Source: Streptomyces macrolidinus
Lineage (GTDB): Bacteria; Actinomycetota; Actinomycetes; Streptomycetales; Streptomycetaceae
Length of the DNA stretch: 64,000 bases
NCBI RefSeq assembly: GCF_023887685.1
Contig: NZ_JAMWMR010000002.1
Coordinates: 1 to 64,000 of the forward strand
Direction: 5' to 3'
Below are positions 1 to 64,000 of this stretch, in pieces; position 1 is the stretch's first letter; each line of letters opens with the position of its first letter. Under the pieces are notes generated by a model. It was not told the origin of the DNA. It did not search any database and worked only from the letters and a program-made list of their open reading frames with translations. Position numbers and translations under genes: made by a program.

Positions 1-450
1 GGCCCCCCCCCCGCCCCCCCCCCGCGGGCGGGCGCGGCCGACAACAACGCCCCCGCCTGTCTCGACGACGTCACGCTCAAGGCCCGCGCCATGCAGCGGC
101 GGGAGTGGGCCGAGGCCCTCATCGACGTCGAGAACGCCCGGGTCAACGGCGAGATCCGGCTGCTGTCGGTCCGGCTGCTGCTGGGCACCGCCTGCGGCAG
201 CGTCCTGCTGTTCAGCATCGCCGTGTCCGCACGAGTGGCGCCCAGCCTGCGGATCAGCGCCCTGACTCCGCTGACCACCACGGTGCTGGGCGCGCTGAGC
301 GCTGCGCTCGTCACCGCCCTCGCGGCGGGCCTCGGCCGGGCCGTGCGCGGGCGCTCGGGAGCGGGGCGCGCGGGCGAGGTCAGCGGCTGTGCGAGTCCCG
401 TGGACGAACCGCCGCAACGGCCCGGTCCAGAACGCGGAGGCGCTCCGTGA
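1..450 (+). CDS. Hypothetical membrane protein, 5' end outside window
   Basis: The reading frame is open from the first base, so the gene is cut by the window edge; the first Met inside is at 91. After a soluble stretch rich in charged residues (REWAEALIDVENARVNGEIR) there are two hydrophobic segments, around codons 55-75 and 85-105. An Arg/Gly/Pro-rich C-terminal tail follows. I recognise no family. The first 24 bases are almost pure C and encode Pro/Gly repeats, so the extreme 5' end may be a sequencing or assembly artefact. The gene overlaps the convergent minus-strand membrane-protein gene by about 70 bp at its 3' end, so one of the two C-termini may be mis-called. Confidence 0.45.
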   Translation, partial: GPPPAPPPRAGAADNNAPACLDDVTLKARAMQRREWAEALIDVENARVNGEIRLLSVRLLLGTACGSVLLFSIAVSARVAPSLRISALTPLTTTVLGALSAALVTALAAGLGRAVRGRSGAGRAGEVSGCASPVDEPPQRPGPERGGAP

Positions 451-640
451 GCGGGGTGAGACCCCACCACAGGCCGGCGCAGCCCGCGGCCACGAGCGTC
501 ACCACCAGCCAGACCAGGGCCCGCGCCGAGGAGCCGGGCACGAGCAGTGCCGCGAGCGCGCCCATGCCGACGGCGAGCACGCCGGTCGTGAGGGAGAAGA
601 GGGCGAGCGGAGCCGCCGCCGTCAGCGATACACGCGTCAT
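380..640 (-). CDS. Small two-TM membrane protein
   Basis: This 86-residue protein starts MTRVSLTAAAPLALFSLTTG and has two strong hydrophobic segments (about residues 8-30 and 38-60). A basic tail (LTERLRVLDRAVAAVRPRD) follows, which should lie in the cytoplasm. I chose the ATG at 640 because GGGAGG lies about 7 bases upstream; a longer frame reaching 688 has no such site. The family is not recognised. Its 3' end overlaps the convergent gene at 1-450. No functional context is visible. Confidence 0.45.
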   Translation of the reverse strand: MTRVSLTAAAPLALFSLTTGVLAVGMGALAALLVPGSSARALVWLVVTLVAAGCAGLWWGLTPLTERLRVLDRAVAAVRPRDSHSR

Positions 641-718
641 AGGTGGACCTCCCGCACGCGCCGGGACGTCCTTGGCCCTGTCCCCCATGTGGGTCCCTCC
701 CGTCCTGTGGACGGATCT

Positions 719-946
719 TCAGAAGCGGTCCGCTGCCGGGTTCTCGAGTGCAGCCAGCAAACCACACCACGCGGTACGGCGAAAGACGAGCACCGGGCCT
801 TCGCGCCGTTTCGAGTCACGCACCCGCACACACGCCCCCGCGGCGGTGACTTCGACGCAGGCGCTGTCGTCACCGGACGAGTAGCTGCTCTTGAGCCAGC
901 CTCGCCCGGCCAGTGCCTGACACGGTGCTGGGTCCCTGCCGATCAC
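719..946 (-). CDS. DUF397 domain protein
   Basis: This 75-residue protein is almost entirely a DUF397 domain. It carries the family signature WLKSSYSSGDDSACVEV followed by VRVRDSKRREGPVLVF and a Trp-containing end. I chose the GTG at 946 because AGGAGGAGG sits five bases upstream; the frame runs further but has no comparable site. DUF397 proteins in streptomycetes usually lie directly downstream of an XRE-family regulator with a DUF5753 domain, and some act as partners of that regulator. No such partner is next to this copy, so it is an orphan. Role inferred from the family only. Confidence 0.75.
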   Translation of the reverse strand: MIGRDPAPCQALAGRGWLKSSYSSGDDSACVEVTAAGACVRVRDSKRREGPVLVFRRTAWCGLLAALENPAADRF

Positions 947-1109
947 ACCGACCTCCTCCTGGCCCTGCCGTTCGTCGGCGCCCACCCCGCTCGTACTGCT
1001 GTTCCCTCTCCAGTGTTCCCGGCTTCCGCTGCGGGGAAGAGCCCAGAAACCGTCGATTCGGCGTACCGATCCGGACTTCCGCCGTGTGGGGCCGGGCACA
1101 CTGTGGCGC

Positions 1110-1265
1110 CGCTGGTCAGGAGGCGGTTGACGGGTGTTCGGGAGGCGTGGTGAACTGCCGGGGCCATACGGCGGCAGGAGAGGAAGCCGGTGCGAATCCG
1201 GCGCGGTCCCGCCACTGTCACCGGGGAAGTACATCCCGGGAGCCAGGAACTCTCACCGCCGGTCT
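1110..1265 (+). ncRNA. Cobalamin (AdoCbl) riboswitch
   Basis: The stretch contains the conserved core of the B12 riboswitch: GGTGCGAATCCGG, then CGGTCCCGCCACTGT, and the B12 box AGCCAGGAACTCTCACCGCC at 1241-1260. It lies directly upstream of the cobalamin operon on the same strand, so it should lower expression when adenosylcobalamin is abundant. Outer boundaries are approximate because P1 was not folded. No clear terminator hairpin was found by eye downstream of the B12 box, so control may act on translation of the first ORFs. Confidence 0.92.
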
Positions 1266-1308
1266 CGTCGAACCAGGGCGTGGACACCCTGAGTGAGGAC
1301 ACATCGCC

Positions 1309-1368
1309 ATGCGCGGCTGCCGTTCCCGGTTCCGTACCCGACCCCTGACCGATCCCGCGGCCGACTGA
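1309..1368 (+). CDS. Putative 19-codon leader peptide
   Basis: A short frame, MRGCRSRFRTRPLTDPAAD, opens about 45 bases after the B12 box. Its stop codon lies 4 bases before the cbiB start. A GAGTGAGGA stretch about 9 bases upstream could serve as a weak ribosome site. The position between riboswitch and first enzyme would let its translation couple to cbiB. It may equally be a chance frame: it is short, arginine-rich, and has no recognisable homologue. Confidence 0.3.
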   Translation: MRGCRSRFRTRPLTDPAAD

Positions 1369-1372
1369 GCCC

Positions 1373-2329
1373 ATGGGTGCCGATCGCGTCTTCGCGTACG
1401 GCGCCGCCGCCGGCCTTCTCGGTGACCTCCTGTTCGGCGATCCACGCCGTGGGCATCCGGTCGCCGTGTTCGGGCTGGCCACCGGTGCCGTGGAGCGGGC
1501 GTTGTGGCGCGACCACCGAGGGTGGGGCGCGCTGCACACCGCTGTGTGCGCCGGTGGCGCCGTGGCCCTCGGGGCCGTGGCCGCCCGCCGCGTACGTCCC
1601 TGTCCTGCCGCCTCTCTCGCGCTGACCGCCGCCGCGACCTGGGCCGTCGTCGGCGGCACGTCGCTCGCGCGGGAGGCCCGGAGCATCGGGCGCGCTCTCG
1701 ACGCGGGCGATGTCGAGGGCGCTCGCGCGCGGCTGCCGCATCTGTGCGGGCGGGATCCGCAGGCGCTCGACGCCGACGGGATCGCGCGGGCGGTCGTGGA
1801 GTCCGTCGCCGAGAACACCTCCGACGCCGTAGTAGGCGCGCTGGTGTGGGGGGCGGTCGCGGGGGTCCCCGGGCTGCTCGGGTTCCGGGCCGTCAACACC
1901 CTTGATGCCATGGTCGGGCACCGGTCGCCGCGGTACCGGCGCTTCGGGTGGGCCTCGGCCCGGCTCGACGACGTCGCCGGATGGCCGGGGGCGCGGCTGA
2001 CCGCCGTCCTGGCGGCAGTGGCGGGCCCCGATCCGCGGGGCGCCGTACGGGCCCGGCGTGCCGACGCCGCGGCGCACCCGAGCCCCAACGCCGGGCCCGT
2101 GGAGGCCTCGTTCGCAGGGGCTCTCGGGGTGCGGCTCGGCGGGACGCTCTCGTACGGGGGCCGGGTGGAGCACCGGCCGGTCCTGAACAGCCCAGGGCGG
2201 GCGGTCCGGTTCGAGGACATCGAGCGCGCGGTACGGCTGTCCCGGCGCGTGAGCGGGCTCGCGCTCGGGGTCACGGTCGCCGGGCGGTTCCTCGCCCGGC
2301 GGGTTCTCACGAAGGGACGTCTGTCATGA
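1373..2329 (+). CDS. cbiB: Adenosylcobinamide-phosphate synthase CbiB/CobD
   Basis: This is the membrane enzyme that attaches the aminopropanol (phosphate) arm to adenosylcobyric acid. The 318-residue protein shows the family signatures [16 protein letters not shown] near the N-terminus, [17 protein letters not shown] near residue 140, [13 protein letters not shown] near 175, and ANAGP-type [21 protein letters not shown] near 235. Several hydrophobic segments fit a membrane protein. It is the first enzyme gene after the riboswitch. Its TGA overlaps the ATG of cobQ (ATGA), so the two are translationally coupled. In the Pseudomonas naming scheme it is cobD. Confidence 0.93.
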
Positions 2330-3830
2330 GCGGCGGACTGCTGGTCGCCGGTACCACCTCCGACGCGGGCAAGAGCGTCGTCACCGCCGGGATCTGCCGC
2401 TGGCTGGTGCGACAGGGCGTCGAGGTCGCGCCGTTCAAGGCGCAGAACATGTCCCTCAACTCCTTCGTCACCCGCGAGGGCGCGGAGATCGGGCGGGCGC
2501 AGGCCATGCAGGCCCAGGCCTGCCGGATCGAACCGACCGCGCTCATGAACCCCGTACTGCTCAAGCCGGGCGGCGACCGGTCCAGTCAGGTCGTGGTCAT
2601 GGGCCGGGCGGTGGGCGAGATGAGTGCGCGCGGCTACCACGGTGGGCGGCAGGAGACGCTGCTGGACACCGTGCTGGAGTGCCTTGCCACGCTGCGGAGT
2701 TCGTACGACGCGGTGATCTGCGAGGGGGCCGGGAGCCCGGCGGAGATCAATCTGCGGCGGACCGACATCGTGAACATGGGGATCGCCCGCCCCGCGCGGC
2801 TGCCCGTCCTCGTCGTCGGCGACATCGACCGCGGCGGTGTGTTCGCCTCCTTCTTCGGGACCGTCGCCCTGCTCGCGCGCAAGGACCAGGAGTTGGTGGC
2901 CGGGTTCCTGGTCAACAAGTTCCGCGGGGACGTCGCACTGCTGGAGCCCGGACTCGACATGCTGCGCGGTCTCACCGGGCGGCGCACCTACGGTGTGCTG
3001 CCCTTCCGGCACGGCCTCGGGATCGACGAGGAGGACGGCCTGAGGGTGTCGTTGCGGGGTGCGGTGCGGGAGTCGGAGGTGGCCGCGCCCGTCGGCGAGG
3101 ACGTGCTGCGGGTCGCGGTGTGCGCGATCCCGCTGATGTCCAACTTCACCGATGTGGACGCCCTGGCCGCCGAACCGGGCGTCGTGGTGCGGTTCGTGGA
3201 CCGGCCCGAGGAGCTGGCCGACGCCGACCTCGTGATCGTCCCCGGCACCCGGGCCACGGTCCGCGCCCTTGAGTGGCTGCGCGAGCGCGGTCTCGCCGAG
3301 GCCCTCGTACGCAGGGCCGCCGAGGGGCGGCCCGTCCTCGGGATCTGCGGCGGCTTCCAGATCCTCGGCGAGCGCATCGAGGACGAGGTCGAGAGCGGCC
3401 GAGGGGTGGTGGACGGGCTCGGGATGCTGCCCGTGCGGGTGCGGTTCGCACGGGAGAAGACCCTCGCGCGGCCCGTCGGCGAGGCGCTCGGCGCGCCTGT
3501 CGAGGGGTACGAGATCCACCACGGGGTCGCCGACGTCATGGGCGGTGAGCCCTTCCTGGACGGCTGCCGGGTCGGCTCGGTGTGGGGCACGCACTGGCAC
3601 GGTTCGCTGGAGTCGGACGACTTCCGGCGGGCGTTCCTGCGCGCGGTGGCCGCCACCGCCGGTCGCCGCTTCGTCCCGGCTCCGGACACCTCGTTCGCCG
3701 CGCTGCGCGAGGAGCAGCTCGACCGGCTCGGCGATCTGATCGAACAGCACGCGGACACGGACGCGTTGTGGCGGCTCATCGAGTCCGGCGCACCGCTCGG
3801 TCTGCCCTACCTTCCCCCGGGAGCGCCCGT

Positions 3831-3834
<4 letters not shown>
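2326..3834 (+). CDS. cobQ: Cobyric acid synthase CobQ
   Basis: Glutamine-dependent amidase that converts adenosylcobyrinic acid a,c-diamide to cobyric acid (four amidations). The 502-residue protein begins [19 protein letters not shown], a dethiobiotin-synthetase-like P-loop domain, followed by [12 protein letters not shown] and [12 protein letters not shown]. The C-terminal glutaminase domain has its nucleophile in [13 protein letters not shown] and a likely catalytic His in GYEIHHG. I chose the ATG at 2326, which overlaps the cbiB stop and follows GAAGGGACG; the frame extends upstream only as a shadow of cbiB. Length is normal for CobQ. The stop overlaps the cobN start. Confidence 0.95.
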
Positions 3835-7477
<3,643 letters not shown>

Positions 7478-7481
<4 letters not shown>

Positions 7482-9535
7482 GTGTTCCGTTTCCGTTCAC
7501 GGCCGTGGTCGGGCAGGACGACCTGCGCTTGGCCCTGCTGCTCAACGCGGTGTCGCCGCAGGTCGGTGGCGTTCTCGTACGCGGCGAGAAGGGAACCGCG
7601 AAGAGCACCGCTGTCCGTGCGCTCGCCACGCTGCTGCCCGCGGTGGACGTGGTCCCCGGCTGCCGCTTCTCCTGCGACCCGGCCGCTCCCGACGCGCAGT
7701 GCCCGGACGGGCCGCACGAACCGGGGCCCGGTGTCGAACGGCCCGCCCGCATGGTCGAGTTGCCCGTCGGCGCCTCCGAGGACCGGCTCGTGGGTGCCCT
7801 CGACATCGAGCGGGCGCTGGCCGAGGGCGTGAAGGCCTTCGAGCCGGGGCTGCTGGCCGCCGCGCACCGGGGCATCCTCTACGTCGACGAGGTCAATCTC
7901 CTCCACGACCACCTGGTCGACCTCCTGCTGGACGCCGCCGCCATGGGTGCCTCGTACGTCGAGCGCGAGGGTGTCTCCGTACGGCACGCCGCGCGGTTCC
8001 TGCTCGTCGGGACCATGAACCCCGAAGAGGGCGAACTGCGACCGCAGTTGCTCGACCGCTTCGGACTCACCGTGGAGGTGGCCGCCTCGCGCGAGCCCGA
8101 CCAGCGGGTGGAGGTGGTCCGGCGGCGGCTCGCCCACGACGACGACCCCGCCGGATTCGCCGCCCGCTGGGCCGACGAGGAGACCGCCCTGCGGGCGCGG
8201 ATCGTGGCCGCGCGTGACCTGCTGCCGTCCGTACGACTCGGGGACGGGGCGCTGCGGCAGATCGCGGCGACCTGCGCGGCGTTCGAGGTGGACGGCATGC
8301 GCGCCGACATCGTGATGGCGCGTACGGCGACCGCGCTGGCCGCCTGGGCCGGACGGACCGACGTCCTCGCCGAGGACGTACGCCAGGCCGCGCTGCTCGC
8401 GCTGCCGCACCGCCGCCGCCGCAACCCCTTCGACGCACCGGGGCTCGACGAGGACACCCTCGACGAGGCCCTGGAGCGGTCCGGCGAAGGCTCGAACGAG
8501 AACGAGAACGAGGGCAAGGGCGAGGGCGAGGACGATCCGGATCCTGATCCGGACGGGCCGAGTGGTGGCGGTGGACAGCCGTCGCCCGACGACGGCCCGC
8601 AGGGCGGTGACACCGCGGCGCAGCCCGAGGCCGGGGCGAACGGGCAGGCGGAGAACGGGCAGGCGGAGAACGGGCAGGCACCGGCCGCCGGTTCCGGGGA
8701 GCAGCAGGCCGTAGGGGCGTCGGAGCCGTTCCGTACGAAGGTGCTGAGCGTGCCAGGCGTCGGCGAGGGTGCCGCCGGGCGGCGTTCGCGCGCCCGGACC
8801 GAGCACGGGCGGACCACCGGGGCGCGGCGCCCGCAAGGGGCGCTGACCAGGCTGCATCTGGCGGCGACCGTGCAGGCGGCGGCACCGCACCAGCGGGCGC
8901 GGGGCCGCACCGGGTCCGGGCTTCTGCTGCGTCGTGACGACCTCAGGCAAGCGGTACGAGAGGGCCGCGAATCCAATCTCGTCCTGTTCGTCGTGGACGC
9001 CTCCGGCTCGATGGCGGCACGGCAGCGGATGAGCGCCGTGAAGGGCGCCGTGCTGTCGCTGCTGCTGGACGCCTACCAGCGCAGGGACAAGGTGGGGCTG
9101 GTGACCTTCCGGGGGTCGACGGCCGAGGTGGCGCTGCCGCCGACCTCGTCCGTGGACGCCGCGGCGGCCCGGCTGCGGTCGCTGCCGACGGGCGGGCGGA
9201 CCCCGCTGGCCGCCGGACTGCTCAAGGCCCATGACCTGCTGCGGATCGAGCGGCTGCGGGATCCCGCGCGCCGTCCGCTGGTCGTGGTGGTGACGGACGG
9301 GCGGGCCACCGGCGGTCCCGAGCCGGTCGCGCTCGCCGGGCGGGCCGCGCGCCTGTTCGCCGCCGAGGGCATCGCGTCCGTCGTCGTGGACTGCGAGTCG
9401 GGGCCCGTGCGGCTGGGGCTCGCCGGTCAACTCGCGCGGGATTCGGGCGGGTCGGCGGTGACGCTGGACGAGCTGCGCGCGGACCGCATCGCGGGCCTGG
9501 TGAGGGACGTACAGGGGATCAGGAGGGCCGCATAG
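7478..9535 (+). CDS. ChlI-ChlD-like AAA+/VWA chelatase subunit
   Basis: ATPase partner for CobN. The 685-residue protein fuses an AAA+ domain to a von Willebrand A domain. The Walker A loop is RGEKGTAKSTAVRAL (near residue 35), the Walker B is ILYVDEVNLL, and FLLVGTMNPEEG is sensor-1-like. Residues about 340-430 are a low-complexity acidic and Gly/Pro/Gln linker with NENENEGKGEGE and three NGQA blocks. The VWA domain carries the MIDAS motif VVDASGSMAARQ near residue 505 and a conserved VVTDGRATGG. The GTG at 7478 overlaps the cobN stop. Magnesium chelatase is the annotation such proteins usually get, but the context makes cobalt the likely metal. Confidence 0.9.
8639..8680 (+). repeat. 15-bp tandem repeat in chelatase linker
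   Basis: The unit AACGGGCAGGCGGAG occurs twice perfectly and then in a partial third copy. It encodes NGQAE repeats inside the disordered linker between the AAA+ and VWA domains. The unit is a multiple of three, so copy-number changes would alter linker length without breaking the frame. Confidence 0.85.
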
Positions 9536-10134
9536 TGCCGCAGGGACAGCCGAGTGTCGTACCGGACGACGGCCTGACGACCCGTCAGCGCCGCAACCGT
9601 CCGCTGGTCGTCGTGCACACCGGTGTCGGGAAGGGCAAGTCGACCGCGGCCTTCGGGCTCGCGCTGCGCGCCTGGAACCAGGGGTGGCCGATCGGGGTGT
9701 TCCAGTTCGTCAAGTCGGCGAAGTGGAAGGTCGGCGAGGAGAACGCGCTGCGGGTGCTGGGGGCGTCCGGGCAGGGCGGCAGCGTCGACTGGCACAAGAT
9801 GGGCGAGGGCTGGTCGTGGGTGCAGCGCGACGAGCAACTGGACAACGAGGAGAAGGCCCGGGAGGGCTGGGAGCAGGTCAAGCGTGACCTGGCCACCGAG
9901 ACGTACCGGCTGTACGTCCTCGACGAGTTCGCGTACCCGATGCAGTGGGGGTGGGTCGACACCGACGAGGTCATCGACGTCCTGCGCCATCGGCCCGGTA
10001 CCCAGCATGTCGTGATCACGGGGCGGAACGCGCCGGAGGCGCTGCTCGGCTTCGCGGATCTCGTCACCGAGATGGCTAAGGTCAAGCACCCGATGGATGC
10101 CGGTCAGAAGGGCCAGAGAGGCATCGAGTGGTGA
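9535..10134 (+). CDS. cobO: Cob(I)yrinic acid a,c-diamide adenosyltransferase
   Basis: BtuR/CobO-type adenosyltransferase, which transfers the 5'-deoxyadenosyl group from ATP to the corrin cobalt. The 199-residue protein has the P-loop VVVHTGVGKGKSTAAFGLAL near residue 25, the family motif FQFVKSAKWKVGEE, and LYVLDEFAYPMQWGW near residue 125. Length is typical. The GTG at 9535 shares one base with the preceding TAG stop (TAGTG), so it is coupled to the chelatase gene. The 3' end overlaps the start of cobB. Confidence 0.94.
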   Translation: MPQGQPSVVPDDGLTTRQRRNRPLVVVHTGVGKGKSTAAFGLALRAWNQGWPIGVFQFVKSAKWKVGEENALRVLGASGQGGSVDWHKMGEGWSWVQRDEQLDNEEKAREGWEQVKRDLATETYRLYVLDEFAYPMQWGWVDTDEVIDVLRHRPGTQHVVITGRNAPEALLGFADLVTEMAKVKHPMDAGQKGQRGIEW

Positions 10135-11537
10135 TGTCCACCACGTCGTCCACCACGTCGTCCTCCGCCTCGTCCTCCACCGCGTTCTCCCCCTCCTCCG
10201 TCCCTCGGCTGGTCATCGCGGCGCCCGCGTCGGGCAGTGGGAAGACCACCGTCGCCACGGGGTTGATGGCCGCGTTCGCCGAGCGGGGGTCGGCCGTCTC
10301 CCCGCACAAGGTCGGACCGGACTACATCGACCCCGGGTATCACACGCTCGCGACCGGGCGTCCGGGGCGGAACCTCGACGCGTGGCTGTGCGGGCCCGAG
10401 TTGATTGCGCCGCTGTTCCTGCACGGCGCGCGAGGTTGTGAACTCGCCGTGGTCGAAGGGGCAATGGGGCTGTACGACGGTGCCGCCGGGGCGGGCGAGC
10501 TGGCCTCCACCGCCCAGGTGGCGAAGCTGCTGCGGGCGCCCGTGGTGCTCGTGGTCGACGCGTCCTCGCAGTCGCGGTCGGTGGCGGCGCTGGTGCACGG
10601 CTTCGTGTCCTGGGACCCGGAGGTGTGGATCGGGGGCGTGATCCTGAACAAGGTGGCGTCCGACCGGCACGAGGCGCTGCTGCGCGAGGCCCTGGAGTCC
10701 ACCGGGGTGCCGGTGCTCGGGGCCCTGCGCAGGAGTGCGCGCATCGACACGCCGTCGCGTCATCTCGGTCTGGTGCCGGTCGCCGAGCGGCGGGCGGAGG
10801 CGGTGGAGGCCGTCGCCGCGATGGCGGCGCGGGTGCGCGAGGGCTGCGACCTGGAGGCGTTGCTGGCGCTGGCGAGGAGCGCAGGACCGCTGTCGGACGC
10901 GCCCTGGGAGCCCCCGGTCGCCCCCGCCGAGACGCGGGCCGTGGTCGCCGTCGCCGGGGGCGCGGCGTTCACGTTCTCCTATGCCGAGCACACCGAGCTG
11001 CTCGCCGCCGCGGGAGCCGAGGTCGTTCCCTTCGACCCACTGCGCGACGAGCAACTCCCGGAGGGCGTGGGCGGGTTGGTGATCGGCGGCGGCTTCCCCG
11101 AGGTGTACGCGGCCGAGTTGTCCGCCAACGAGCCGCTGCGCAAGGCCGTCGCCGAACTCGCGCGGAGCGGGGCTCCCGTGGCCGCAGAGTGTGCCGGACT
11201 GCTCTATCTCTGCCGGGAGTTGGAGGGACGCCCGATGTGCGGGGTGCTCGACGCGCGGGCCCGCATGGGGGAACGGCTCACCCTCGGCTACCGGGACGCG
11301 GTGGCTGTCGGCGACAGCGCCCTCGCCCCGGCCGGGGCACGGATGCGCGCCCATGAGTTCCACCGGACGGTCGTCGCGCCCGGCGCGGGGGCGGCTCCCG
11401 CCTGGGGGGTGCGCGGCCCCGAGCGGCGCGTCGAAGGCTTCGTACAACAGGGCGTGCACGCCAGCTACTTGCACACGCACTGGGCCGCCGCGCCCGGTGT
11501 CGCCCATCGGTTCGTGGAGAGGTGCCGGACGTCATGA
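10128..11537 (+). CDS. cobB: Cobyrinate a,c-diamide synthase CobB/CbiA
   Basis: Glutamine-dependent amidation of the a and c side chains of the corrin ring. The P-loop is IAAPASGSGKTTVATGLMAA, followed by HKVGPDYIDPGYH and EGAMGLYDG. The C-terminal glutaminase domain has IGGGFPEVYAAEL and the nucleophile Cys in AAECAGLLYLCREL. The N-terminus is a Ser/Thr-rich extension of about 20 residues. The start is uncertain: GTG 10128 lies six bases after AGAGAGG, while GTG 10131 and ATG 10134 are also in frame; all three overlap the cobO end. The 469-residue length is normal. Confidence 0.93.
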   Translation: MVMSTTSSTTSSSASSSTAFSPSSVPRLVIAAPASGSGKTTVATGLMAAFAERGSAVSPHKVGPDYIDPGYHTLATGRPGRNLDAWLCGPELIAPLFLHGARGCELAVVEGAMGLYDGAAGAGELASTAQVAKLLRAPVVLVVDASSQSRSVAALVHGFVSWDPEVWIGGVILNKVASDRHEALLREALESTGVPVLGALRRSARIDTPSRHLGLVPVAERRAEAVEAVAAMAARVREGCDLEALLALARSAGPLSDAPWEPPVAPAETRAVVAVAGGAAFTFSYAEHTELLAAAGAEVVPFDPLRDEQLPEGVGGLVIGGGFPEVYAAELSANEPLRKAVAELARSGAPVAAECAGLLYLCRELEGRPMCGVLDARARMGERLTLGYRDAVAVGDSALAPAGARMRAHEFHRTVVAPGAGAAPAWGVRGPERRVEGFVQQGVHASYLHTHWAAAPGVAHRFVERCRTS

Positions 11538-12265
11538 GCAGCAGGCTGATCGGGGTCGGAGTGGGGCCCGGCGACCCCGAGCTGGTGACCGTCAAGGGCG
11601 TCCGCGTGCTGCGGGACGCCGATGTCGTCGTCGTCCCCGTGATGGACTCCGGCGAACGAGGGCGCGCGGAAGCGACCGTGCTGCACCACGTGCCCGAGGA
11701 GAAGGTCGTACGCGTCGTGTTCGCGCTCAACGAGCGCACCGACCGGGCGCGGCGCGAGGCCGCCTGGGACGCGGCCGGGGAACGGGTGGCCGAGCTGCTG
11801 CGGCAACACACCACCGTCGCCTTCGCCACCCTCGGCGATCCCCATGTGTACTCGACGTTCACGTATCTCGCCCAGACCGTACGGGAGTCGGTGCCGGGCT
11901 GCGAGGTCGGGACCGTGCCCGGCATCACCGCGATGCAGGATCTCGCCGCGCGGTCCGGGGCGGTGCTGACCGAGGGCACCGAGCCGCTCATGCTGGTGCC
12001 CGTCACCGCCGGGGCCGACGTGCTCAGGGACGCGCTCGACGGGCCCGGCACCGTGGTCGCGTACAAGTTCGGGCGGCAGGCGGGCGAGGTCGCCGAGGCG
12101 TTGCGCGCGAGCGGGCGGCTCGGGGACGCGGTGTGGGGTGCGGCGCTCGGGCTGCCCGAGGAGTCGATCCGCCCGGCCGCCGATCTCGACGGCGCGCCCC
12201 TCCCCTATCTGTCCACCCTCATCGCGCCCGCCCGCCGGGACGGCACCCGCGGCGGCAAGGTGTGA
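11534..12265 (+). CDS. cobI: Precorrin-2 C20-methyltransferase CobI
   Basis: SAM-dependent methylation of precorrin-2 at C20. The 243-residue protein belongs to the tetrapyrrole methylase fold: it starts MSSRLIGVGVGPGDPELVTV, with TLGDPHVYSTFTYL near residue 100 and VPGITAMQDLAA near 130. I chose the ATG at 11534, which forms ATGA with the cobB stop and has GGAGAGG 11 bases upstream. A GTG at 11522 is also in frame. After this gene the coupling breaks: a 67-base gap precedes cobM. Confidence 0.92.
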   Translation: MSSRLIGVGVGPGDPELVTVKGVRVLRDADVVVVPVMDSGERGRAEATVLHHVPEEKVVRVVFALNERTDRARREAAWDAAGERVAELLRQHTTVAFATLGDPHVYSTFTYLAQTVRESVPGCEVGTVPGITAMQDLAARSGAVLTEGTEPLMLVPVTAGADVLRDALDGPGTVVAYKFGRQAGEVAEALRASGRLGDAVWGAALGLPEESIRPAADLDGAPLPYLSTLIAPARRDGTRGGKV

Positions 12266-12332
12266 CAGGGCCGCCGACTCCCGTACGCCCACCCGTGTTT
12301 CACACCCCCTTCGTAGGAGAGGACCCGTTCCC

Positions 12333-13151
12333 ATGGCCGACGCCCCCACCGGCAAGGTGACCTTCGTCGGTGCCGGCCCCGGCGCCGCCGATCTGCTGAC
12401 CTTCCGTGCCGCCCGCGCCATCGCCGAGGCGGACGTCGTGATCTGGGCGGCCAGCCTGGTACGGGCGGAGGTCCTGGAGCACGCGCGCGAGGACGCCGAG
12501 ATCCTCGACTCGGCGGCCCTGTCCCTGGAGGACGTCGTCGCCGTCTACCGGCGCGCGCTGCGGGAGGGTCTGCGGGTCGCCCGTATCCACTCCGGTGACC
12601 CGGCGCTGTGGGGCGGCACGCAGGAACAGCTCGACCGGTGCGCCGAGATCGGCATCGAGACGGAGGTCGTACCGGGGGTCTCGTCGTTCTCGGCCGTCGC
12701 CGCCCTCGCCGGGCGGGAGTTGACGATCCCCGAGGTCGCGCAGTCCGTGGTGCTCACCCGGCTCGGCGGCGGCAAGACACCCATGCCGCCCGGCGAGGAG
12801 GTGCGCGAGTTCGCCCGGCACGGCACCACCATGGCGGTCTTCCTCTCGGCGGCCCGCAGTGGGCAGTTGGTACGGGAGTTGCTGGAGGGCGGGTATCCGA
12901 CGGCCACCCCGGTCATCGTCGCGCACCAGGTGACCTGGCCGGAGGAACTGGTCGTCCGGTGCACGGTCGGCACACTGGAGGAGACCGTCAAGCGGCACCG
13001 CCTGTGGAAGCACACCCTCTTCCTGGTCGGCCCGGCGCTCGACGCGCACGGCACGCGCTCGCATCTGTACCACCCCGGCCACTTCCACGGGCACCGCAAG
13101 GCCGACCCCGAGGCCCGCAAGGCCCTGCGCGCACGAGGTGCGGGCACGTGA
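12333..13151 (+). CDS. cobM: Precorrin-4 C11-methyltransferase CobM
   Basis: SAM-dependent methylation at C11. The 272-residue tetrapyrrole methylase starts MADAPTGKVTFVGAGPGAAD, has IHSGDPALWGGTQEQ near residue 90 and VVPGVSSFSAVAALAGREL near 115, and ends with a short charged tail. The ATG at 12333 follows TAGGAGAGG, the strongest ribosome site within the operon, after the only real intergenic gap. The TGA overlaps the GTG of cobL. The tail contains HPGHFHGHRK, a small His cluster of unknown use. Confidence 0.93.
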   Translation: MADAPTGKVTFVGAGPGAADLLTFRAARAIAEADVVIWAASLVRAEVLEHAREDAEILDSAALSLEDVVAVYRRALREGLRVARIHSGDPALWGGTQEQLDRCAEIGIETEVVPGVSSFSAVAALAGRELTIPEVAQSVVLTRLGGGKTPMPPGEEVREFARHGTTMAVFLSAARSGQLVRELLEGGYPTATPVIVAHQVTWPEELVVRCTVGTLEETVKRHRLWKHTLFLVGPALDAHGTRSHLYHPGHFHGHRKADPEARKALRARGAGT

Positions 13152-14407
13152 TCACGGTCATCGGCACGGGTACGGGGGCTGGGGCGGGGGCGCCGCTTCC
13201 GGCGGAGGTCCTCGCCGGAGCGGACGCGGACCTGGTGGTGGGCGGCCGGCGGCATCTGGACGCCGTACGCCTGCCCGCGGGGGCGCGGCATGTCGTCCTC
13301 GGGCCGACCGCGCCCGCTCTCGACGCGATCGAGCGGGCCCTCGGCGAGGGGCGGCGGGTCGTCGTACTCGCCTCCGGGGACCCCGGGTTCTTCGGGATCG
13401 TCCGGCTGCTGGCCGAGCGGTTCGGGCCCGAGCGGCTGGACGTACGGCCGGGTGTCTCCTCGGTGGCCGCCGCCTTCGCACGGCTCGGGCTGCCGTGGGA
13501 CGACGCGGTGGTGGTGAGCGCGCACGGACGTGACGCGCGGACGGCGGTGAACGTGTGCCGGGCGCATCCGAAGATCGCGGTGCTGACCGGGCCCGGGGCC
13601 GGGCCCGCCGAGCTGGGAGCGGCGCTCGCGCGCGAGCCGGGTGAGCGGGTCCTCGTCGTGGCGAGCGCGCTCGGCGATCCGGAGCGGGAACGGGTGGAGC
13701 GCGTGACGCCCGCCGAGGCGGCGGTACGGGACTGGGGCGCGGCGGTGAGCGTGGTGCTCTGCCTCGACCCGGCGCGGGCGCTCGGGCCGGTGCGTACGGT
13801 CGCCGGGCCGCCGCCGGGTCCCGCCGGGTGGGCACTGGAGGAGAGCGCCTTCGCCCATCGCGACTCGATGATCACCAAGTTCGAGGTGCGCGCCCTGGCG
13901 CTGGCCCGGCTCGGGCCCCGGCTCGGGGAGCTGGTCTGGGACGTCGGCGCGGGCTCCGGGTCGGTGGCCGTCGAGTGCGCCCGGCTGGGCGCGGCCGTCG
14001 TCGCGGTCGAGCGGACGGACGACGGGGCGGAGCGGATCCGCGCCAACGCGGCGGCCCACGGTGTGGACGTCCGGGTCGTGCACGGGTCCGCGCCGGACGC
14101 GCTGGCCCCGCTCCCCGACCCCGACGCGGTGTTCGTCGGCGGCGGCGGACGCGAGCTGCCGGACATCGTGGCGGTGTGCGCGCGGCGCGCCCGGCGGGCG
14201 GTGGTGGTCGCCATGGCCGCGCTCGACCGGGTACCGGCGGCGCGTGCGGCGCTCGTCGCGGCCGGGTTCTCCTGCGACGGCGTACTGCTGCACGCCTCGC
14301 GCCTCGCGCCGCTGCCGGGGGACGTGTCCCGGCTCGCGGCGACCAACCCTGTCTTCCTGCTGTGGGGCACGCGGCCCCCGGCGCGTCATGAAGGAGTCGT
14401 TCAGTGA
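13148..14407 (+). CDS. cobL: Precorrin-6Y methyltransferase CobL (CbiE-CbiT)
   Basis: Methylates C5 and C15 of precorrin-6 and decarboxylates the acetate chain. The 419-residue protein has two domains. The N-terminal CbiE-like tetrapyrrole methylase has VVLASGDPGFFGIVRLLAE near residue 75 and RPGVSSVAAAFARLGLPWDD near 100. The C-terminal CbiT-like Rossmann methyltransferase has the SAM loop LVWDVGAGSGSVAVECARLG near residue 260. The GTG at 13148 overlaps the cobM stop. Its substrate depends on the precorrin-6A reductase CobK, whose gene is not in this operon. Confidence 0.93.
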   Translation: MITVIGTGTGAGAGAPLPAEVLAGADADLVVGGRRHLDAVRLPAGARHVVLGPTAPALDAIERALGEGRRVVVLASGDPGFFGIVRLLAERFGPERLDVRPGVSSVAAAFARLGLPWDDAVVVSAHGRDARTAVNVCRAHPKIAVLTGPGAGPAELGAALAREPGERVLVVASALGDPERERVERVTPAEAAVRDWGAAVSVVLCLDPARALGPVRTVAGPPPGPAGWALEESAFAHRDSMITKFEVRALALARLGPRLGELVWDVGAGSGSVAVECARLGAAVVAVERTDDGAERIRANAAAHGVDVRVVHGSAPDALAPLPDPDAVFVGGGGRELPDIVAVCARRARRAVVVAMAALDRVPAARAALVAAGFSCDGVLLHASRLAPLPGDVSRLAATNPVFLLWGTRPPARHEGVVQ

Positions 14408-16074
14408 TCGGCCTGATGTCCGCGAGCGCGGCGGGGGCGGTGGCACGCGACCGGCTGGCCGCGGCCTGGCCGGACCGTACCCGGGTGTACGACGGGCCCG
14501 TCGGGGACGCCGTACGGGCCGCCTTCGCGGAGTGCGAGCAGATGGTGTGCTTCCTGGCGACCGGGGCGGTCGTCCGGTTGATCGCCCCGTTGCTCGGGGA
14601 CAAGGCGTCCGATCCGGGCGTGGTGTGCGTCGACGAGAGCGGACGCTTCGCGGTGTCCCTCGTGGGCGGCCACGCGGGCGGCGCCAATGAACTCGCCCAC
14701 GCGGTGGGCGAGGTGCTCGGCGCACACCCGGTGGTGACGACCGCGACGGACAGCACGAACCTGCCGGGCCTGGACACGCTCGGGTTCCCGGCGGAGGGCG
14801 ACATCGCGTCGGTCTCACGGGCACTGCTGGACGGGGAGCGGGTCGTCCTACGGACAAAGGTGCGGTGGCCGTTGCCGCCGTTGCCCTTGAGTGCTGACGG
14901 GGCCTACACGATCCGAGTCACCGACCGTGCCGTCCCGCCCGGCGAGCGGGAGGTCCTGTTGCGGCCTCCGACTCTCGTCGTGGGTGTCGGCGCGTCCAAG
15001 GGTGTATCGGTCGCGGAGGTGCTCGCGCTCGTCGACGGGGCGCTGCGGGACGCCGGGCTCTGTGTTGGTTCCGTCGCCGAGCTGGCCACCGTGGACGCCA
15101 AGGCCGACGAACCCGGCCTCGTGGCGGCGGCGGAGCGGCTCGGGGTGCCCCTGGTCACGTACCCCGCCGGGGAGTTGGCGACAGTCGACGTGCCGAACCC
15201 GTCCGCCGCGCCACTGGCGGCCGTCGGTACGCCGTCCGTCGCGGAGGCCGCCGCGCTCGTCCGCGGGGGTGAACTCCTCGTCCCCAAGCGGAAGTCGGCC
15301 ATGGCCACCTGCGCCGTCGTACGCCGCCCCGGACGCGGCCGGCTGGCGCTCGTCGGGCTCGGGCCGGGCGCGCGGGACCTGCTGACCCCGCGCGCGAAGG
15401 CCGAACTGCGGCGCGCCTCCGTGCTCGTGGGCCTCGACCAGTACGTCGACCAGATCCGCGATCTGCTGCGCCCCGGCACCCGCGTCGTGGAGTCCGGGCT
15501 CGGCGCGGAGGAGGAGCGGGCGCGCACGGCGGTCGCCGAGGCCCGCGCGGGGCACGCGGTCGCGCTGATCGGCAGCGGTGACGCGGGCGTGTACGCGATG
15601 GCGTCGCCCGCGCTCGCCGAGGCCGCCGACGACATCGACGTCGTCGGGGTGCCCGGTGTCACGGCCGCGCTGGCGGCAGCCGCGCTCCTCGGCGCGCCCC
15701 TCGGCCACGACCATGTGTCGATCAGCCTCTCCGACCTGCACACCCCCTGGGAGGTCATCGAGCGCCGGGTGCGCGCCGCGGCCGAGGCGGATCTCGTGGT
15801 GACCTTCTACAACCCGCGCAGCCGTGGCCGCGCCTGGCAGTTGCCGATGGCCCTCGCGATCCTCGCCGGGCACCGGGCGCCGACGACGCCGGTCGGTGTC
15901 GTACGGAACGCGTCGCGCCCCGACGAGTCCAGCCGCCTGACGACCTTGGCCGCGCTGGACCCGACGACGGTCGACATGATGACGGTCGTGACCGTGGGCA
16001 ACACCGCCACCCGCGAGATCGCGGGCCGCATGGTGACGCCGCGCGGCTACCGCTGGCAGGAGGCGGACAAGTGA
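14404..16074 (+). CDS. cobJ: CbiG/CobE-CobJ fusion (C17-methyltransferase)
   Basis: A 556-residue two-part protein. Residues 1-290 resemble CbiG/CobE: MVCFLATGAVVRLIAPLLGDK, VVGVGASKGVSVAEVLALVD and LVPKRKSAMATCAVVRR are typical. Residues from about 313 are the CobJ/CbiH precorrin-3B C17-methyltransferase: RLALVGLGPGARDLLTPRA, ALIGSGDAGVYAMASP, VPGVTAALAAAALLGAPLGHD and VTFYNPRSRGRAWQL. It carries out ring contraction chemistry in corrin synthesis. The GTG at 14404 overlaps the cobL stop and the TGA overlaps cobH. Such fusions are known in actinobacteria. Confidence 0.92.
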   Translation: MIGLMSASAAGAVARDRLAAAWPDRTRVYDGPVGDAVRAAFAECEQMVCFLATGAVVRLIAPLLGDKASDPGVVCVDESGRFAVSLVGGHAGGANELAHAVGEVLGAHPVVTTATDSTNLPGLDTLGFPAEGDIASVSRALLDGERVVLRTKVRWPLPPLPLSADGAYTIRVTDRAVPPGEREVLLRPPTLVVGVGASKGVSVAEVLALVDGALRDAGLCVGSVAELATVDAKADEPGLVAAAERLGVPLVTYPAGELATVDVPNPSAAPLAAVGTPSVAEAAALVRGGELLVPKRKSAMATCAVVRRPGRGRLALVGLGPGARDLLTPRAKAELRRASVLVGLDQYVDQIRDLLRPGTRVVESGLGAEEERARTAVAEARAGHAVALIGSGDAGVYAMASPALAEAADDIDVVGVPGVTAALAAAALLGAPLGHDHVSISLSDLHTPWEVIERRVRAAAEADLVVTFYNPRSRGRAWQLPMALAILAGHRAPTTPVGVVRNASRPDESSRLTTLAALDPTTVDMMTVVTVGNTATREIAGRMVTPRGYRWQEADK

Positions 16075-16655
16075 ACCGTACGGTCCATCCGATCGAGCAG
16101 GAGTCCTACCGGCGGCTGCGCGCCCGCCTGGACACCTCGCCGCTGCCGCCGCTGACCCGCGCGGTGGTGGAGCGGGTCATCCACTCCGCCGCCGACCTCG
16201 CCTACGCGAGCGACCTCGTACTGAACGAGCGCGAACTCACGGCGGCGCACGCCGCGTTGCACGCGGGCGCGCCCGTCGTGGTGGACGTGGAGATGGTCGC
16301 GGCCGGGATCACCCGGCGGGAGACCGTGTGCCGTCTCAAGGACGCCACCTCCGGTCCCGGACGGACCCGTTCGGCGCACGCGGTCCGACTGGCCTACGAG
16401 GAGGTCGGTCCCGGAGCGCTGTGGGTGATCGGCTGCGCGCCGACCGCCCTGGAGGAACTGCTGCGGCTGGACGCCGCGCCCGCGCTGGTGATCGGGCTGC
16501 CGGTCGGCTTCGTCGGCGCGGCGGAGTCCAAGGCCGCGCTGCGCGCGAGCGGGCTGCCCGCTGTCAGCAACGTATCGGAGAAGGGCGGTTCGGCGGTCGC
16601 CGCCGCCGCGCTCAACGCCCTTCTCTACCACCCCACTTCGAAGGAGACCCTGTGA
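16071..16655 (+). CDS. cobH: Precorrin-8X methylmutase CobH
   Basis: Moves the C11 methyl group to C12 to give hydrogenobyrinic acid. The 194-residue protein has the CobH/CbiC core: VERVIHSAADLAYASDLVL near residue 35, the conserved VDVEMVAAGITRR near 70 and LVIGLPVGFVGAAESKAAL near 140. The active-site His sits in the RVIHS motif. The GTG at 16071 overlaps the cobJ stop, and the TGA overlaps the next gene's GTG. Confidence 0.93.
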   Translation: MNRTVHPIEQESYRRLRARLDTSPLPPLTRAVVERVIHSAADLAYASDLVLNERELTAAHAALHAGAPVVVDVEMVAAGITRRETVCRLKDATSGPGRTRSAHAVRLAYEEVGPGALWVIGCAPTALEELLRLDAAPALVIGLPVGFVGAAESKAALRASGLPAVSNVSEKGGSAVAAAALNALLYHPTSKETL

Positions 16656-17593
16656 TCACGCCGCCGCCCGCCCTGCTCATCGCCGGTCATGGCACCCGGG
16701 ACGAGGCCGGAGCCGAGGCGTTCCGCGCCTTCGTACGGGAGTTGGGGCGCCGCCGCCCCGAACTGCCCGTCGCGGGCGGCTTCATCGAGCTGTCGCCGCC
16801 GCCGCTGGGCGAGGCGGTGACCGAGCTGGTGGAGCGCGGGGTGCGCCGCTTCGCGGCCGTACCGCTGATGCTGGTGTCCGCCGGGCACGCCAAGGGGGAC
16901 ATCCCGGCGGCGCTGGCCCGCGAGAAGGAGCGGCACCCCGGGATCTCGTACACGTACGGGCGCCCCCTCGGCCCGCACCCGGCGCTGCTGACGGTCCTGG
17001 AACGGCGGCTGGCCGACACGCTGGACCCCTCCTGGGAGCGCGGCGAGGTGACCGTCCTGCTGGTGGGCCGCGGCTCGACCGACCCGGACGCCAACGCGGA
17101 GGTGCACAAGGCCGCGCGGCTGCTGTGGGAGGGGCGCGGGTACGCGGGCGTGGAGACGGCGTTCGTGTCGCTGGCGGCGCCGGATGTGCCGAGCGGTCTG
17201 GACCGGTGTGCGCGGCTGGGCGCGCGGCGGATCGTCGTCCTGCCGTACTTCCTGTTCACGGGCGTCCTGCCGGACCGAGTGCGGCGGCAGACCGAGGAGT
17301 GGGCGGTGGCGCACCCGGACACCGAGGTGCGCTCGGCCGATGTCATCGGCCCGGAGCCGGAGTTGCTCGACCTGGTGTGGGAGCGGTACGAGGAGGCCGC
17401 GGCGGACGGGGTGCGGATGAACTGCGACGCGTGCGTGTACCGGATCGCGCTGCCCGGCTTCGAGGACAAGGTGGGCCTGCCGCAGCAGCCGCACTTCCAT
17501 CCGGACGACGAGGGCCACGGAGGTCACGGGCATGGCCATGGCGGCCACGGGCATCACCACCACGCCGGGCACAGGCACTCCCATGGACACTGA
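16652..17593 (+). CDS. CbiX-like sirohydrochlorin chelatase, His-rich tail
   Basis: The 313-residue protein carries two CbiX/SirB-like halves: LLIAGHGTRDEAGAEAFRAF with a metal-binding His, then VTVLLVGRGSTDPDANAEV. The motif VRMNCDACVYRIALPGF sits near residue 255. The last 30 residues are strongly His/Gly-rich (HGGHGHGHGGHGHHHHAGHR), which suggests metal storage or delivery. CbiX inserts cobalt (or iron or nickel in related proteins) into sirohydrochlorin. This is an early cobalt insertion step and sits oddly with the late-insertion CobN in the same operon. The GTG at 16652 overlaps the cobH stop. Confidence 0.88.
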   Translation: MITPPPALLIAGHGTRDEAGAEAFRAFVRELGRRRPELPVAGGFIELSPPPLGEAVTELVERGVRRFAAVPLMLVSAGHAKGDIPAALAREKERHPGISYTYGRPLGPHPALLTVLERRLADTLDPSWERGEVTVLLVGRGSTDPDANAEVHKAARLLWEGRGYAGVETAFVSLAAPDVPSGLDRCARLGARRIVVLPYFLFTGVLPDRVRRQTEEWAVAHPDTEVRSADVIGPEPELLDLVWERYEEAAADGVRMNCDACVYRIALPGFEDKVGLPQQPHFHPDDEGHGGHGHGHGGHGHHHHAGHRHSHGH

Positions 17594-18659
17594 GAGGGGC
17601 GACCACGACCTGCGGCACCACGGGGACGCGGAGATCCGTGACGACGGGGCGGCCCTGACGGACCTCGCGGTGAACGTCCGCGCGGGCACGCCCCCGGTGT
17701 GGCTGCGCGAGGTGATCGCCGCGTCGCTGGGCGGCCTCGCCGCGTACCCCGACGGGCGGGCCGCGCGGGCGGCGGTGGCGGCACGGCACGGGCTGCCGAC
17801 CGAGCGGGTCCTGCTGACGGCGGGCGCGGCGGAGGCGTTCGTGCTGCTCGCCCGCGCGCTGAAGGTACGCCGACCGGTCGTGGTGCACCCGCAGTTCACG
17901 GAGCCGGAGGCGGCACTGCGGGCCGCCGGGCACACGGTCGACCGGGTACTGCTGCGCCCGTCGGACGGCTTCCGCCTGGACCCGTCACTGGTCCCGGACG
18001 ACGCCGACCTGGTGGTACTGGGCAACCCGACGAACCCCACGTCCGTCCTGCACCCGGCGACCACGCTCACCGAACTGGCCCGACCGGGACGGACGTTGGT
18101 GGTGGACGAGGCGTTCATGGACGCGGTGCCGGGCGAACGCGAATCCCTGGCGCACCGAACGGACGTACCCGGCCTGGTGGTTCTGCGCAGCCTGACCAAG
18201 ACCTGGGGCCTGGCGGGCCTGCGCATCGGCTACGTCCTGGCCGCCCCCGACACGATCACCCTCCTGGAACAGGCACAACCCCTGTGGCCGGTCTCGACCC
18301 CCGCCCTCACGGCAGCGGAGGCGTGCGTGTCACCGCGGGCGTTGGCGGAGGCGGCGGAAGCGGCGGACCGGTTGGCGACAGACAGGGCGTATCTGGTGTC
18401 ACGCCTACGGGAGTTGGCGCCGCACGGCCTGACGGTGACCGAACCGGCAGAGGCCCCGTTCGTCCTCGTCCACCTGCCCGAGGCGGCAGCGCTCCGCCAC
18501 CACCTCCGAAACCTCGGCTTCGCGGTCCGCCGCGGAGACACGTTCCCGGGCCTGGACGAACAGTGGCTACGCCTGGCGGTACGGGACCGAGCGACGGTGG
18601 ACCGCTTCCTCGGGGCACTGGACCGGTCTCTCAACCTCCTGCGAGGGCAACGAGCTTGA
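17583..18659 (+). CDS. cobC: CobC-like threonine-phosphate decarboxylase
   Basis: PLP enzyme of the histidinol-phosphate aminotransferase fold. In cobalamin operons such proteins make (R)-1-amino-2-propanol phosphate from threonine phosphate for CbiB. The 358-residue protein has LAVNVRAGTPPVWLREVI, VVLGNPTNPTSVLHP, LVVDEAFMDAVPGE and the PLP-lysine region VVLRSLTKTWGLAGLRIGYV. I chose ATG 17583; a longer in-frame start at 17532 lies deep in the His-rich end of the previous gene. It overlaps the CbiX stop by 11 bases and its own end overlaps the convergent 130-aa gene by 29 bases. Substrate assigned from context. Confidence 0.82.
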   Translation: MDTERGDHDLRHHGDAEIRDDGAALTDLAVNVRAGTPPVWLREVIAASLGGLAAYPDGRAARAAVAARHGLPTERVLLTAGAAEAFVLLARALKVRRPVVVHPQFTEPEAALRAAGHTVDRVLLRPSDGFRLDPSLVPDDADLVVLGNPTNPTSVLHPATTLTELARPGRTLVVDEAFMDAVPGERESLAHRTDVPGLVVLRSLTKTWGLAGLRIGYVLAAPDTITLLEQAQPLWPVSTPALTAAEACVSPRALAEAAEAADRLATDRAYLVSRLRELAPHGLTVTEPAEAPFVLVHLPEAAALRHHLRNLGFAVRRGDTFPGLDEQWLRLAVRDRATVDRFLGALDRSLNLLRGQRA

Positions 18660-19023
18660 TGAAGACCACGTCGGGATCGACGGTGAGATCCACAACGTCG
18701 TCGAGGTCCTCGACCTGGCGCTCACCGGCCAGCATGAAGAAGCCGTTGGCGAGGAAGGCACGCTCGGCGATCTCCGCCTGACGCTCCCCGTCGATGCGGC
18801 GGGGCTCGCGGAAGCGGTAGCCGTTCACCTCGGTCTCGGCGTCGACGGGACGGACGAGGCCGTGGAAACGGTCGCTCGGGCGGGCGTTGTGCCGCGCGAC
18901 CTCCTCGTGGACCCGGAGCCTGATCAGTTCCCGTACGGTCATCCGTTCTGGCAGCCCGGCGACCTCCCACTCGGTGACCGCCTTGCCCGTCGCGGTCTCG
19001 TCCCGGAATGTCACGGTGGCCAT
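18631..19023 (-). CDS. 130-aa ubiquitin-like protein ending in Gly-Gly
   Basis: No family recognised with certainty. The N-terminus reads VTFRDETATGKAVTEWEV and then MTVRELIRLRVHEEVARHN, a strand-turn-strand-helix order like the first 35 residues of ubiquitin. Near the C-terminus FFMLAGERQVED resembles ubiquitin's LIFAGKQLED, and the last strand VFIKLVALAGG ends exactly at a Gly-Gly before the stop. About 50 residues lie between these parts. The ATG at 19023 shares one base with the stop of the DUF4132 gene (TGATG), so the pair is translationally coupled. A role as a conjugated or bound modifier is inference only. It overlaps the convergent cobC end by 29 bases. Confidence 0.7.
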   Translation of the reverse strand: MATVTFRDETATGKAVTEWEVAGLPERMTVRELIRLRVHEEVARHNARPSDRFHGLVRPVDAETEVNGYRFREPRRIDGERQAEIAERAFLANGFFMLAGERQVEDLDDVVDLTVDPDVVFIKLVALAGG

Positions 19024-21518
19024 CAGGCACCTCGCTCGATCTGGATGCGGATGGATGCGTCGGTGATCTTCGTGTCGGCGGCGAGCAGGAAGGCCTTGCT
19101 GAGGATCAGGGAGAGCCGTTCGTCCTCGAACGGCAGGAACACCTTGCCGCCGCCCTTGCCCCGTGCCGGAACGATGCACAGGTAGGCGTCGTCCGGTTCC
19201 ATCAGGATGTTGGCCGAGCCCAGGTGGATCCTGTAGGTACGCAGATCCCCGCGGACGACCAGGTAGCGGCCGTCGAGCGAACACCGGTCGGCGATCTTCA
19301 GACGCGGCAGGATCCGTTCCAGGGCGTCGCGACGGATCTCCGCACTCTCCGTCAGCGCACCGAACGTGGCCGTCCGCCAGTACCCGGCGAAGCGGTCCTC
19401 GCCCCGGTCGGTCCACTCCGGATCGGCCGCGATCGAGGTCACGCCCACGAAGAGGTCCACGTCGCGCATCGCCTCGCTGAACACCAGCGGGGGCACATCG
19501 GCGAGCGGGGTCTCCCGCCAGCGTCGGCCGTCCCGGCGCTCGAAGCGGACCTGGTCCGTCGCGGCGTACTCGGGCGCGTAGCCGCCGCCGTCGTCGTTCG
19601 CGGCGGGCTCGTGGTGGAAGCAGGCCCGCCACTCGCCGCCGCCGAGCTCGGCCCGTGCCCTCCCGTCGTAGCCACCGTCGTACCGGCCGAGGAAGTCGGC
19701 CTGCCAGCCGCGTTCCTTGAACAGCGCGTAGAGCTGCCGGTAGTGGACGATGTGGGCGGCGAACCGGTTGGAGTACGTGCCGGTCTCCTCCTCCGCCGGG
19801 GTGAGCAGGTAGATCTCCCGGAAGGCCTGTTTGAACGGCTGCCGCAGCCGCTCGCCGAGGAGCCGCTCCCGCCACGCCCCGATGTCGTCCGCCGATGCCC
19901 GGATCGGATGCCACAACCGGACGCGCTCGGACTCGCCGGGCGGCTCGGCCGTCGGTGCCACCGCGCGCCACTCGCCGTCCGCGCCCTGGAACTCCCAGAT
20001 CAGGCCGCGGACGAGGGTCCCGGTGACCGGATGGTCGCGGTAATAGCGGCGCCACTCGTCGTACGGCCACTCGTGCCCGGCCGACATCAGCGCCTCGACG
20101 CGGGTCCGCTCACTCGACAGCGTTCCCCGTACCTCCTTGGCCAGGGCCTTCAACTCCCGCAGTTCGTCGGGGAAGCCGTCCTTCACCGCCGCCGGGGCCG
20201 TGCGGGACGTCTTCCCGTCGGGGCGGGTGAAGGTGAGCCGTACAGTCGACGCTTCCTCGATCGCCACCCGTACCCGGTGTTCGCCCAACTCCCGTTCCAG
20301 CGAACCGTCCCGCGCCAGGCCGTGGTCCGGCACGCTGCGCTCGATGAGCTGCTCCGCCGTGATGCCCTGCTTCCCGGCCGCCGTCACCAGCGCGGTGTCG
20401 AGCTGCTTGCGCAGCGCCCGGTGTCTGATCCGCGCTTGCAGCCGCCACAGAGTCTCCAGCGCGGCCGGGTCGTCGGTCTCGGCCAGCGCGTTGATCGCCG
20501 CGCCCGCGAGCTTGAGGTCCTCGACCACGTCGGCTCCGGGGCCGCTGGTGCGCAGGGCGAGCGCGCCGAGGTGCTGTACGGCGGTCGGACCGCCGACCAG
20601 TGTGCCCGCCCAGACGGCACCGCGCGCCAGGTCTCCGTCGTTCTGGTGGACGAGGTAGTGGTAGTGGTATTCGTCGGAGCCCCAGGCGACGGACGGGCCG
20701 CTCTCCTGGCTGCACAGCGGGTCGTCCTCGGCCAGCGCGCGCAGGATCTCGGCCACCGACTCGCGCGCGGACGCGGCGTCCACGAGCGTGCGGCACGTCT
20801 GCCGCCAACGCCGCGAGGGGCGCGGCGCCGACAGACCCGCCAAGTGCCGGACGAGGTCGGCCAGTTCCGGGGTCGGCGACGTGCTCGCGCGGTCCCGCAG
20901 CGGGGCGGCCCAAGGGGCGGGCGGGATCAGCCCCTCGGGGAGGTACGCCTCGTCCACACTCGCGAGCAGCGCACGGAGGCGTTTGGCCACCGGCCCACGC
21001 TGGTATGCGGGAACGTCGTGGCTCATGAGCTTCGCGTGAGCACGCCGCAGCAAGAGCGCGACCGCACGGCAACCATCGACGTCGAGCCGCTCGGCGGCGG
21101 TCAGCGCCAATCCCAGGGAATCGGCGGACCAGAAGTCCATTTCGCTGTCGAGTTCGGTGACGCGGAGCAGCATCACCGCGACCTCGTCCGGTGTCCAGGT
21201 GTGCACCCGTGAGATCACGGCCTTGGTCGACTCGTCGAAGCGGGAGGCCAGCGTCAGGCACAGGGCCGCGGCCCTGCTCTCCTCCTCCGAGCAGGCCGCG
21301 AGCCGCCCGTCGATCTCGGCCCAGGTCGCCGCGCGTATCGCCTCTATTCGCAGGTACTCCCCAGGCCCCCGCAACGCCGCGGCGGCATCCCACGAAGGAA
21401 CCATCCGCTGACGTTCCAAGAGATCGACGAGCCAGCGGGCACGATCGAGCGCGGCGCACCGCACGTCGTCGAGCGAGTCGTTCCTACGGGAGTCGGCCAC
21501 CAAGGCGTCGTACAACAT
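19023..21518 (-). CDS. DUF4132 domain protein
   Basis: An 831-residue protein, predicted soluble, of the DUF4132 (MolR/YehI-like) family. The N-terminal 350 residues are mostly helical, with repeated Leu/Ala patterns that could form an alpha-solenoid. The DUF4132 core lies around residues 490-660 and includes WPYDEWRRYYRDHPVTGTLV, PFKQAFREIYLLTPAEEETG and YSNRFAAHIVHYRQLYALFK. The C-terminal domain ends with RLSLILSKAFLLAADTKITD, seen in many such proteins. No enzyme motif or adenylation loop is visible. No strong ribosome site precedes ATG 21518. It is the first gene of a coupled pair with the 130-aa ubiquitin-like protein. Function unknown; many family members are longer, so the N-terminus may be shortened. 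Confidence 0.85.
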   Translation of the reverse strand: MLYDALVADSRRNDSLDDVRCAALDRARWLVDLLERQRMVPSWDAAAALRGPGEYLRIEAIRAATWAEIDGRLAACSEEESRAAALCLTLASRFDESTKAVISRVHTWTPDEVAVMLLRVTELDSEMDFWSADSLGLALTAAERLDVDGCRAVALLLRRAHAKLMSHDVPAYQRGPVAKRLRALLASVDEAYLPEGLIPPAPWAAPLRDRASTSPTPELADLVRHLAGLSAPRPSRRWRQTCRTLVDAASARESVAEILRALAEDDPLCSQESGPSVAWGSDEYHYHYLVHQNDGDLARGAVWAGTLVGGPTAVQHLGALALRTSGPGADVVEDLKLAGAAINALAETDDPAALETLWRLQARIRHRALRKQLDTALVTAAGKQGITAEQLIERSVPDHGLARDGSLERELGEHRVRVAIEEASTVRLTFTRPDGKTSRTAPAAVKDGFPDELRELKALAKEVRGTLSSERTRVEALMSAGHEWPYDEWRRYYRDHPVTGTLVRGLIWEFQGADGEWRAVAPTAEPPGESERVRLWHPIRASADDIGAWRERLLGERLRQPFKQAFREIYLLTPAEEETGTYSNRFAAHIVHYRQLYALFKERGWQADFLGRYDGGYDGRARAELGGGEWRACFHHEPAANDDGGGYAPEYAATDQVRFERRDGRRWRETPLADVPPLVFSEAMRDVDLFVGVTSIAADPEWTDRGEDRFAGYWRTATFGALTESAEIRRDALERILPRLKIADRCSLDGRYLVVRGDLRTYRIHLGSANILMEPDDAYLCIVPARGKGGGKVFLPFEDERLSLILSKAFLLAADTKITDASIRIQIERGA

Positions 21519-21606
21519 GGCGGGATGATGGCAGGGGGGACTGACAATGTGGTCAAGTCGCAGGTTGCCGACGCCTGTTCACGGCCTCGGTCCGGTGATC
21601 CGAAGC

Positions 21607-21825
21607 TCAGCGAACGGGACAACGGTCCGCAGCGTAGGGCAGGAAGTGCGCCCAAGCCTCCGGGCCGAGACGCACCACGCCCCCCTTCACGTTCTTCGAG
21701 TCCCGCACGGCGACCTCACCGGCCGCCTCGGCGATCTCGACACAGTTCCCGCCGCCGGAACCGCTGTACCTGCTCTTCCGCCAGCTCAAATGCCGCTGGA
21801 GGCCGGTGCTCTGCCTCGTGTTCAT
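21607..21825 (-). CDS. DUF397 domain protein
   Basis: A 72-residue protein starting MNTRQSTGLQRHLSWRKSRY, with the DUF397 signature SGSGGGNCVEIAEAAGEVAV and RDSKNVKGGVVRL. It is coupled by ATGA to an upstream fragment of an XRE/DUF5753 regulator. The gene itself looks intact, but its usual partner is reduced to a C-terminal stub. It may therefore be a relic, or may act with another regulator elsewhere. Confidence 0.8.
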   Translation of the reverse strand: MNTRQSTGLQRHLSWRKSRYSGSGGGNCVEIAEAAGEVAVRDSKNVKGGVVRLGPEAWAHFLPYAADRCPVR

Positions 21826-22016
21826 GATGCTCCCGCAAGTCGCTCGATGAGACGTGCGGACTCTTCCACGTTCAGAGCCTGCGACCGCAGCTTGCCATAC
21901 CGCAAGCCAAGGGTGCTGACCTTTGCCGGGTCCTCGATCACCACTCCGACTTCCTGCGTCTCGATGTAGCCCACGGCGTCGGCCAGTTGCTGCCGGGTGA
22001 GCCCTCCAAGTGCCAA
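21822..22016 (-). pseudogene. Remnant of XRE/DUF5753 regulator
   Basis: The translated 64 residues match only the extreme C-terminus of DUF5753 proteins: YIETQEVGVVIEDPAKVSTL and LRSQALNVEESARLIERL. The helix-turn-helix and most of DUF5753 are missing. An in-frame stop (22056-22058) lies just upstream and the next gene is an unrelated tetR. A TTG at 22016 could start a short peptide, but no ribosome site is visible. I read it as a truncated gene whose 3' end survives because it is coupled to the DUF397 gene. Confidence 0.7.
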
Positions 22017-22055
22017 GGTCTCCGGCCCGGTTGAACGTCGGACGCCTTGCCCCGG

Positions 22056-22136
22056 TCACGGCGGTATCGCGTACAGATCCGCGCCCGACTCGTACACCAC
22101 AGGCCCGACCCGCCGGACCGCTCCAGCGAAGGTCAC
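22056..22136 (-). CDS. Putative 26-codon ORF coupled to tetR stop
   Basis: The GTG at 22136 overlaps the TGA of the TetR gene (GTGA) and reads VTFAGAVRRVGPVVYESGAD then LYAIPP and stop. Composition looks protein-like, but no homologue is recognised. It could be a tiny coupled gene or the last codons of a decayed protein, lying in the same damaged patch as the XRE remnant. Confidence 0.25.
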   Translation of the reverse strand: MTFAGAVRRVGPVVYESGADLYAIPP

Positions 22137-22780
22137 TCCGAGCCGCGCGCCTCGGAGGCGTCTCCGTCGTGATCGATGAGGGTCACCTCAGACGCAAGGG
22201 CGCGGGCCGTGTCGGCGAAGTACTGTTCGTCGGCATCGGGGGCGAGGCCGAGGACGACGCCCTGACTGAGGCCTACGAACAGTGCCCTGAGCGCGGTGGC
22301 CAGGCGTCGCGCCTGGTACGGCGTCACGACGCGCCCGTTGTGGAGCCGTCCGGTGAACAGTGCCACCAGGTGAGTCTCCTGCGCCCGGACAGAGGTGGCG
22401 AGCCGGTCCCCCAACTCGCGGTCGTGCAGCGCCATGTCCAGCAACGTGATCTGCAACGACAGACCGGCCAACGCGTTGGGAGCATCACAACTGCGCCGGT
22501 AGTACCGGGCGAAGGCGTCGACCACTTCCAGGAGATCCGATCCAGCGGGAGCCGCTTGCTCGATCTCTTCATAGTGCGGCCGCAGGTAGTCCGCGACGAG
22601 GGCGACCACCAGGCCGCTCTTGCTGCCGAACAGTGAGTAGACGGCGCCGGTGGTCAGATCGGCCCGCTCTGCGATCTCCTCAAGCCTTGCCCGGTACCCG
22701 TCTCGAGAGACGACTTCGAACGCGGCGTCCAACAGGGCGCGACGGTTCCGTTCCTTGGCCTCCGCTCTCGTCATTCTCAT
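22133..22780 (-). CDS. TetR-family regulator
   Basis: A 215-residue protein with a TetR N-terminal helix-turn-helix: KERNRRALLDAAFEVVSRDG followed by LEEIAERADLTTGAVYSLFG. The C-terminal ligand domain is unremarkable. It is transcribed divergently from the small membrane-protein gene at 22846, and the 65-bp gap holds several palindromes, so it very probably represses that gene and itself. Two in-frame ATGs (22780 and 22774) are possible starts. Ligand unknown. Confidence 0.88.
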   Translation of the reverse strand: MRMTRAEAKERNRRALLDAAFEVVSRDGYRARLEEIAERADLTTGAVYSLFGSKSGLVVALVADYLRPHYEEIEQAAPAGSDLLEVVDAFARYYRRSCDAPNALAGLSLQITLLDMALHDRELGDRLATSVRAQETHLVALFTGRLHNGRVVTPYQARRLATALRALFVGLSQGVVLGLAPDADEQYFADTARALASEVTLIDHDGDASEARGSE

Positions 22781-22789
22781 AGTCTCATT

Positions 22790-22816
22790 ATTACAGTAAT
22801 TACGTTACGAGTAACG
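22790..22816. promoter_or_regulatory. Palindromic operator for the divergent TetR pair
   Basis: The gap between the TetR gene and the membrane-protein gene contains ATTACAGTAAT (22790-22800), an overlapping GTAATTAC (22796-22803), and CGTTACGAGTAACG (22803-22816). All are perfect inverted repeats built on the half-site GTTAC/GTAAC. The patch is also unusually AT-rich for this genome, as expected for a promoter. Binding by the adjacent TetR is inferred from position. Confidence 0.65.
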
Positions 22817-22845
22817 CGAGTTGAGATGACCGGGAGGAACTCTTC

Positions 22846-23259
22846 ATGGCTCAGACCCAGGCCACCGCGACAACAGCGACCCGCAGGATGGTGATGGGGG
22901 TCGTCGGCGACGGCGCCGTCAAGGTGTTACTCGGTGCCGCCTTCGTCGTGGGCGCCAACCAGATCGGTCATCTGCTCGGCGTGCCCATCTGGCTGATGGT
23001 CGGCTCCGGCGTGGCGCTGCTCATCGGTGGCGGGACCGAGATCGGGTATGTGCGCAGCCGCCCGATGCGTACCTACACGCGGCTCATGGTCGCCTACGAC
23101 AGCGGCTGGGTGCTGGCGGCGCTCGCCGGAGTGCTGGTCGCCTGGCGGGGCAGCGATGGTGGGGGTGAGGTGTGGGTCGGATACCAGACGGCCGCACCCC
23201 TCGCGCTCGCCGTGTTCCTGGTGGCCGCCTGCTCGGAGCGGGCGGCCTCCGCGTCCTGA
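22846..23259 (+). CDS. Four-TM small membrane protein
   Basis: A 137-residue protein with four predicted membrane segments: residues about 17-40 (VVGDGAVKVLLGAAFVVGAN), 45-65, 85-103 and 112-130. The ATG at 22846 follows GGGAGGAAC. It is the likely target of the divergent TetR regulator. The family is not recognised; the size and layout resemble small integral membrane proteins often paired with TetR regulators. No transport motif is visible. Confidence 0.75.
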   Translation: MAQTQATATTATRRMVMGVVGDGAVKVLLGAAFVVGANQIGHLLGVPIWLMVGSGVALLIGGGTEIGYVRSRPMRTYTRLMVAYDSGWVLAALAGVLVAWRGSDGGGEVWVGYQTAAPLALAVFLVAACSERAASAS

Positions 23260-23322
23260 CTGCCGTCCGCCGAGGCCGGGGCGGGCTCGGTCGTCACCGT
23301 GTCCGCCCCGGCGGGTCATCGC

Positions 23323-24315
23323 TCAGCTACGGCGGCGGCGTGCCAGTACGACCGCTCCCCCGCCCGCCGCCAGCAGGGCCACCGCTCCGCCCGCGATGTA
23401 CGGCGTCATCGAACTCGACCCCGTCTCCGCGAGGTTCGCCTCCTTCGCGGGGGCGCCCTGGGCCTTCACGTCGCTCGCGGGTTCCGCCTGCGGCTTCGTG
23501 TCGTTCGTGGAGGGCTGCTCCGGTGCGGTGGACGCTTCCGGTGCGGTGGACGCTCCCTCCTTCGCGGGTGACGACGGCGCCGGTGCGGCCGGTGTGCCCG
23601 CCGGGCTCTCGCAGGTCGCGCCCGCCAGGGTCACCTTGCCCTCGACCTCTGCCACGTTCAGCTTCAGCGGGTTGACGGAGACCGTCAGTTCGAGGGCGGA
23701 GGCCGCCGCCGTGCGGGTGGTGGTGTGCGTCGATGCCAGCGCGAGTCTCACCTCCCCGACGCCCGGCACCTTCACCTCCGTGACGCCGCTCGCGGACAGC
23801 GTCACCTTCTTGCCGAGCACGGTCACCGGGCCCACCAGGTTCGCCGAGGCGACCGGCTTCTGTCCGGCCGCGCAGACCGCCTTCGACGTGACCCCGTCGA
23901 CCTCGATGAGCGACAGCAGCGGCAGACCGGGTACATGGACGCGGGCGTGGGCGAGGCGGGTGGTGGCCTCGGCGCGGCTCGCGGTCACCGTGGCCTTCGC
24001 CGAGGCGACGTCGGCCTGCAGCACGCTGAACGGGCGCCCGCCGTCGACACCGTCGAGGTGGACCGAGAGCGCGGTCCGGTCGGCGCTCTGCGGCGCCTGG
24101 ACCTCGTTGAGGGTGACCGCGAGCGGCACGTTCACGCTCTTGTTGAGCAGGGACACGTCGAGCCCGGTACGCAGGACGACGGCACCGGCGCGACCGTGGT
24201 CGGTGGTCGCCCCGGCGGGCCCGGCGCCGGCGAGCGCCGCAGGACCGGCGGCGAGGGCGGTGGCCACCGCGATGGTGGCCAGACGGCGTGCGGGCATACG
24301 GAAGTTGGTGTTCAA
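23323..24315 (-). CDS. LAETG-anchored cell-wall protein
   Basis: A 330-residue secreted protein. It has an N-terminal signal peptide (MPARRLATIAVATALAAGPA with a likely AGA/AGATT cleavage area). A beta-rich extracellular part with two Cys follows, then a Pro/Ala/Glu/Thr stalk (about residues 230-290) and a class E sortase signal LAETG with a hydrophobic segment and RRRR tail. It should be covalently attached to peptidoglycan. The start is TTG 24315, preceded by GGGGGG; ATG 24297 is an alternative. Related proteins occur beside the cob cluster in other streptomycetes, from memory. Function unknown. Confidence 0.85.
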   Translation of the reverse strand: MNTNFRMPARRLATIAVATALAAGPAALAGAGPAGATTDHGRAGAVVLRTGLDVSLLNKSVNVPLAVTLNEVQAPQSADRTALSVHLDGVDGGRPFSVLQADVASAKATVTASRAEATTRLAHARVHVPGLPLLSLIEVDGVTSKAVCAAGQKPVASANLVGPVTVLGKKVTLSASGVTEVKVPGVGEVRLALASTHTTTRTAAASALELTVSVNPLKLNVAEVEGKVTLAGATCESPAGTPAAPAPSSPAKEGASTAPEASTAPEQPSTNDTKPQAEPASDVKAQGAPAKEANLAETGSSSMTPYIAGGAVALLAAGGGAVVLARRRRS

Positions 24316-24538
24316 GGTGGTGGGACCCCCCAGAGAGGACGTGCTTGGGACCCGGAAAGAATCACCGCCCGCCGAACGCGGCGTCAGCGATACCGCACGA
24401 CTTCACCCTTTCGTGGTGTTCTCGGGAGCGTGTTCGGAATTTGCGGCACGCTTGTTCCCTCTCGCCGTCCTCGCCTCACCCGCACCGGGGGCGTACGAAG
24501 CACGCGGTTGACCTGGGGCGTACGCAGGTCCGCGCCGC

Positions 24539-25630
24539 CTACCCGATCACCCGCCCGTTCACCACCACGAGCCGCGGTGCCGCCAGTACCCGTACGTCCG
24601 CGCGCGGATCCGTCTCGTACACCACGAGGTCCGCCGGGGCCCCCTCCTCCAGGCCGGGACGTCCGAGCCAGGTGCGCGCGCCCCACGCGGTCGCCGACAG
24701 CGCCGCGAGCGGCGGGATCCCGGCGGTCACCAGCTCCGCCACCTCCGCCGCCACCAGACCGTGGGGCAGCGAGCCGCCCGCGTCGGTGCCCACGAACACC
24801 GGGATCCCGGTGTCGTACGCGGCCCGCACGGTGTCGTACCGCCGCTCATGCAGCCGTCGCATATGGGCCGACCAGCGCGGGAACTTGGTCTCGCCGCCGT
24901 CCGCGAGCTTCGGGAAGGTCGCGATGTTCACGAGCGTCGGGACGATCGCCACGCCCCGCTCGGCGAACAGCGGGATCGTCTCCTCCGTCAGCCCGGTCGC
25001 GTGCTCGATGCAGTCGATGCCCGCCTCGACCAGGTCCCTCAGCGACTCCTCCGCGAAGCAGTGCGCGGTGACGCGCGCGCCCAGGCGGTGTGCCTCCGCG
25101 ATCGCCGCCTGCACGGCCTCGCGCGGCCAGCACGCGGACAGGTCCCCGGCCTCCCGGTCGATCCAGTCGCCGACGAGCTTGACCCAGCCGTCGCCGCGCC
25201 GGGCCTCCTGGGCGACGTAGGCGACGAGGTCCTCGGGCTCGATCTCCCAGGCGTAGTTGCGGATGTAGCGCCGGGTGCGCGCGATGTGCCGACCGGCTCG
25301 GATGATCTTCGGGAGGTCGTCGCGGTCGTCGATCCAACGGGTGTCCGACGGCGAGCCCGCGTCGCGCAGCAGCAGCGTTCCCGCGTCGCGGTCGGTCAGC
25401 GCCTGCTTCTCGGAGACGTCGTCGGGCACCGGGCCATGGGCGTCGAGACCGACATGGCAGTGCGCGTCGACCAGACCGGGCAGGACCCAGCCCTCGACGG
25501 TGCGGACATCGCGGGCGCCGGCCGGGCGTTCGTAGGCGATCCGGCCGCCGACCACCCACAGTTCGTCGCGGACGTCCTCGGGCCCGACGAGCACCCGCCC
25601 CTTCACCTGCAGCACCACGTGATCGCTCAT
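24539..25630 (-). CDS. Metal-dependent amidohydrolase
   Basis: A 363-residue amidohydrolase-superfamily enzyme related to imidazolonepropionase and prolidase-type hydrolases. Visible metal ligands and motifs are VLPGLVDAHCHVGLDAHGPV (residues about 50-65), a Lys in WVKLVGDWIDREAG that may be the bridging lysine, His in ARVTAHCFAEE, His in CIEHATGL, and Asp in VFVGTDAGGSLPHG. I chose the ATG at 25630; the frame extends upstream without a better start. It is divergent from the class V aminotransferase gene. Substrate unknown. Confidence 0.85.
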   Translation of the reverse strand: MSDHVVLQVKGRVLVGPEDVRDELWVVGGRIAYERPAGARDVRTVEGWVLPGLVDAHCHVGLDAHGPVPDDVSEKQALTDRDAGTLLLRDAGSPSDTRWIDDRDDLPKIIRAGRHIARTRRYIRNYAWEIEPEDLVAYVAQEARRGDGWVKLVGDWIDREAGDLSACWPREAVQAAIAEAHRLGARVTAHCFAEESLRDLVEAGIDCIEHATGLTEETIPLFAERGVAIVPTLVNIATFPKLADGGETKFPRWSAHMRRLHERRYDTVRAAYDTGIPVFVGTDAGGSLPHGLVAAEVAELVTAGIPPLAALSATAWGARTWLGRPGLEEGAPADLVVYETDPRADVRVLAAPRLVVVNGRVIG

Positions 25631-25731
25631 GTATCGCACCCTAATTCGGCCCCTGCCGGTCCCGTCCACCCTTCGGAGGCCTCTTCTCGGCGGCGGGACG
25701 GGCGCCGGATACCCTCGACTCCGTCGAACCC

Positions 25732-26853
25732 ATGACTGAAGAGAGCACCGCCGTGACCCACCCCTTCCTGGACCTCGCACCGCTGAGCGCCGCCCGCTTC
25801 GCCTCGATCGAGGACCGTGTGGCCCGGCTGCTCTCCACCACGCAGGATGTCGTGATCATGCAGGGCGAGGCGCTGCTGCCGCTGGAAGGCGCCATCCGCG
25901 GGTGCGCCGGGCCCGGTACGACCGCGCTGAACGTGATCACCGGCCCGTACGGGCAGACCTTCGGCGACTGGCTGCGCGACTGCGGCGCCACGGTCCACGA
26001 CCTGGCGGTGCCGTTCCACACAGCGGTCACCGCGGACCAGGTCCGCGAGGCGCTGGCCGCACACCCGGAGATCGACTTCGTCTCCCTGGTGCACGCCGAG
26101 GCGGCGACCGGGAACACCAACCCGGTGGCGGAGATCGGCGCGGTCGTACGGGAGCACGGTGCGCTGTTCTACCTGGACGCGGTCGCCTCGATCGGCGCCG
26201 AGCCGGTGCTGCCGGACGCCTGGGGCGTGGACCTGTGCGTGATCGGCGGGCAGAAGGCGATGGGCGGCCCGGCGGGTGTGTCGGCGGTGTCGGTGAGCGA
26301 GCGGGCCTGGGCCCGGATGGCCGCGAACCCGAAGGCGCCGCGCCGCTCGTACCTGTCGCTCCTCGACTGGAAGGAGCGCTGGATCGACGGCGGCCGGAAG
26401 GTCCTGCTGCACGCGCCGGCGCAGTTGGAGATGCTGGCGCTGGAGGCGTGCGTGGAGCGGATCGAGTCGGAGGGTCTGGAGACCGTGATGGCCCGGCACC
26501 GGTCCGCCGCCGCGGCGACGCGGGCCGGTGCGCTCGCGCTGGGCGGGGGCCTGGAGCCGTACGTGTACGAGGCGACGGAGGCGGCACCGGTCGCCACGAC
26601 GCTGCGGACGCTGTCCGGCGTGGTCGCCTCTGAGCTGGTCGCGAGCGCCCTGAAGACGGACCCGGCACTGCCGCTGGCCGCGGGCGGAGGCGCGCTCGCG
26701 CAGGAGATGATCCGCGTCAACCACTACGGCCCCGACGCGACGCTGAAGACCGTCCAGGCTTGCCTGACCACCCTGGGCACCGCGCTCGGCGCGCATGGGG
26801 TGACCGTGGATGTGAAGGCGGCCCAGGAGGCTGCCGCGGCGGCCTGGAAGTAG
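25732..26853 (+). CDS. Class V PLP aminotransferase
   Basis: A 373-residue protein related to serine-pyruvate, alanine-glyoxylate and 2-aminoethylphosphonate aminotransferases. Fold markers are LNVITGPYGQTFGDWLRD, VHAEAATGNTNPVAEIG, LFYLDAVASIGAEPV with the PLP-binding Asp, and the Schiff-base Lys in CVIGGQKAMGGPAGVSAV. Divergent from the amidohydrolase, 101 bp apart, so the two may share a promoter region. The precise amino donor cannot be told from sequence. Confidence 0.85.
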   Translation: MTEESTAVTHPFLDLAPLSAARFASIEDRVARLLSTTQDVVIMQGEALLPLEGAIRGCAGPGTTALNVITGPYGQTFGDWLRDCGATVHDLAVPFHTAVTADQVREALAAHPEIDFVSLVHAEAATGNTNPVAEIGAVVREHGALFYLDAVASIGAEPVLPDAWGVDLCVIGGQKAMGGPAGVSAVSVSERAWARMAANPKAPRRSYLSLLDWKERWIDGGRKVLLHAPAQLEMLALEACVERIESEGLETVMARHRSAAAATRAGALALGGGLEPYVYEATEAAPVATTLRTLSGVVASELVASALKTDPALPLAAGGGALAQEMIRVNHYGPDATLKTVQACLTTLGTALGAHGVTVDVKAAQEAAAAAWK

Positions 26854-26997
26854 GACACGCGGGGGCGAGGACGAAGGGTCCCCGCCCCTGGGAAGCCTTG
26901 CGGCGCACGGGAGTTCGCGGAACAGAAGCTCGCCGCGCCGCAGTTCGCCGCGCGCTGAACCCGCACCCTCGCCACGTCCGAGTGCCATCCTCGGCCC

Positions 26998-27528
26998 ATG
27001 AGCACCCCCACGCCCCTCACCCTTCCCGACGGCCGTCGCTTCCCCCTGCTGACCGGTGGTGAGCGGCCCCTGCTCGAGAGCTGGCTCGACTTCCACCGGG
27101 CCACGCTGGAGTTGAAGTGCGCGGGGCTGGACGACGCCCAACTGCGGTGCGCTTCGGCCGAGCCCTCGACTTTGACCCTGCTGGGGCTCCTCCAGCACCT
27201 CACCGAGGTCGAACGCAACTGGTTCCAGCGGGCGTTCGGGGACACCAGGATGCCCCCGGTGTTCGAGGAGCAGACGGGCTACCGGCTCAGCCCGGAGCGC
27301 GGGATCGAGGAGACGCTCGCCGTGTGGCGGCGTGAGATCGCCCGCGGGCGCGAGGTCTGCGCGGGCCGCTCGCTCGACGACGTGGGGCGGATCCCCGGCC
27401 ACAACCCCTGGGCCGGGACGGAGGTCAGCCTCCGCTGGGTGTACGTGCACATGATCGAGGAGTACGCCCGCCACAACGGCCACGCGGACATCGTGCGGGA
27501 ACGCATCGACGGAGCGACCGGCTTCTGA
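26998..27528 (+). CDS. DinB/DUF664-family protein
   Basis: A 176-residue four-helix protein of the DinB-like (DUF664) superfamily. The metal-binding His positions are in [17 protein letters not shown] (near residue 56) and in the terminal [18 protein letters not shown] helix. Such proteins include mycothiol- or bacillithiol-dependent transferases. The specific role is unknown. It stands alone between the aminotransferase and the ectoine operon. Confidence 0.82.
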
Positions 27529-27857
27529 AATCGGCATTACCCGGCGAGCCACCTTCCCCGTAATTCTCGAATTCCCTTCAGCACAGCTCCCCGCATTCTT
27601 CTGCCCGCTTTCCCGTACCCTAAACACAGAGATTTCAGACGCCACGAACAGCGATATCCGGGCAGCCGCCACACCCGTCACCAAGGTGTGACCGATACCA
27701 CATCGCGCCCTGATTGCCGGTTATCTGCCGGACAAATCACCATCAATCCCCGGGGTCTCGCGTGGCCGTACGCGCCCGCGTGATAACACACGAGGCCTTT
27801 GCCCGTAACCCCGCCCGGCGATGCGATCTCGCATTCACCTGGGTAAATTCCATTCAC
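27529..27857. promoter_or_regulatory. Upstream region of the ectoine operon
   Basis: This 329-bp gap has no convincing gene. It is lower in GC than its surroundings and carries many A/T tracts, as expected for a promoter-bearing region. A TAAATT at 27844-27849 sits just before the ectA ATG and no ribosome site separates them, so ectA could be read from a leaderless transcript. A good -35 at the right distance was not seen. Osmotic or heat induction is known for ectoine genes; no specific operator could be identified here. Confidence 0.4.
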
Positions 27858-28415
27858 ATGACCGCCGCACAAGCAGACCTGCAAGCGGAATTCCTGGAAT
27901 TGCCGGGGGACGTACGGATCGACCGTCCGGAGGTGTCGGACGGGGCCGCTCTCTGGCGCCTCGCCAAGGACTCCGAAGCCCTCGACCTCAACTCCTCCTA
28001 CAGCTATCTGCTGTGGTGCCGTGACTTCGCCGGCACCTCGGCGGTGGCGCGTACCGGCGACGGGCGACCCGTCGGGTTCGTCACGGCGTATCTGCGGCCC
28101 GACCGCCCCCGCACCCTGCTGGTGTGGCAGGTCGCGGTGGACGCCGCCCACCGCGGACACGGGCTCGCGGCGCGCATGCTCGACGCGCTCATGGCACGGG
28201 TGAGGTCCGAGCACGGGGTGACCGGGATGGAGACGACGATCACCCCCGGCAACACCGCCTCCGAACGGCTCTTCACCTCCTTCGCCACCCGGCACGGCGC
28301 ACGGCTCGAACGCGATGTCCTGTTCGAGGCACGCCAGTTCCCCGACGGACCGCACGACCCCGAGGTCCTCTACCGCATAGGCCTGCCCGCGGCCACGACT
28401 GCGGCGACCGCGTAG
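27858..28415 (+). CDS. ectA: Diaminobutyrate acetyltransferase EctA
   Basis: GNAT enzyme that acetylates L-2,4-diaminobutyrate at the gamma nitrogen, the second step of ectoine synthesis. The 185-residue protein has LDLNSSYSYLLWCRDFAGTS near residue 45, the acetyl-CoA site VDAAHRGHGLAARMLDALM near 95, and TTITPGNTASERLF near 120. I chose ATG 27858 since homology begins soon after; no Shine-Dalgarno is visible. First gene of ectABCD. Confidence 0.95.
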   Translation: MTAAQADLQAEFLELPGDVRIDRPEVSDGAALWRLAKDSEALDLNSSYSYLLWCRDFAGTSAVARTGDGRPVGFVTAYLRPDRPRTLLVWQVAVDAAHRGHGLAARMLDALMARVRSEHGVTGMETTITPGNTASERLFTSFATRHGARLERDVLFEARQFPDGPHDPEVLYRIGLPAATTAATA

Positions 28416-28527
28416 ACCCGCGGCCCGACCCGCACGCCGCACGCACTCCGCACGCACTCCGCCCGCGTCCCACGCCCCCTGTCCCACGCACTCCGTACCT
28501 CCCCCACATACCGAGGAGCGTTTCCGC
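28416..28527 (+). repeat. C-rich repetitive ectA-ectB spacer
   Basis: The 112-bp spacer is very rich in C and poor in A/T. It contains GCACGCACTCC twice in tandem (28439-28460) and a third near-copy at 28484-28494. The ectB ribosome site GAGGAGCG follows. The spacer does not code convincingly. Such a track would make an unstructured mRNA segment between two coupled genes. Confidence 0.6.
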
Positions 28528-29799
28528 GTGACCATCACCCAGCCAGACCTCAGCGTCTTCGAGACCCTGGAGTCGGAGGTGCGCAGCTACTGCCGCGGCT
28601 GGCCCACCGTCTTCGACCATGCGCGGGGCAGCCGCATGTACGACGAGGACGGGCACGAGTACCTCGACTTCTTCGCCGGCGCCGGATCACTCAACTACGG
28701 CCACAACAACCCCGTACTGAAACGGGCGTTGATCGACTACCTGGAGCGGGACGGCGTCACCCACGGGCTCGACATGTCCACCGTCGCCAAGCGCTCGTTC
28801 CTGCGCGCCTTCAAGGAACTGGTCCTGGCGCCGCGCGACTTGCCGTACAAGGTCATGTTCCCGGGCCCCACCGGCACCAACGCCGTAGAGTCCGCACTCA
28901 AGTTGGCCCGCAAGGTGAAGGGGCGCGAGTCGATCGTGTCCTTCACCAACGCCTTCCACGGGATGTCCCTCGGGTCCCTTGCCGTCACCGGCAACGCCTT
29001 TAAGCGCGCGGGCGCAGGAATCCCGCTCGTCCACGGGACACCCATGCCCTTCGACCAGTATCTCGACGGCGCGGTCCCGGACTTCCTGTGGTTCGAGCGA
29101 CTGTTGGAGGACCAGGGGTCCGGGCTGAACCGGCCCGCCGCCGTCATCGTGGAGACCGTCCAGGGCGAGGGCGGCATCAACGTGGCCCGGCCCGAGTGGC
29201 TGCGGTCCCTCGCCGACCTGTGCGCACGGCGCGACATGCTGCTGATCGTCGACGACATCCAGATGGGCTGCGGCCGGACCGGCGCGTTCTTCTCCTTCGA
29301 GGAGGCGGGGATCGTGCCGGACATCGTCACCGTGTCCAAGTCCATCAGCGGCTACGGACTCCCCATGTCGCTGTGCCTGTTCAAGCCGGAGCTGGACCTC
29401 TGGGAGCCGGGCGAGCACAACGGCACCTTCCGCGGCAACAACCCCGCGTTCGTCACGGCCACCGCCACGCTGGAGACCTACTGGAGCGACGGGTCGGCCA
29501 TGGAGAAGCAGACCCGGGCGCGCGGTGAGCAGGTCGAGCAGGAGCTGATCTCGATCACCGAGGAGAACCTCGCCGACGTCAGGGAGTATCGCGGGCGCGG
29601 GCTGGTGTGGGGCCTGGAGTTCCACGACCGGACACGGGCCGAGCGGGTCGCGCGGCGCGCCTTCGACCTCGGGCTGCTGATCGAGACTTCGGGCCCCGAG
29701 AGCGAGGTCGTCAAGCTGCTCCCGGCCCTGACCATCACCCCCGACGAGCTGGACGAGGGCCTCGGCGTCCTCGCCCGCGCCGTCCGCGAGACCGCCTGA
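28528..29799 (+). CDS. ectB: Diaminobutyrate-2-oxoglutarate transaminase EctB
   Basis: PLP enzyme that converts aspartate semialdehyde to L-2,4-diaminobutyrate with glutamate as donor. The 423-residue class III aminotransferase has FFAGAGSLNYGHNNPVLK, FPGPTGTNAVESALKLARK, VETVQGEGGINVA, LLIVDDIQMGCGRTG with the PLP-binding Asp, and the Lys in VTVSKSISGYGLPMS. The GTG at 28528 follows GAGGAGCG by about 7 bases. Length is normal. Confidence 0.96.
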   Translation: MTITQPDLSVFETLESEVRSYCRGWPTVFDHARGSRMYDEDGHEYLDFFAGAGSLNYGHNNPVLKRALIDYLERDGVTHGLDMSTVAKRSFLRAFKELVLAPRDLPYKVMFPGPTGTNAVESALKLARKVKGRESIVSFTNAFHGMSLGSLAVTGNAFKRAGAGIPLVHGTPMPFDQYLDGAVPDFLWFERLLEDQGSGLNRPAAVIVETVQGEGGINVARPEWLRSLADLCARRDMLLIVDDIQMGCGRTGAFFSFEEAGIVPDIVTVSKSISGYGLPMSLCLFKPELDLWEPGEHNGTFRGNNPAFVTATATLETYWSDGSAMEKQTRARGEQVEQELISITEENLADVREYRGRGLVWGLEFHDRTRAERVARRAFDLGLLIETSGPESEVVKLLPALTITPDELDEGLGVLARAVRETA

Positions 29800-29804
29800 C
29801 GCTC

Positions 29805-29907
29805 CGTCAAGGCGCCGCAGGCAGAACCAAACAGGACAAGCACCAAACAGAACAACCAAGCAGGACAAGAACCGAGAGCACTAGAACCGAGCAGCACAAG
29901 CACCGAG
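29805..29907 (+). repeat. Almost T-free ectB-ectC spacer with imperfect repeats
   Basis: Bases 29809-29881 contain no T at all, and the rest of the spacer up to 29907 has a single T. The track is built from imperfect repeats such as CAGGACAAG, CCAAGCAGGACAAGAACC and GAGCAGCACAAGCACC. It lies between the ectB stop and the ectC ribosome site (TAGGAGGCG). It encodes nothing convincing. The mRNA here would lack U, hence few base pairs, leaving the ectC ribosome site open. Confidence 0.7.
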
Positions 29908-29926
29908 TAGGAGGCGTCGCAGCACC

Positions 29927-30325
29927 GTGATCGTCCGTTCGTTCAAGGAGATCGAAGGCACCGACCGGCATGTGAAGGCCGCGTCCGGCACCTGGGAGAG
30001 CAAGCGCATCGTCCTCGCCAAGGAGAAGGTCGGCTTCTCCCTGCACGAGACGATCCTGTACGCGGGCACGGAGACGACGATGTGGTACGCGAACCACATC
30101 GAGGCCGTCGTCTGCGTCGAGGGTGAGGCCGAACTCACCGACCACGAGACCGGGAAGACGTACACGATCACCCCGGGGACCATGTACCTCCTCAACGGGC
30201 ACGAGCGGCACACGCTGCGGGTCGTGGAGGACTTCCGCTGTCTGTGCGTCTTCAACCCGCCCGTGACCGGACGGGAGGACCACGACGAGCGGGGCGTCTA
30301 CCCCCTGCTCACCGAGGAGGTGTGA
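29927..30325 (+). CDS. ectC: L-ectoine synthase EctC
   Basis: Cupin enzyme that cyclises N-gamma-acetyldiaminobutyrate to ectoine. The 132-residue protein has the family core [38 protein letters not shown], and [18 protein letters not shown], including the metal-binding residues. The GTG at 29927 follows TAGGAGG. Length matches the family. Confidence 0.96.
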
Positions 30326-30332
30326 GCGCGCC

Positions 30333-31214
30333 GTGACTTCCGATCTGTACCCCACCCGCGGCACCGCCGAGGTGTCCGTCCCGCGCCAGGACCCGGTGGT
30401 CTGGGGCGCGCCGGGCACCCCGGGACCGTTCTCCGTCGCCGACCTCCAGGCGTACGAACGCGACGGCTTCTTCGGTGTCGACGCGCTGCTCACCGAGGAC
30501 GAAGTCGCCCGCTACCACCGGGAGTTGCAGCGGCTGGTCACCGACCCGGCGGTGCGCGCGGACGAGCGGTCGGTGCTGGAGCCGAGGTCGAAGGAGATCC
30601 GGTCCGTCTTCGAAGTGCACCGGATCAGCGAGGTGTTCGCGGAGCTGGTGCGCGACGAGCGCGTGGCCGGGCGGGCGCGGCAGATCCTCGGCTCGGATGT
30701 GTACGTCCACCAGTCGCGGATCAACGTCAAGCCCGGCTTCGGGGCCAGCGGCTTCTACTGGCACTCCGACTTCGAGACCTGGCACGCCGAGGACGGTCTG
30801 CCGCACATGCGGACGGTGTCCGTCTCGATCGCGCTGACCGAGAACCACGACACCAACGGCAGCCTCATGATCATGCCGGGTTCGCACCGGACGTTCCTGG
30901 GGTGCGCCGGGGCCACGCCGAAGGACAACTACAAGAAGTCGCTGCAGATGCAGGACGCGGGTACGCCGTCGGACGCGGCGCTGACCGCGATGGCGAGCAG
31001 CCACGGCATCAACTTGTTCACGGGCAGGGCGGGTTCGGCGACCTGGTTCGACTGCAACTGCATGCACGGCTCCGGGGACAACATCACCCCGTTCCCGCGC
31101 AGCAACGTCTTCATCGTGTTCAACAGCGTGGAGAACGCGGCGGTGGAACCGTTCGCGGCGCCGGTGCGCAGGCCGGAGTTCATCGGGGCGAGGGACTTCA
31201 CGCCGGTGCGCTGA
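30333..31214 (+). CDS. ectD: Ectoine hydroxylase EctD
   Basis: Fe(II)/2-oxoglutarate dioxygenase that makes 5-hydroxyectoine. The 293-residue protein has FYWHSDFETWHAEDGLPHMR, with the iron ligands His and Asp, then NGSLMIMPGSHRTFLGC and WFDCNCMHGSGDNITPFPRS, with the distal His. It starts seven bases after ectC, with GAGGAGGTG overlapping the ectC end as ribosome site. Its presence means the strain can make hydroxyectoine as well as ectoine. Confidence 0.96.
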   Translation: MTSDLYPTRGTAEVSVPRQDPVVWGAPGTPGPFSVADLQAYERDGFFGVDALLTEDEVARYHRELQRLVTDPAVRADERSVLEPRSKEIRSVFEVHRISEVFAELVRDERVAGRARQILGSDVYVHQSRINVKPGFGASGFYWHSDFETWHAEDGLPHMRTVSVSIALTENHDTNGSLMIMPGSHRTFLGCAGATPKDNYKKSLQMQDAGTPSDAALTAMASSHGINLFTGRAGSATWFDCNCMHGSGDNITPFPRSNVFIVFNSVENAAVEPFAAPVRRPEFIGARDFTPVR

Positions 31215-31240
31215 GCGAGCGCCGCTGAACGAGCACCGCT

Positions 31241-31280
31241 GAGCGGGCTGCCCGTCCTTCACAGGACCGGCGGCCCGCTC
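31241..31280. terminator. Terminator between ectD and the convergent aminotransferase
   Basis: GAGCGGGC (31241-31248) pairs perfectly with GCCCGCTC (31273-31280), and an inner GTCCT/AGGAC stem extends the hairpin. It sits between two convergent genes and can serve both. No U-tract, as usual in this genome. Confidence 0.65.
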
Positions 31281-31295
31281 GGCCGTGCGCTGGGC

Positions 31296-32345
31296 TCAGT
31301 CGGCCAGGACGTCCAGGAGTCGGTCGACGTCCGTCGGGGTGTTGTAGAGGTGGAAGGCGACCCGCAGGTTGCCCGCGCGGTCCGAGACCTCGACGCCCGC
31401 CTGGCTCAACTCGCCCTGGCGGTGCCCCAGTTCGGGAACGGAGACGATCGGGGAGCCCGGGGCGGGTACCGGTGCGACGTCCAGGGTGCGCAGGCCGTCC
31501 CGGAAGCGGTCGGCGAGGGCGAGGTCATGGGTGCGGACCCGCTCCACGCCGAGTTGCTCCAGCAGTTCGAGGGAGCGGCGGGCGCCCGCGTAGGCGAAGG
31601 GGGCGGGGCTCTCGTCGAACCGCCGGGCGGAGTGGGCGAGTTCGGCGACCGGTCCGTAGCAACTGTCCCAGGGTTCCTCACCGGCCACCCAGCCCGCGAA
31701 GAGCGGGGTGAGGGACCCGAGGTCGTCCGGGACCACCAGGAAGGTCACCCCGCGCGGGCACAGCAGCCACTTGAAGGCGACGGAGGCGACGTAGTCGTAC
31801 GCCCCCGCGTCGAACTCCAGCCATCCGGCGGCCTGGGACGCGTCCACGTACGTACGGGCGCCATGCTCACGCGCGGACGCCCGCACGGCGGACAGGTCGG
31901 CGATACGGCCGTCGGCGGACTGCGCGGCGCTGACCGCGACGAGCGCCGTACCGGGGCGTACGGACTCGGCGATCCGCTCGAGCGGGACCGTACGGACCGT
32001 GAGGTCACCGCGCACATGGAAGGGGTTCACCAGGGAGCTGAAGTCGCCCTCGGCGGTGAGCACCTCGGCGCCCTTCGGCAGCGAGGCCGCGATCAGCCCG
32101 GTGTAGACGGCGACCGAGGCCCCTGCCGCCACCCGCCGGACGGGAACGCCCATCAGCCGGGCGAAGGAGGCACGGGCGGCCTCGACATCGGTGGACATGT
32201 CGGCCGGCTGCCCGGCGGCGGCCGACTCCAGCGCGCCCCGCATGCTCTCCACGGTGCGCGCCGGAAGCAGCCCGGTGCTCGCGGTGTTCAGATAGGTGTT
32301 CTTCGGAGCGAACTCGGCCTGGACGAGGGTCTCGAAGGTCTCCAT
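31296..32345 (-). CDS. Class V aminotransferase / cysteine desulfurase-like
   Basis: A 349-residue PLP protein starting METFETLVQAEFAPKNTYLN. Markers are NTASTGLLPARTVESM, VAVYTGLIAASLPKGAEVL, AVSAAQSADGRIAD, TYVDASQAAGWLEFD and the Lys in VASVAFKWLLCPRGVTF. The sequence resembles isopenicillin N epimerase- and cysteine-desulfurase-like class V proteins but lacks an obvious active-site Cys loop. It lies convergent to ectD. Substrate unknown. Confidence 0.82.
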   Translation of the reverse strand: METFETLVQAEFAPKNTYLNTASTGLLPARTVESMRGALESAAAGQPADMSTDVEAARASFARLMGVPVRRVAAGASVAVYTGLIAASLPKGAEVLTAEGDFSSLVNPFHVRGDLTVRTVPLERIAESVRPGTALVAVSAAQSADGRIADLSAVRASAREHGARTYVDASQAAGWLEFDAGAYDYVASVAFKWLLCPRGVTFLVVPDDLGSLTPLFAGWVAGEEPWDSCYGPVAELAHSARRFDESPAPFAYAGARRSLELLEQLGVERVRTHDLALADRFRDGLRTLDVAPVPAPGSPIVSVPELGHRQGELSQAGVEVSDRAGNLRVAFHLYNTPTDVDRLLDVLAD

Positions 32346-32422
32346 GGCACCACTGTGCGACCCCCCGAGCCCCAAGTCCATCGCGAACCGCCGCGCGAGT
32401 CCGGCGGCCCAGGGCTCGGGAA

Positions 32423-33217
32423 CTAGCCGACGAAGTACGTCGGGTTCGGGAGCTTGTAGCGCTTGTCGGCGTGGCCTCCGTCGAGGTCCGAGTACTGGTC
32501 GCCGAAGTTGGCGATGATGTTGTACCCGAGGGACTCGATGTGCGCGCGGGTACCCGACTTGTACTGCACGGTCGTGCACTTCCACGTGCCCGGCGTGGCG
32601 CAGGAGTTCAGGTAGGCGGGCGGGTTGGCGGTGTCCTTGAGGAAGATGTGCGCGGCGTCGAGGTCGACGTCCGCACCGACCTTCTTCAGGTTCTCGACCG
32701 CGTAGGCGCGCTGCGACTCGTTCAGGCCGGAGTTGTAGAAGACCTCGACGCCCTTGGCCTTGGCGTAGTTGATCAGGTCCGGGGTGCCGGGGACGGCCGG
32801 GCGGTCGGCCTTGGCCACGTAGTCGGCCCAGGTCGCCGAGTTGTAGGTGTAGTTGGTCTTCTTCTCGTAGTCGAGGCTGAGCAGCAGGGTGTCGTCGATG
32901 TCGAAGACGACCGCGGGCTTCTGCCCCTTGTGCTGCGCCTTGCGGGACGCCTGGTCGATGTACTTCTTGGCGTCCGCCTCGATACCGGTGAGGTCCTTGA
33001 CGTACTGGCTGTCCGCGGACGGCTGGTACACGCCGTTGCTGTCGAGCGTGGTGCCGTAGTAGGTGTCGATGTCCTTGACCAGGACGCCGATGTTGTACGG
33101 CTCCTTGGTCGAGTTCGCCGTCGACTGACCGGCGGTGGCGGCACCCGCGCCGTACAGGGCGGCACCGGCCACGGCACAGGCGGCGGCGAGGGACACGAGA
33201 CGAAGTGGCTTCTGCAT
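32423..33217 (-). CDS. Secreted HAD-family acid phosphatase
   Basis: A 264-residue protein with an N-terminal signal sequence (LRLVSLAAACAVAGAALYGA). It carries the HAD motif I VVFDIDDTLLLSLDYE near residue 105, VEVFYNSGLNESQR near 155 (motif II area), and GDQYSDLDGG near the end (motif IV). This matches the class B / plant acid phosphatase-like HAD group. Two Cys near residue 215 may form a disulfide outside the cell. It lies divergent from the MFS transporter. Probably a secreted phosphomonoesterase. Confidence 0.88.
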   Translation of the reverse strand: MQKPLRLVSLAAACAVAGAALYGAGAATAGQSTANSTKEPYNIGVLVKDIDTYYGTTLDSNGVYQPSADSQYVKDLTGIEADAKKYIDQASRKAQHKGQKPAVVFDIDDTLLLSLDYEKKTNYTYNSATWADYVAKADRPAVPGTPDLINYAKAKGVEVFYNSGLNESQRAYAVENLKKVGADVDLDAAHIFLKDTANPPAYLNSCATPGTWKCTTVQYKSGTRAHIESLGYNIIANFGDQYSDLDGGHADKRYKLPNPTYFVG

Positions 33218-33427
33218 GACTGGATTTCTACGCGCGTCACCCCCACGCGCGCGAGCCCTGTTGCCCGATCGATATCTCCGGGCCGGCGATTCACAGGCTC
33301 GTTCACGCGTACGTACGGGGCCGTTCACGACAGTGACGGTGACTCAGCCGACTCGGCGTCACCGACCGGGCTTCTAGGGCATCTGCCCGATCCGCGCCCC
33401 ACCGTCTTAGCACCACGCTGTCCAGCC

Positions 33428-34645
33428 ATGACGAAGACATGGACCGGTGCGCGTGTGCTGCGCGACCGTAACGCGGGGCTCTATCTGGGCGGGGTGGTGG
33501 TCTCCGGCTTCGGCACCTCGGCGATGTGGCTGGCGGCCGGGGTGTGGGTCAAGGACCTCACGGGCTCGAACGGCCTGGCCGCCCTGTGCCTGCTCGCCAT
33601 GTGGGCGCCGTCCCTGATCGGCCCCGCCCTTGGCACACTCGCCGACCGCACCCGCCGCAAGCCGCTGCTGATCGGCACGAACCTGGCCCTGGCGGCCGTC
33701 CTGCTCGCCCTCTTCGCCGTCGGCTCCCCGGGCCGGGTGTGGCTCGTGTACGTGGTGCTGTTCCTGTACGGCGCGGCGGGGATCGTGCACGACGCGGCCG
33801 AGTCGGCGCTGGTCACCGCCGCCGTCGACAGTTCCCTGCTCGGCGACTTCAACGGGCTGCGGATGACGGCCACCGAGGGCATGAAGCTCGTGGCGCCGCT
33901 GACGGGGGCGGGTGTGTACGCGGTCTACGGCGGCCCGGCCGTGGCCCTCCTGGACGCGGTCACGTTCGTCCTGGCCACCGGCCTGTACGCGGGTCTGCGC
34001 GTCCGCGAGAGCCGCCCGGAGCCGCCCACCACGGGCTGGCGCGCGCAGACGGCCGAGGGCGCCCGCTACCTGTGGGCGCACCCGCGGCTGCGGCCCCTGG
34101 TGCTGGCGGGCGGCATCACGATGCTCTGCGCGGGCGTCAACGGCGCGCTGATCTACGCCGTCGTCGACGGGCTCGGGCACGCCCCCTCGTACGCCGGTGT
34201 GCTCGCCGCCGTCCAGGGGCTCGGCTCGGTGGCGGTGGGGCTGACCTCGGGCGCCGCGCTGCGCCGCCTCGGCGCGCGCCGCTTCGCGGGCTGGGGCATC
34301 GCCGTGGTGGCCGCCGGGGTGGCGCTGCGGGCGATCCCGTCCGACCCGGTGGCGCTGGTGTGCAGCGCGGCGATCGGAGTGGGCCTGCCCTGCGCTCTGA
34401 TCGCCGCGTTCACCACGGTGCAGCGCGAAACGCCCGACCGACTGCTGGGCCGTACGGCCGCCACGGCGAGCACCCTGGTCTTCGCGCCGAACGCGATCGG
34501 GCTCGCGGTGGGCGCCGGGCTGGTCGATCCGCTCGGCCATCGGGTGGTGCTCGTGGTGCTGGGAGTGCTTCTGCCCTGGGCGGCGCTCCCGCTGCGTCAA
34601 CGCCCGGCTTGGGTAAGGGAACGGCAAAGGGGTGTCGCTCGTTGA
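33428..34645 (+). CDS. MFS transporter
   Basis: A 405-residue membrane protein with about 12 hydrophobic segments and the MFS loop-2/3 signature LGTLADRTRRKPLLIGTNLA near residue 70. The layout resembles the enterobactin-exporter/macrolide-efflux type MFS_3 group. I chose ATG 33428, where membrane homology begins; the open frame upstream is antisense to the phosphatase gene. Substrate unknown. The TerD gene begins 6 bases after its stop, so they may be co-transcribed. Confidence 0.87.
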   Translation: MTKTWTGARVLRDRNAGLYLGGVVVSGFGTSAMWLAAGVWVKDLTGSNGLAALCLLAMWAPSLIGPALGTLADRTRRKPLLIGTNLALAAVLLALFAVGSPGRVWLVYVVLFLYGAAGIVHDAAESALVTAAVDSSLLGDFNGLRMTATEGMKLVAPLTGAGVYAVYGGPAVALLDAVTFVLATGLYAGLRVRESRPEPPTTGWRAQTAEGARYLWAHPRLRPLVLAGGITMLCAGVNGALIYAVVDGLGHAPSYAGVLAAVQGLGSVAVGLTSGAALRRLGARRFAGWGIAVVAAGVALRAIPSDPVALVCSAAIGVGLPCALIAAFTTVQRETPDRLLGRTAATASTLVFAPNAIGLAVGAGLVDPLGHRVVLVVLGVLLPWAALPLRQRPAWVRERQRGVAR

Positions 34646-34651
34646 CCCGGC

Positions 34652-35848
34652 ATGACCGCTATGACCCCCGGCTCGAACATCCCTCTCGCCGTCGCCCGTG
34701 TGACGGTGGACGTCGCCGCCCCGGTACGGCTCGACGTGTCGGGCCTGCTGCTCACCGCCGACGGCAAGGTGCGCTCGGACGACGACTTCATCTTCTACAA
34801 CCAACCATCAGGACCGGGGGTGACCTACCGCTCGGGCGGCGGCACCGCCCCCGACGCGATCACCGTCGACACGGCCTCCCTCCCCCCGGACATCGAGAAG
34901 ATCGTCGTCACGGCGAGCCCCGACGCCGCGGGCCAGACCTTCCAGGGCATCGAGCCGACGGCCACGATCCGCAGCGCGGACGACCACGGCGTGCTGGCCA
35001 CGTTCACCCCGCCCCGGCTCGGCTCGGAGACGGCCCTGGTCGTCGTGGAGATCTACCGGCGCAACGGCCAGTGGAAGGCCCGCGCCGTCGGCCAGGGATA
35101 TGCCGACGGACTGGCGGGCATCGCCACGGACTTCGGTGTCACGGTGGAGGAACCCACCCCCGCGCCGCAGCCGATGGCGCCCCCGCAGGCCGTGCCGCAG
35201 ATGCCGGTGACCGCTCCCCCGCCGCCGTCCGCCCCGCCCACGGTCGGCACCGGCGCCGGCGTCGGCGCCGGGAAGATCAACCTCGACAAGGGCCGGGTCA
35301 GCCTCCAGAAGAACCAGACGGTGTCCCTCGTCAAGGGCGGCCGGCCGCTGCTCTCCCAGGTGAGAATGGGCCTCGGCTGGGAGCCCGCGTTCCGCGGCAA
35401 GGACATCGACCTGGACGCCTCCGTCATCGCGTACGGCCCGCAGCGCAACCACATCGACAGTTGCTACTTCGGCAAGCTGTCGATCCTGAACGGCGCGATC
35501 AAGCACTCCGGCGACAACCTCACGGGCGAGGGCGGCGGTGACGACGAGGTGATCGTGGTCGACCTCGGCCGCGTGCCGCAGGACGTCACGGGCCTGGTCT
35601 TCACCGTGAACTCGTTCTCCGGGCAGAAGTTCACGGAGGTCGCCAAGGCCTACTGCCGTCTGGTCGACGCCGCCTCCGGCGAGGAACTCGTCCGCTTCGA
35701 CCTCACGCGGACCGAGCCGCAGACCGGCGTGATGATGGCCAAGCTCATCCGCACGTTCACCGGCGAGTGGGAGATGACGGCCATGGGCGACTACCTCAAG
35801 GCCCGTACGGTACGGAACATGGTGAAGCCCGCGGCGCAGGCGCTGTGA
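34652..35848 (+). CDS. Tandem TerD-domain protein
   Basis: A 398-residue protein with two TerD/CABP-type domains joined by a Pro/Ala linker (about residues 165-210). The first domain has ADGKVRSDDDFIFYNQP but lacks the usual DLDAS motif at its start. The second is complete, with GKDIDLDASVIAYGPQRNHI and GEGGGDDEVIVVDL, the likely calcium-binding acidic loops. TerD proteins occur in tellurite-resistance and stress or signalling gene sets. No ter operon surrounds this gene. Confidence 0.9.
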   Translation: MTAMTPGSNIPLAVARVTVDVAAPVRLDVSGLLLTADGKVRSDDDFIFYNQPSGPGVTYRSGGGTAPDAITVDTASLPPDIEKIVVTASPDAAGQTFQGIEPTATIRSADDHGVLATFTPPRLGSETALVVVEIYRRNGQWKARAVGQGYADGLAGIATDFGVTVEEPTPAPQPMAPPQAVPQMPVTAPPPPSAPPTVGTGAGVGAGKINLDKGRVSLQKNQTVSLVKGGRPLLSQVRMGLGWEPAFRGKDIDLDASVIAYGPQRNHIDSCYFGKLSILNGAIKHSGDNLTGEGGGDDEVIVVDLGRVPQDVTGLVFTVNSFSGQKFTEVAKAYCRLVDAASGEELVRFDLTRTEPQTGVMMAKLIRTFTGEWEMTAMGDYLKARTVRNMVKPAAQAL

Positions 35849-35891
35849 CCGGCCGTCCGCTGTAACCCACCGTCATCGAGCATCGACGCGA

Positions 35892-35925
35892 AGGGGCCCG
35901 CACCATGGTCGTGGTGCGGGCCCCT
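35892..35925. terminator. Strong hairpin terminator
   Basis: AGGGGCCCGCACCA (35892-35905) and TGGTGCGGGCCCCT (35912-35925) are perfect 14-bp arms around a six-base loop. It lies between the convergent TerD gene and the 475-aa gene and can end transcription from both sides. Confidence 0.88.
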
Positions 35926-35941
35926 CGCAGCGGTCGGTCGC

Positions 35942-37369
35942 TCAACTCCCGTGCTGGGAGCGCGCCTTGAACGCGGCCTTCCGGGCCGCCTTCGCCACCT
36001 TCTTGTCGGGGTGCAGACGCCCCATCGCCTCCAGGACCTCCGCGGTGGCCGGGTGGTCCACCCGCCAGGCCGTCGCGAAGAAGCCGCTGTGCTGGGCCGC
36101 CAACCCCTCGACCAGGGCCTGCAGTTCCTCCGAGTTGCCTTCGGCGGCCAGTTGCGCGGCCACCGTGTCGACGGTCAGCCAGAAGACCATCGCCTCCGAG
36201 GGCGCGGGCACGTCCGCCGCGCCGTTCTCGGTGAGCCAGACCCGCGCGAGACCGCCCAGCTCCTGGTCGTCCAGCACCTCCCGCAGCGCGGGCTCGGCCT
36301 CCGTACCGACCAGGGAGAGCGCCTGCTGACAGCGCAGCCGGCGCAGCGGCGCGCCCAGGTCCGTCCCGCGGGCTGCCGCGAGCAACTCCCGGGCCGCGGC
36401 GAGCGGTTCGCGCCGCGCCAGCCACTGCTCCGTCTCCGCCTGCGCCGCGGCGGCCGGGAAGACGGACGTGCTGTCGAGCAGCGCGTCCGCGCCCTTGTCC
36501 GCCAGTTCCCCGACGGTCGGCGCGCTCACTCCGGCCTCCTCCAGCCGGGTCCGCACCCCGTACAGTCCGAGCGGAGTCAACCGCACCATCCCGTACCGGC
36601 TGACGTCGGTGTCGTCCACGGGGGCCGCGGGCTCCTCGTCGACATCGGCCATCAGCGCCTCGTCCACCGGCTGGAAGTCCACGAGCCCGATCGGCTCCAG
36701 CAGCCGGAACTGGTCGTCGAGGCGCATCATGGCGTCCGACACCTGCTCCAGGACGTCGTCGGTGGGCTCGCCCATGTCGTCGGGCACGATCATCGACGCG
36801 GCGAGGACGGGCAGCGGCACCGGCCCGTCGCCGGGGCCGTCCTCGCTGACGGTCAGCAGATAGAGGTTGGCGAGGACGCCGTCGAGGAACTCGGCCTCCG
36901 CCTCCAGGTCCCAGTCGAGGGAGGAGAGGTCGATCTCCCCGTCCTCGTCCACGGCGTCGACCAGGTCGTCGAGGTCGGGCACGCTCGCGTCGGCGAGCAC
37001 GGTCTCCAGCGCGCCGAGCCACACGCCGAGCACATCGCCGGGGCTGCCGCTGGTCAGCAGCGCGAGGTCGGCGCCCTGGGTGACCGTGCCCTCCTCCTCG
37101 TCGACGACCTCGACGAGTCCGGTGTCGATGGCGACGCGCCAGGCCTCACTGGTCCAGGCGGCGGCGTCCTCGTCGCTCAGCCCGAGTACCTCGGCCGCGG
37201 CGGGCACCTGCTCCTCCACCAGCTCACCCCCGGCGTCGACACGGGTGTCCGGACCGGCCCAGCGGGCGAGCAGGGCGGCGCGGGAGAGCAGCGGTGCGGC
37301 AAGCGCGTCCCGCGCGAGCTCCGCTTCGGAGCGCAGCCGAACCGGCGGCAAGGGCGAGCTGTCTGACAT
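35942..37369 (-). CDS. Acidic protein of unknown function
   Basis: A 475-residue soluble protein not recognised as any named family. It is strongly acidic, with runs such as DLDDLVDAVDEDGEIDLSSL and ADVDEEPAAPVDDTD, and has many helical Leu/Ala segments. The last 25 residues are basic instead (HPDKKVAKAARKAAFKARSQ). A central segment, RYGMVRLTPLGLYGVRTRLE, resembles a winged-helix wing, but this is weak. No membrane segment or signal. It stands alone between two terminator-like regions, opposite dapA. Probably a conserved streptomycete protein. Confidence 0.75.
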   Translation of the reverse strand: MSDSSPLPPVRLRSEAELARDALAAPLLSRAALLARWAGPDTRVDAGGELVEEQVPAAAEVLGLSDEDAAAWTSEAWRVAIDTGLVEVVDEEEGTVTQGADLALLTSGSPGDVLGVWLGALETVLADASVPDLDDLVDAVDEDGEIDLSSLDWDLEAEAEFLDGVLANLYLLTVSEDGPGDGPVPLPVLAASMIVPDDMGEPTDDVLEQVSDAMMRLDDQFRLLEPIGLVDFQPVDEALMADVDEEPAAPVDDTDVSRYGMVRLTPLGLYGVRTRLEEAGVSAPTVGELADKGADALLDSTSVFPAAAAQAETEQWLARREPLAAARELLAAARGTDLGAPLRRLRCQQALSLVGTEAEPALREVLDDQELGGLARVWLTENGAADVPAPSEAMVFWLTVDTVAAQLAAEGNSEELQALVEGLAAQHSGFFATAWRVDHPATAEVLEAMGRLHPDKKVAKAARKAAFKARSQHGS

Positions 37370-37657
37370 CTGCGGGATCTCCTCGGGCCGTACGGAGTCA
37401 CGGGGGCGGCGCCCCGAAGCACACAGGCCAGCCTAGACGGATTTCCGCCCATGCCGCCCGGTTCCCCTCCAGAACCGGCGCCGCAGCGGCCGTGGCGTTG
37501 ACAACGGGCCTGGCCGCAGCGGCGGTTGAGGCCCGCGGCGACCGTCGGATCGCGTCGCCCCGGCTTGACCCGGCATGCCTTCGATACAGCGTTGCTGATC
37601 AATACTGTGCAGAAGATGTAAGTAGCACTTCACGGTCGCGTTGCCGAGACTACTGCC

Positions 37658-38566
37658 ATGACGACACCGGCTCTTCCCGCCCACCCCTTCGGCCGCGCCC
37701 TGTGCGCGATGATCACGCCCTTCACCGACTCGGGCGCCCTCGACCTGGACGGAGCGCAGTCGCTCGCCGACCGGCTGATCACCCAGGGCTGCGACGGCCT
37801 CGTCCTCTCGGGCACCACGGGCGAGTCACCGACCACGTCCGACGCCGAGAAGTCCGCGCTGGTACGGGCGGTGCGCGAGGCGGTCGACGGGCGGGCGTCG
37901 ATCGTGGCGGGGGTCGGCACTTCGGACACCCCGCACACCGTGGAGCTGGCGCGGGCGGCGGAGAAGGCGGGCGCGGACGGTCTGCTGGTGGTCACGCCGT
38001 ACTACAGCCGCCCTCCGCAGGACGCGGTCGAGGCCCACTTCCGCGAGGTCGCGGACGCCTCCGGGCTGCCGGTCATGCTGTACGACATCCCGGGCCGCAC
38101 CGGCACCCGGATCGAACCCGACACGATGATCCGGCTCGCCGGGCATCCGCGGATCGTGGCGGTCAAGGACTGCGCGTACGACCTGCTCGGCAGCCAGAAG
38201 GTGATGGAGCGCACCGAGTTTGCGTACTACGCGGGCTGCGACGAGCAGGTGCTCGCGCTGTACGCGGTCGGCGGCGCCGGATACGTGAGCACGGTGGCCA
38301 ACGCGCTGCCCCACTGGTTCCGCGCGATCCTGGACGCGTTCGACGCGGGCAGGACGGCCGAGGCCGCCCGGCTTCAGCAACGCGTCGTACGACTGGTCGA
38401 GTTGATGATGGCCTCCGGTCTGCCCGGCACGGTCACCGCGAAGGCCCTGCTCGACGGACTCGGCCTGCCCGCGGGCCCGGTCCGCGCGCCACTGCGCCCC
38501 GCGGCCCCGGAGACGGTCGACGCGCTGCTGGACGAGTACGAGCGGCTGATGTACACGAGCGACTGA
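37658..38566 (+). CDS. dapA: 4-hydroxy-tetrahydrodipicolinate synthase DapA
   Basis: Condenses pyruvate with aspartate semialdehyde, the first step toward diaminopimelate and lysine. The 302-residue protein has AMITPFTDSGALDLDGAQSL, GTTGESPTTSDAEKSALV, VVTPYYSRPPQDAVEAHF with the catalytic Tyr, LYDIPGRTGTRIEPDT and the Schiff-base Lys in IVAVKDCAYDLL. Length is normal. It converges with dapD, which acts later in the same pathway. Confidence 0.92.
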   Translation: MTTPALPAHPFGRALCAMITPFTDSGALDLDGAQSLADRLITQGCDGLVLSGTTGESPTTSDAEKSALVRAVREAVDGRASIVAGVGTSDTPHTVELARAAEKAGADGLLVVTPYYSRPPQDAVEAHFREVADASGLPVMLYDIPGRTGTRIEPDTMIRLAGHPRIVAVKDCAYDLLGSQKVMERTEFAYYAGCDEQVLALYAVGGAGYVSTVANALPHWFRAILDAFDAGRTAEAARLQQRVVRLVELMMASGLPGTVTAKALLDGLGLPAGPVRAPLRPAAPETVDALLDEYERLMYTSD

Positions 38567-38612
38567 GGTCCGACGACCCCGTCGGCCTGGCATGATCCGA
38601 ACGAGAGGCCCT

Positions 38613-38652
38613 GAGCGCCCTCCCGGGCCGTCAGGGGCACGGAAGGGCGCTC
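38613..38652. terminator. Bidirectional terminator between dapA and dapD
   Basis: GAGCGCCCT (38613-38621) pairs with AGGGCGCTC (38644-38652), with GC-rich loop sequence between. It sits between the two convergent dap genes. Confidence 0.75.
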
Positions 38653-38678
38653 GTGAGGGAAGTGCGCTCAGCCGGTGG

Positions 38679-39680
38679 TCAGTTGTGGCTGTGCAGGATC
38701 TCGTTCAGACCGCCCCAGACCGCGTTGTTCGGGCGGGCCTCGACCGCGCCGGTCACGGAGTTGCGGCGGAAGAGGATGTTCGAGGCGCCGGACAGCTCAC
38801 GGGCCTTGACGATCTCGCCGTCGGGCATGGTGACCCGCGTACCGGCGGTGACGTACAGGCCCGCCTCGACGACACATTCGTCACCGAGGGCGATGCCCAC
38901 GCCCGCCTCGGCGCCGATCAGGCAGCGCTCACCGATGGAGATGATCACGTTGCCTCCACCCGAGAGCGTGCCCATGGTGGAGGCGCCGCCGCCGATGTCC
39001 GAGCCGTCGCCGACGACGACGCCCGCGGAGATACGGCCCTCGACCATGGAGGAACCGAGCGTGCCCGCGTTGAAGTTGACGAAGCCCTCGTGCATGACCG
39101 TGGTGCCCTCGGCCAGGTGCGCGCCCAGGCGGACCCGGTCGGCGTCGGCGATACGGACACCCTTGGGGACGACGTAGTCCGTCATGCGCGGGAACTTGTC
39201 GATCGAGGTCACCTGGAGGTGCAGCCCCTCGGCGCGCGCGTTGAGCCGTACCGTCTCGACGGTGTCCACGGCGACCGGGCCGAGCGAGGTCCAAGCGACG
39301 TTGGCGAGGAAGCCGAAGATGCCGTCCAGGTTCTGGCCGTGCGGCTTGACCAGGCGGTGCGAGAGCAGGTGGAGGCGCAGGTAGGCGTCGTGCGCGTCGA
39401 GCGGCTTCTCCTCCAGCGAGGCGATGACCGTACGGACCGCGATCACCTCGACGCCACGGCGGGCGTCCCTGCCGACGGCCTTCGCGACGCCGGAACCGAG
39501 CAGCTCCACGGCGCGCGCGGCGGACAGCCGCTCGGTGCCGGAGGGACCAAGGCCCTCGGCACTCGCGGTGGCGAGTTCGGGCGCGGGGAACCAGGTGTCG
39601 AGAACGGTGCCGTCGGCGGCGAGGGTGGCGAGGCCGGCGGCCACGGCACCGGTGGTGCGGGGAGCAGTCGTGTCGGTCAT
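38679..39680 (-). CDS. dapD: Tetrahydrodipicolinate N-succinyltransferase DapD
   Basis: Left-handed beta-helix enzyme that succinylates tetrahydrodipicolinate in the diaminopimelate pathway. The 333-residue protein shows the actinobacterial form: an N-terminal alpha/beta part with [20 protein letters not shown], then hexapeptide-repeat coils such as [40 protein letters not shown] and [20 protein letters not shown]. Length is normal for this subgroup. It is transcribed toward dapA. Confidence 0.95.
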
Positions 39681-39728
39681 AGGGGAAACCTAACGTGGCG
39701 CGGGGCGTGCGGCGAAACCACGCCCGGG

Positions 39729-40274
39729 TCAGGGGGTGCCGCCCAGGACGCGCCCGAGCATCTCGCGCGCGTACGCCTCGTCGTACGGCGCGCCGGTCAG
39801 CAGGACCTGCAGGCAGATCCCGTCCATCAGCGCGAGCAGGGCGCGCGCGGTGACCGGGTCGGTACGCCGGGCCAGCCGCTCGGCGGTCTCCTCGGTCCAC
39901 TCGGCGGCGACGGGGCGCAGGGCGGGGCGCCGCAGGGCCGCGAGATACAGCTCGTACTCCAGCTCGACGCCGGTGTGGTCGCCGCCCAGCCAGGCGCCCA
40001 GCGCGCGGGCGAGCCCTTCCGCGAGGTCGCCGCCGGTGTCCTCCAGCAGGCCGCTGGCGGTGAGGACCCGGGAGAAGCCCTCGTTGGCCTGCCGCAGCGC
40101 GGCGACCAGCAGTTCGTCGAGGGTCGTGAAGTGGTAGGTGGTGGAGCCGAGCGGCACGTCGGCCTCGGCGGCGACGGAGCGGTGGCTCAGCCCGGCGATG
40201 CCCTTGCGGCCGACCACCCGGATCGCGGCGTCGATGATCCGCTGCCGCCGCTCGGGGTCGTAGCGCCGTGACAT
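39729..40274 (-). CDS. TetR-family regulator of the SMR gene
   Basis: A 181-residue TetR protein with RRQRIIDAAIRVVGRKGIAG and SHRSVAAEADVPLGSTTYHF as helix-turn-helix. The ATG at 40274 shares one base with the stop of the SMR transporter gene (TGATG), so both are made from one mRNA. That arrangement and the palindrome at the SMR promoter point to autorepression released by an exported compound. The ligand is unknown, and a cationic drug is a guess based on the transporter family. Confidence 0.88.
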   Translation of the reverse strand: MSRRYDPERRQRIIDAAIRVVGRKGIAGLSHRSVAAEADVPLGSTTYHFTTLDELLVAALRQANEGFSRVLTASGLLEDTGGDLAEGLARALGAWLGGDHTGVELEYELYLAALRRPALRPVAAEWTEETAERLARRTDPVTARALLALMDGICLQVLLTGAPYDEAYAREMLGRVLGGTP

Positions 40275-40594
40275 CAGTGCGCGCCTCCCAGGTTGAGGAC
40301 CACCACGCCGACGACGATCAGCGTGAGTCCGGCGACCTTCGCGAGGGTCACGCCCTCTCCGAAGAGCACCAGCCCGATCCCGGCCACGGCGGCCGTGCCG
40401 ACCCCCGACCAGATCGCATAGGCCGTGCCGATCGACAACGTCTTCAGGGTCTGCGCGAGCAGCAGGAACGACAGGACATAGCCGAGCAGGGTGACCAGCG
40501 AGGGCCACAGCCTGCTGAATCCCTCGCTGTACTTCATGGCGGTCGTGGCGACGACTTCGGAGGCTATGGCCCCGGCGAGGAAGGCGAATCCCAT
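40274..40594 (-). CDS. SMR-family drug exporter
   Basis: A 106-residue four-helix transporter of the EmrE/SugE/QacE type. It has MGFAFLAGAIASEVVATTAM, with the essential membrane Glu in TM1, then YVLSFLLLAQTLKTLSIGTA and YAIWSGVGTAAVAGIGLVLF, the family signature. I chose ATG 40594, which gives the usual SMR length; an in-frame ATG at 40612 is an alternative, because the palindromic operator ends exactly there and a leaderless start is possible. It likely exports cationic compounds in exchange for protons. Confidence 0.9.
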   Translation of the reverse strand: MGFAFLAGAIASEVVATTAMKYSEGFSRLWPSLVTLLGYVLSFLLLAQTLKTLSIGTAYAIWSGVGTAAVAGIGLVLFGEGVTLAKVAGLTLIVVGVVVLNLGGAH

Positions 40595-40612
40595 GTGTAC
40601 GAGTGTACGCAT

Positions 40613-40636
40613 CGTTGTGTACGGCCGTACACAACG
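40613..40636 (-). promoter_or_regulatory. Perfect 24-bp palindromic TetR operator
   Basis: Two 12-base arms, CGTTGTGTACGG and CCGTACACAACG, meet without a spacer and match perfectly. The half-site GTGTAC recurs twice more just inside the transcribed side (40595-40610). The site overlaps the expected promoter of the SMR-tetR pair, so occupancy would block transcription of both. Binding by the neighbouring TetR is inferred. Confidence 0.8.
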
Positions 40637-40690
40637 GCTGACCTGCGACGACGGGCTGCGACGACGGCCGCCGAGGGACCCGTGAACGGC

Positions 40691-40721
40691 GAGGACCCCC
40701 GGCACGCTGCCGGGGGTCCTC
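40691..40721. terminator. Terminator between the suf operon and the SMR pair
   Basis: GAGGACCCCCGGCA (40691-40704) and TGCCGGGGGTCCTC (40708-40721) form a perfect 14-bp stem with a three-base loop. It follows the end of the DUF59 gene, the last gene of the suf operon on the minus strand. Confidence 0.88.
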
Positions 40722-40758
40722 ACACGGTCGTGGTGTCGACGTCGGGGTGGTCGACGTC

Positions 40759-41094
40759 TCAGACGTTGAACCCCAGCGCCCGAAGCTGCTCGCGGCCCTC
40801 GTCCGTGATCTTGTCGGGGCCCCACGGCGGCATCCAGACCCAGTTGATGCGCAACTCGCCGACCAGACCGTCCGTGGCGGACTTGGCCTGGTCCTCGATG
40901 ACATCCGTCAGCGGGCAGGCCGCCGAGGTCAGGGTCATGTCGACGGTGGCGATGTTCGCCTCCGCGTCGATGTGGATGCCGTAGATGAGGCCGAGGTTGA
41001 CGACATCGATGCCCAGCTCGGGGTCGACGACGTCCATCAGGGCCTCGCGGAGCTCCTCCTCCGAGACCGGCTTCATCTCCACGGTGTCGCTCAT
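40759..41094 (-). CDS. DUF59/SufT-type iron-sulfur assembly protein
   Basis: A 111-residue MIP18/DUF59 protein with the family core ALMDVVDPELGIDVVNLGLI and the conserved Cys in MTLTSAACPLTDVIEDQ. Members (SufT, PaaD, MIP18) help mature iron-sulfur proteins. It is the last gene of the suf operon; its ATG overlaps the sufU stop (ATGA). A Trp-rich C-terminus (INWVWMPPWGPDKIT) is typical. Confidence 0.92.
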   Translation of the reverse strand: MSDTVEMKPVSEEELREALMDVVDPELGIDVVNLGLIYGIHIDAEANIATVDMTLTSAACPLTDVIEDQAKSATDGLVGELRINWVWMPPWGPDKITDEGREQLRALGFNV

Positions 41095-41558
41095 GCCGTC
41101 TTCCTTTCGGCGTCGGCTCCGCCCAGCACCTGGGCCGTCGCGTCCTTCCACGCCATCCAGCTCAGGAGGGCGCACTTCACCCGCGCCGGGTACTTGGAGA
41201 CCCCCGCGAACGCCACCGCGTCCTCCAGGATCTCCTCCATCTCGTCGTCGGGTTCGACCCGGCCCCGGGACTGCATCAGCTCCAGGAAGGTCTCCTGGAT
41301 CCGCTGCGCCTCGGCCAGGTCCTTGCCGACGAGGAGATCGTTCAGTACGGACGCCGAGGCCTGGCTGATGGAGCAGCCCTGGCCCTCGTAGGAGACGTCC
41401 TCGATCGTCGTTCCGTCGTACTTCACGCGAAGGGTGATCTCGTCGCCGCACGTCGGGTTCACATGGTGCACCTCGGCGTCGCCGTCCCTCAGACCACGCC
41501 CGTGCGGGTTCTTGTAGTGGTCCAGGATGACGTCCTGGTACATGGAGTCCAGCTTCAC
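41091..41558 (-). CDS. sufU: SufU sulfur-transfer / scaffold protein
   Basis: A 155-residue SufU protein that receives persulfide sulfur from SufS. The three conserved Cys, which bind zinc in SufU, are in NPTCGDEITL, EGQGCSISQASAS and ARVKCALLSW. The start MKLDSMYQDVILDHYKNPHG is typical. It lies 11 bases after sufS and overlaps the DUF59 gene. Confidence 0.94.
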   Translation of the reverse strand: MKLDSMYQDVILDHYKNPHGRGLRDGDAEVHHVNPTCGDEITLRVKYDGTTIEDVSYEGQGCSISQASASVLNDLLVGKDLAEAQRIQETFLELMQSRGRVEPDDEMEEILEDAVAFAGVSKYPARVKCALLSWMAWKDATAQVLGGADAERKTA

Positions 41559-41569
41559 GCCTCAGCCCC

Positions 41570-42826
41570 TCATCCGAAGAAGTTCCGTACGTGCTCCAGG
41601 CCGTCGACCAGGGCGTCGATCTCGGCAGGCGTGGAGTACAGATAGAACGACGCTCGGGTGGTCGCAGGAATTCCGTAGCGCAGGCAGACGGGGCGGGCGC
41701 AGTGGTGGCCGACCCGGACGGCGATGCCCTGTTCGTCGAGGACCTGGCCCACGTCGTGCGGGTGGATGTCACCCAGCGTGAAGGAGATCGCCGCGCCCCG
41801 GTCCTCGGCCGTGGCGGGGCCGATGATCCGCAGGCCGGGGACCTCCGCCAGCCGCTTCACCGCGTACTCGGTGAGCGCGTGCTCATGGGCGAGGACGCGG
41901 TCCATGCCGATGGAGTTCAGGTAGTCGATCGCCGCGCCGAGACCGACCGCCTGGGCGATCGGCGGGGTGCCCGCCTCGAACTTGTGGGGCGCGGGGGCGT
42001 AGGTCGAGGAGTGCATCGACACCGTCTCGATCATCTCGCCGCCGCCGAGGAACGGAGGCAGGTCCTCCAGCAGCTCCTGGCGGCCCCACAGCACGCCGAT
42101 GCCGGTCGGGCCGCACATCTTGTGGCCCGTGAAGGCCACGAAGTCGGCCTGGAGGGCCTGGACGTCCAGCGGCATGTGCGGCGCGGCCTGCGAGGCGTCG
42201 ACGCACACCAGCGCGCCGACCTCCTGCGCCCGGCGCACGATCGCCTCGACCGGGTTCACCGTGCCCAGGATGTTGGACACGAGCACGAAGGACACGATCT
42301 TCGTCTTCTCCGTGATGACCTCGTCGATGTTCGACAGGTCGAGGCGGCCGTCGTCCGTGAGGCCGAACCACTTCAGCTTCGCGCCCGTGCGCTGCGCGAG
42401 CAACTGCCACGGCACGATGTTGGAGTGGTGCTCCATCTCCGTGATGACGATCTCGGTGTCGCGGTCCACCCGGTAGGGCTCGTCGGCCCAACCGAGCATG
42501 TTCGCCACGAGGTTGAGCGATTCGGAGGCGTTCTTGGTGAAGACCACCTCGTCGCGGCTCGGCGCGTTGATGAACGCGGCGACCTTGTCGCGCGCGCCCT
42601 CGTACAGCGCCGTGGCCTCCTCGGCGAGCACATGCACACCGCGGTGGACATTGGCGTTGTGCTCTTCGTAGTACTCGGAGAGAACGTCGAGCACCTGGCG
42701 CGGCGTCTGCGAGGTCGCCGCGTTGTCCAGGTACACCAGCTTCTTACCGTCGTGGACCTGCCGGTCCAGGATGGGGAAGTCCTTGCGGATCGCCTCTGTG
42801 TCGAGGAGGCCCGGCAACTGTGTCAC
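41570..42826 (-). CDS. sufS: Cysteine desulfurase SufS
   Basis: PLP enzyme that takes sulfur from cysteine as an enzyme-bound persulfide. The 418-residue protein has YLDNAATSQTPRQVLDVLSE, TEMEHHSNIVPWQ, VCVDASQAAPHMPLDVQALQ, the Schiff-base Lys in VAFTGHKMCGPTGIG, and the active Cys in VRVGHHCARPVCLRYG. The GTG at 42826 overlaps the sufC stop and follows AAGGAGGGTGCC. Confidence 0.95.
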   Translation of the reverse strand: MTQLPGLLDTEAIRKDFPILDRQVHDGKKLVYLDNAATSQTPRQVLDVLSEYYEEHNANVHRGVHVLAEEATALYEGARDKVAAFINAPSRDEVVFTKNASESLNLVANMLGWADEPYRVDRDTEIVITEMEHHSNIVPWQLLAQRTGAKLKWFGLTDDGRLDLSNIDEVITEKTKIVSFVLVSNILGTVNPVEAIVRRAQEVGALVCVDASQAAPHMPLDVQALQADFVAFTGHKMCGPTGIGVLWGRQELLEDLPPFLGGGEMIETVSMHSSTYAPAPHKFEAGTPPIAQAVGLGAAIDYLNSIGMDRVLAHEHALTEYAVKRLAEVPGLRIIGPATAEDRGAAISFTLGDIHPHDVGQVLDEQGIAVRVGHHCARPVCLRYGIPATTRASFYLYSTPAEIDALVDGLEHVRNFFG

Positions 42827-43614
42827 GCGGCACCCTCCTTTGAGTTCGCTCCGCTCACGGGGCCACCCTTCACGTAAGCCTCGTAGCCCTCGTTCTCCAG
42901 CTTGTCCGCCAGCTCCGGGCCGCCGGACTCGACGATGCGGCCACCGGCGAAGACATGGACATGGTCGGGCTTGATGTAGCGCAGGATGCGCGTGTAGTGC
43001 GTGATCAGCAGCGTGCCGACCTCGCCGGACTCGCGGACGCGGTTGACGCCCTCGGAGACGATGCGCAGCGCGTCGACGTCCAGACCGGAGTCCGTCTCGT
43101 CCAGGATCGCGACCTTGGGCTTGAGCAGTTCGAGTTGGAGGATCTCGTGGCGCTTCTTCTCACCGCCGGAGAAGCCCTCGTTCACGTTGCGCTCGGCGAA
43201 GGAGGCGTCCATGTGGAGGCGCTCCATGGCCCCCTTGACCTCCTTGACCCAGGTGCGCAGCTTCGGCGCCTCGCCGCGGACGGCCGTGGCGGAGGTCCGC
43301 AGGAAGTTGGAGACGGAGACACCGGGGACCTCGACCGGGTACTGCATGGCGAGGAACAGGCCCGCACGGGCGCGCTCGTCGACGGACATCGCGAGGACGT
43401 CCTCGCCGTCGAGCAGCACGGTGCCGCTGGTGATCGTGTACTTCGGGTGACCCGCGAGCGAGTAGGCGAGCGTCGACTTGCCGGAGCCGTTGGGGCCCAT
43501 GATGGCGTGCGTCTCGCCCTGCTTCACGGTGAGGTCGACGCCCTTGAGGATCTCCTTCGTGGCGTTGTCGGCCTCGACGGTGACGTGCAGGTCTCGGATT
43601 TCAAGCGTTGCCAT
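42823..43614 (-). CDS. sufC: Fe-S assembly ATPase SufC
   Basis: ABC-type ATPase of the SufBCD scaffold. The 263-residue protein has the Walker A AIMGPNGSGKSTLAYSLAGH, the signature EGFSGGEKKRHEILQ, the Walker B PKVAILDETDSGLD, and the H-loop TLLITHYTRILRYI. It lies six bases after the Rieske gene and overlaps sufS by four bases. Confidence 0.95.
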   Translation of the reverse strand: MATLEIRDLHVTVEADNATKEILKGVDLTVKQGETHAIMGPNGSGKSTLAYSLAGHPKYTITSGTVLLDGEDVLAMSVDERARAGLFLAMQYPVEVPGVSVSNFLRTSATAVRGEAPKLRTWVKEVKGAMERLHMDASFAERNVNEGFSGGEKKRHEILQLELLKPKVAILDETDSGLDVDALRIVSEGVNRVRESGEVGTLLITHYTRILRYIKPDHVHVFAGGRIVESGGPELADKLENEGYEAYVKGGPVSGANSKEGAA

Positions 43615-43620
43615 GGGGCC

Positions 43621-43947
43621 TCAGGACTCCTGGGTGAGGGAGACGAGCACATCGTCCCCTTCGATCTTTACGGGGTATACGGGGACGGGGCGCGTCGCGG
43701 GAAGACCGGACGGCTTGCCGGTGCGGAGGTCGAAGCTGGAGCCGTGCAGCCAGCACTCGATCTGACAGTCCTCCACCTCGCCCTCGGAGAGCGAGACGTT
43801 CGCGTGGGAGCAGATGTCGTAGATGGCGAACACCTCTCCCTCGGTCCGCACGATCGAGACCGGCGTGCCGTCGAGTTCCACCCGCTTCGGGGTGCCCTCC
43901 TCCAGCTCGCTCAGTCCGCAGACGCGTACGAAGGTCGAGTCCGTCAT
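43621..43947 (-). CDS. Rieske [2Fe-2S] ferredoxin in suf operon
   Basis: A 108-residue Rieske-type ferredoxin with the cluster ligands ICSHANVSLSEGEVEDCQIE and CWLHGSSFDLRTGKPSG (C-x-H and C-x-x-H). It resembles the small ferredoxin subunit of non-haem dioxygenases and occurs between sufD and sufC in actinobacterial suf operons. It may supply electrons for cluster assembly. The ATG overlaps the sufD stop. Confidence 0.92.
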   Translation of the reverse strand: MTDSTFVRVCGLSELEEGTPKRVELDGTPVSIVRTEGEVFAIYDICSHANVSLSEGEVEDCQIECWLHGSSFDLRTGKPSGLPATRPVPVYPVKIEGDDVLVSLTQES

Positions 43948-45134
43948 GCGACCGACGCCTCCAGCTCCTCTTCGATCCTGGCGATCAGGCGCTCCTCGAT
44001 GTCCTGGACGCCGATCTGCTGGACCAGCTCGGCGAAGAAGCCGCGGACCACCAGGCGGCGGGCCTCGTGCTCCGGGATGCCTCGGGCCATCAGGTAGAAG
44101 AGCTGCTCGTCGTCGAAGCGGCCGGTCGCGGAGGCGTGGCCGGCGCCGACGATCTCACCGGTCTCGATCTCCAGGTTGGGGACCGAGTCGACGCGCGCGC
44201 CGTCCGTGAGGACGAGGTTGCGGTTCATCTCGTAGGTGTCGGTGCCCTCGGCCTTGGCCTCGATGAGCACGTCACCGATCCACACGGCGTGCGCGTCGTC
44301 GCCCTGGAGGGCGCCCTTGTAGGCGACGTTCGACTTGCAGTGCGGGGTGTTGTGGTCGACGAAGAGGCGGTGCTCCTGGTGCTGGCCCTGGTCGGTGAAG
44401 TACAGGCCGTACAGCTCGGCCTCACCGCCGGTGGCGGCGTACTCCACGCGGGGGTAGAGCCGGACCAGGTCGCCGCCGAAGGTCACGACGACCGACTTGA
44501 AGTGGGCGTCCCGGCCGATACGGGCGTTGTGCTGGCCCGCGTGCACGGCCTTCTCGTCCCAGTCCTGGACCGAGACGACGGTCAGCTTGGCGCCGTCGCC
44601 CACGACGAAGTCGACGTTCGCGGCGAAGACCGCGTCACCGGTGTGGTCGAGGACGACGACCGCCTCGGCGAAGGCGCCCAGCTCGATCACCTGGTGGCCG
44701 AAGGCGACCCCGCCCTCGCCGTGCACCGCGATACGGACCGGTTCGGTGAGGACGGTCTCCTTGGGGACGGTCACGACCGAGGCCGTCTCGAAGGCCGAGT
44801 AGGCCTGGGCGGCGACGCGGTCCACGGGGACGCCCGCCTTGCCGAGCCGTGCGTCGTCGCGGCCGACGGTCTCCACGAGGACGCCCTCGGGGGCCTCGAC
44901 GGTGATCTTCACGCCCGTGCCGTTGGCGACGGCGGTCCCGTCGTGCAGACCGCGCAGCCGCTCCAGCGGCGTGAAGCGCCACTCCTCCTCGCGGCCGTGG
45001 GGCACGGGGAAGTCCGCGACGTCGAAGGACGGCGGCGCGCTCATACGGGTCGCGACGGTCGACTCGGCCGCCACCGCGATCTGGCCGGCGGTGGTGGAGC
45101 CCACCGGGACCGGGTTCTTCTGAGCCTCAGCCAT
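43944..45134 (-). CDS. sufD: Fe-S scaffold protein SufD
   Basis: A 396-residue SufD, partner of SufB in the SufBCD scaffold. The beta-helix core includes VQDWDEKAVHAGQHNARIGR, LYGLYFTDQGQHQEHRLFVD and SNVAYKGALQGDDAHAVWIG. The C-terminal helices read FDDEQLFYLMARGIPEHEAR. It starts 85 bases after sufB, with a hairpin in that gap, so its level may differ from SufB. Confidence 0.94.
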   Translation of the reverse strand: MAEAQKNPVPVGSTTAGQIAVAAESTVATRMSAPPSFDVADFPVPHGREEEWRFTPLERLRGLHDGTAVANGTGVKITVEAPEGVLVETVGRDDARLGKAGVPVDRVAAQAYSAFETASVVTVPKETVLTEPVRIAVHGEGGVAFGHQVIELGAFAEAVVVLDHTGDAVFAANVDFVVGDGAKLTVVSVQDWDEKAVHAGQHNARIGRDAHFKSVVVTFGGDLVRLYPRVEYAATGGEAELYGLYFTDQGQHQEHRLFVDHNTPHCKSNVAYKGALQGDDAHAVWIGDVLIEAKAEGTDTYEMNRNLVLTDGARVDSVPNLEIETGEIVGAGHASATGRFDDEQLFYLMARGIPEHEARRLVVRGFFAELVQQIGVQDIEERLIARIEEELEASVA

Positions 45135-45175
45135 GGCTGTCGTTGTGCTCTCTTCCTACGTCAGTGGTGATCTTC

Positions 45176-45198
45176 GGCCCGCCCCGTACGGGCGGGCC
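45176..45198 (-). other. Hairpin between sufB and sufD
   Basis: GGCCCGCCC (45176-45184) and GGGCGGGCC (45190-45198) are perfect 9-bp arms with a five-base loop, the only clear structure inside the suf operon. It could be a partial terminator or an mRNA processing or stability element that sets the SufB:SufD ratio. Confidence 0.5.
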
Positions 45199-45219
45199 AT
45201 GCCGCTTCGAGGGGGGCGG

Positions 45220-46641
45220 TCAGCCGACCGCGCCCTCCATCTGCAGCTCGATCAGCCGGTTCAGCTCGAGGGCGTACTCCATGGGCAGCTCCTTGGCGAT
45301 CGGCTCGACGAAGCCGCGCACGATCATCGCCATCGCCTCGAACTCGCTCAGACCGCGGCTCATCAGGTAGAAGAGCTGGTCCTCGGAGACCTTGGAGACG
45401 GTCGCCTCGTGGCCCATGGACACGTCGTCCTCGCGGACGTCGACGTACGGGTAGGTGTCGGACCGCGAGATCGTGTCGACCAGCAGCGCGTCGCAGAGCA
45501 CGTTGGACTTGGAGCCCGGGGCGCCCTCGCCGATCTCGACCAGGCCGCGGTACGAGGTGCGGCCACCGCCGCGCGCCACCGACTTGGAGACGATGTTGGA
45601 CGAGGTGTTCGGCGCCATGTGGACCATCTTGGAACCGGCGTCCTGGTGCTGGCCCTCGCCCGCGAAGGCGATGGACAGGGTCTCGCCCCTGGCGTGCTCG
45701 CCCATCAGGTAGACGGCCGGGTACTTCATCGTCACCTTGGAGCCGATGTTGCCGTCGATCCACTCCATGGTCGCGCCCTCGTAGGCGACGGCGCGCTTGG
45801 TGACCAGGTTGTAGACGTTGTTCGACCAGTTCTGGATGGTCGTGTAACGGCAGCGGGCGTTCTTCTTGACGATGATCTCGACGACCGCGGAGTGCAGCGA
45901 GTCCGACTTGTAGATCGGCGCCGTGCAGCCCTCGACGTAGTGCACATAGGCACCCTCGTCGACGATGATCAGGGTCCGCTCGAACTGGCCCATGTTCTCC
46001 GTGTTGATCCGGAAGTAGGCCTGGAGCGGGATCTCCACGTGCACGCCCGGCGGCACGTAGATGAAGGAGCCACCGGACCACACGGCGCTGTTCAGCGAGG
46101 CGAACTTGTTGTCACCGACGGGGATGACCGTCCCGAAGTACTCCTTGAAGAGTTCCGGGTGCTCCTTCAGCGCGGTGTCGGTGTCCAGGAAGATGACGCC
46201 CTGCTCCTCCAGGTCCTCGCGGATCTGGTGGTAAACGACCTCGGACTCGTACTGCGCGGCGACACCGGCCACGAGGCGCTGCTTCTCCGCCTCGGGGATG
46301 CCGAGCTTGTCGTACGTGTTCTTGATGTCCTCGGGCAGGTCCTCCCAGGACTCCGCCTGCTTCTCCGTGGAGCGCACGAAGTACTTGATGTTGTCGAAGT
46401 CGATGCCCGACAGGTCCGAGCCCCAGTTGGGAAGCGGCTTCTTCTCGAAGAGCCGCAGGCCCTTCAGGCGCAGCTTGGTCATCCACTCCGGCTCGGACTT
46501 CTTCGCCGAGATGTCGCGGACGACGTCCTCGTTCAGACCGCGCTTCGCCGCAGCACCGGCCTCGTCGGAGTCGGCCCAGCCGTATTCGTAGTTGCCCAGG
46601 CCCTCGAGTTCGGGGTGGGCAGTCTCCGTGGGGAGAGTCAT
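45220..46641 (-). CDS. sufB: Fe-S scaffold protein SufB
   Basis: A 473-residue SufB. It has [100 protein letters not shown] and [20 protein letters not shown], the family's most conserved blocks. I chose ATG 46641, which forms ATGA with the sufR stop and has GGGAGGAAC upstream. First structural gene of the operon. Confidence 0.96.
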
Positions 46642-47411
46642 GCGGGGTTCCTCCCGGCCGTGCTGGCAGATGCGTTGTGAGTGGTCTTCTTGGGGTGCTT
46701 GGCGCTCTTGGCGCTGTGCGGCGCCTTGGGGATGAACGTCGTACAGACGCCGTCGCCGTGCGCGATCGTCGCGAGTCGCTGGACGTGCGTGCCGAGCAGT
46801 TCGGAGAAGACCTCCGTCTCGACCTCGCAGAGCTGCGGGAACTCCTCCGCGACATGGACGACCGGGCAGTGGTGCTGACAGAGCTGCTCGCCGACCGGTG
46901 CGCTGCGCGCCGTAGCAGCGTACCCGTCCGCGCTCAAGGCCTTGGCCAGCGCTTCGGTGCGATCCTCGGGGCCGGCTGCCTCGATCGCCTGGCGGTAGGC
47001 GGTCGCCTGCTCGGCGAGCCGCGCGCGCGCGAAGGCGACGACGGCCTCGTCCCCGCCGCACTGCTGCTGGATCCAGCGCAGGGCGTCCGCGGCCAGCTTG
47101 TCGTAGGACTGGTCGAAGGCGTCGCGGCCGCAGTCGGTGAGCGCGAAGACCTTGGCGGGACGACCACGCGTCCGCGCCCCGTAGACACGCTGCTCACGGG
47201 CTTCCACGACGTCGTCGGCGACCAGTGCGTCCAGATGCCGCCGTACGGCCGCCTGAGTGAGGCCCAACCGCCCGGCCAGCTCGGCGACGGTCGACGGCCC
47301 GTGATCCAGGATGGATCGCGCGACGCGGTTGCGCGTGGAGCGCTCACCGGTCGCGAACTCCTCCTGCGGGGGCCCCACGGGGGTCTCCCGAGCCTCGCCG
47401 ACGTTTTTCAC
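46638..47411 (-). CDS. sufR: SufR iron-sulfur repressor of the suf operon
   Basis: A 257-residue regulator. The winged helix is in [20 protein letters not shown] and [20 protein letters not shown]. The C-terminal cluster-binding region has [20 protein letters not shown], matching the Cys pattern of SufR. A Lys/Ser-rich tail follows. I chose GTG 47411 because the SufR box sits exactly at that codon and no Shine-Dalgarno precedes it, which fits a leaderless transcript; a longer frame reaches 47492. It is coupled to sufB by ATGA. Confidence 0.9.
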
Positions 47412-47424
47412 AACGCCATTGTTG
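47411..47424 (-). promoter_or_regulatory. SufR box CAAC-N6-GTTG
   Basis: CAACGCCATTGTTG is a 14-bp inverted repeat matching the CAAC-N6-GTTG motif reported for Streptomyces SufR (from memory). It overlaps the presumed sufR start codon and the AT-rich stretch GTAATT just upstream, so bound SufR would cover the transcription start. It indicates autorepression of the whole suf operon when clusters are sufficient. Confidence 0.82.
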
Positions 47425-47482
47425 CGTAATTCCGCGGACCCTGACAAGCGCCGTCCGGCCGACCGGCGGTGCCGTGCATCAC

Positions 47483-47501
47483 TTAGGTGCACCTAACCTG
47501 A
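47483..47501. promoter_or_regulatory. Iron box (DmdR1/IdeR-type operator)
   Basis: TTAGGTGCACCTAACCTGA agrees with 15 of 19 positions of the actinobacterial iron-box consensus TTAGGTTAGSCTAACCTAA. It contains the perfect palindrome TTAGGTGCACCTAA. It lies about 70 bp upstream of sufR and about 70 bp upstream of the divergent acetyltransferase gene. Either could be its target; control of suf by iron is the more natural reading. Confidence 0.7.
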
Positions 47502-47571
47502 CCTGCGGAAACGATCTCCGATCGATCAAATCGCTGGCGGCCCACGGGGCCGGGCGGCAGACTCCTCGACC

Positions 47572-48381
47572 ATGTCCACACCCCCTGTGACCGGCCCTCT
47601 TGTCACCCGCGGCACGCTGGCGGCCGAGCTGCGCGTGCTGGGCGTGCGACCCGGCGAGACGCTCCTGGCGCACTCCTCGCTCAGCTCGCTCGGCTGGGTG
47701 TGCGGCGGCGCCGTCACGGTCGTCCAGGCGCTGCTCGACGCCCTCGACCCGGACGGCACCCTGGTCGTCCCCACCCACTCCGGCGATCTCTCCGACCCGG
47801 CACTGTGGGGCAATCCGCCGGTCCCCGAGGAGTGGTGGGAGCCGATCCGCGCCGCGATGCCCGCCTACGACCCGCTGCTCACCCCCGCACGCGGGGTCGG
47901 CGTGATCCCGGAGACGGTCCGCACCTGGCCGGGCGCCCTGCGCAGCGCCCACCCCCAGACCTCCTTCGCGGCCCTCGGCCCGCGCGCGGCGGAGATCACC
48001 GACGGCCACGCGCCCGACTGCCGCCTCGGCGAGCAGAGCCCGCTGGCCCGGCTGGAGGCGCTGGGCGCCCGCGTTCTGCTGCTCGGCGCGGGCTACGACA
48101 GTTGCACCGCGTTCCACCTCGCCGAATACCGCATACCGGCGCCGCTCGTCGAGGACGGCCGCCCTGGTCCGAACGGCTGGGAGAGGGTCACCGAGGTGTC
48201 CATCACCTCGGAGCGGTTCGACGAACTCGGGCACGACTTCGAACGGGACCGGCCCGTCGTCCGGGGAACGGCGGGCGCGGCCGACGTACGGCTGTTCCCG
48301 CTGGCGGACGCGGTGGCCTACGCGGAGCGTTGGCTGGCCCTGCACCGTCCCCGCGAGGAGTTCCGGAACCCGCCCTCCTGA
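47572..48381 (+). CDS. AAC(3)-family aminoglycoside acetyltransferase-like protein
   Basis: A 269-residue protein of the aminoglycoside N3-acetyltransferase family. It has [20 protein letters not shown] near residue 32, [14 protein letters not shown] near 62, [20 protein letters not shown] near 123 and [19 protein letters not shown] near 165, the acetyl-CoA and catalytic region. Family members inactivate aminoglycosides, but chromosomal copies in actinomycetes often have other or unknown acceptors. It is divergent from the suf operon. Confidence 0.85.
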
Positions 48382-48412
48382 GGACCCCGGCCGCTCCTTA
48401 GACTCTTGAACC

Positions 48413-49336
48413 ATGCGAAGTGAGCCCGTCGTCCAGGTCCAGGCCCTGGTGAAGCGGTACGGCACGAAGACCGCGGTCAACGGCCTCGACCTGGTGGCCC
48501 AGGCGGGTGTGACCGCCGTGCTCGGCCCCAACGGCGCGGGCAAGACGAGCACGATAGAGACCTGCGAGGGGTACCGGAAGCCGGACGGCGGCACCGTGCG
48601 CGTGCTGGGCCTCGACCCGATCCGCGAGGCCGCCGCGCTGCGCCCCCGGATCGGCGTGATGCTGCAGTCCGGCGGGGTGTACTCGGGCGCGCGGGCGGAC
48701 GAGATGCTGCGCCATGTCGCCAAGCTGCACGCCCACCCGCTGGACGTGGACGCGCTCATCGAGCGACTCGGCCTCGGAAGCTGCGGGCGGACGGCCTACC
48801 GCCGCCTCTCGGGCGGTCAGCAGCAGCGGCTCGCGCTCGCCATGGCCGTGGTGGGCCGCCCGGAACTGGTGTTCCTGGACGAGCCGACGGCCGGGCTCGA
48901 CCCCCAGGCCCGCCGCGCCACCTGGGACCTCGTACGGGATCTGCGCACCGACGGCGTCTCCGTGATCCTGACCACGCACTACATGGACGAGGCCGAGCAG
49001 CTCGCCGACGACGTCGCGATCATCGACACCGGGCGGGTCATAGCCCAGGGCTCCCCCGAGGAGCTGTGCCGCGGCGGCGCCGAGAACACGCTGCGCTTCA
49101 CGGGGCGGCCAGGCCTCGACGTGGCGTCCCTGCTGAAGGCGCTCCCGGAGGACTGCACCGCGGCGGAGCTGACGCCGGGCTCGTACCGCGTGGTCGGCAA
49201 GGTCGACCCGCAACTGCTCGCGACGGTCACCTCCTGGTGTGCCCAGCACGGCGTGATGCCGGACCGGATCTCCGTCGAACGGCACACCCTCGAAGACGTG
49301 TTCCTGGAGCTCACTGGAAAGGAGCTGCGGTCGTGA
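48413..49336 (+). CDS. ABC transporter ATP-binding protein
   Basis: A 307-residue ATPase of the DrrA/CcmA type. It has the Walker A VLGPNGAGKTSTIETCEGYR, the signature YRRLSGGQQQRLALAMAVV, the Walker B LVFLDEPTAGLDPQARR and the H-loop ILTTHYMDEAEQLADDVAII. It lies 31 bases after the acetyltransferase gene and its stop overlaps the permease GTG. Together they form an export pair of unknown substrate. Such a pair lies beside ctaA/ctaB in several streptomycetes. Confidence 0.92.
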   Translation: MRSEPVVQVQALVKRYGTKTAVNGLDLVAQAGVTAVLGPNGAGKTSTIETCEGYRKPDGGTVRVLGLDPIREAAALRPRIGVMLQSGGVYSGARADEMLRHVAKLHAHPLDVDALIERLGLGSCGRTAYRRLSGGQQQRLALAMAVVGRPELVFLDEPTAGLDPQARRATWDLVRDLRTDGVSVILTTHYMDEAEQLADDVAIIDTGRVIAQGSPEELCRGGAENTLRFTGRPGLDVASLLKALPEDCTAAELTPGSYRVVGKVDPQLLATVTSWCAQHGVMPDRISVERHTLEDVFLELTGKELRS

Positions 49337-50103
49337 CGGCCATCAGTACCTACGCGCCGAAGCCGGGCGCCGCGCCCCTGTTCCGCATGATCGGGGCGCA
49401 GGCCGCGCTGGAGACGAAGATGCTGCTGCGCAACGGCGAGCAGCTCCTGCTGACGGTCGTGATCCCGACGCTGCTGCTCGTGCTGTTCAGCTCGGTGGAC
49501 GTCGTGGACACCGGCTCCGGCAAGTCGGTCGACTTCCTCGCCCCCGGCATCCTGGCGCTCGCCGTGATGTCGACCGCGTTCACCGGACAGGCGATCGCGA
49601 CGGGCTTCGAGCGCCGCTACGGCGTACTGAAGCGGCTCGCCGCCTCCCCACTGCCACGCTGGGGCCTGATGGCCGCGAAGACGGTGTCGGTGCTGGTGAC
49701 GGAGGTGCTCCAGGTCGTCCTGCTGACCGTGATCGCCTTCGCGCTGGGCTGGTCGCCGCAGGGCAACCCGCTCGCGGTCCTGCTGCTGCTGATCCTGGGC
49801 ACGGCCGCCTTCTCCGGCCTCGGCCTGCTGATGGCGGGCACGTTGAAGGCGGAGGCGACCCTGGCCGCCGCCAACCTGGTCTTCCTGCTGCTGCTCGTCG
49901 GCGGCGGGGTCGTCGTCCCGCTGGACAAGTTCCCCTCCGGCGCGGAGGACGTCCTCGGGCTGCTGCCCATCTCGGCGCTGTCGGAGGGCCTGCGGGACGT
50001 GCTCCAGCACGGGGCCGGGATGCCCTGGGGCAACCTCGGGATCCTCGCGGTGTGGGCGGTCCTGGGGCTCGCGGCGGCCGGGAAGTTCTTCCGCTGGGAG
50101 TAG
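49333..50103 (+). CDS. ABC-2 type transporter permease
   Basis: A 256-residue membrane protein with about six segments, for example VVIPTLLLVLFSSVDVV, LVTEVLQVVLLTVIAFALGW and LAAANLVFLLLLVGGGVVVP. It has the ABC-2 arrangement and FERRYGVLKRLAASPLPRW, a cytoplasmic loop typical of DrrB-like permeases. The GTG at 49333 overlaps the ATPase stop. Partner of the upstream ATPase. Confidence 0.9.
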   Translation: MTAISTYAPKPGAAPLFRMIGAQAALETKMLLRNGEQLLLTVVIPTLLLVLFSSVDVVDTGSGKSVDFLAPGILALAVMSTAFTGQAIATGFERRYGVLKRLAASPLPRWGLMAAKTVSVLVTEVLQVVLLTVIAFALGWSPQGNPLAVLLLLILGTAAFSGLGLLMAGTLKAEATLAAANLVFLLLLVGGGVVVPLDKFPSGAEDVLGLLPISALSEGLRDVLQHGAGMPWGNLGILAVWAVLGLAAAGKFFRWE

Positions 50104-50108
50104 CCGGA

Positions 50109-50154
50109 GGCACGGTCGGCGGGGCCTCGTACACCAAAGGCACGGTCGGCGGGG
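50109..50154 (+). repeat. Two copies of a 16-bp direct repeat
   Basis: GGCACGGTCGGCGGGG occurs at 50109-50124 and 50139-50154, separated by 14 bp, in the short gap between the permease and ctaA. It could be a regulator site for ctaA or a simple duplication. Confidence 0.6.
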
Positions 50155-50189
50155 ACCCTCGTGAAACCGTGCACAAGCGGCCCCCTACG

Positions 50190-51206
50190 ATGAGAGGCGT
50201 GCCAAACGTGACCCGTGCCGACGCGGAAGCCGCCGTGCGCAACCCGCTCGCCTTCATCGCCGATCGCTGGACCCCGCAGCAGAAGACCGTCCAGCGGGCG
50301 GCCCTCACCGCGCTCGTCATGGCGGTCGTCATCGTCGTCACGGGCGGCGTGGTCCGCCTGACCGGCTCGGGCCTCGGCTGCCCGACCTGGCCTACCTGCA
50401 CCGACGACTCGCTGACCACCACCCGGGCCATGGGCTTCCACGGTGTGATCGAGTTCGGCAACCGCATGCTGACGTACGTACTGTGCGCGGCGGTCGGCTG
50501 GGCGATCATCGCCGCGCGCGCGCAGAAGCCGTGGCGGCGCAGCCTCACCCGGCTCGGCTGGGCGCAGTTCTGGCTCGTCATGGGCAACGCGGTCCTCGGC
50601 GGCATCGTCGTCCTCGTCGGACTGAACCCCTACACCGTCGCGGCGCACTTCCTGCTCTCCACGGCGCTGATCGCCGTGGCCGCGGTGATGTGGCAGCGCA
50701 CCCGTGAGGGCGACGCCGCGCCCCGGCCGCTGGTCGGTAAGGCGGTGGTGCAGTTGGTGTGGTTCCTGGTCGCGGCGAGCACGCTGCTGATCATGGTGGG
50801 CACGGTGGTGACCGGGGCGGGCCCGCACGCGGGCGACTCCACGGAGGTCTACCGCATCCCCGTCGACTGGGAGACGGTCGCCAAGCTGCACGCCGTGCTC
50901 GCCTGGATCGTGGTGACGCTGACGTTCGCCCTGTGGTTCATCCTCAAGGCCGTCGACGCGCCGCGCGGACCGCTGCTGCGCACCCGCGAGCTGTTCCTGA
51001 TCCTGCTGGCCCAGGGGGCGCTGGGCTACGTCCAGTACTTCACGCATCTGCCCGAGGCCCTGGTGGGCGCGCATCTGTTCGGCTCGTGCGTGATGTGGGT
51101 CTGGGTACTGCGTGTTCTGCTGTCGCTGCGGGAACGCCCCGTCGCCGAGCCCGGCCTCGACGCTCCCGCCCCCTCGGACCGACCCGTCGAGCACGCGTCG
51201 AGCTGA
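50190..51206 (+). CDS. ctaA: Haem A synthase CtaA/Cox15
   Basis: Oxidises haem O to haem A for the aa3 cytochrome oxidase. The 338-residue membrane protein has about eight segments and the Cys-containing loop LTGSGLGCPTWPTCTDDSLT near residue 60. His positions proposed as haem ligands are in FHGVIEFGNRMLTY, VAAHFLLSTALIAVA and LHAVLAWIVVTL. The start is ATG 50190 or GTG 50199. Its partner ctaB lies downstream on the other strand, convergent. Confidence 0.93.
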   Translation: MRGVPNVTRADAEAAVRNPLAFIADRWTPQQKTVQRAALTALVMAVVIVVTGGVVRLTGSGLGCPTWPTCTDDSLTTTRAMGFHGVIEFGNRMLTYVLCAAVGWAIIAARAQKPWRRSLTRLGWAQFWLVMGNAVLGGIVVLVGLNPYTVAAHFLLSTALIAVAAVMWQRTREGDAAPRPLVGKAVVQLVWFLVAASTLLIMVGTVVTGAGPHAGDSTEVYRIPVDWETVAKLHAVLAWIVVTLTFALWFILKAVDAPRGPLLRTRELFLILLAQGALGYVQYFTHLPEALVGAHLFGSCVMWVWVLRVLLSLRERPVAEPGLDAPAPSDRPVEHASS

Positions 51207-51229
51207 CCCGACCGCTCCGCACAGCCCTT

Positions 51230-51259
51230 GAAGTGCCCGGTGAGATCACCGGGCACTTC
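51230..51259. terminator. Perfect-hairpin terminator after ctaA
   Basis: GAAGTGCCCGGT and ACCGGGCACTTC pair perfectly around GAGATC. It lies between the convergent ctaA and the 117-aa gene and can end both transcripts. Confidence 0.88.
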
Positions 51260-51289
51260 GGCGTTCGCGCGCTGGTCGCCCCGGCCGGT

Positions 51290-51643
51290 TCAGGCCGCCC
51301 GGCCGCCGACCTGGATGCCCGCCATGCGCGTCCATTCGTACGGGCCGGTCTTCACCTTGCCCGCGAACTCGCCGTCGAACGTCTCGTGGACGGTGATCCC
51401 CGCCCGCCGCACCGCCTGCTCGGCGATCGCGTAGGTCGGTGCGACGAGATCGCCCCACACGCCGTCCTCGCCGACGAGCACGATCCGGGCGCCGCGCTGT
51501 CCGATGTACGCGACCTGGCCCTCGGCACCGCCGTGCGCCTTGGCGAAGGCGCTGATCTCCTTGGCGAACCGGGCCGCCTTGCGCTCGGCCTTCGCGGCCT
51601 GCTTGGCGTCGGTGCCCTCGTCAACCTGCTTGGTGTCTCCCAT
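51290..51643 (-). CDS. Hypothetical 117-aa protein
   Basis: A small soluble protein with a Lys/Ala-rich N-terminal helix (DAKQAAKAERKAARFAKEIS). A compact beta-rich part follows, with GQVAYIGQRGARIVLVGEDG, VWGDLVAPTYAIAEQAVRRA and the end YEWTRMAGIQVGGRAA. The family is not recognised. It lies downstream of ctaB, separated by a terminator, so it probably has its own promoter. Confidence 0.75.
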   Translation of the reverse strand: MGDTKQVDEGTDAKQAAKAERKAARFAKEISAFAKAHGGAEGQVAYIGQRGARIVLVGEDGVWGDLVAPTYAIAEQAVRRAGITVHETFDGEFAGKVKTGPYEWTRMAGIQVGGRAA

Positions 51644-51716
51644 GGTCAGGATGCTACCGACGAGTAGAGGGATCGGCGACGGGAGGGTCCCGTGGCCTTG
51701 GCCACGGACAGCAAGA

Positions 51717-51746
51717 AGCCCCGCGCCCGATGTCGGACGCGGGGCT
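51717..51746 (-). terminator. Terminator downstream of ctaB
   Basis: AGCCCCGCG (51717-51725) pairs with CGCGGGGCT (51738-51746), a perfect 9-bp stem just after the ctaB stop on the minus strand. Confidence 0.75.
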
Positions 51747-51777
51747 GACGCCTTACGAGGCTCAGCGGCTCGGCGGC

Positions 51778-52725
51778 TCAGCGCAGGAACGGGTCCACGG
51801 CCACCGCGACGAACAGCAGGGAGACATAGGTGATGCTCCAGTGGAACAGCCGCATCTCCTTCAGCTTCACGCCCGTCGCCTCCGCCTTCGCGCGGTTCTG
51901 CAGGGCGTGCGCCTCCCACAGCCACCAGCCGCCCGCCGCGACGGCGACCGCGGTGTAGAACCAGCCCGTGTAGCCGAGCGGGGTCAGCAGCAGCGAGATC
52001 AGGACCATCACCCAGCTGTAGATGACGATCTGCCGGGCGACGACCTTGTTGGAGGCGATGACCGGCAGCATCGGCACGCCCACGCGCGCGTAGTCCTCCT
52101 TGACCTTCATGGACAGCGGCCAGTAGTGCGGCGGCGTCCAGAAGAACATGACGAGGAAGAGGATGACCGGCGCCCAGGACATCGAGTTGGTCACGGAGGA
52201 CCAGCCGATGAGGACCGGCAGACAGCCCGCGATGCCGCCCCACACGATGTTCTGCGACGTGCGCCGCTTGAGGATCATCGTGTAGACGACGACGTAGAAG
52301 AGGAGCGCTCCGAGCGACAGCCAGGCGGACAGCCAGTTGACGGTGAAGCCGAACAGCAGCGTCGAGACGATCCCCAGCGTGATGCCGAAGGCGAGACACT
52401 CCCGGGGGCTGACCATGCCGGTGACCAGCGGTCGCTGCGCGGTGCGGTCCATCAGCGCGTCGATGTCGCGGTCGATGTACATGTTCAGCGCGTTGGCGCC
52501 GCCCGCGGAGAGGTAGCCGCCCAGGCAGGTGAGCAGCACGAGCCTGAGGCTCGGCACCCCCTGCTGGGCAAGGAACATCACCGGAACCGTGGTGATCAAC
52601 AGCAGCTCGATGATCCGCGGCTTGGTCAGCGCCACGAATGCCTTCACCCGGGCCCCAAACGGCCGCTGGCCCCGGCTGCTGCTGCTCCCGAGCACCCCCG
52701 GCGGACGGGATTCGACGGCCGTCAC
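51778..52725 (-). CDS. ctaB: Protohaem IX farnesyltransferase CtaB
   Basis: Adds the farnesyl tail to haem B to give haem O, the substrate of CtaA. The 315-residue UbiA-family membrane protein has the prenyl-diphosphate/Mg site [20 protein letters not shown] and [21 protein letters not shown] chose GTG 52725, preceded by AGGGG seven bases upstream, because this gives the family's usual N-terminus; an ATG at 52746 is in frame but has a weak site. It is divergent from tkt. Confidence 0.93.
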
Positions 52726-53039
52726 GTACACCCCTGACAGAGACATGTGAGCGAGCCCCGTTGTGAACGCCCAATAAAGGCTCGCGCGTACCCACGCAAC
52801 TTTAGACGTAGCCTCCGTCCCGCCCTTCGCGGGGGTGGCCGTGTTGGCGGCGGCCCCGCGACCCGCTCCTCGGGGCGGCCCGAAGCTCTTACGAGCGCCC
52901 ACGAAAGAGGGATCCCGACGGTCCTGACAGACCCGGCGCAACTCGAAAGGACGCCCGCACCGACGAGGGTAGGCTCAGAGCGGCCGGTGGGCGCCCAGTG
53001 CACCGGCGTCCCATATGTGGAGAGGAGCCCTGACCCAGG
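52726..53039. promoter_or_regulatory. Divergent ctaB/tkt promoter region
   Basis: This 314-bp gap holds no convincing gene. For ctaB a TTGCGT and a TATTGG lie 17 bp apart on the minus strand (about 52773-52801). For tkt a TAGGCT (52970-52975) is a plausible -10, without a good -35. GGAGAGGAG lies about 11 bases before the tkt GTG. No operator stood out. Confidence 0.4.
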
Positions 53040-55127
53040 GTGAGCACCATGCCGACCACCACAGACCTCGAGTGGACCGCGTTGGACCAGCGGGCCGTGG
53101 ACACCGCCCGCCTCCTGGCCGCCGATGCCGTACAGAAGGTCGGAAACGGCCATCCGGGTACGGCGATGAGCCTGGCTCCGGCCGCTTACACCCTCTTCCA
53201 GAAGGTGATGCGCCATGACCCGGCGGATCCCGACTGGGTGGGCCGTGACCGGTTCGTGCTGTCCGCCGGACACTCGTCCCTGACCCTCTACACCCAGCTC
53301 TACCTGGCCGGCTTCGGCCTGGAGCTGGACGATCTGAAGGCGTTCCGCACCTGGGGTTCCAAGACCCCCGGCCACCCCGAGTACGGGCACACCAAGGGCG
53401 TGGAGACCACGACCGGCCCGCTCGGCCAGGGTGTCGCCAACGCCGTGGGCATGGCCATGGCCGCCCGCTTCGAGCGCGGCCTGTTCGACCCGGACGCCGC
53501 GCAGGGCACCTCCCCCTTCGACCACTTCATCTACTGCATCGCCGGTGACGGCTGCCTCCAGGAGGGCATCTCCGCCGAGGCGTCCTCCCTCGCGGGGCAC
53601 CAGAAGCTCGGCAACCTCATCCTGCTGTGGGACGACAACCACATCTCGATCGAGGGCGACACCGAGACCGCGGTCTCCGAGGACACCGTCAAGCGGTACG
53701 AGGCCTACGGCTGGCACGTCCAGCGCGTCGCCCCCAAGCCGGACGGCGACCTGGACCCGCACGCCCTCTACCACGCGATCGAGGCGGCGAAGCAGGTCAC
53801 CGACCGGCCGTCGTTCATCGCGATGCGCTCGATCATCGCCTGGCCCGCCCCGCACGCACAGAACACCGAGGCGGCGCACGGCTCGGCCCTGGGCGAGGAC
53901 GAGGTCGCGGCCACCAAGCGCGTCCTCGGCTTCGACCCGGAGCAGAGCTTCGAGGTCGCCGACGACGTCATCGCGCACACCCGCGCCGCCGTCGACCGCG
54001 GCCGTGAGGCCAGGGCCGCCTGGGAGAAGTCCCTCGCGGAGTGGCGCGCCGCCCAGCCCGAGCGGGCCGCCGAGTTCGACCGCATCGCCAAGGGCGAGCT
54101 GCCCACGGGCTGGGAGGAGAAGCTCCCCGTCTTCGAGGCGGGCAAGGGCGTCGCGACGCGCGCCGCCTCCGGCAAGGTGCTCCAGGCGCTCGGCGCGGTT
54201 ATCCCGGAGCTGTGGGGCGGCTCGGCCGACCTCGCCGGCTCCAACAACACCACCATCGACAAGAACAGCTCGTTCCTGCCGAAGGGCAACCCGCTGCCGG
54301 GCGCCGACCCGTACGGGCGCACGATCCACTTCGGTATCCGCGAGCACTCCATGGGCGCGGAGATCAACGGAATCGCGCTGCACGGCAACACCCGGATCTA
54401 CGGCGGCACCTTCCTGGTCTTCTCCGACTACATGCGCAACGCGGTACGGCTGTCCGCGCTGATGCACCTGCCGGTGACGTACGTGTGGACGCACGACTCC
54501 ATCGGCCTGGGCGAGGACGGCCCGACCCACCAGCCCGTCGAGCACCTCGCCGCGCTGCGCGCCATCCCCGGCCTGAACGTCGTACGCCCGGCCGACGCGA
54601 ACGAGACCGCGATCGCCTGGCGCGAGATCTTCAAGCGGTACACCAAGGAGTTCGGCAAGGGCGCCCCGCACGGTCTGGCGCTCACCCGCCAGGGCGTGCC
54701 CACCTACGAGCCCAACGAGGACACCGCGCGCGGTGGTTACGTACTGGCCGAGGCCGAGGGCGGCGAGCCGCAGGCGATCCTGATCGCCACGGGCTCCGAG
54801 GTCCACCTCGCCGTCGAGGCCCGCGAGCGGCTCCAGGCGGAGGGCGTGCCCACCCGCGTGGTGTCGATGCCGTGCGTCGAGTGGTTCGAGGAGCAGGACC
54901 AGGGGTACCGGGACAGCGTCCTGCCACCGTCGGTGAAGGCCCGCGTGGCCGTCGAGGCCGGGATCGGTCTGACCTGGTACCGGTTCGTCGGGGACGCGGG
55001 ACGCATCGTGTCCCTGGAGCACTTCGGCGCGTCCGCCGACGGCAAGGTCCTCTTCCGCGAGTTCGGCTTCACGGCCGAGAACATCGCGACCGCCGCCCGG
55101 GAATCGATCGCCGCGGCCCGGCGCTGA
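53040..55127 (+). CDS. tkt: Transketolase
   Basis: Thiamine-diphosphate enzyme that moves two-carbon units in the pentose phosphate pathway. The 695-residue protein has [39 protein letters not shown], the TPP motif [20 protein letters not shown] with [12 protein letters not shown], and [19 protein letters not shown] with the catalytic Glu. Length is normal. It heads the tkt-tal-zwf-opcA-pgl operon. Confidence 0.96.
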
Positions 55128-55161
55128 CGCTCATATACGACACGTAGGAGATGCAATTTCC

Positions 55162-56280
55162 ATGACAGACGCACTCAAGCGCCTCTCCGAACAGGGCGTC
55201 GCGATCTGGCTGGACGACCTGTCGCGCAAGCGGATCACGTCCGGCAACCTGGCCGAACTGATCGACCAGCAGCACGTGGTGGGTGTGACCACCAACCCGA
55301 CGATCTTCCAGAAGGCGATCTCGTCGGGCGACGGATATGAGCGCCAGCTCGCCGACCTCGCGGCCCGCAAGGTGACCGTCGAGGAGGCGGTCCGCATGAT
55401 CACCACGGCGGACGTGCGCGACGCCGCCGACATCCTGCACCCGGTCTTCGAGGCCACCGACGGCCAGGACGGCCGGGTCTCGATCGAGGTCGACCCGCGC
55501 CTGGCCCACAACACGCGGGCCACGGTCGCCGAGGCCAAGCAGCTCGCCTGGCTGGTCGACCGCCCCAACACGCTCATCAAGATCCCGGCCACCGAGGCGG
55601 GCCTCCCGGCGATCACCGAGACCATCGCGAACGGCATCAGCGTCAACGTCACGCTGATCTTCTCGCTGGAGCGCTACCGCGAGGTCATGGACGCCTACCT
55701 CACCGGCCTGGAGAAGGCCCGGGAGCGCGGCCTGGACCTGTCGAAGATCCACTCGGTGGCGTCCTTCTTCGTCTCCCGGGTGGACACGGAGATCGACAAG
55801 CGGATCGACGCGCTCGGCACGCCGGAGGCCAAGGCGCTGCGCGGCAAGGCGGCGCTCGCCAACGCGCGGCTGGCCTACGAGGCGTACGAGGAGGTCTTCG
55901 GCGGCGACCGCTGGCTGGCCCTGGACAAGGAGCACGCCAACAAGCAGCGTCCGCTGTGGGCGTCGACCGGCGTCAAGGACAAGGCGTACAAGGACACGCT
56001 GTACGTGGACGAGCTGGTGGCGCCGAACACGGTGAACACCATGCCGGAGGCCACCTTGGTGGCCACCGAGGACCACGGCGAGATCACCGGCGACACCATC
56101 ACCGGCACCTACGAGCAGGCCCGAGCCGACCTGGCCGCGGTCGAGCGGCTCGGTATCTCGTACGACGACGTGGTCCAGCTCCTGGAGGACGAGGGCGTCG
56201 AGAAGTTCGAGGCCTCCTGGAACGACCTGCTCAAGTCGACCGAGGCGGTTCTCGAGCGCCTCGCCCCCACGGAGGGCTGA
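55162..56280 (+). CDS. tal: Transaldolase
   Basis: Transfers dihydroxyacetone units between sugar phosphates. The 372-residue protein has [35 protein letters not shown], the Schiff-base Lys in [20 protein letters not shown] and [20 protein letters not shown]. The long form is typical of actinobacteria. It lies 34 bases after tkt and 4 bases before zwf. Confidence 0.95.
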
Positions 56281-56284
56281 ACCC

Positions 56285-57817
56285 GTGACATCCGTACACG
56301 GAGCGAATCCGCTTCGTGACGCCGCGGACCGACGGCTCCCGCGTATCGCGGGGCCGTCGGGCCTGGTCATCTTCGGCGTCACGGGCGATCTGTCACGTAA
56401 GAAGCTGATGCCCGCCGTCTACGACCTGGCGAACCGCGGTCTGCTGCCGCCGGGCTTCTCCCTCGTCGGCTTCGCCCGGCGTGAGTGGCAGGACGAGGAC
56501 TTCACCCAGGTCGTCCACGACGCCGTCAAGGAGCACGCCCGTACGCCGTTCCGCGAGGAGGTCTGGCAGCAGCTCATCCAGGGGATGCGCTTCGTGCAGG
56601 GCACCTTCGACGACGACGACGCGTTCGAGCGGCTGCGCGGCACGATCGAGGAACTGGACAAGGCACAGGGCACGGGCGGCAACTTCGCGTTCTACCTCTC
56701 GGTCCCGCCGAGTTCCTTCCCCGTGGTCATCCAGCAGCTCAAGAAGCACGGCCTGGCCGAGCAGACCGAGGGCGCCTGGCGGCGCGCGGTCATCGAGAAG
56801 CCGTTCGGGCACGACCTGAAGTCGGCCGAGCAGCTCAACGCGATCGTGCACGAGGTGTTCGCCCCCGACCAGGTCTTCCGGATCGACCACTACCTCGGCA
56901 AGGAGACCGTCCAGAACATCCTGGCGCTCCGCTTCGCCAACCAGATGTTCGAGCCGATCTGGAACCGGTCCTATGTCGACCATGTGCAGATCACCATGGC
57001 CGAGGACATCGGCATCGGCGGCCGGGCCGGGTACTACGACGGCATCGGCGCCGCCCGGGACGTCATCCAGAACCACCTGCTCCAGCTCATGGCGCTCACC
57101 GCCATGGAGGAGCCCGCCTCTTTCGACGCGGACGCGCTGGCCGCCGAGAAGACCAAGGTGCTCGGCGCCGTCCGGCTGCCCAAGGACCTGGGCCGGGGCA
57201 CGGTGTTCGCGCAGTACGCGGCCGGCTGGCAGGGCGGCGAGAAGGCGGTCGGCTACCTCCAGGAGGAGGGCATCGACCCCCAGTCGAAGACCGACACCTA
57301 CGCCGCGATCAAGCTCGGGATCGACAACCGCCGCTGGGCGGGCGTCCCGTTCTATCTGCGGACCGGCAAGCGGCTCGGCCGCCGGGTCACGGAGATCGCG
57401 GTGGTCTTCCAGCGCGCCCCGCACTCCCCCTTCGACACCTCCGCCACCGAGGAACTCGGGCAGAACGCGGTCGTCATCCGGGTCCAGCCCGACGAGGGCG
57501 TCACCGTGCGCTTCGGTTCCAAGGTGCCGGGTACGTCGATGGAGATCCGGGACGTGTCCATGGACTTCGCCTACGGCGAGTCCTTCACGGAGTCCAGCCC
57601 TGAGGCGTACGAGCGGCTGATCCTGGACGTCCTGCTCGGCGACTCCAACCTGTTCCCGCGCACCGAGGAGGTCGAGCTGTCCTGGAAGATCCTCGACCCG
57701 ATCGAGGAGTACTGGGACAGGCACGGCAAACCCGCGCAGTACCCGGCTGGCACGTGGGGCCCCGTCGAGGCGGACGAGATGCTGCAGCGAGACGGACGGA
57801 GCTGGCGCAGGCCATGA
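56285..57817 (+). CDS. zwf: Glucose-6-phosphate 1-dehydrogenase
   Basis: Oxidises glucose 6-phosphate with NADP, the entry to the oxidative pentose phosphate pathway. The 510-residue protein has the nucleotide loop LVIFGVTGDLSRKKLMPAVY, the substrate motif FRIDHYLGKETVQNILALRF and EKPFGHDLKSAEQLN. The GTG at 56285 follows GGAGGG. Its stop overlaps opcA (ATGA). Confidence 0.96.
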   Translation: MTSVHGANPLRDAADRRLPRIAGPSGLVIFGVTGDLSRKKLMPAVYDLANRGLLPPGFSLVGFARREWQDEDFTQVVHDAVKEHARTPFREEVWQQLIQGMRFVQGTFDDDDAFERLRGTIEELDKAQGTGGNFAFYLSVPPSSFPVVIQQLKKHGLAEQTEGAWRRAVIEKPFGHDLKSAEQLNAIVHEVFAPDQVFRIDHYLGKETVQNILALRFANQMFEPIWNRSYVDHVQITMAEDIGIGGRAGYYDGIGAARDVIQNHLLQLMALTAMEEPASFDADALAAEKTKVLGAVRLPKDLGRGTVFAQYAAGWQGGEKAVGYLQEEGIDPQSKTDTYAAIKLGIDNRRWAGVPFYLRTGKRLGRRVTEIAVVFQRAPHSPFDTSATEELGQNAVVIRVQPDEGVTVRFGSKVPGTSMEIRDVSMDFAYGESFTESSPEAYERLILDVLLGDSNLFPRTEEVELSWKILDPIEEYWDRHGKPAQYPAGTWGPVEADEMLQRDGRSWRRP

Positions 57818-58884
57818 AGATAGACCTTACGGACACCACTGCCAGCAAGATCAACAAGGCGCTGGTGCGCGGGCGTCGCGCCGTCGGCACCCCGGCCGTC
57901 GGCATGGTGCTCACCCTCGTCATCGTCACCGACGAGGAGAACGCGTACGACGCCCTGAAGGCCGCCAACGACGCCTCGCGCGAGCACCCCTCGCGCACGC
58001 TGGTGGTCATCAAGCGCGTCTCGCGTTCCGCGCGCAACCGCACCTCCTCGCGTCTGGACGCCGAGGTGCGGGTGGGCGTGGAGGCGGGCACCGGTGAGAC
58101 GGTGGTCCTTCGGCTGTACGGCGAGGTCGTCGACCACGCCCAGTCGGTGGTACTGCCGCTGCTGCTGCCGGACGCCCCGGTCGTCGTCTGGTGGCCGGTG
58201 AACGCGCCGCTCGACCCGGCCAACGACCCGCTCGGCGCCCTCGCGCAGCGCAGGGTCACCGACACCTACGCGGCCGAGGAGCCGGTGCGGGAGCTGAACG
58301 CGCTCGCCCAGGCCTACACGCCCGGCGACACGGACCTGTCGTGGACCCGCATCACGCCCTGGCGCTCGATGCTGGCCGCGGCCCTGGACCAGGTCACCTG
58401 CAAGGTCGACGCGGTCGAGGTCGAGGGCGAGGAGTTCAACCCGAGCTGTGAGCTGCTGGCGATGTGGCTCGCGGACCGCCTCGACGTACCGGTGAAGCGC
58501 ACGCTGTCGGCGGGCCCCGGCCTCACCGCCGTACGGATGGGCACGAGCTGCGGCTCGATCGCCCTGGACCGCGCGGACGGCGCCCTGGCCACGCTGTCGA
58601 TCGAGGGCCAGCCCGACCGTGCGGTGGCGCTCAAGCGCCGCGAGACGGCCGAGCTGATCGCGGAGGAGCTGCGCCGGCTCGACCCGGACGACACCTACGC
58701 CTCGGCGCTGCGCTACGGCGTGGACCGGCTGACCGCCTCGGCGGCGGCCACGGCGGCGAAGGCCCCGGTCGAGGAGAGCGCGGACGAGGACGCCGTCCCG
58801 GCCGAGGCATCCGAGCAGGACGCCCCGGCGCCCGCGAAGAAGGCCGCCAAGAAGGCCGCGGCGAAGAAGGCGGCCACGAAGTGA
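57814..58884 (+). CDS. opcA: G6PD assembly/activator protein OpcA
   Basis: Assembly factor that activates glucose-6-phosphate dehydrogenase; always next to zwf in actinobacteria. The 356-residue protein has MKIDLTDTTASKINKALVRG, VVWWPVNAPLDPANDPLGAL and ITPWRSMLAAALDQVTCKVD. The last 45 residues are unlike the rest: an acidic stretch and then AKKAAKKAAAKKAATK, resembling the tails of histone-like proteins. Coupled to zwf and pgl by ATGA/GTGA overlaps. Confidence 0.95.
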   Translation: MKIDLTDTTASKINKALVRGRRAVGTPAVGMVLTLVIVTDEENAYDALKAANDASREHPSRTLVVIKRVSRSARNRTSSRLDAEVRVGVEAGTGETVVLRLYGEVVDHAQSVVLPLLLPDAPVVVWWPVNAPLDPANDPLGALAQRRVTDTYAAEEPVRELNALAQAYTPGDTDLSWTRITPWRSMLAAALDQVTCKVDAVEVEGEEFNPSCELLAMWLADRLDVPVKRTLSAGPGLTAVRMGTSCGSIALDRADGALATLSIEGQPDRAVALKRRETAELIAEELRRLDPDDTYASALRYGVDRLTASAAATAAKAPVEESADEDAVPAEASEQDAPAPAKKAAKKAAAKKAATK

Positions 58885-59663
58885 GCGCGCCCCAGCTCGT
58901 CGTGCACCGCGACAAGGAGCTGATGGCCCAGGCCGCCGCGGCCCGGCTGATCACGAAGGTCGTGGACGCGCAGAGTTCGCGTGGCTCCGCGTCGGTCGTG
59001 CTCACCGGGGGCCGCAACGGCAACGGCGTGCTCGCCGCGCTCGCCGCGGCGCCCGCCCGTGACGCCGTCGACTGGGGCCGGATCGACCTGTGGTGGGGCG
59101 ACGAGCGCTACCTGCCGGAGGGCCATCCGGAGCGCAATGTCACCCAGGCCCGTGCGGCGCTGCTCGACGCCGTGCCCCTGGACCCGAAGCGCGTGCACGC
59201 CATGCCCGCGTCCGACGGCCCGTACGGCACGGACGTGGAGGCGGCGGCCGAGGCGTACGCGGCGGAGCTGGCACGGGCCGCGGGTCCGGAGAACCACGGC
59301 GCGGTGCCGTCCTTCGACGTCCTCATGCTGGGCGTCGGCCCGGACACGCACGTGGCCTCGCTCTTCCCCGAGCTGCCCGCGGTGCGGGAGAGCGAGCGGA
59401 GCGTGGTCGGCGTGCACGGCGCGCCCAAGCCGCCGCCGACCCGCGTCACGCTCACGCTGCCCGCGATCCGCGCGGCGCGCGAGGTGTGGCTGCTGGCGGC
59501 CGGTGAGGACAAGGCGCAGGCCGCGGCGATGGCGCTGTCCGGCGCGGGCGAGGTCCAGGCCCCGGCGGCGGGCGCCTACGGCCGGTCGCGCACGCTGTGG
59601 CTGCTGGACGCGGCGGCGGCCTCCGCGCTGCCGAGGTCGCTGTATCCCCCGGCGTCCCCCTGA
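58881..59663 (+). CDS. pgl: 6-phosphogluconolactonase
   Basis: Hydrolyses 6-phosphogluconolactone, the product of Zwf. The 260-residue DevB-type protein has VVLTGGRNGNGVLAALAAAP, IDLWWGDERYLPEGHPERN, FDVLMLGVGPDTHVASLFPE and VTLTLPAIRAAREVWLLAAG. The GTG at 58881 overlaps the opcA stop. It is the last gene of the operon and is followed by a terminator hairpin. Confidence 0.94.
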   Translation: MSAPQLVVHRDKELMAQAAAARLITKVVDAQSSRGSASVVLTGGRNGNGVLAALAAAPARDAVDWGRIDLWWGDERYLPEGHPERNVTQARAALLDAVPLDPKRVHAMPASDGPYGTDVEAAAEAYAAELARAAGPENHGAVPSFDVLMLGVGPDTHVASLFPELPAVRESERSVVGVHGAPKPPPTRVTLTLPAIRAAREVWLLAAGEDKAQAAAMALSGAGEVQAPAAGAYGRSRTLWLLDAAAASALPRSLYPPASP

Positions 59664-59690
59664 GGGGCGACCCGGACCGAGCGCACCGTC

Positions 59691-59731
59691 GAACGCCGGG
59701 CGGGCCGGGGCTTCCCGGCCGTCCGGCGTTC
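59691..59731. terminator. Terminator after the pentose-phosphate operon
   Basis: GAACGCCGGGCGGGCCGGG pairs, with two small mismatches, with CCCGGCCGTCCGGCGTTC over a short loop. It lies between pgl and the convergent membrane-protein gene. Confidence 0.8.
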
Positions 59732-59749
59732 GTCTTCACCGCTGCGTCT

Positions 59750-60595
59750 TCACCGCTGCGGCTGATACGGCGACGGGCCCGGCGCGTACGGATTGCCCGC
59801 GTACGGGTTGTTGCCGAAGGGGTTGCCCTGCGGCGGCATCGTCGGCCTGAGCGGGGGCAGGGTCGCCGGGTGCGCGCTCAGCCGTATGCCGTACCGGCTG
59901 CGCAGCCGGTGCATCTCCAGCAGGGCTATCGCCGTGACCGTCACGGGCGCGCCCAGGATGAAGACGATGCCCAGGGTGAGACTGAGCCCGTGCAGATCCC
60001 CGGTGAGCAGATCAGGAAGGGCCATCAGCCAGGTCGTCACGGTGGCGAGCAGCGGCGGCAGGCAGCGATGCACTCCCGCGGTGCCGAAGAAGTTGCCGGA
60101 CACATGGACGGCCCCGACGCCCACGAACCAGGTGAGCCAGATCGCCGCGAGCCCGGCGGGCAGCAGGAAGAACGGGCCGCCCGCCTTGCTCAGTGCCCAC
60201 ATCACCACGGTCATGAAGACCGAGCCGATGAAGAGCAGCAGCAGTTTGAGCGAATCCACCAGCGGGGCGCGCAGTTGGCGGACGGTTCCGGTGCGCCGCC
60301 AGACGTAGAGCATGGCCCCGACCGTCAACGGCGTGATGACCAGCACGACGAGACACGCCGTCAGCATGTTCGTCAGCATCTCGTCGAAGGCGAACCCGCC
60401 CTGTACGACGGTGTAGACACCGACCGCCGCGACCGTGCCGCAGATGATCCGGAAGCGTTTGAGCCCCTCCACCGTGGGATCGAGGGCCGCGGGAACCCAT
60501 GCCGGATGGAAGACCGCGCGCGCCACTCTCCGAGGTTTGAGACACGTCCGCACGGTCAGTCGCTCGCTGAGCCATCGTCTGCGCGCCTCGGCCAA
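59750..60595 (-). CDS. Hypothetical multi-TM membrane protein
   Basis: A 281-residue protein with about five hydrophobic segments (for example ICGTVAAVGVYTVVQGGFAF, LTACLVVLVITPLTVGAMLY, LKLLLLFIGSVFMTVVMWAL). A Pro/Asn/Gly-rich C-terminal tail with GNPFGNNPYAGNPYAPGP is likely cytoplasmic and disordered. The start is TTG 60595, preceded by GGGGG. The family is not recognised. Confidence 0.72.
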   Translation of the reverse strand: MAEARRRWLSERLTVRTCLKPRRVARAVFHPAWVPAALDPTVEGLKRFRIICGTVAAVGVYTVVQGGFAFDEMLTNMLTACLVVLVITPLTVGAMLYVWRRTGTVRQLRAPLVDSLKLLLLFIGSVFMTVVMWALSKAGGPFFLLPAGLAAIWLTWFVGVGAVHVSGNFFGTAGVHRCLPPLLATVTTWLMALPDLLTGDLHGLSLTLGIVFILGAPVTVTAIALLEMHRLRSRYGIRLSAHPATLPPLRPTMPPQGNPFGNNPYAGNPYAPGPSPYQPQR

Positions 60596-60690
60596 TGCCG
60601 CCCCCTACCCTTCGGCGTTCATGATCGCCGAAGAGTCTACGGGAGGGGTGTGACAGCGCCACGCCCCTCCCTGACCAGGCAGGACAGGCC

Positions 60691-62343
60691 CTAACGGCCC
60701 CGCAACTCGCGGTACTTGGCGACGAGGGCCCGGGTGGACGGATCGAGGCCCGGTACGTCGGCGCCCTCGGTGAGGGCGGGTTCGACGCGCTTGGCGAGGA
60801 CCTTGCCCAGCTCGACGCCCCACTGGTCGAAGGAGTCGATGTTCCAGATCGCGCCCTGCACGAACACCTTGTGCTCGTAGAGGGCGACGAGTTGGCCGAG
60901 CACCGATGGAGTGAGGGCGCGGGCGAGGAGGGTGGTGGTGGGGTGGTCGCCCTTGAACGTCTTGTGCGCGACCAGCTCCTCGGGCACGCCCTCCGCCCGT
61001 ACCTCGTCCGGGGTCTTGCCGAAGGCCAACGCCTGGGTCTGGGCGAAGAAGTTGGCCATCAGCAGGTCGTGTTGTGCCTTCAGCTCGTCGCTCAGCTCGG
61101 CGACCGGCTCGGCGAAACCGATGAAGTCCGCCGGGATCAGCTTGGTGCCCTGGTGGATGAGCTGGTAGTAGGCGTGCTGCCCGTTGGTGCCCGGGGTGCC
61201 CCAGACGACGGGCCCGGTCTGCCAGTCGACCTCGCGCCCGTCCCTGCCGACGGACTTGCCGTTGGACTCCATGTCGAGCTGCTGGAGGTAGGCGGTGAAC
61301 TTGGACAGGTAGTGCGAGTACGGGAGGACGGCGTGCGACTGCGCGTCGTGGAAGTTGCCGTACCAGATGCCCAACAGGCCGAGCAGCAGCGGGACGTTGG
61401 ACTCGGCGGGCGCGGTGCGGAAGTGCTCGTCGACGAGGTGGAAGCCGTCGAGCATCTCGCGGAAGCGGTCCGGGCCGATGGCGATCATCAGCGACAGGCC
61501 GATCGCCGAGTCGTAGGAGTACCGGCCGCCGACCCAGTCCCAGAACTCGAACATGTTGGCCGGGTCGATGCCGAACCCGGACACCTCGCGGGTGTTCGTC
61601 GACAAGGCCACGAAGTGCTGCGCGACCGCCTCCTGACCGGCCTTCAGCTCGCCGAGCAGCCAGTCGCGGGCCGACGTCGCGTTGGTGATCGTCTCGATGG
61701 TGGTGAACGTCTTGGAGGCGATGACGAACAGCGTCTCGGCCGCGTCCAGGTCCCTGGTCGCCTCGTGCAGATCGGCGCCGTCCACGTTGGACACGAAGCG
61801 GACCGTGATGTCGCGGTCGGTGAAGGCGCGCAGGACGTCGTACGCCATCGCCGGGCCGAGGTCGGAGCCGCCGATGCCGACGTTGACGACGTTCTTGATG
61901 GGCTTGCCGGTGTGCCCGGTCCACGCGCCGGAGCGGACCCGGTCCGCGAAGTCGGCCATCTTGTCGAGCACGGCGTGCACCCGGGGCACGACGTTCTCCC
62001 CGTCGACCTCGATCACCGCGTCACGCGGGGCGCGCAGCGCGGTGTGCAGGACCGCGCGGTTCTCGGTGGTGTTGATCTTCTCGCCGCGGAACATGGCAGC
62101 CCGGAGGCCGAAGACGTCCCGGGCCGCGGCCAGCTCGCGCAGCAGCCGCAGCGTCTCGTCGGTGACCAGGTGCTTGGAGTAGTCGACGTACAGATCGCCG
62201 ACCTGGAGCGTGTACCCGCTGCCGCGTCCGGCGTCGGCCGCGAACAGGTCCCGCATCCGCACCTCGCCGAGCTGCTCGCGGTGCTGGGCCAGCGCGGTCC
62301 ACTCGGGGGTCTGGTCGAGCCTGGTACGGCTGTCTGCGTTCAT
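60691..62343 (-). CDS. pgi: Glucose-6-phosphate isomerase
   Basis: Interconverts glucose and fructose 6-phosphates. The 550-residue protein has [59 protein letters not shown] and [20 protein letters not shown], with the catalytic Glu and His regions. Length is normal. It lies on the strand opposite the pentose-phosphate operon but serves the same metabolism. Confidence 0.96.
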
Positions 62344-62553
62344 CTCGGACTTCCGCCTTCTTCCTGGCCTGGGCTGCTGCGTACTCGTCCCACCGCCGCC
62401 CCCAAACTAGTTCATGGGCAGGCGTGGTGACGCAACGTCACGCCGTCGGGCCGCGGTGCACCCGGTTGATGAAGCGCCGTCCGGCCGGGGCCGACCACGC
62501 CGATCCGGGCAGGAGTCATCGGGAGCACGACTCCTGGATCACGGAGTCAACTC

Positions 62554-62889
62554 CTAGATCTCGCCCCGCAGTTTGGCGAGCGCCTCGGCGAGGATCGCCT
62601 CACCGTCGGCGTCGCTGCGCCGTTCCCGCACATAGGCGAGATGCGTCTTGTAGGGCTCGGTACGCGGCGGGTCCGGCGGGTTGTCCTGGTCCTGTCCGGC
62701 CGGAAAGCCGCAGCGGGGACAGTCCCAGGTCTCGGGAACCTGCGCGTCACTGGCGAAGCTCGGCTGGGTCTCGTGTCCGTTGGAGCACCAGAAGGAGATG
62801 CGCAGACGCGGCGCGGACTCGCCACGCTCGGCCTCGCCCATCGGCCCCGCCCCGACCCGGCTTCCTCGGATCGCGTTGCCACTTGCCAC
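62554..62889 (-). CDS. RbpA-family RNA polymerase-binding protein
   Basis: A 111-residue protein of the RbpA family, which binds RNA polymerase and the principal sigma factor in actinobacteria. It has AIRGSRVGAGPMGEAERGES, a probable zinc site from CSNGHE and CPRCGF, and the C-terminal RTEPYKTHLAYVRERRSDAD, the sigma-interacting region. It differs from the main RbpA sequence I know, so it may be the second paralogue. The GTG at 62889 follows AGGGAG. Confidence 0.85.
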   Translation of the reverse strand: MASGNAIRGSRVGAGPMGEAERGESAPRLRISFWCSNGHETQPSFASDAQVPETWDCPRCGFPAGQDQDNPPDPPRTEPYKTHLAYVRERRSDADGEAILAEALAKLRGEI

Positions 62890-63015
62890 GGTCGTAACTC
62901 CCTGCGTGATGGTGCCGCGAAGCGAGTCGGCGTTCCGCTTCGCTGCGAGCGCCTCAGTCTACGTAAGGCCCAACGCGCGTCCAGCGATGGGAGTTACCCC
63001 CGCCTCCAGACGCAA

Positions 63016-63060
63016 GCCCCATGATAGGCCGCGTCCGAAGACGCGTACCCATCATGGGGC
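63016..63060 (-). terminator. Terminator with a UUCG tetraloop after secG
   Basis: Outer arms GCCCCATGAT (63016-63025) and ATCATGGGGC (63051-63060) and inner arms CGCGTC and GACGCG are all perfect. On the minus strand the loop reads C(TTCG)G, the unusually stable UUCG tetraloop. It lies just after secG and before the RbpA-family gene, on the strand of both. Confidence 0.85.
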
Positions 63061-63107
63061 GTTGCGTGATGTACGGTTCCCCGCTTGCCAGGGGCAGGCG
63101 AGAGGCG

Positions 63108-63344
63108 CTAGTGGTTGGCCTTCATCAGGAGGCCGAGCACCACGATGCACGCGAGCCAGAGCAGACCGATCACCACGGTGATCCGGTCGAGGTTGCGCTC
63201 GGCGACCGAGGAGCCGCCGACGGAGGACTGCATGCCGCCGCCGAACATGTCGGAGAGGCCGCCGCCCTTCCCCTTGTGCATCAGCACCAGCAGCATCAGC
63301 AACAGGCTGAAGACGATCAGGGCGATCGAGAACCCCAAAACCAC
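63108..63344 (-). CDS. secG: Preprotein translocase subunit SecG
   Basis: A 78-residue SecG, small subunit of the SecYEG channel. Two membrane segments (GFSIALIVFSLLLMLLVLMH and ITVVIGLLWLACIVVLGLL) flank the conserved Gly-rich KGKGGGLSDMFGGGMQSSVG loop. The GTG at 63344 is the start. In actinobacteria secG commonly follows tpiA, as here. Confidence 0.95.
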   Translation of the reverse strand: MVLGFSIALIVFSLLLMLLVLMHKGKGGGLSDMFGGGMQSSVGGSSVAERNLDRITVVIGLLWLACIVVLGLLMKANH

Positions 63345-63513
63345 GGCTGGACCAACTTCCTCGGATTCGGATGGACGACGGGGCCGATACCGTCAGTGAA
63401 AACGTCGTGTGGTGAAACGTCGCGTTCCGCAGCACAGTCTCGGCCCCGCAAGGGTACGACGGATCGCCCCTACCGCATACTCGCGACGTGTCGGATCACC
63501 GTCGCCGGGGGTC

Positions 63514-64000
63514 TCACTGGTCCCGGAAGCGGACGATCTTGACGAACTCGTCGGCGTCCAGCGAGGCGCCACCGACCAGGGCGCCGTCGATGTCCGGCTT
63601 CGACATGATCTCGGCCACATTGCCCGACTTCACTGAGCCGCCGTACTGGATGCGGACCTGGTCGGCCACCTCCTGCGAGTACAGCTCGGCGACCTTGCCG
63701 CGGATCGCCGCACAGACCTCCTGGGCGTCCTCGGAGCCGCAGACCTTGCCGGTGCCGATGGCCCAGACGGGCTCGTAGGCGATCACGATGGTCTCGGCCT
63801 GCTCGGCCGGGATGTCCTGGAGACCGCCCTCGACCTGCGTGAGCGTGTGCGCGACATGGTTGCCCGCCTCGCGGACGTCCAGTTCCTCGCCGACACACAG
63901 GATCGGGGTCAGGCCGTGCTTGAAGGCGGCCTTGACCTTGGCGTTCACCAGCTCGTCGGTCTCGTGGTGGTACTGCCGTCGCTCGGAGTGACCGATCACC
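63514..64000 (-). CDS. tpiA: Triosephosphate isomerase, 5' part outside window
   Basis: Only the C-terminal 162 or so residues are inside the window; the gene continues beyond base 64000. Visible catalytic parts are the His region [16 protein letters not shown], the Glu loop [20 protein letters not shown] and the phosphate loop [19 protein letters not shown]. It interconverts dihydroxyacetone phosphate and glyceraldehyde 3-phosphate. It is followed by secG on the same strand. Confidence 0.95.

Follow-up and report, generated by a model that had tools for sequence, protein, structure and literature searches.

Type II CBASS and the BIL/Bub operons are compact operons with a ubiquitin-like fold and a GG-type end, and in the acceptor/synthase model of MoaD it is MoaE that takes the small protein. 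A further candidate for comparison is DR_A0165 (SEP068184) of Deinococcus radiodurans, which is encoded next to DRA0166. According to the accessible portions of PMC8533742, DRA0165 has an RDRM at -83 and is a member of the DdrO regulon. Depletion of DdrO strongly induces the DRA0165-DRA0166 operon, tagged DRA0166 becomes more abundant following mitomycin C treatment and depends on IrrE in doing so, and the role of the pair is stated as undiscovered. In the accessible portions of PMC9650054, DR_A0165 is described as a Deinococcus-specific stress peptide with a MoaD-like predicted fold, induced by radiation and peroxide and reported as having no RDRM; the word "ubiquitin" occurs 0 times in the text of that paper.

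We analyzed a stretch of 64,000 nucleotides of Streptomyces macrolidinus DNA (the window), in which a predicted ubiquitin-like protein of 130 aa (Ubl) is encoded beside a DUF4132-DUF7737 protein (the partner); the D. radiodurans counterpart of this pair is DRA0165-DRA0166. The initial annotation of the window, made from the sequence alone, had known of no description of this family, which was nearly right: the Deinococcus member has been published, although not as a ubiquitin-like protein. Literature searches, which covered sources other than bioRxiv and most subscription papers, found no link between DUF4132 or DRA0165 and a ubiquitin-like protein and no mention of DUF5724. Term searches for DUF4132 and DRA0165 in the accessible text of two surveys of beta-grasp proteins (PMC1779556 and PMC1949818) were likewise without result.

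The Ubl gene and its predicted fold

The following features of the Ubl gene were defined in the window.

18631-19023, minus strand: Ubl coding sequence including the stop, 130 aa (from the ORF, its relatives, the predicted fold and dN/dS)
18634-18654, minus strand: C-terminal tail of Ubl, residues 124-130, LVALAGG (from conservation and pLDDT)
18634-18639, minus strand: Gly-Gly codons of Ubl

The ORF runs from an ATG at 19023 to a stop at 18633-18631, and the final residues of its product are VFIKLVALAGG. All residue stretches quoted in the initial annotation were present in this 130-aa product. The ORF is a real gene, because named genomes yielded 357 relatives (of which the best 80 were kept for comparison), because its comparison with the G016 orthologue (L002) gave a dN of 0.11 and a dS of 0.36, and because its start codon shares bases with the stop codon of the DUF4132 gene that precedes it (TGATG). 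On the opposite strand lies a putative aminotransferase ORF (17532-18659, plus strand), which, from names assigned by reading, appears to be the final gene in a cobalamin-type cluster; its 3' end and that of the Ubl gene have 29 bases in common (18631-18659), in a convergent overlap.

An AlphaFold model of Ubl, built with 81 aligned sequences, had a mean pLDDT of 90.3 and a pTM of 0.85. The model consists of strands at residues 2-9 and 15-24, connected by the "TATGK" turn, a helix at residues 30-47, into which the stretch MTVRELIRLRV runs, an insert with a small hairpin and a helix (79-91), strands at 95-99 (within FFMLAG), 110-112 and 118-123 (within VFIKLV), and a disordered tail at 126-130. 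The by-eye alignment with ubiquitin on which the initial annotation relied was consistent with this predicted structure, and the insert of about 50 residues that it described was located at about residues 48-94.

A Foldseek search of solved structures gave a chain of an EapH1 complex as the top match of Ubl (E 3e-3), followed mostly by SUMO, ubiquitin and NEDD8 at E values of about 0.01-0.1. The top match in VIA-align was MoaD (5mpo_B; Z 7.5, rmsd 3.7, 80/84 residues), and further neighbours were ubiquitin-like domains, SAMP1 (Z 6.5), Urm1 (Z 6.1) and SUMO/ubiquitin (Z about 6); Z was below 8 for all matches of Ubl, a value that by itself is not decisive. Going by their titles, many of the 50 VIA-align rows were ubiquitin-like or MoaD-like, and coverage was nearly complete for the best of the small domains. 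The neighbours listed for the Deinococcus member in 2022 in the accessible part of PMC9650054 include 5MPO, 3PO0, 1VJK, 6JBZ and 6JC0, and these five recurred in the list for Ubl. Ubl is confidently modelled with a ubiquitin-like beta-grasp fold, and the proposal of such a fold in the initial annotation is supported at the level of structure prediction and fold search.

At the sequence level, Ubl showed no significant match to ThiS or ubiquitin, and no match was obtained in Pfam, NCBIfam or PDB sequences; Urm1 compared at E 0.92. Pfam returned 0 families for Ubl itself and seven weak families across the 81 members, ThiS not among them. Because the sequence resemblance is insignificant, the ubiquitin-likeness of Ubl rests on the predicted structure together with the conservation of the tail. 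Identity with Pup was rejected, since Pup is an intrinsically disordered protein, as stated in the accessible part of PMC3511204, and the Ubl model is folded (pLDDT 90.3).

The Gly-Gly tail and the DUF4132-DUF7737 partner

Residues 126-130 of Ubl had a pLDDT below 50, yet L127, G129 and G130 were invariant in the 81 sequences. A tail that is predicted to be disordered and is nevertheless among the most conserved parts of the protein is characteristic of a functional terminus. The GG was the very end of the protein in 80/80 kept orthologues (the best 80 of 357), as LVGG in 59 and LAGG in 21. The orthologues were retrieved with two patterns, one N-terminal and one spanning the tail; a GG end was found in each of the 43 kept orthologues that match the N-terminal pattern alone. 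A separate search for relatives matched Ubl in 15/100 genomes, and the GG end was found in 14/14 readable genes from 13 genomes after removal of a false row (G060; E 1.3e-4, in a frame opposite a polyketide-synthase-like ORF). One broken Ubl copy beside a partner fragment (G007) was left out of this count. Among 14 divergent members, the penultimate Gly was conserved in 14/14 and the last Gly in 13/14, and the mean column entropy was 1.88 bits.

The features of the partner gene were defined as follows.

19023-21518, minus strand: partner, 831 aa, with a helical-repeat N-terminus, DUF4132 and DUF7737 (from a domain search)
19704-20216, minus strand: DUF4132 (PF13569), partner residues 435-605
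19038-19343, minus strand: DUF7737 (PF24879), partner residues 726-827, which tracks the GG end
19176-19178, minus strand: codon of partner Cys781 (in YLCIVP), a candidate functional residue, invariant in 50 aligned partners

Besides Cys781, His765 of the partner was invariant in the alignment. A search with the whole partner model matched mostly helical repeats, such as those of CAND1/2, and barely probed the residues beyond about 400; the DUF7737 part of the model was weak. The link with DUF4132 drawn in the initial annotation was borne out, as a DUF4132 gene was present at 72 of the 80 Ubl loci (best 80 of 357 relatives). It stood directly upstream at 45 loci, directly downstream at 23, overlapping or adjacent at one (L078) and nearby on the other strand at three, and was absent from the locus stretch at eight. 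The genomes of six of these eight were searchable, and 6/6 had a DUF4132 match elsewhere. The most frequent other neighbour family, among the 25 of 92 families listed, matched 3/63 ORFs. Many Streptomyces and Actinomadura loci (L032-L077, for example L062 and L063) carry two to three tandem DUF4132 genes before Ubl; S. macrolidinus has one there, and the second DUF4132 protein of its genome is without DUF7737.

The distribution of the GG end and DUF7737 was compared in 396 Actinomycetota genomes. The Ubl family search matched 20 of them before two weak rows were dropped (G424 and G441; E 0.003 and 0.007, both unrelated ORFs). DUF7737 was present in 10/396 genomes, and 10/10 had a Ubl copy ending in GG, one of which has an internal deletion and one an in-frame stop; DUF7737 was present in 0/14 control genomes. 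The in-frame TGA of the G482 copy (L115) may be a sequence error or a sign of decay. Eight GG-less homologues were found among the 396 genomes, and the genomes carrying them had DUF4132 in 0/8 cases and also lacked DUF7737. In f40, an actinobacterial family of genomes, a Ubl homologue was present in 18/35 genomes. The sole genome of this family with DUF7737 (G193) has a copy ending in GG, and the other 17, without DUF7737, yielded 16 readable C-termini, of which 0/16 had GG (L192 was left out because its C-terminus was unreadable). Six listed GG-less homologues of f40 (L133-L142) stand among unrelated genes.

Against a strict rule coupling GG to the partner, the genome of G046 gave no DUF4132 match and yet encodes an intact GG copy. 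A remnant of the partner, covering its last 56 residues, is present beside this copy (L025 9908-10093), and the loss of the partner is apparently recent. In G041, a GG copy is found together with DUF4132 on other contigs. These data show that the GG end and DUF7737 are tightly linked in Actinomycetota, over few independent events, since the genomes share ancestry and the copies lacking GG seem to form a single lineage.

Outside Actinomycetota, a tblastn search with the partner against plasmid records matched 34 records. Eight of these (H1, H2, H3, H6, H7, H9, H10 and H11) were opened, chosen because the match reached the C-terminus; H1 was left out of the analysis after opening, and H4 and H5 (further Acetobacter) stayed outside the comparison. 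Four Deinococcus records had the Ubl-partner arrangement, with a 134-aa ORF ending in LTALAGG located 2 bp before the partner (one of the four ORFs is annotated with a later start), and the Deinococcus Ubl matched the S. macrolidinus family in hhalign at E 6e-9. In Novosphingobium humi, Ubl stands beside the partner and ends in LTPLKGG, and in Bacteroides finegoldii it stands beside a partner with DUF7737 and ends in LSGRLW, with no GG. No ubiquitin-like gene was found near the partner in an Acetobacter record. The partner gene adjoins Ubl in four phyla. The partners of D. radiodurans (L176 2212-7092) and Bacteroides (L177 2113-7173) consist of DUF5724, DUF4132 and DUF7737, DUF5724 being an extra N-terminal domain. 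Viral contigs yielded no relatives of Ubl in two pattern scans, and the partner was without a match in phage records, and a viral or phage origin of the pair was thus rejected.

The initial annotation had treated an invariant Gly-Gly as a sign of the proposed function and homologues lacking it as evidence to the contrary. Invariance held in the 80 kept orthologues (of 357) and the 14 readable relatives, and it did not extend to the whole family, since GG-less homologues exist, namely the 16 readable f40 copies without DUF7737 and the one in Bacteroides. The actinobacterial losses of GG coincide with the absence of the partner, whereas the Bacteroides loss does not.

Damage-type promoter sites and candidate enzymes

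The region upstream of the partner gene contains one further feature.

21525-21547, minus strand: RecA-NDp-like site TTGTCAGTC-N8-CATCAT, 29 bp before the partner ATG (from a pattern match)

This site deviates at two positions from what we take to be the RecA-NDp consensus, the letters used for scoring, and represents a degenerate version of it. In the L003-type Streptomyces loci, 11/11 of those scored had [TA]TGTCAGTG-N8-TANNNT, positioned 29-36 bp upstream of where the Ubl match begins. RecA-NDp-like sites were found in 31/73 upstream stretches against 47/4320 random stretches, and the fixed-spacing pattern in 22/42 and 7/35 against 41/7700; this enrichment is only indicative, because many gene starts are estimated and the random stretches are mostly coding, and the loci bearing the promoter, being relatives, are not independent. 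The first pattern (TTGTCRGTG, one mismatch) had been found at 6/35 loci with the Ubl gene first; the pattern was changed after this first test, and the [TC]A variant was added after the S. macrolidinus site had been seen. L116, from another family, had no RecA-NDp-like site. By eye, the 23 bases of the L007 site, 30 bp upstream of the ATG, differ at one base from those just preceding the start of SCO6735. This macrodomain gene is induced by UV and is described with a RecA-NDp promoter in the accessible part of PMC5087735. We infer from the surrounding text that the primer sequence in that paper covers the promoter. This likeness hints that the pair and ADP-ribosylation genes may belong to a common damage regulon.

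In Deinococcus, an RDRM-like motif was found upstream of DR_A0165 (L176 1725-1741), in agreement with PMC8533742 and in contradiction to PMC9650054, and the motif was present in 3/4 Deinococcus loci (L176 and two of the three further ones). Judged from such upstream sites, the Ubl-partner pair is apparently under DNA-damage control.

A full-length ThiF match was present in 16/16 genomes carrying the module, with scores of 262-292 bits, and the S. macrolidinus match is a MoeZ-type protein of 406 aa with ThiF and rhodanese domains. No ThiF match was seen beside the module in any of the 16 genomes; the matches lay on other contigs or about 141 kb and more away (nearest in G059), some modules in this check being on contigs shorter than 12 kb. 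An E1 within the Ubl operon was accordingly not seen in these 16 genomes. One Prok-JAB protein is encoded in the S. macrolidinus genome. Among the control genomes, ThiF was matched in 12/14 and Prok-JAB in 8/14; the presence of either therefore says little, and the ThiF match of the module genomes is taken as a housekeeping enzyme. Of the genes that the initial annotation had proposed to look for in the same genomes, E1-like ones thus occur in all 16, none seen beside the module, and a JAB-like one in S. macrolidinus; both kinds are common. A role as a known defence system was also rejected, as PADLOC gave no match for the S. macrolidinus pair or L003, and a match of a distant member at E 0.011 was taken as chance.

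Possible roles of the pair and comparison with known systems

The explanation that we tentatively prefer, at close to even chances, is that Ubl is a stress-induced ubiquitin-like carrier or modifier whose GG is charged by the housekeeping MoeZ-type E1 and which is used by the DUF4132-DUF7737 partner. In this two-gene module, induced by stress, Ubl would be the smaller component, with the free Gly-Gly as its working end, and the DUF4132-DUF7737 protein would be its dedicated partner. The MoeZ-type E1 (ThiF and rhodanese) would adenylate the C-terminal Gly in trans and so form a thiocarboxylate or thioester. Charged Ubl could then be taken over by the DUF7737 part of the partner, either as an acceptor or synthase, like MoaE with MoaD, or as a ligase passing it to targets. 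The predicted fold, the conserved disordered tail, the link of GG to DUF7737, the full-length ThiF matches and the promoter sites speak for this explanation. Against it stand the wide occurrence of ThiF and Prok-JAB, the location of every ThiF match away from the module, the infrequency of even the most frequent neighbour family, the GG-less Bacteroides copy beside a DUF7737 partner, the Acetobacter partner, the GG copy of G046, the co-purification of one protein set with both tagged forms of DR_A0165, the lack of a significant sequence match to ThiS or ubiquitin, and the shared ancestry behind the GG/DUF7737 comparisons. A bolder proposal, which we regard as rather unlikely, is that the pair represents an unrecognised damage-induced ubiquitin-like conjugation or transfer system in at least four phyla, with DUF7737 and its invariant Cys as a new acceptor or ligase that combines E2 and E3.

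The main rival, a serious possibility that explains nearly as much as charging of the GG, is a non-covalent subunit, the GG tail of which docks in a pocket of DUF7737 and is conserved for its shape, neither activation nor transfer being involved. Such docking would account for the coupling between GG and DUF7737, for the lack of an E1 beside the module and for the non-GG end in Bacteroides, and the overlap of the two genes suggests coupled synthesis of both subunits. However, a docking tail need not stop at GG, yet the 80/80 kept orthologues, the four Deinococcus members and the one from Novosphingobium do so, and a full-length E1-like match was present in 16/16 module genomes, though such enzymes are common.

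It is improbable that Ubl is a general modifier, conjugated through its GG to many proteins after damage in the manner of SAMPs and Urm1, with the partner as ligase. SAMP1 and Urm1 were among its fold neighbours, a JAB-type protein is encoded in the S. macrolidinus genome, and the accessible part of PMC9650054 reports 157 proteins co-purifying with DR_A0165. These 157 proteins, however, were common to the N- and C-tagged forms, so that the contacts seem not to need a free C-terminus, and this result makes covalent modification of many proteins less likely. The same part of the paper reports no conjugates of DR_A0165, though it gives no sign that its authors looked for them.

Even less probable is a species-specific redox regulator that binds thioredoxin, as proposed for DR_A0165, and is unrelated to ubiquitin-like chemistry. 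Binding of Trx1 in a pull-down and the higher peroxide survival of the D. radiodurans deletion strain, both reported in the accessible part of PMC9650054, would fit this proposal, but the protein is not Deinococcus-specific, given its hhalign match to the actinobacterial family, and the same partner gene adjoins it in four phyla. A chance resemblance, in which an unremarkable small protein with a different fold happens to end in GG, is hardly credible: the missing Pfam, NCBIfam and PDB sequence matches, the Foldseek values of 3e-3 or worse led by the EapH1 complex and the VIA-align Z values below 8 would allow it, whereas the confident model (pLDDT 90.3), the many ubiquitin-like or MoaD-like rows among the 50, the best small ones covered nearly whole, and the same neighbours listed independently for the Deinococcus member in 2022 (PMC9650054, accessible part) speak against it.

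The present analysis connects a ubiquitin-like protein with DUF4132-DUF7737, an orphan pair of domains, and charging of the Gly-Gly, the preferred explanation, offers a testable function for the damage-induced DRA0165-DRA0166 operon, the role of which was reported as unknown. The pair also provides a two-gene bacterial setting for asking how a ubiquitin-like tail is read, and a sharp prediction follows from the joint presence and joint absence of the GG end and the partner in Actinomycetota.

Among known systems, MoaD/ThiS, SAMP1 and Urm1 are like Ubl in the beta-grasp fold (predicted for Ubl), in the free C-terminal Gly-Gly and in the MoeZ-type E1 present in the S. macrolidinus genome. Unlike MoaD/ThiS, Ubl has an insert of about 50 residues between the helix and the third strand and no Pfam ThiS match, and its adjacent partner is a DUF4132-DUF7737 protein rather than MoaE or ThiG. 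In contrast to type II CBASS and the BIL/Bub operons, the Ubl operon is without an E1 and without a PADLOC match, and its regulation appears to be of the damage type rather than the defence type. The E. coli DUF4132 proteins MolR and YehI share the DUF4132 core of the partner but are without the DUF7737 C-terminus. DR_A0165/SEP068184 shares the fold neighbours, the GG tail and the DUF4132 partner (DRA0166) with Ubl, and differs in its published description as Deinococcus-specific and without an RDRM (PMC9650054, accessible part). Seen beside these systems, and judged from its predicted structure, Ubl may be a relative of the ubiquitin system that has escaped notice.
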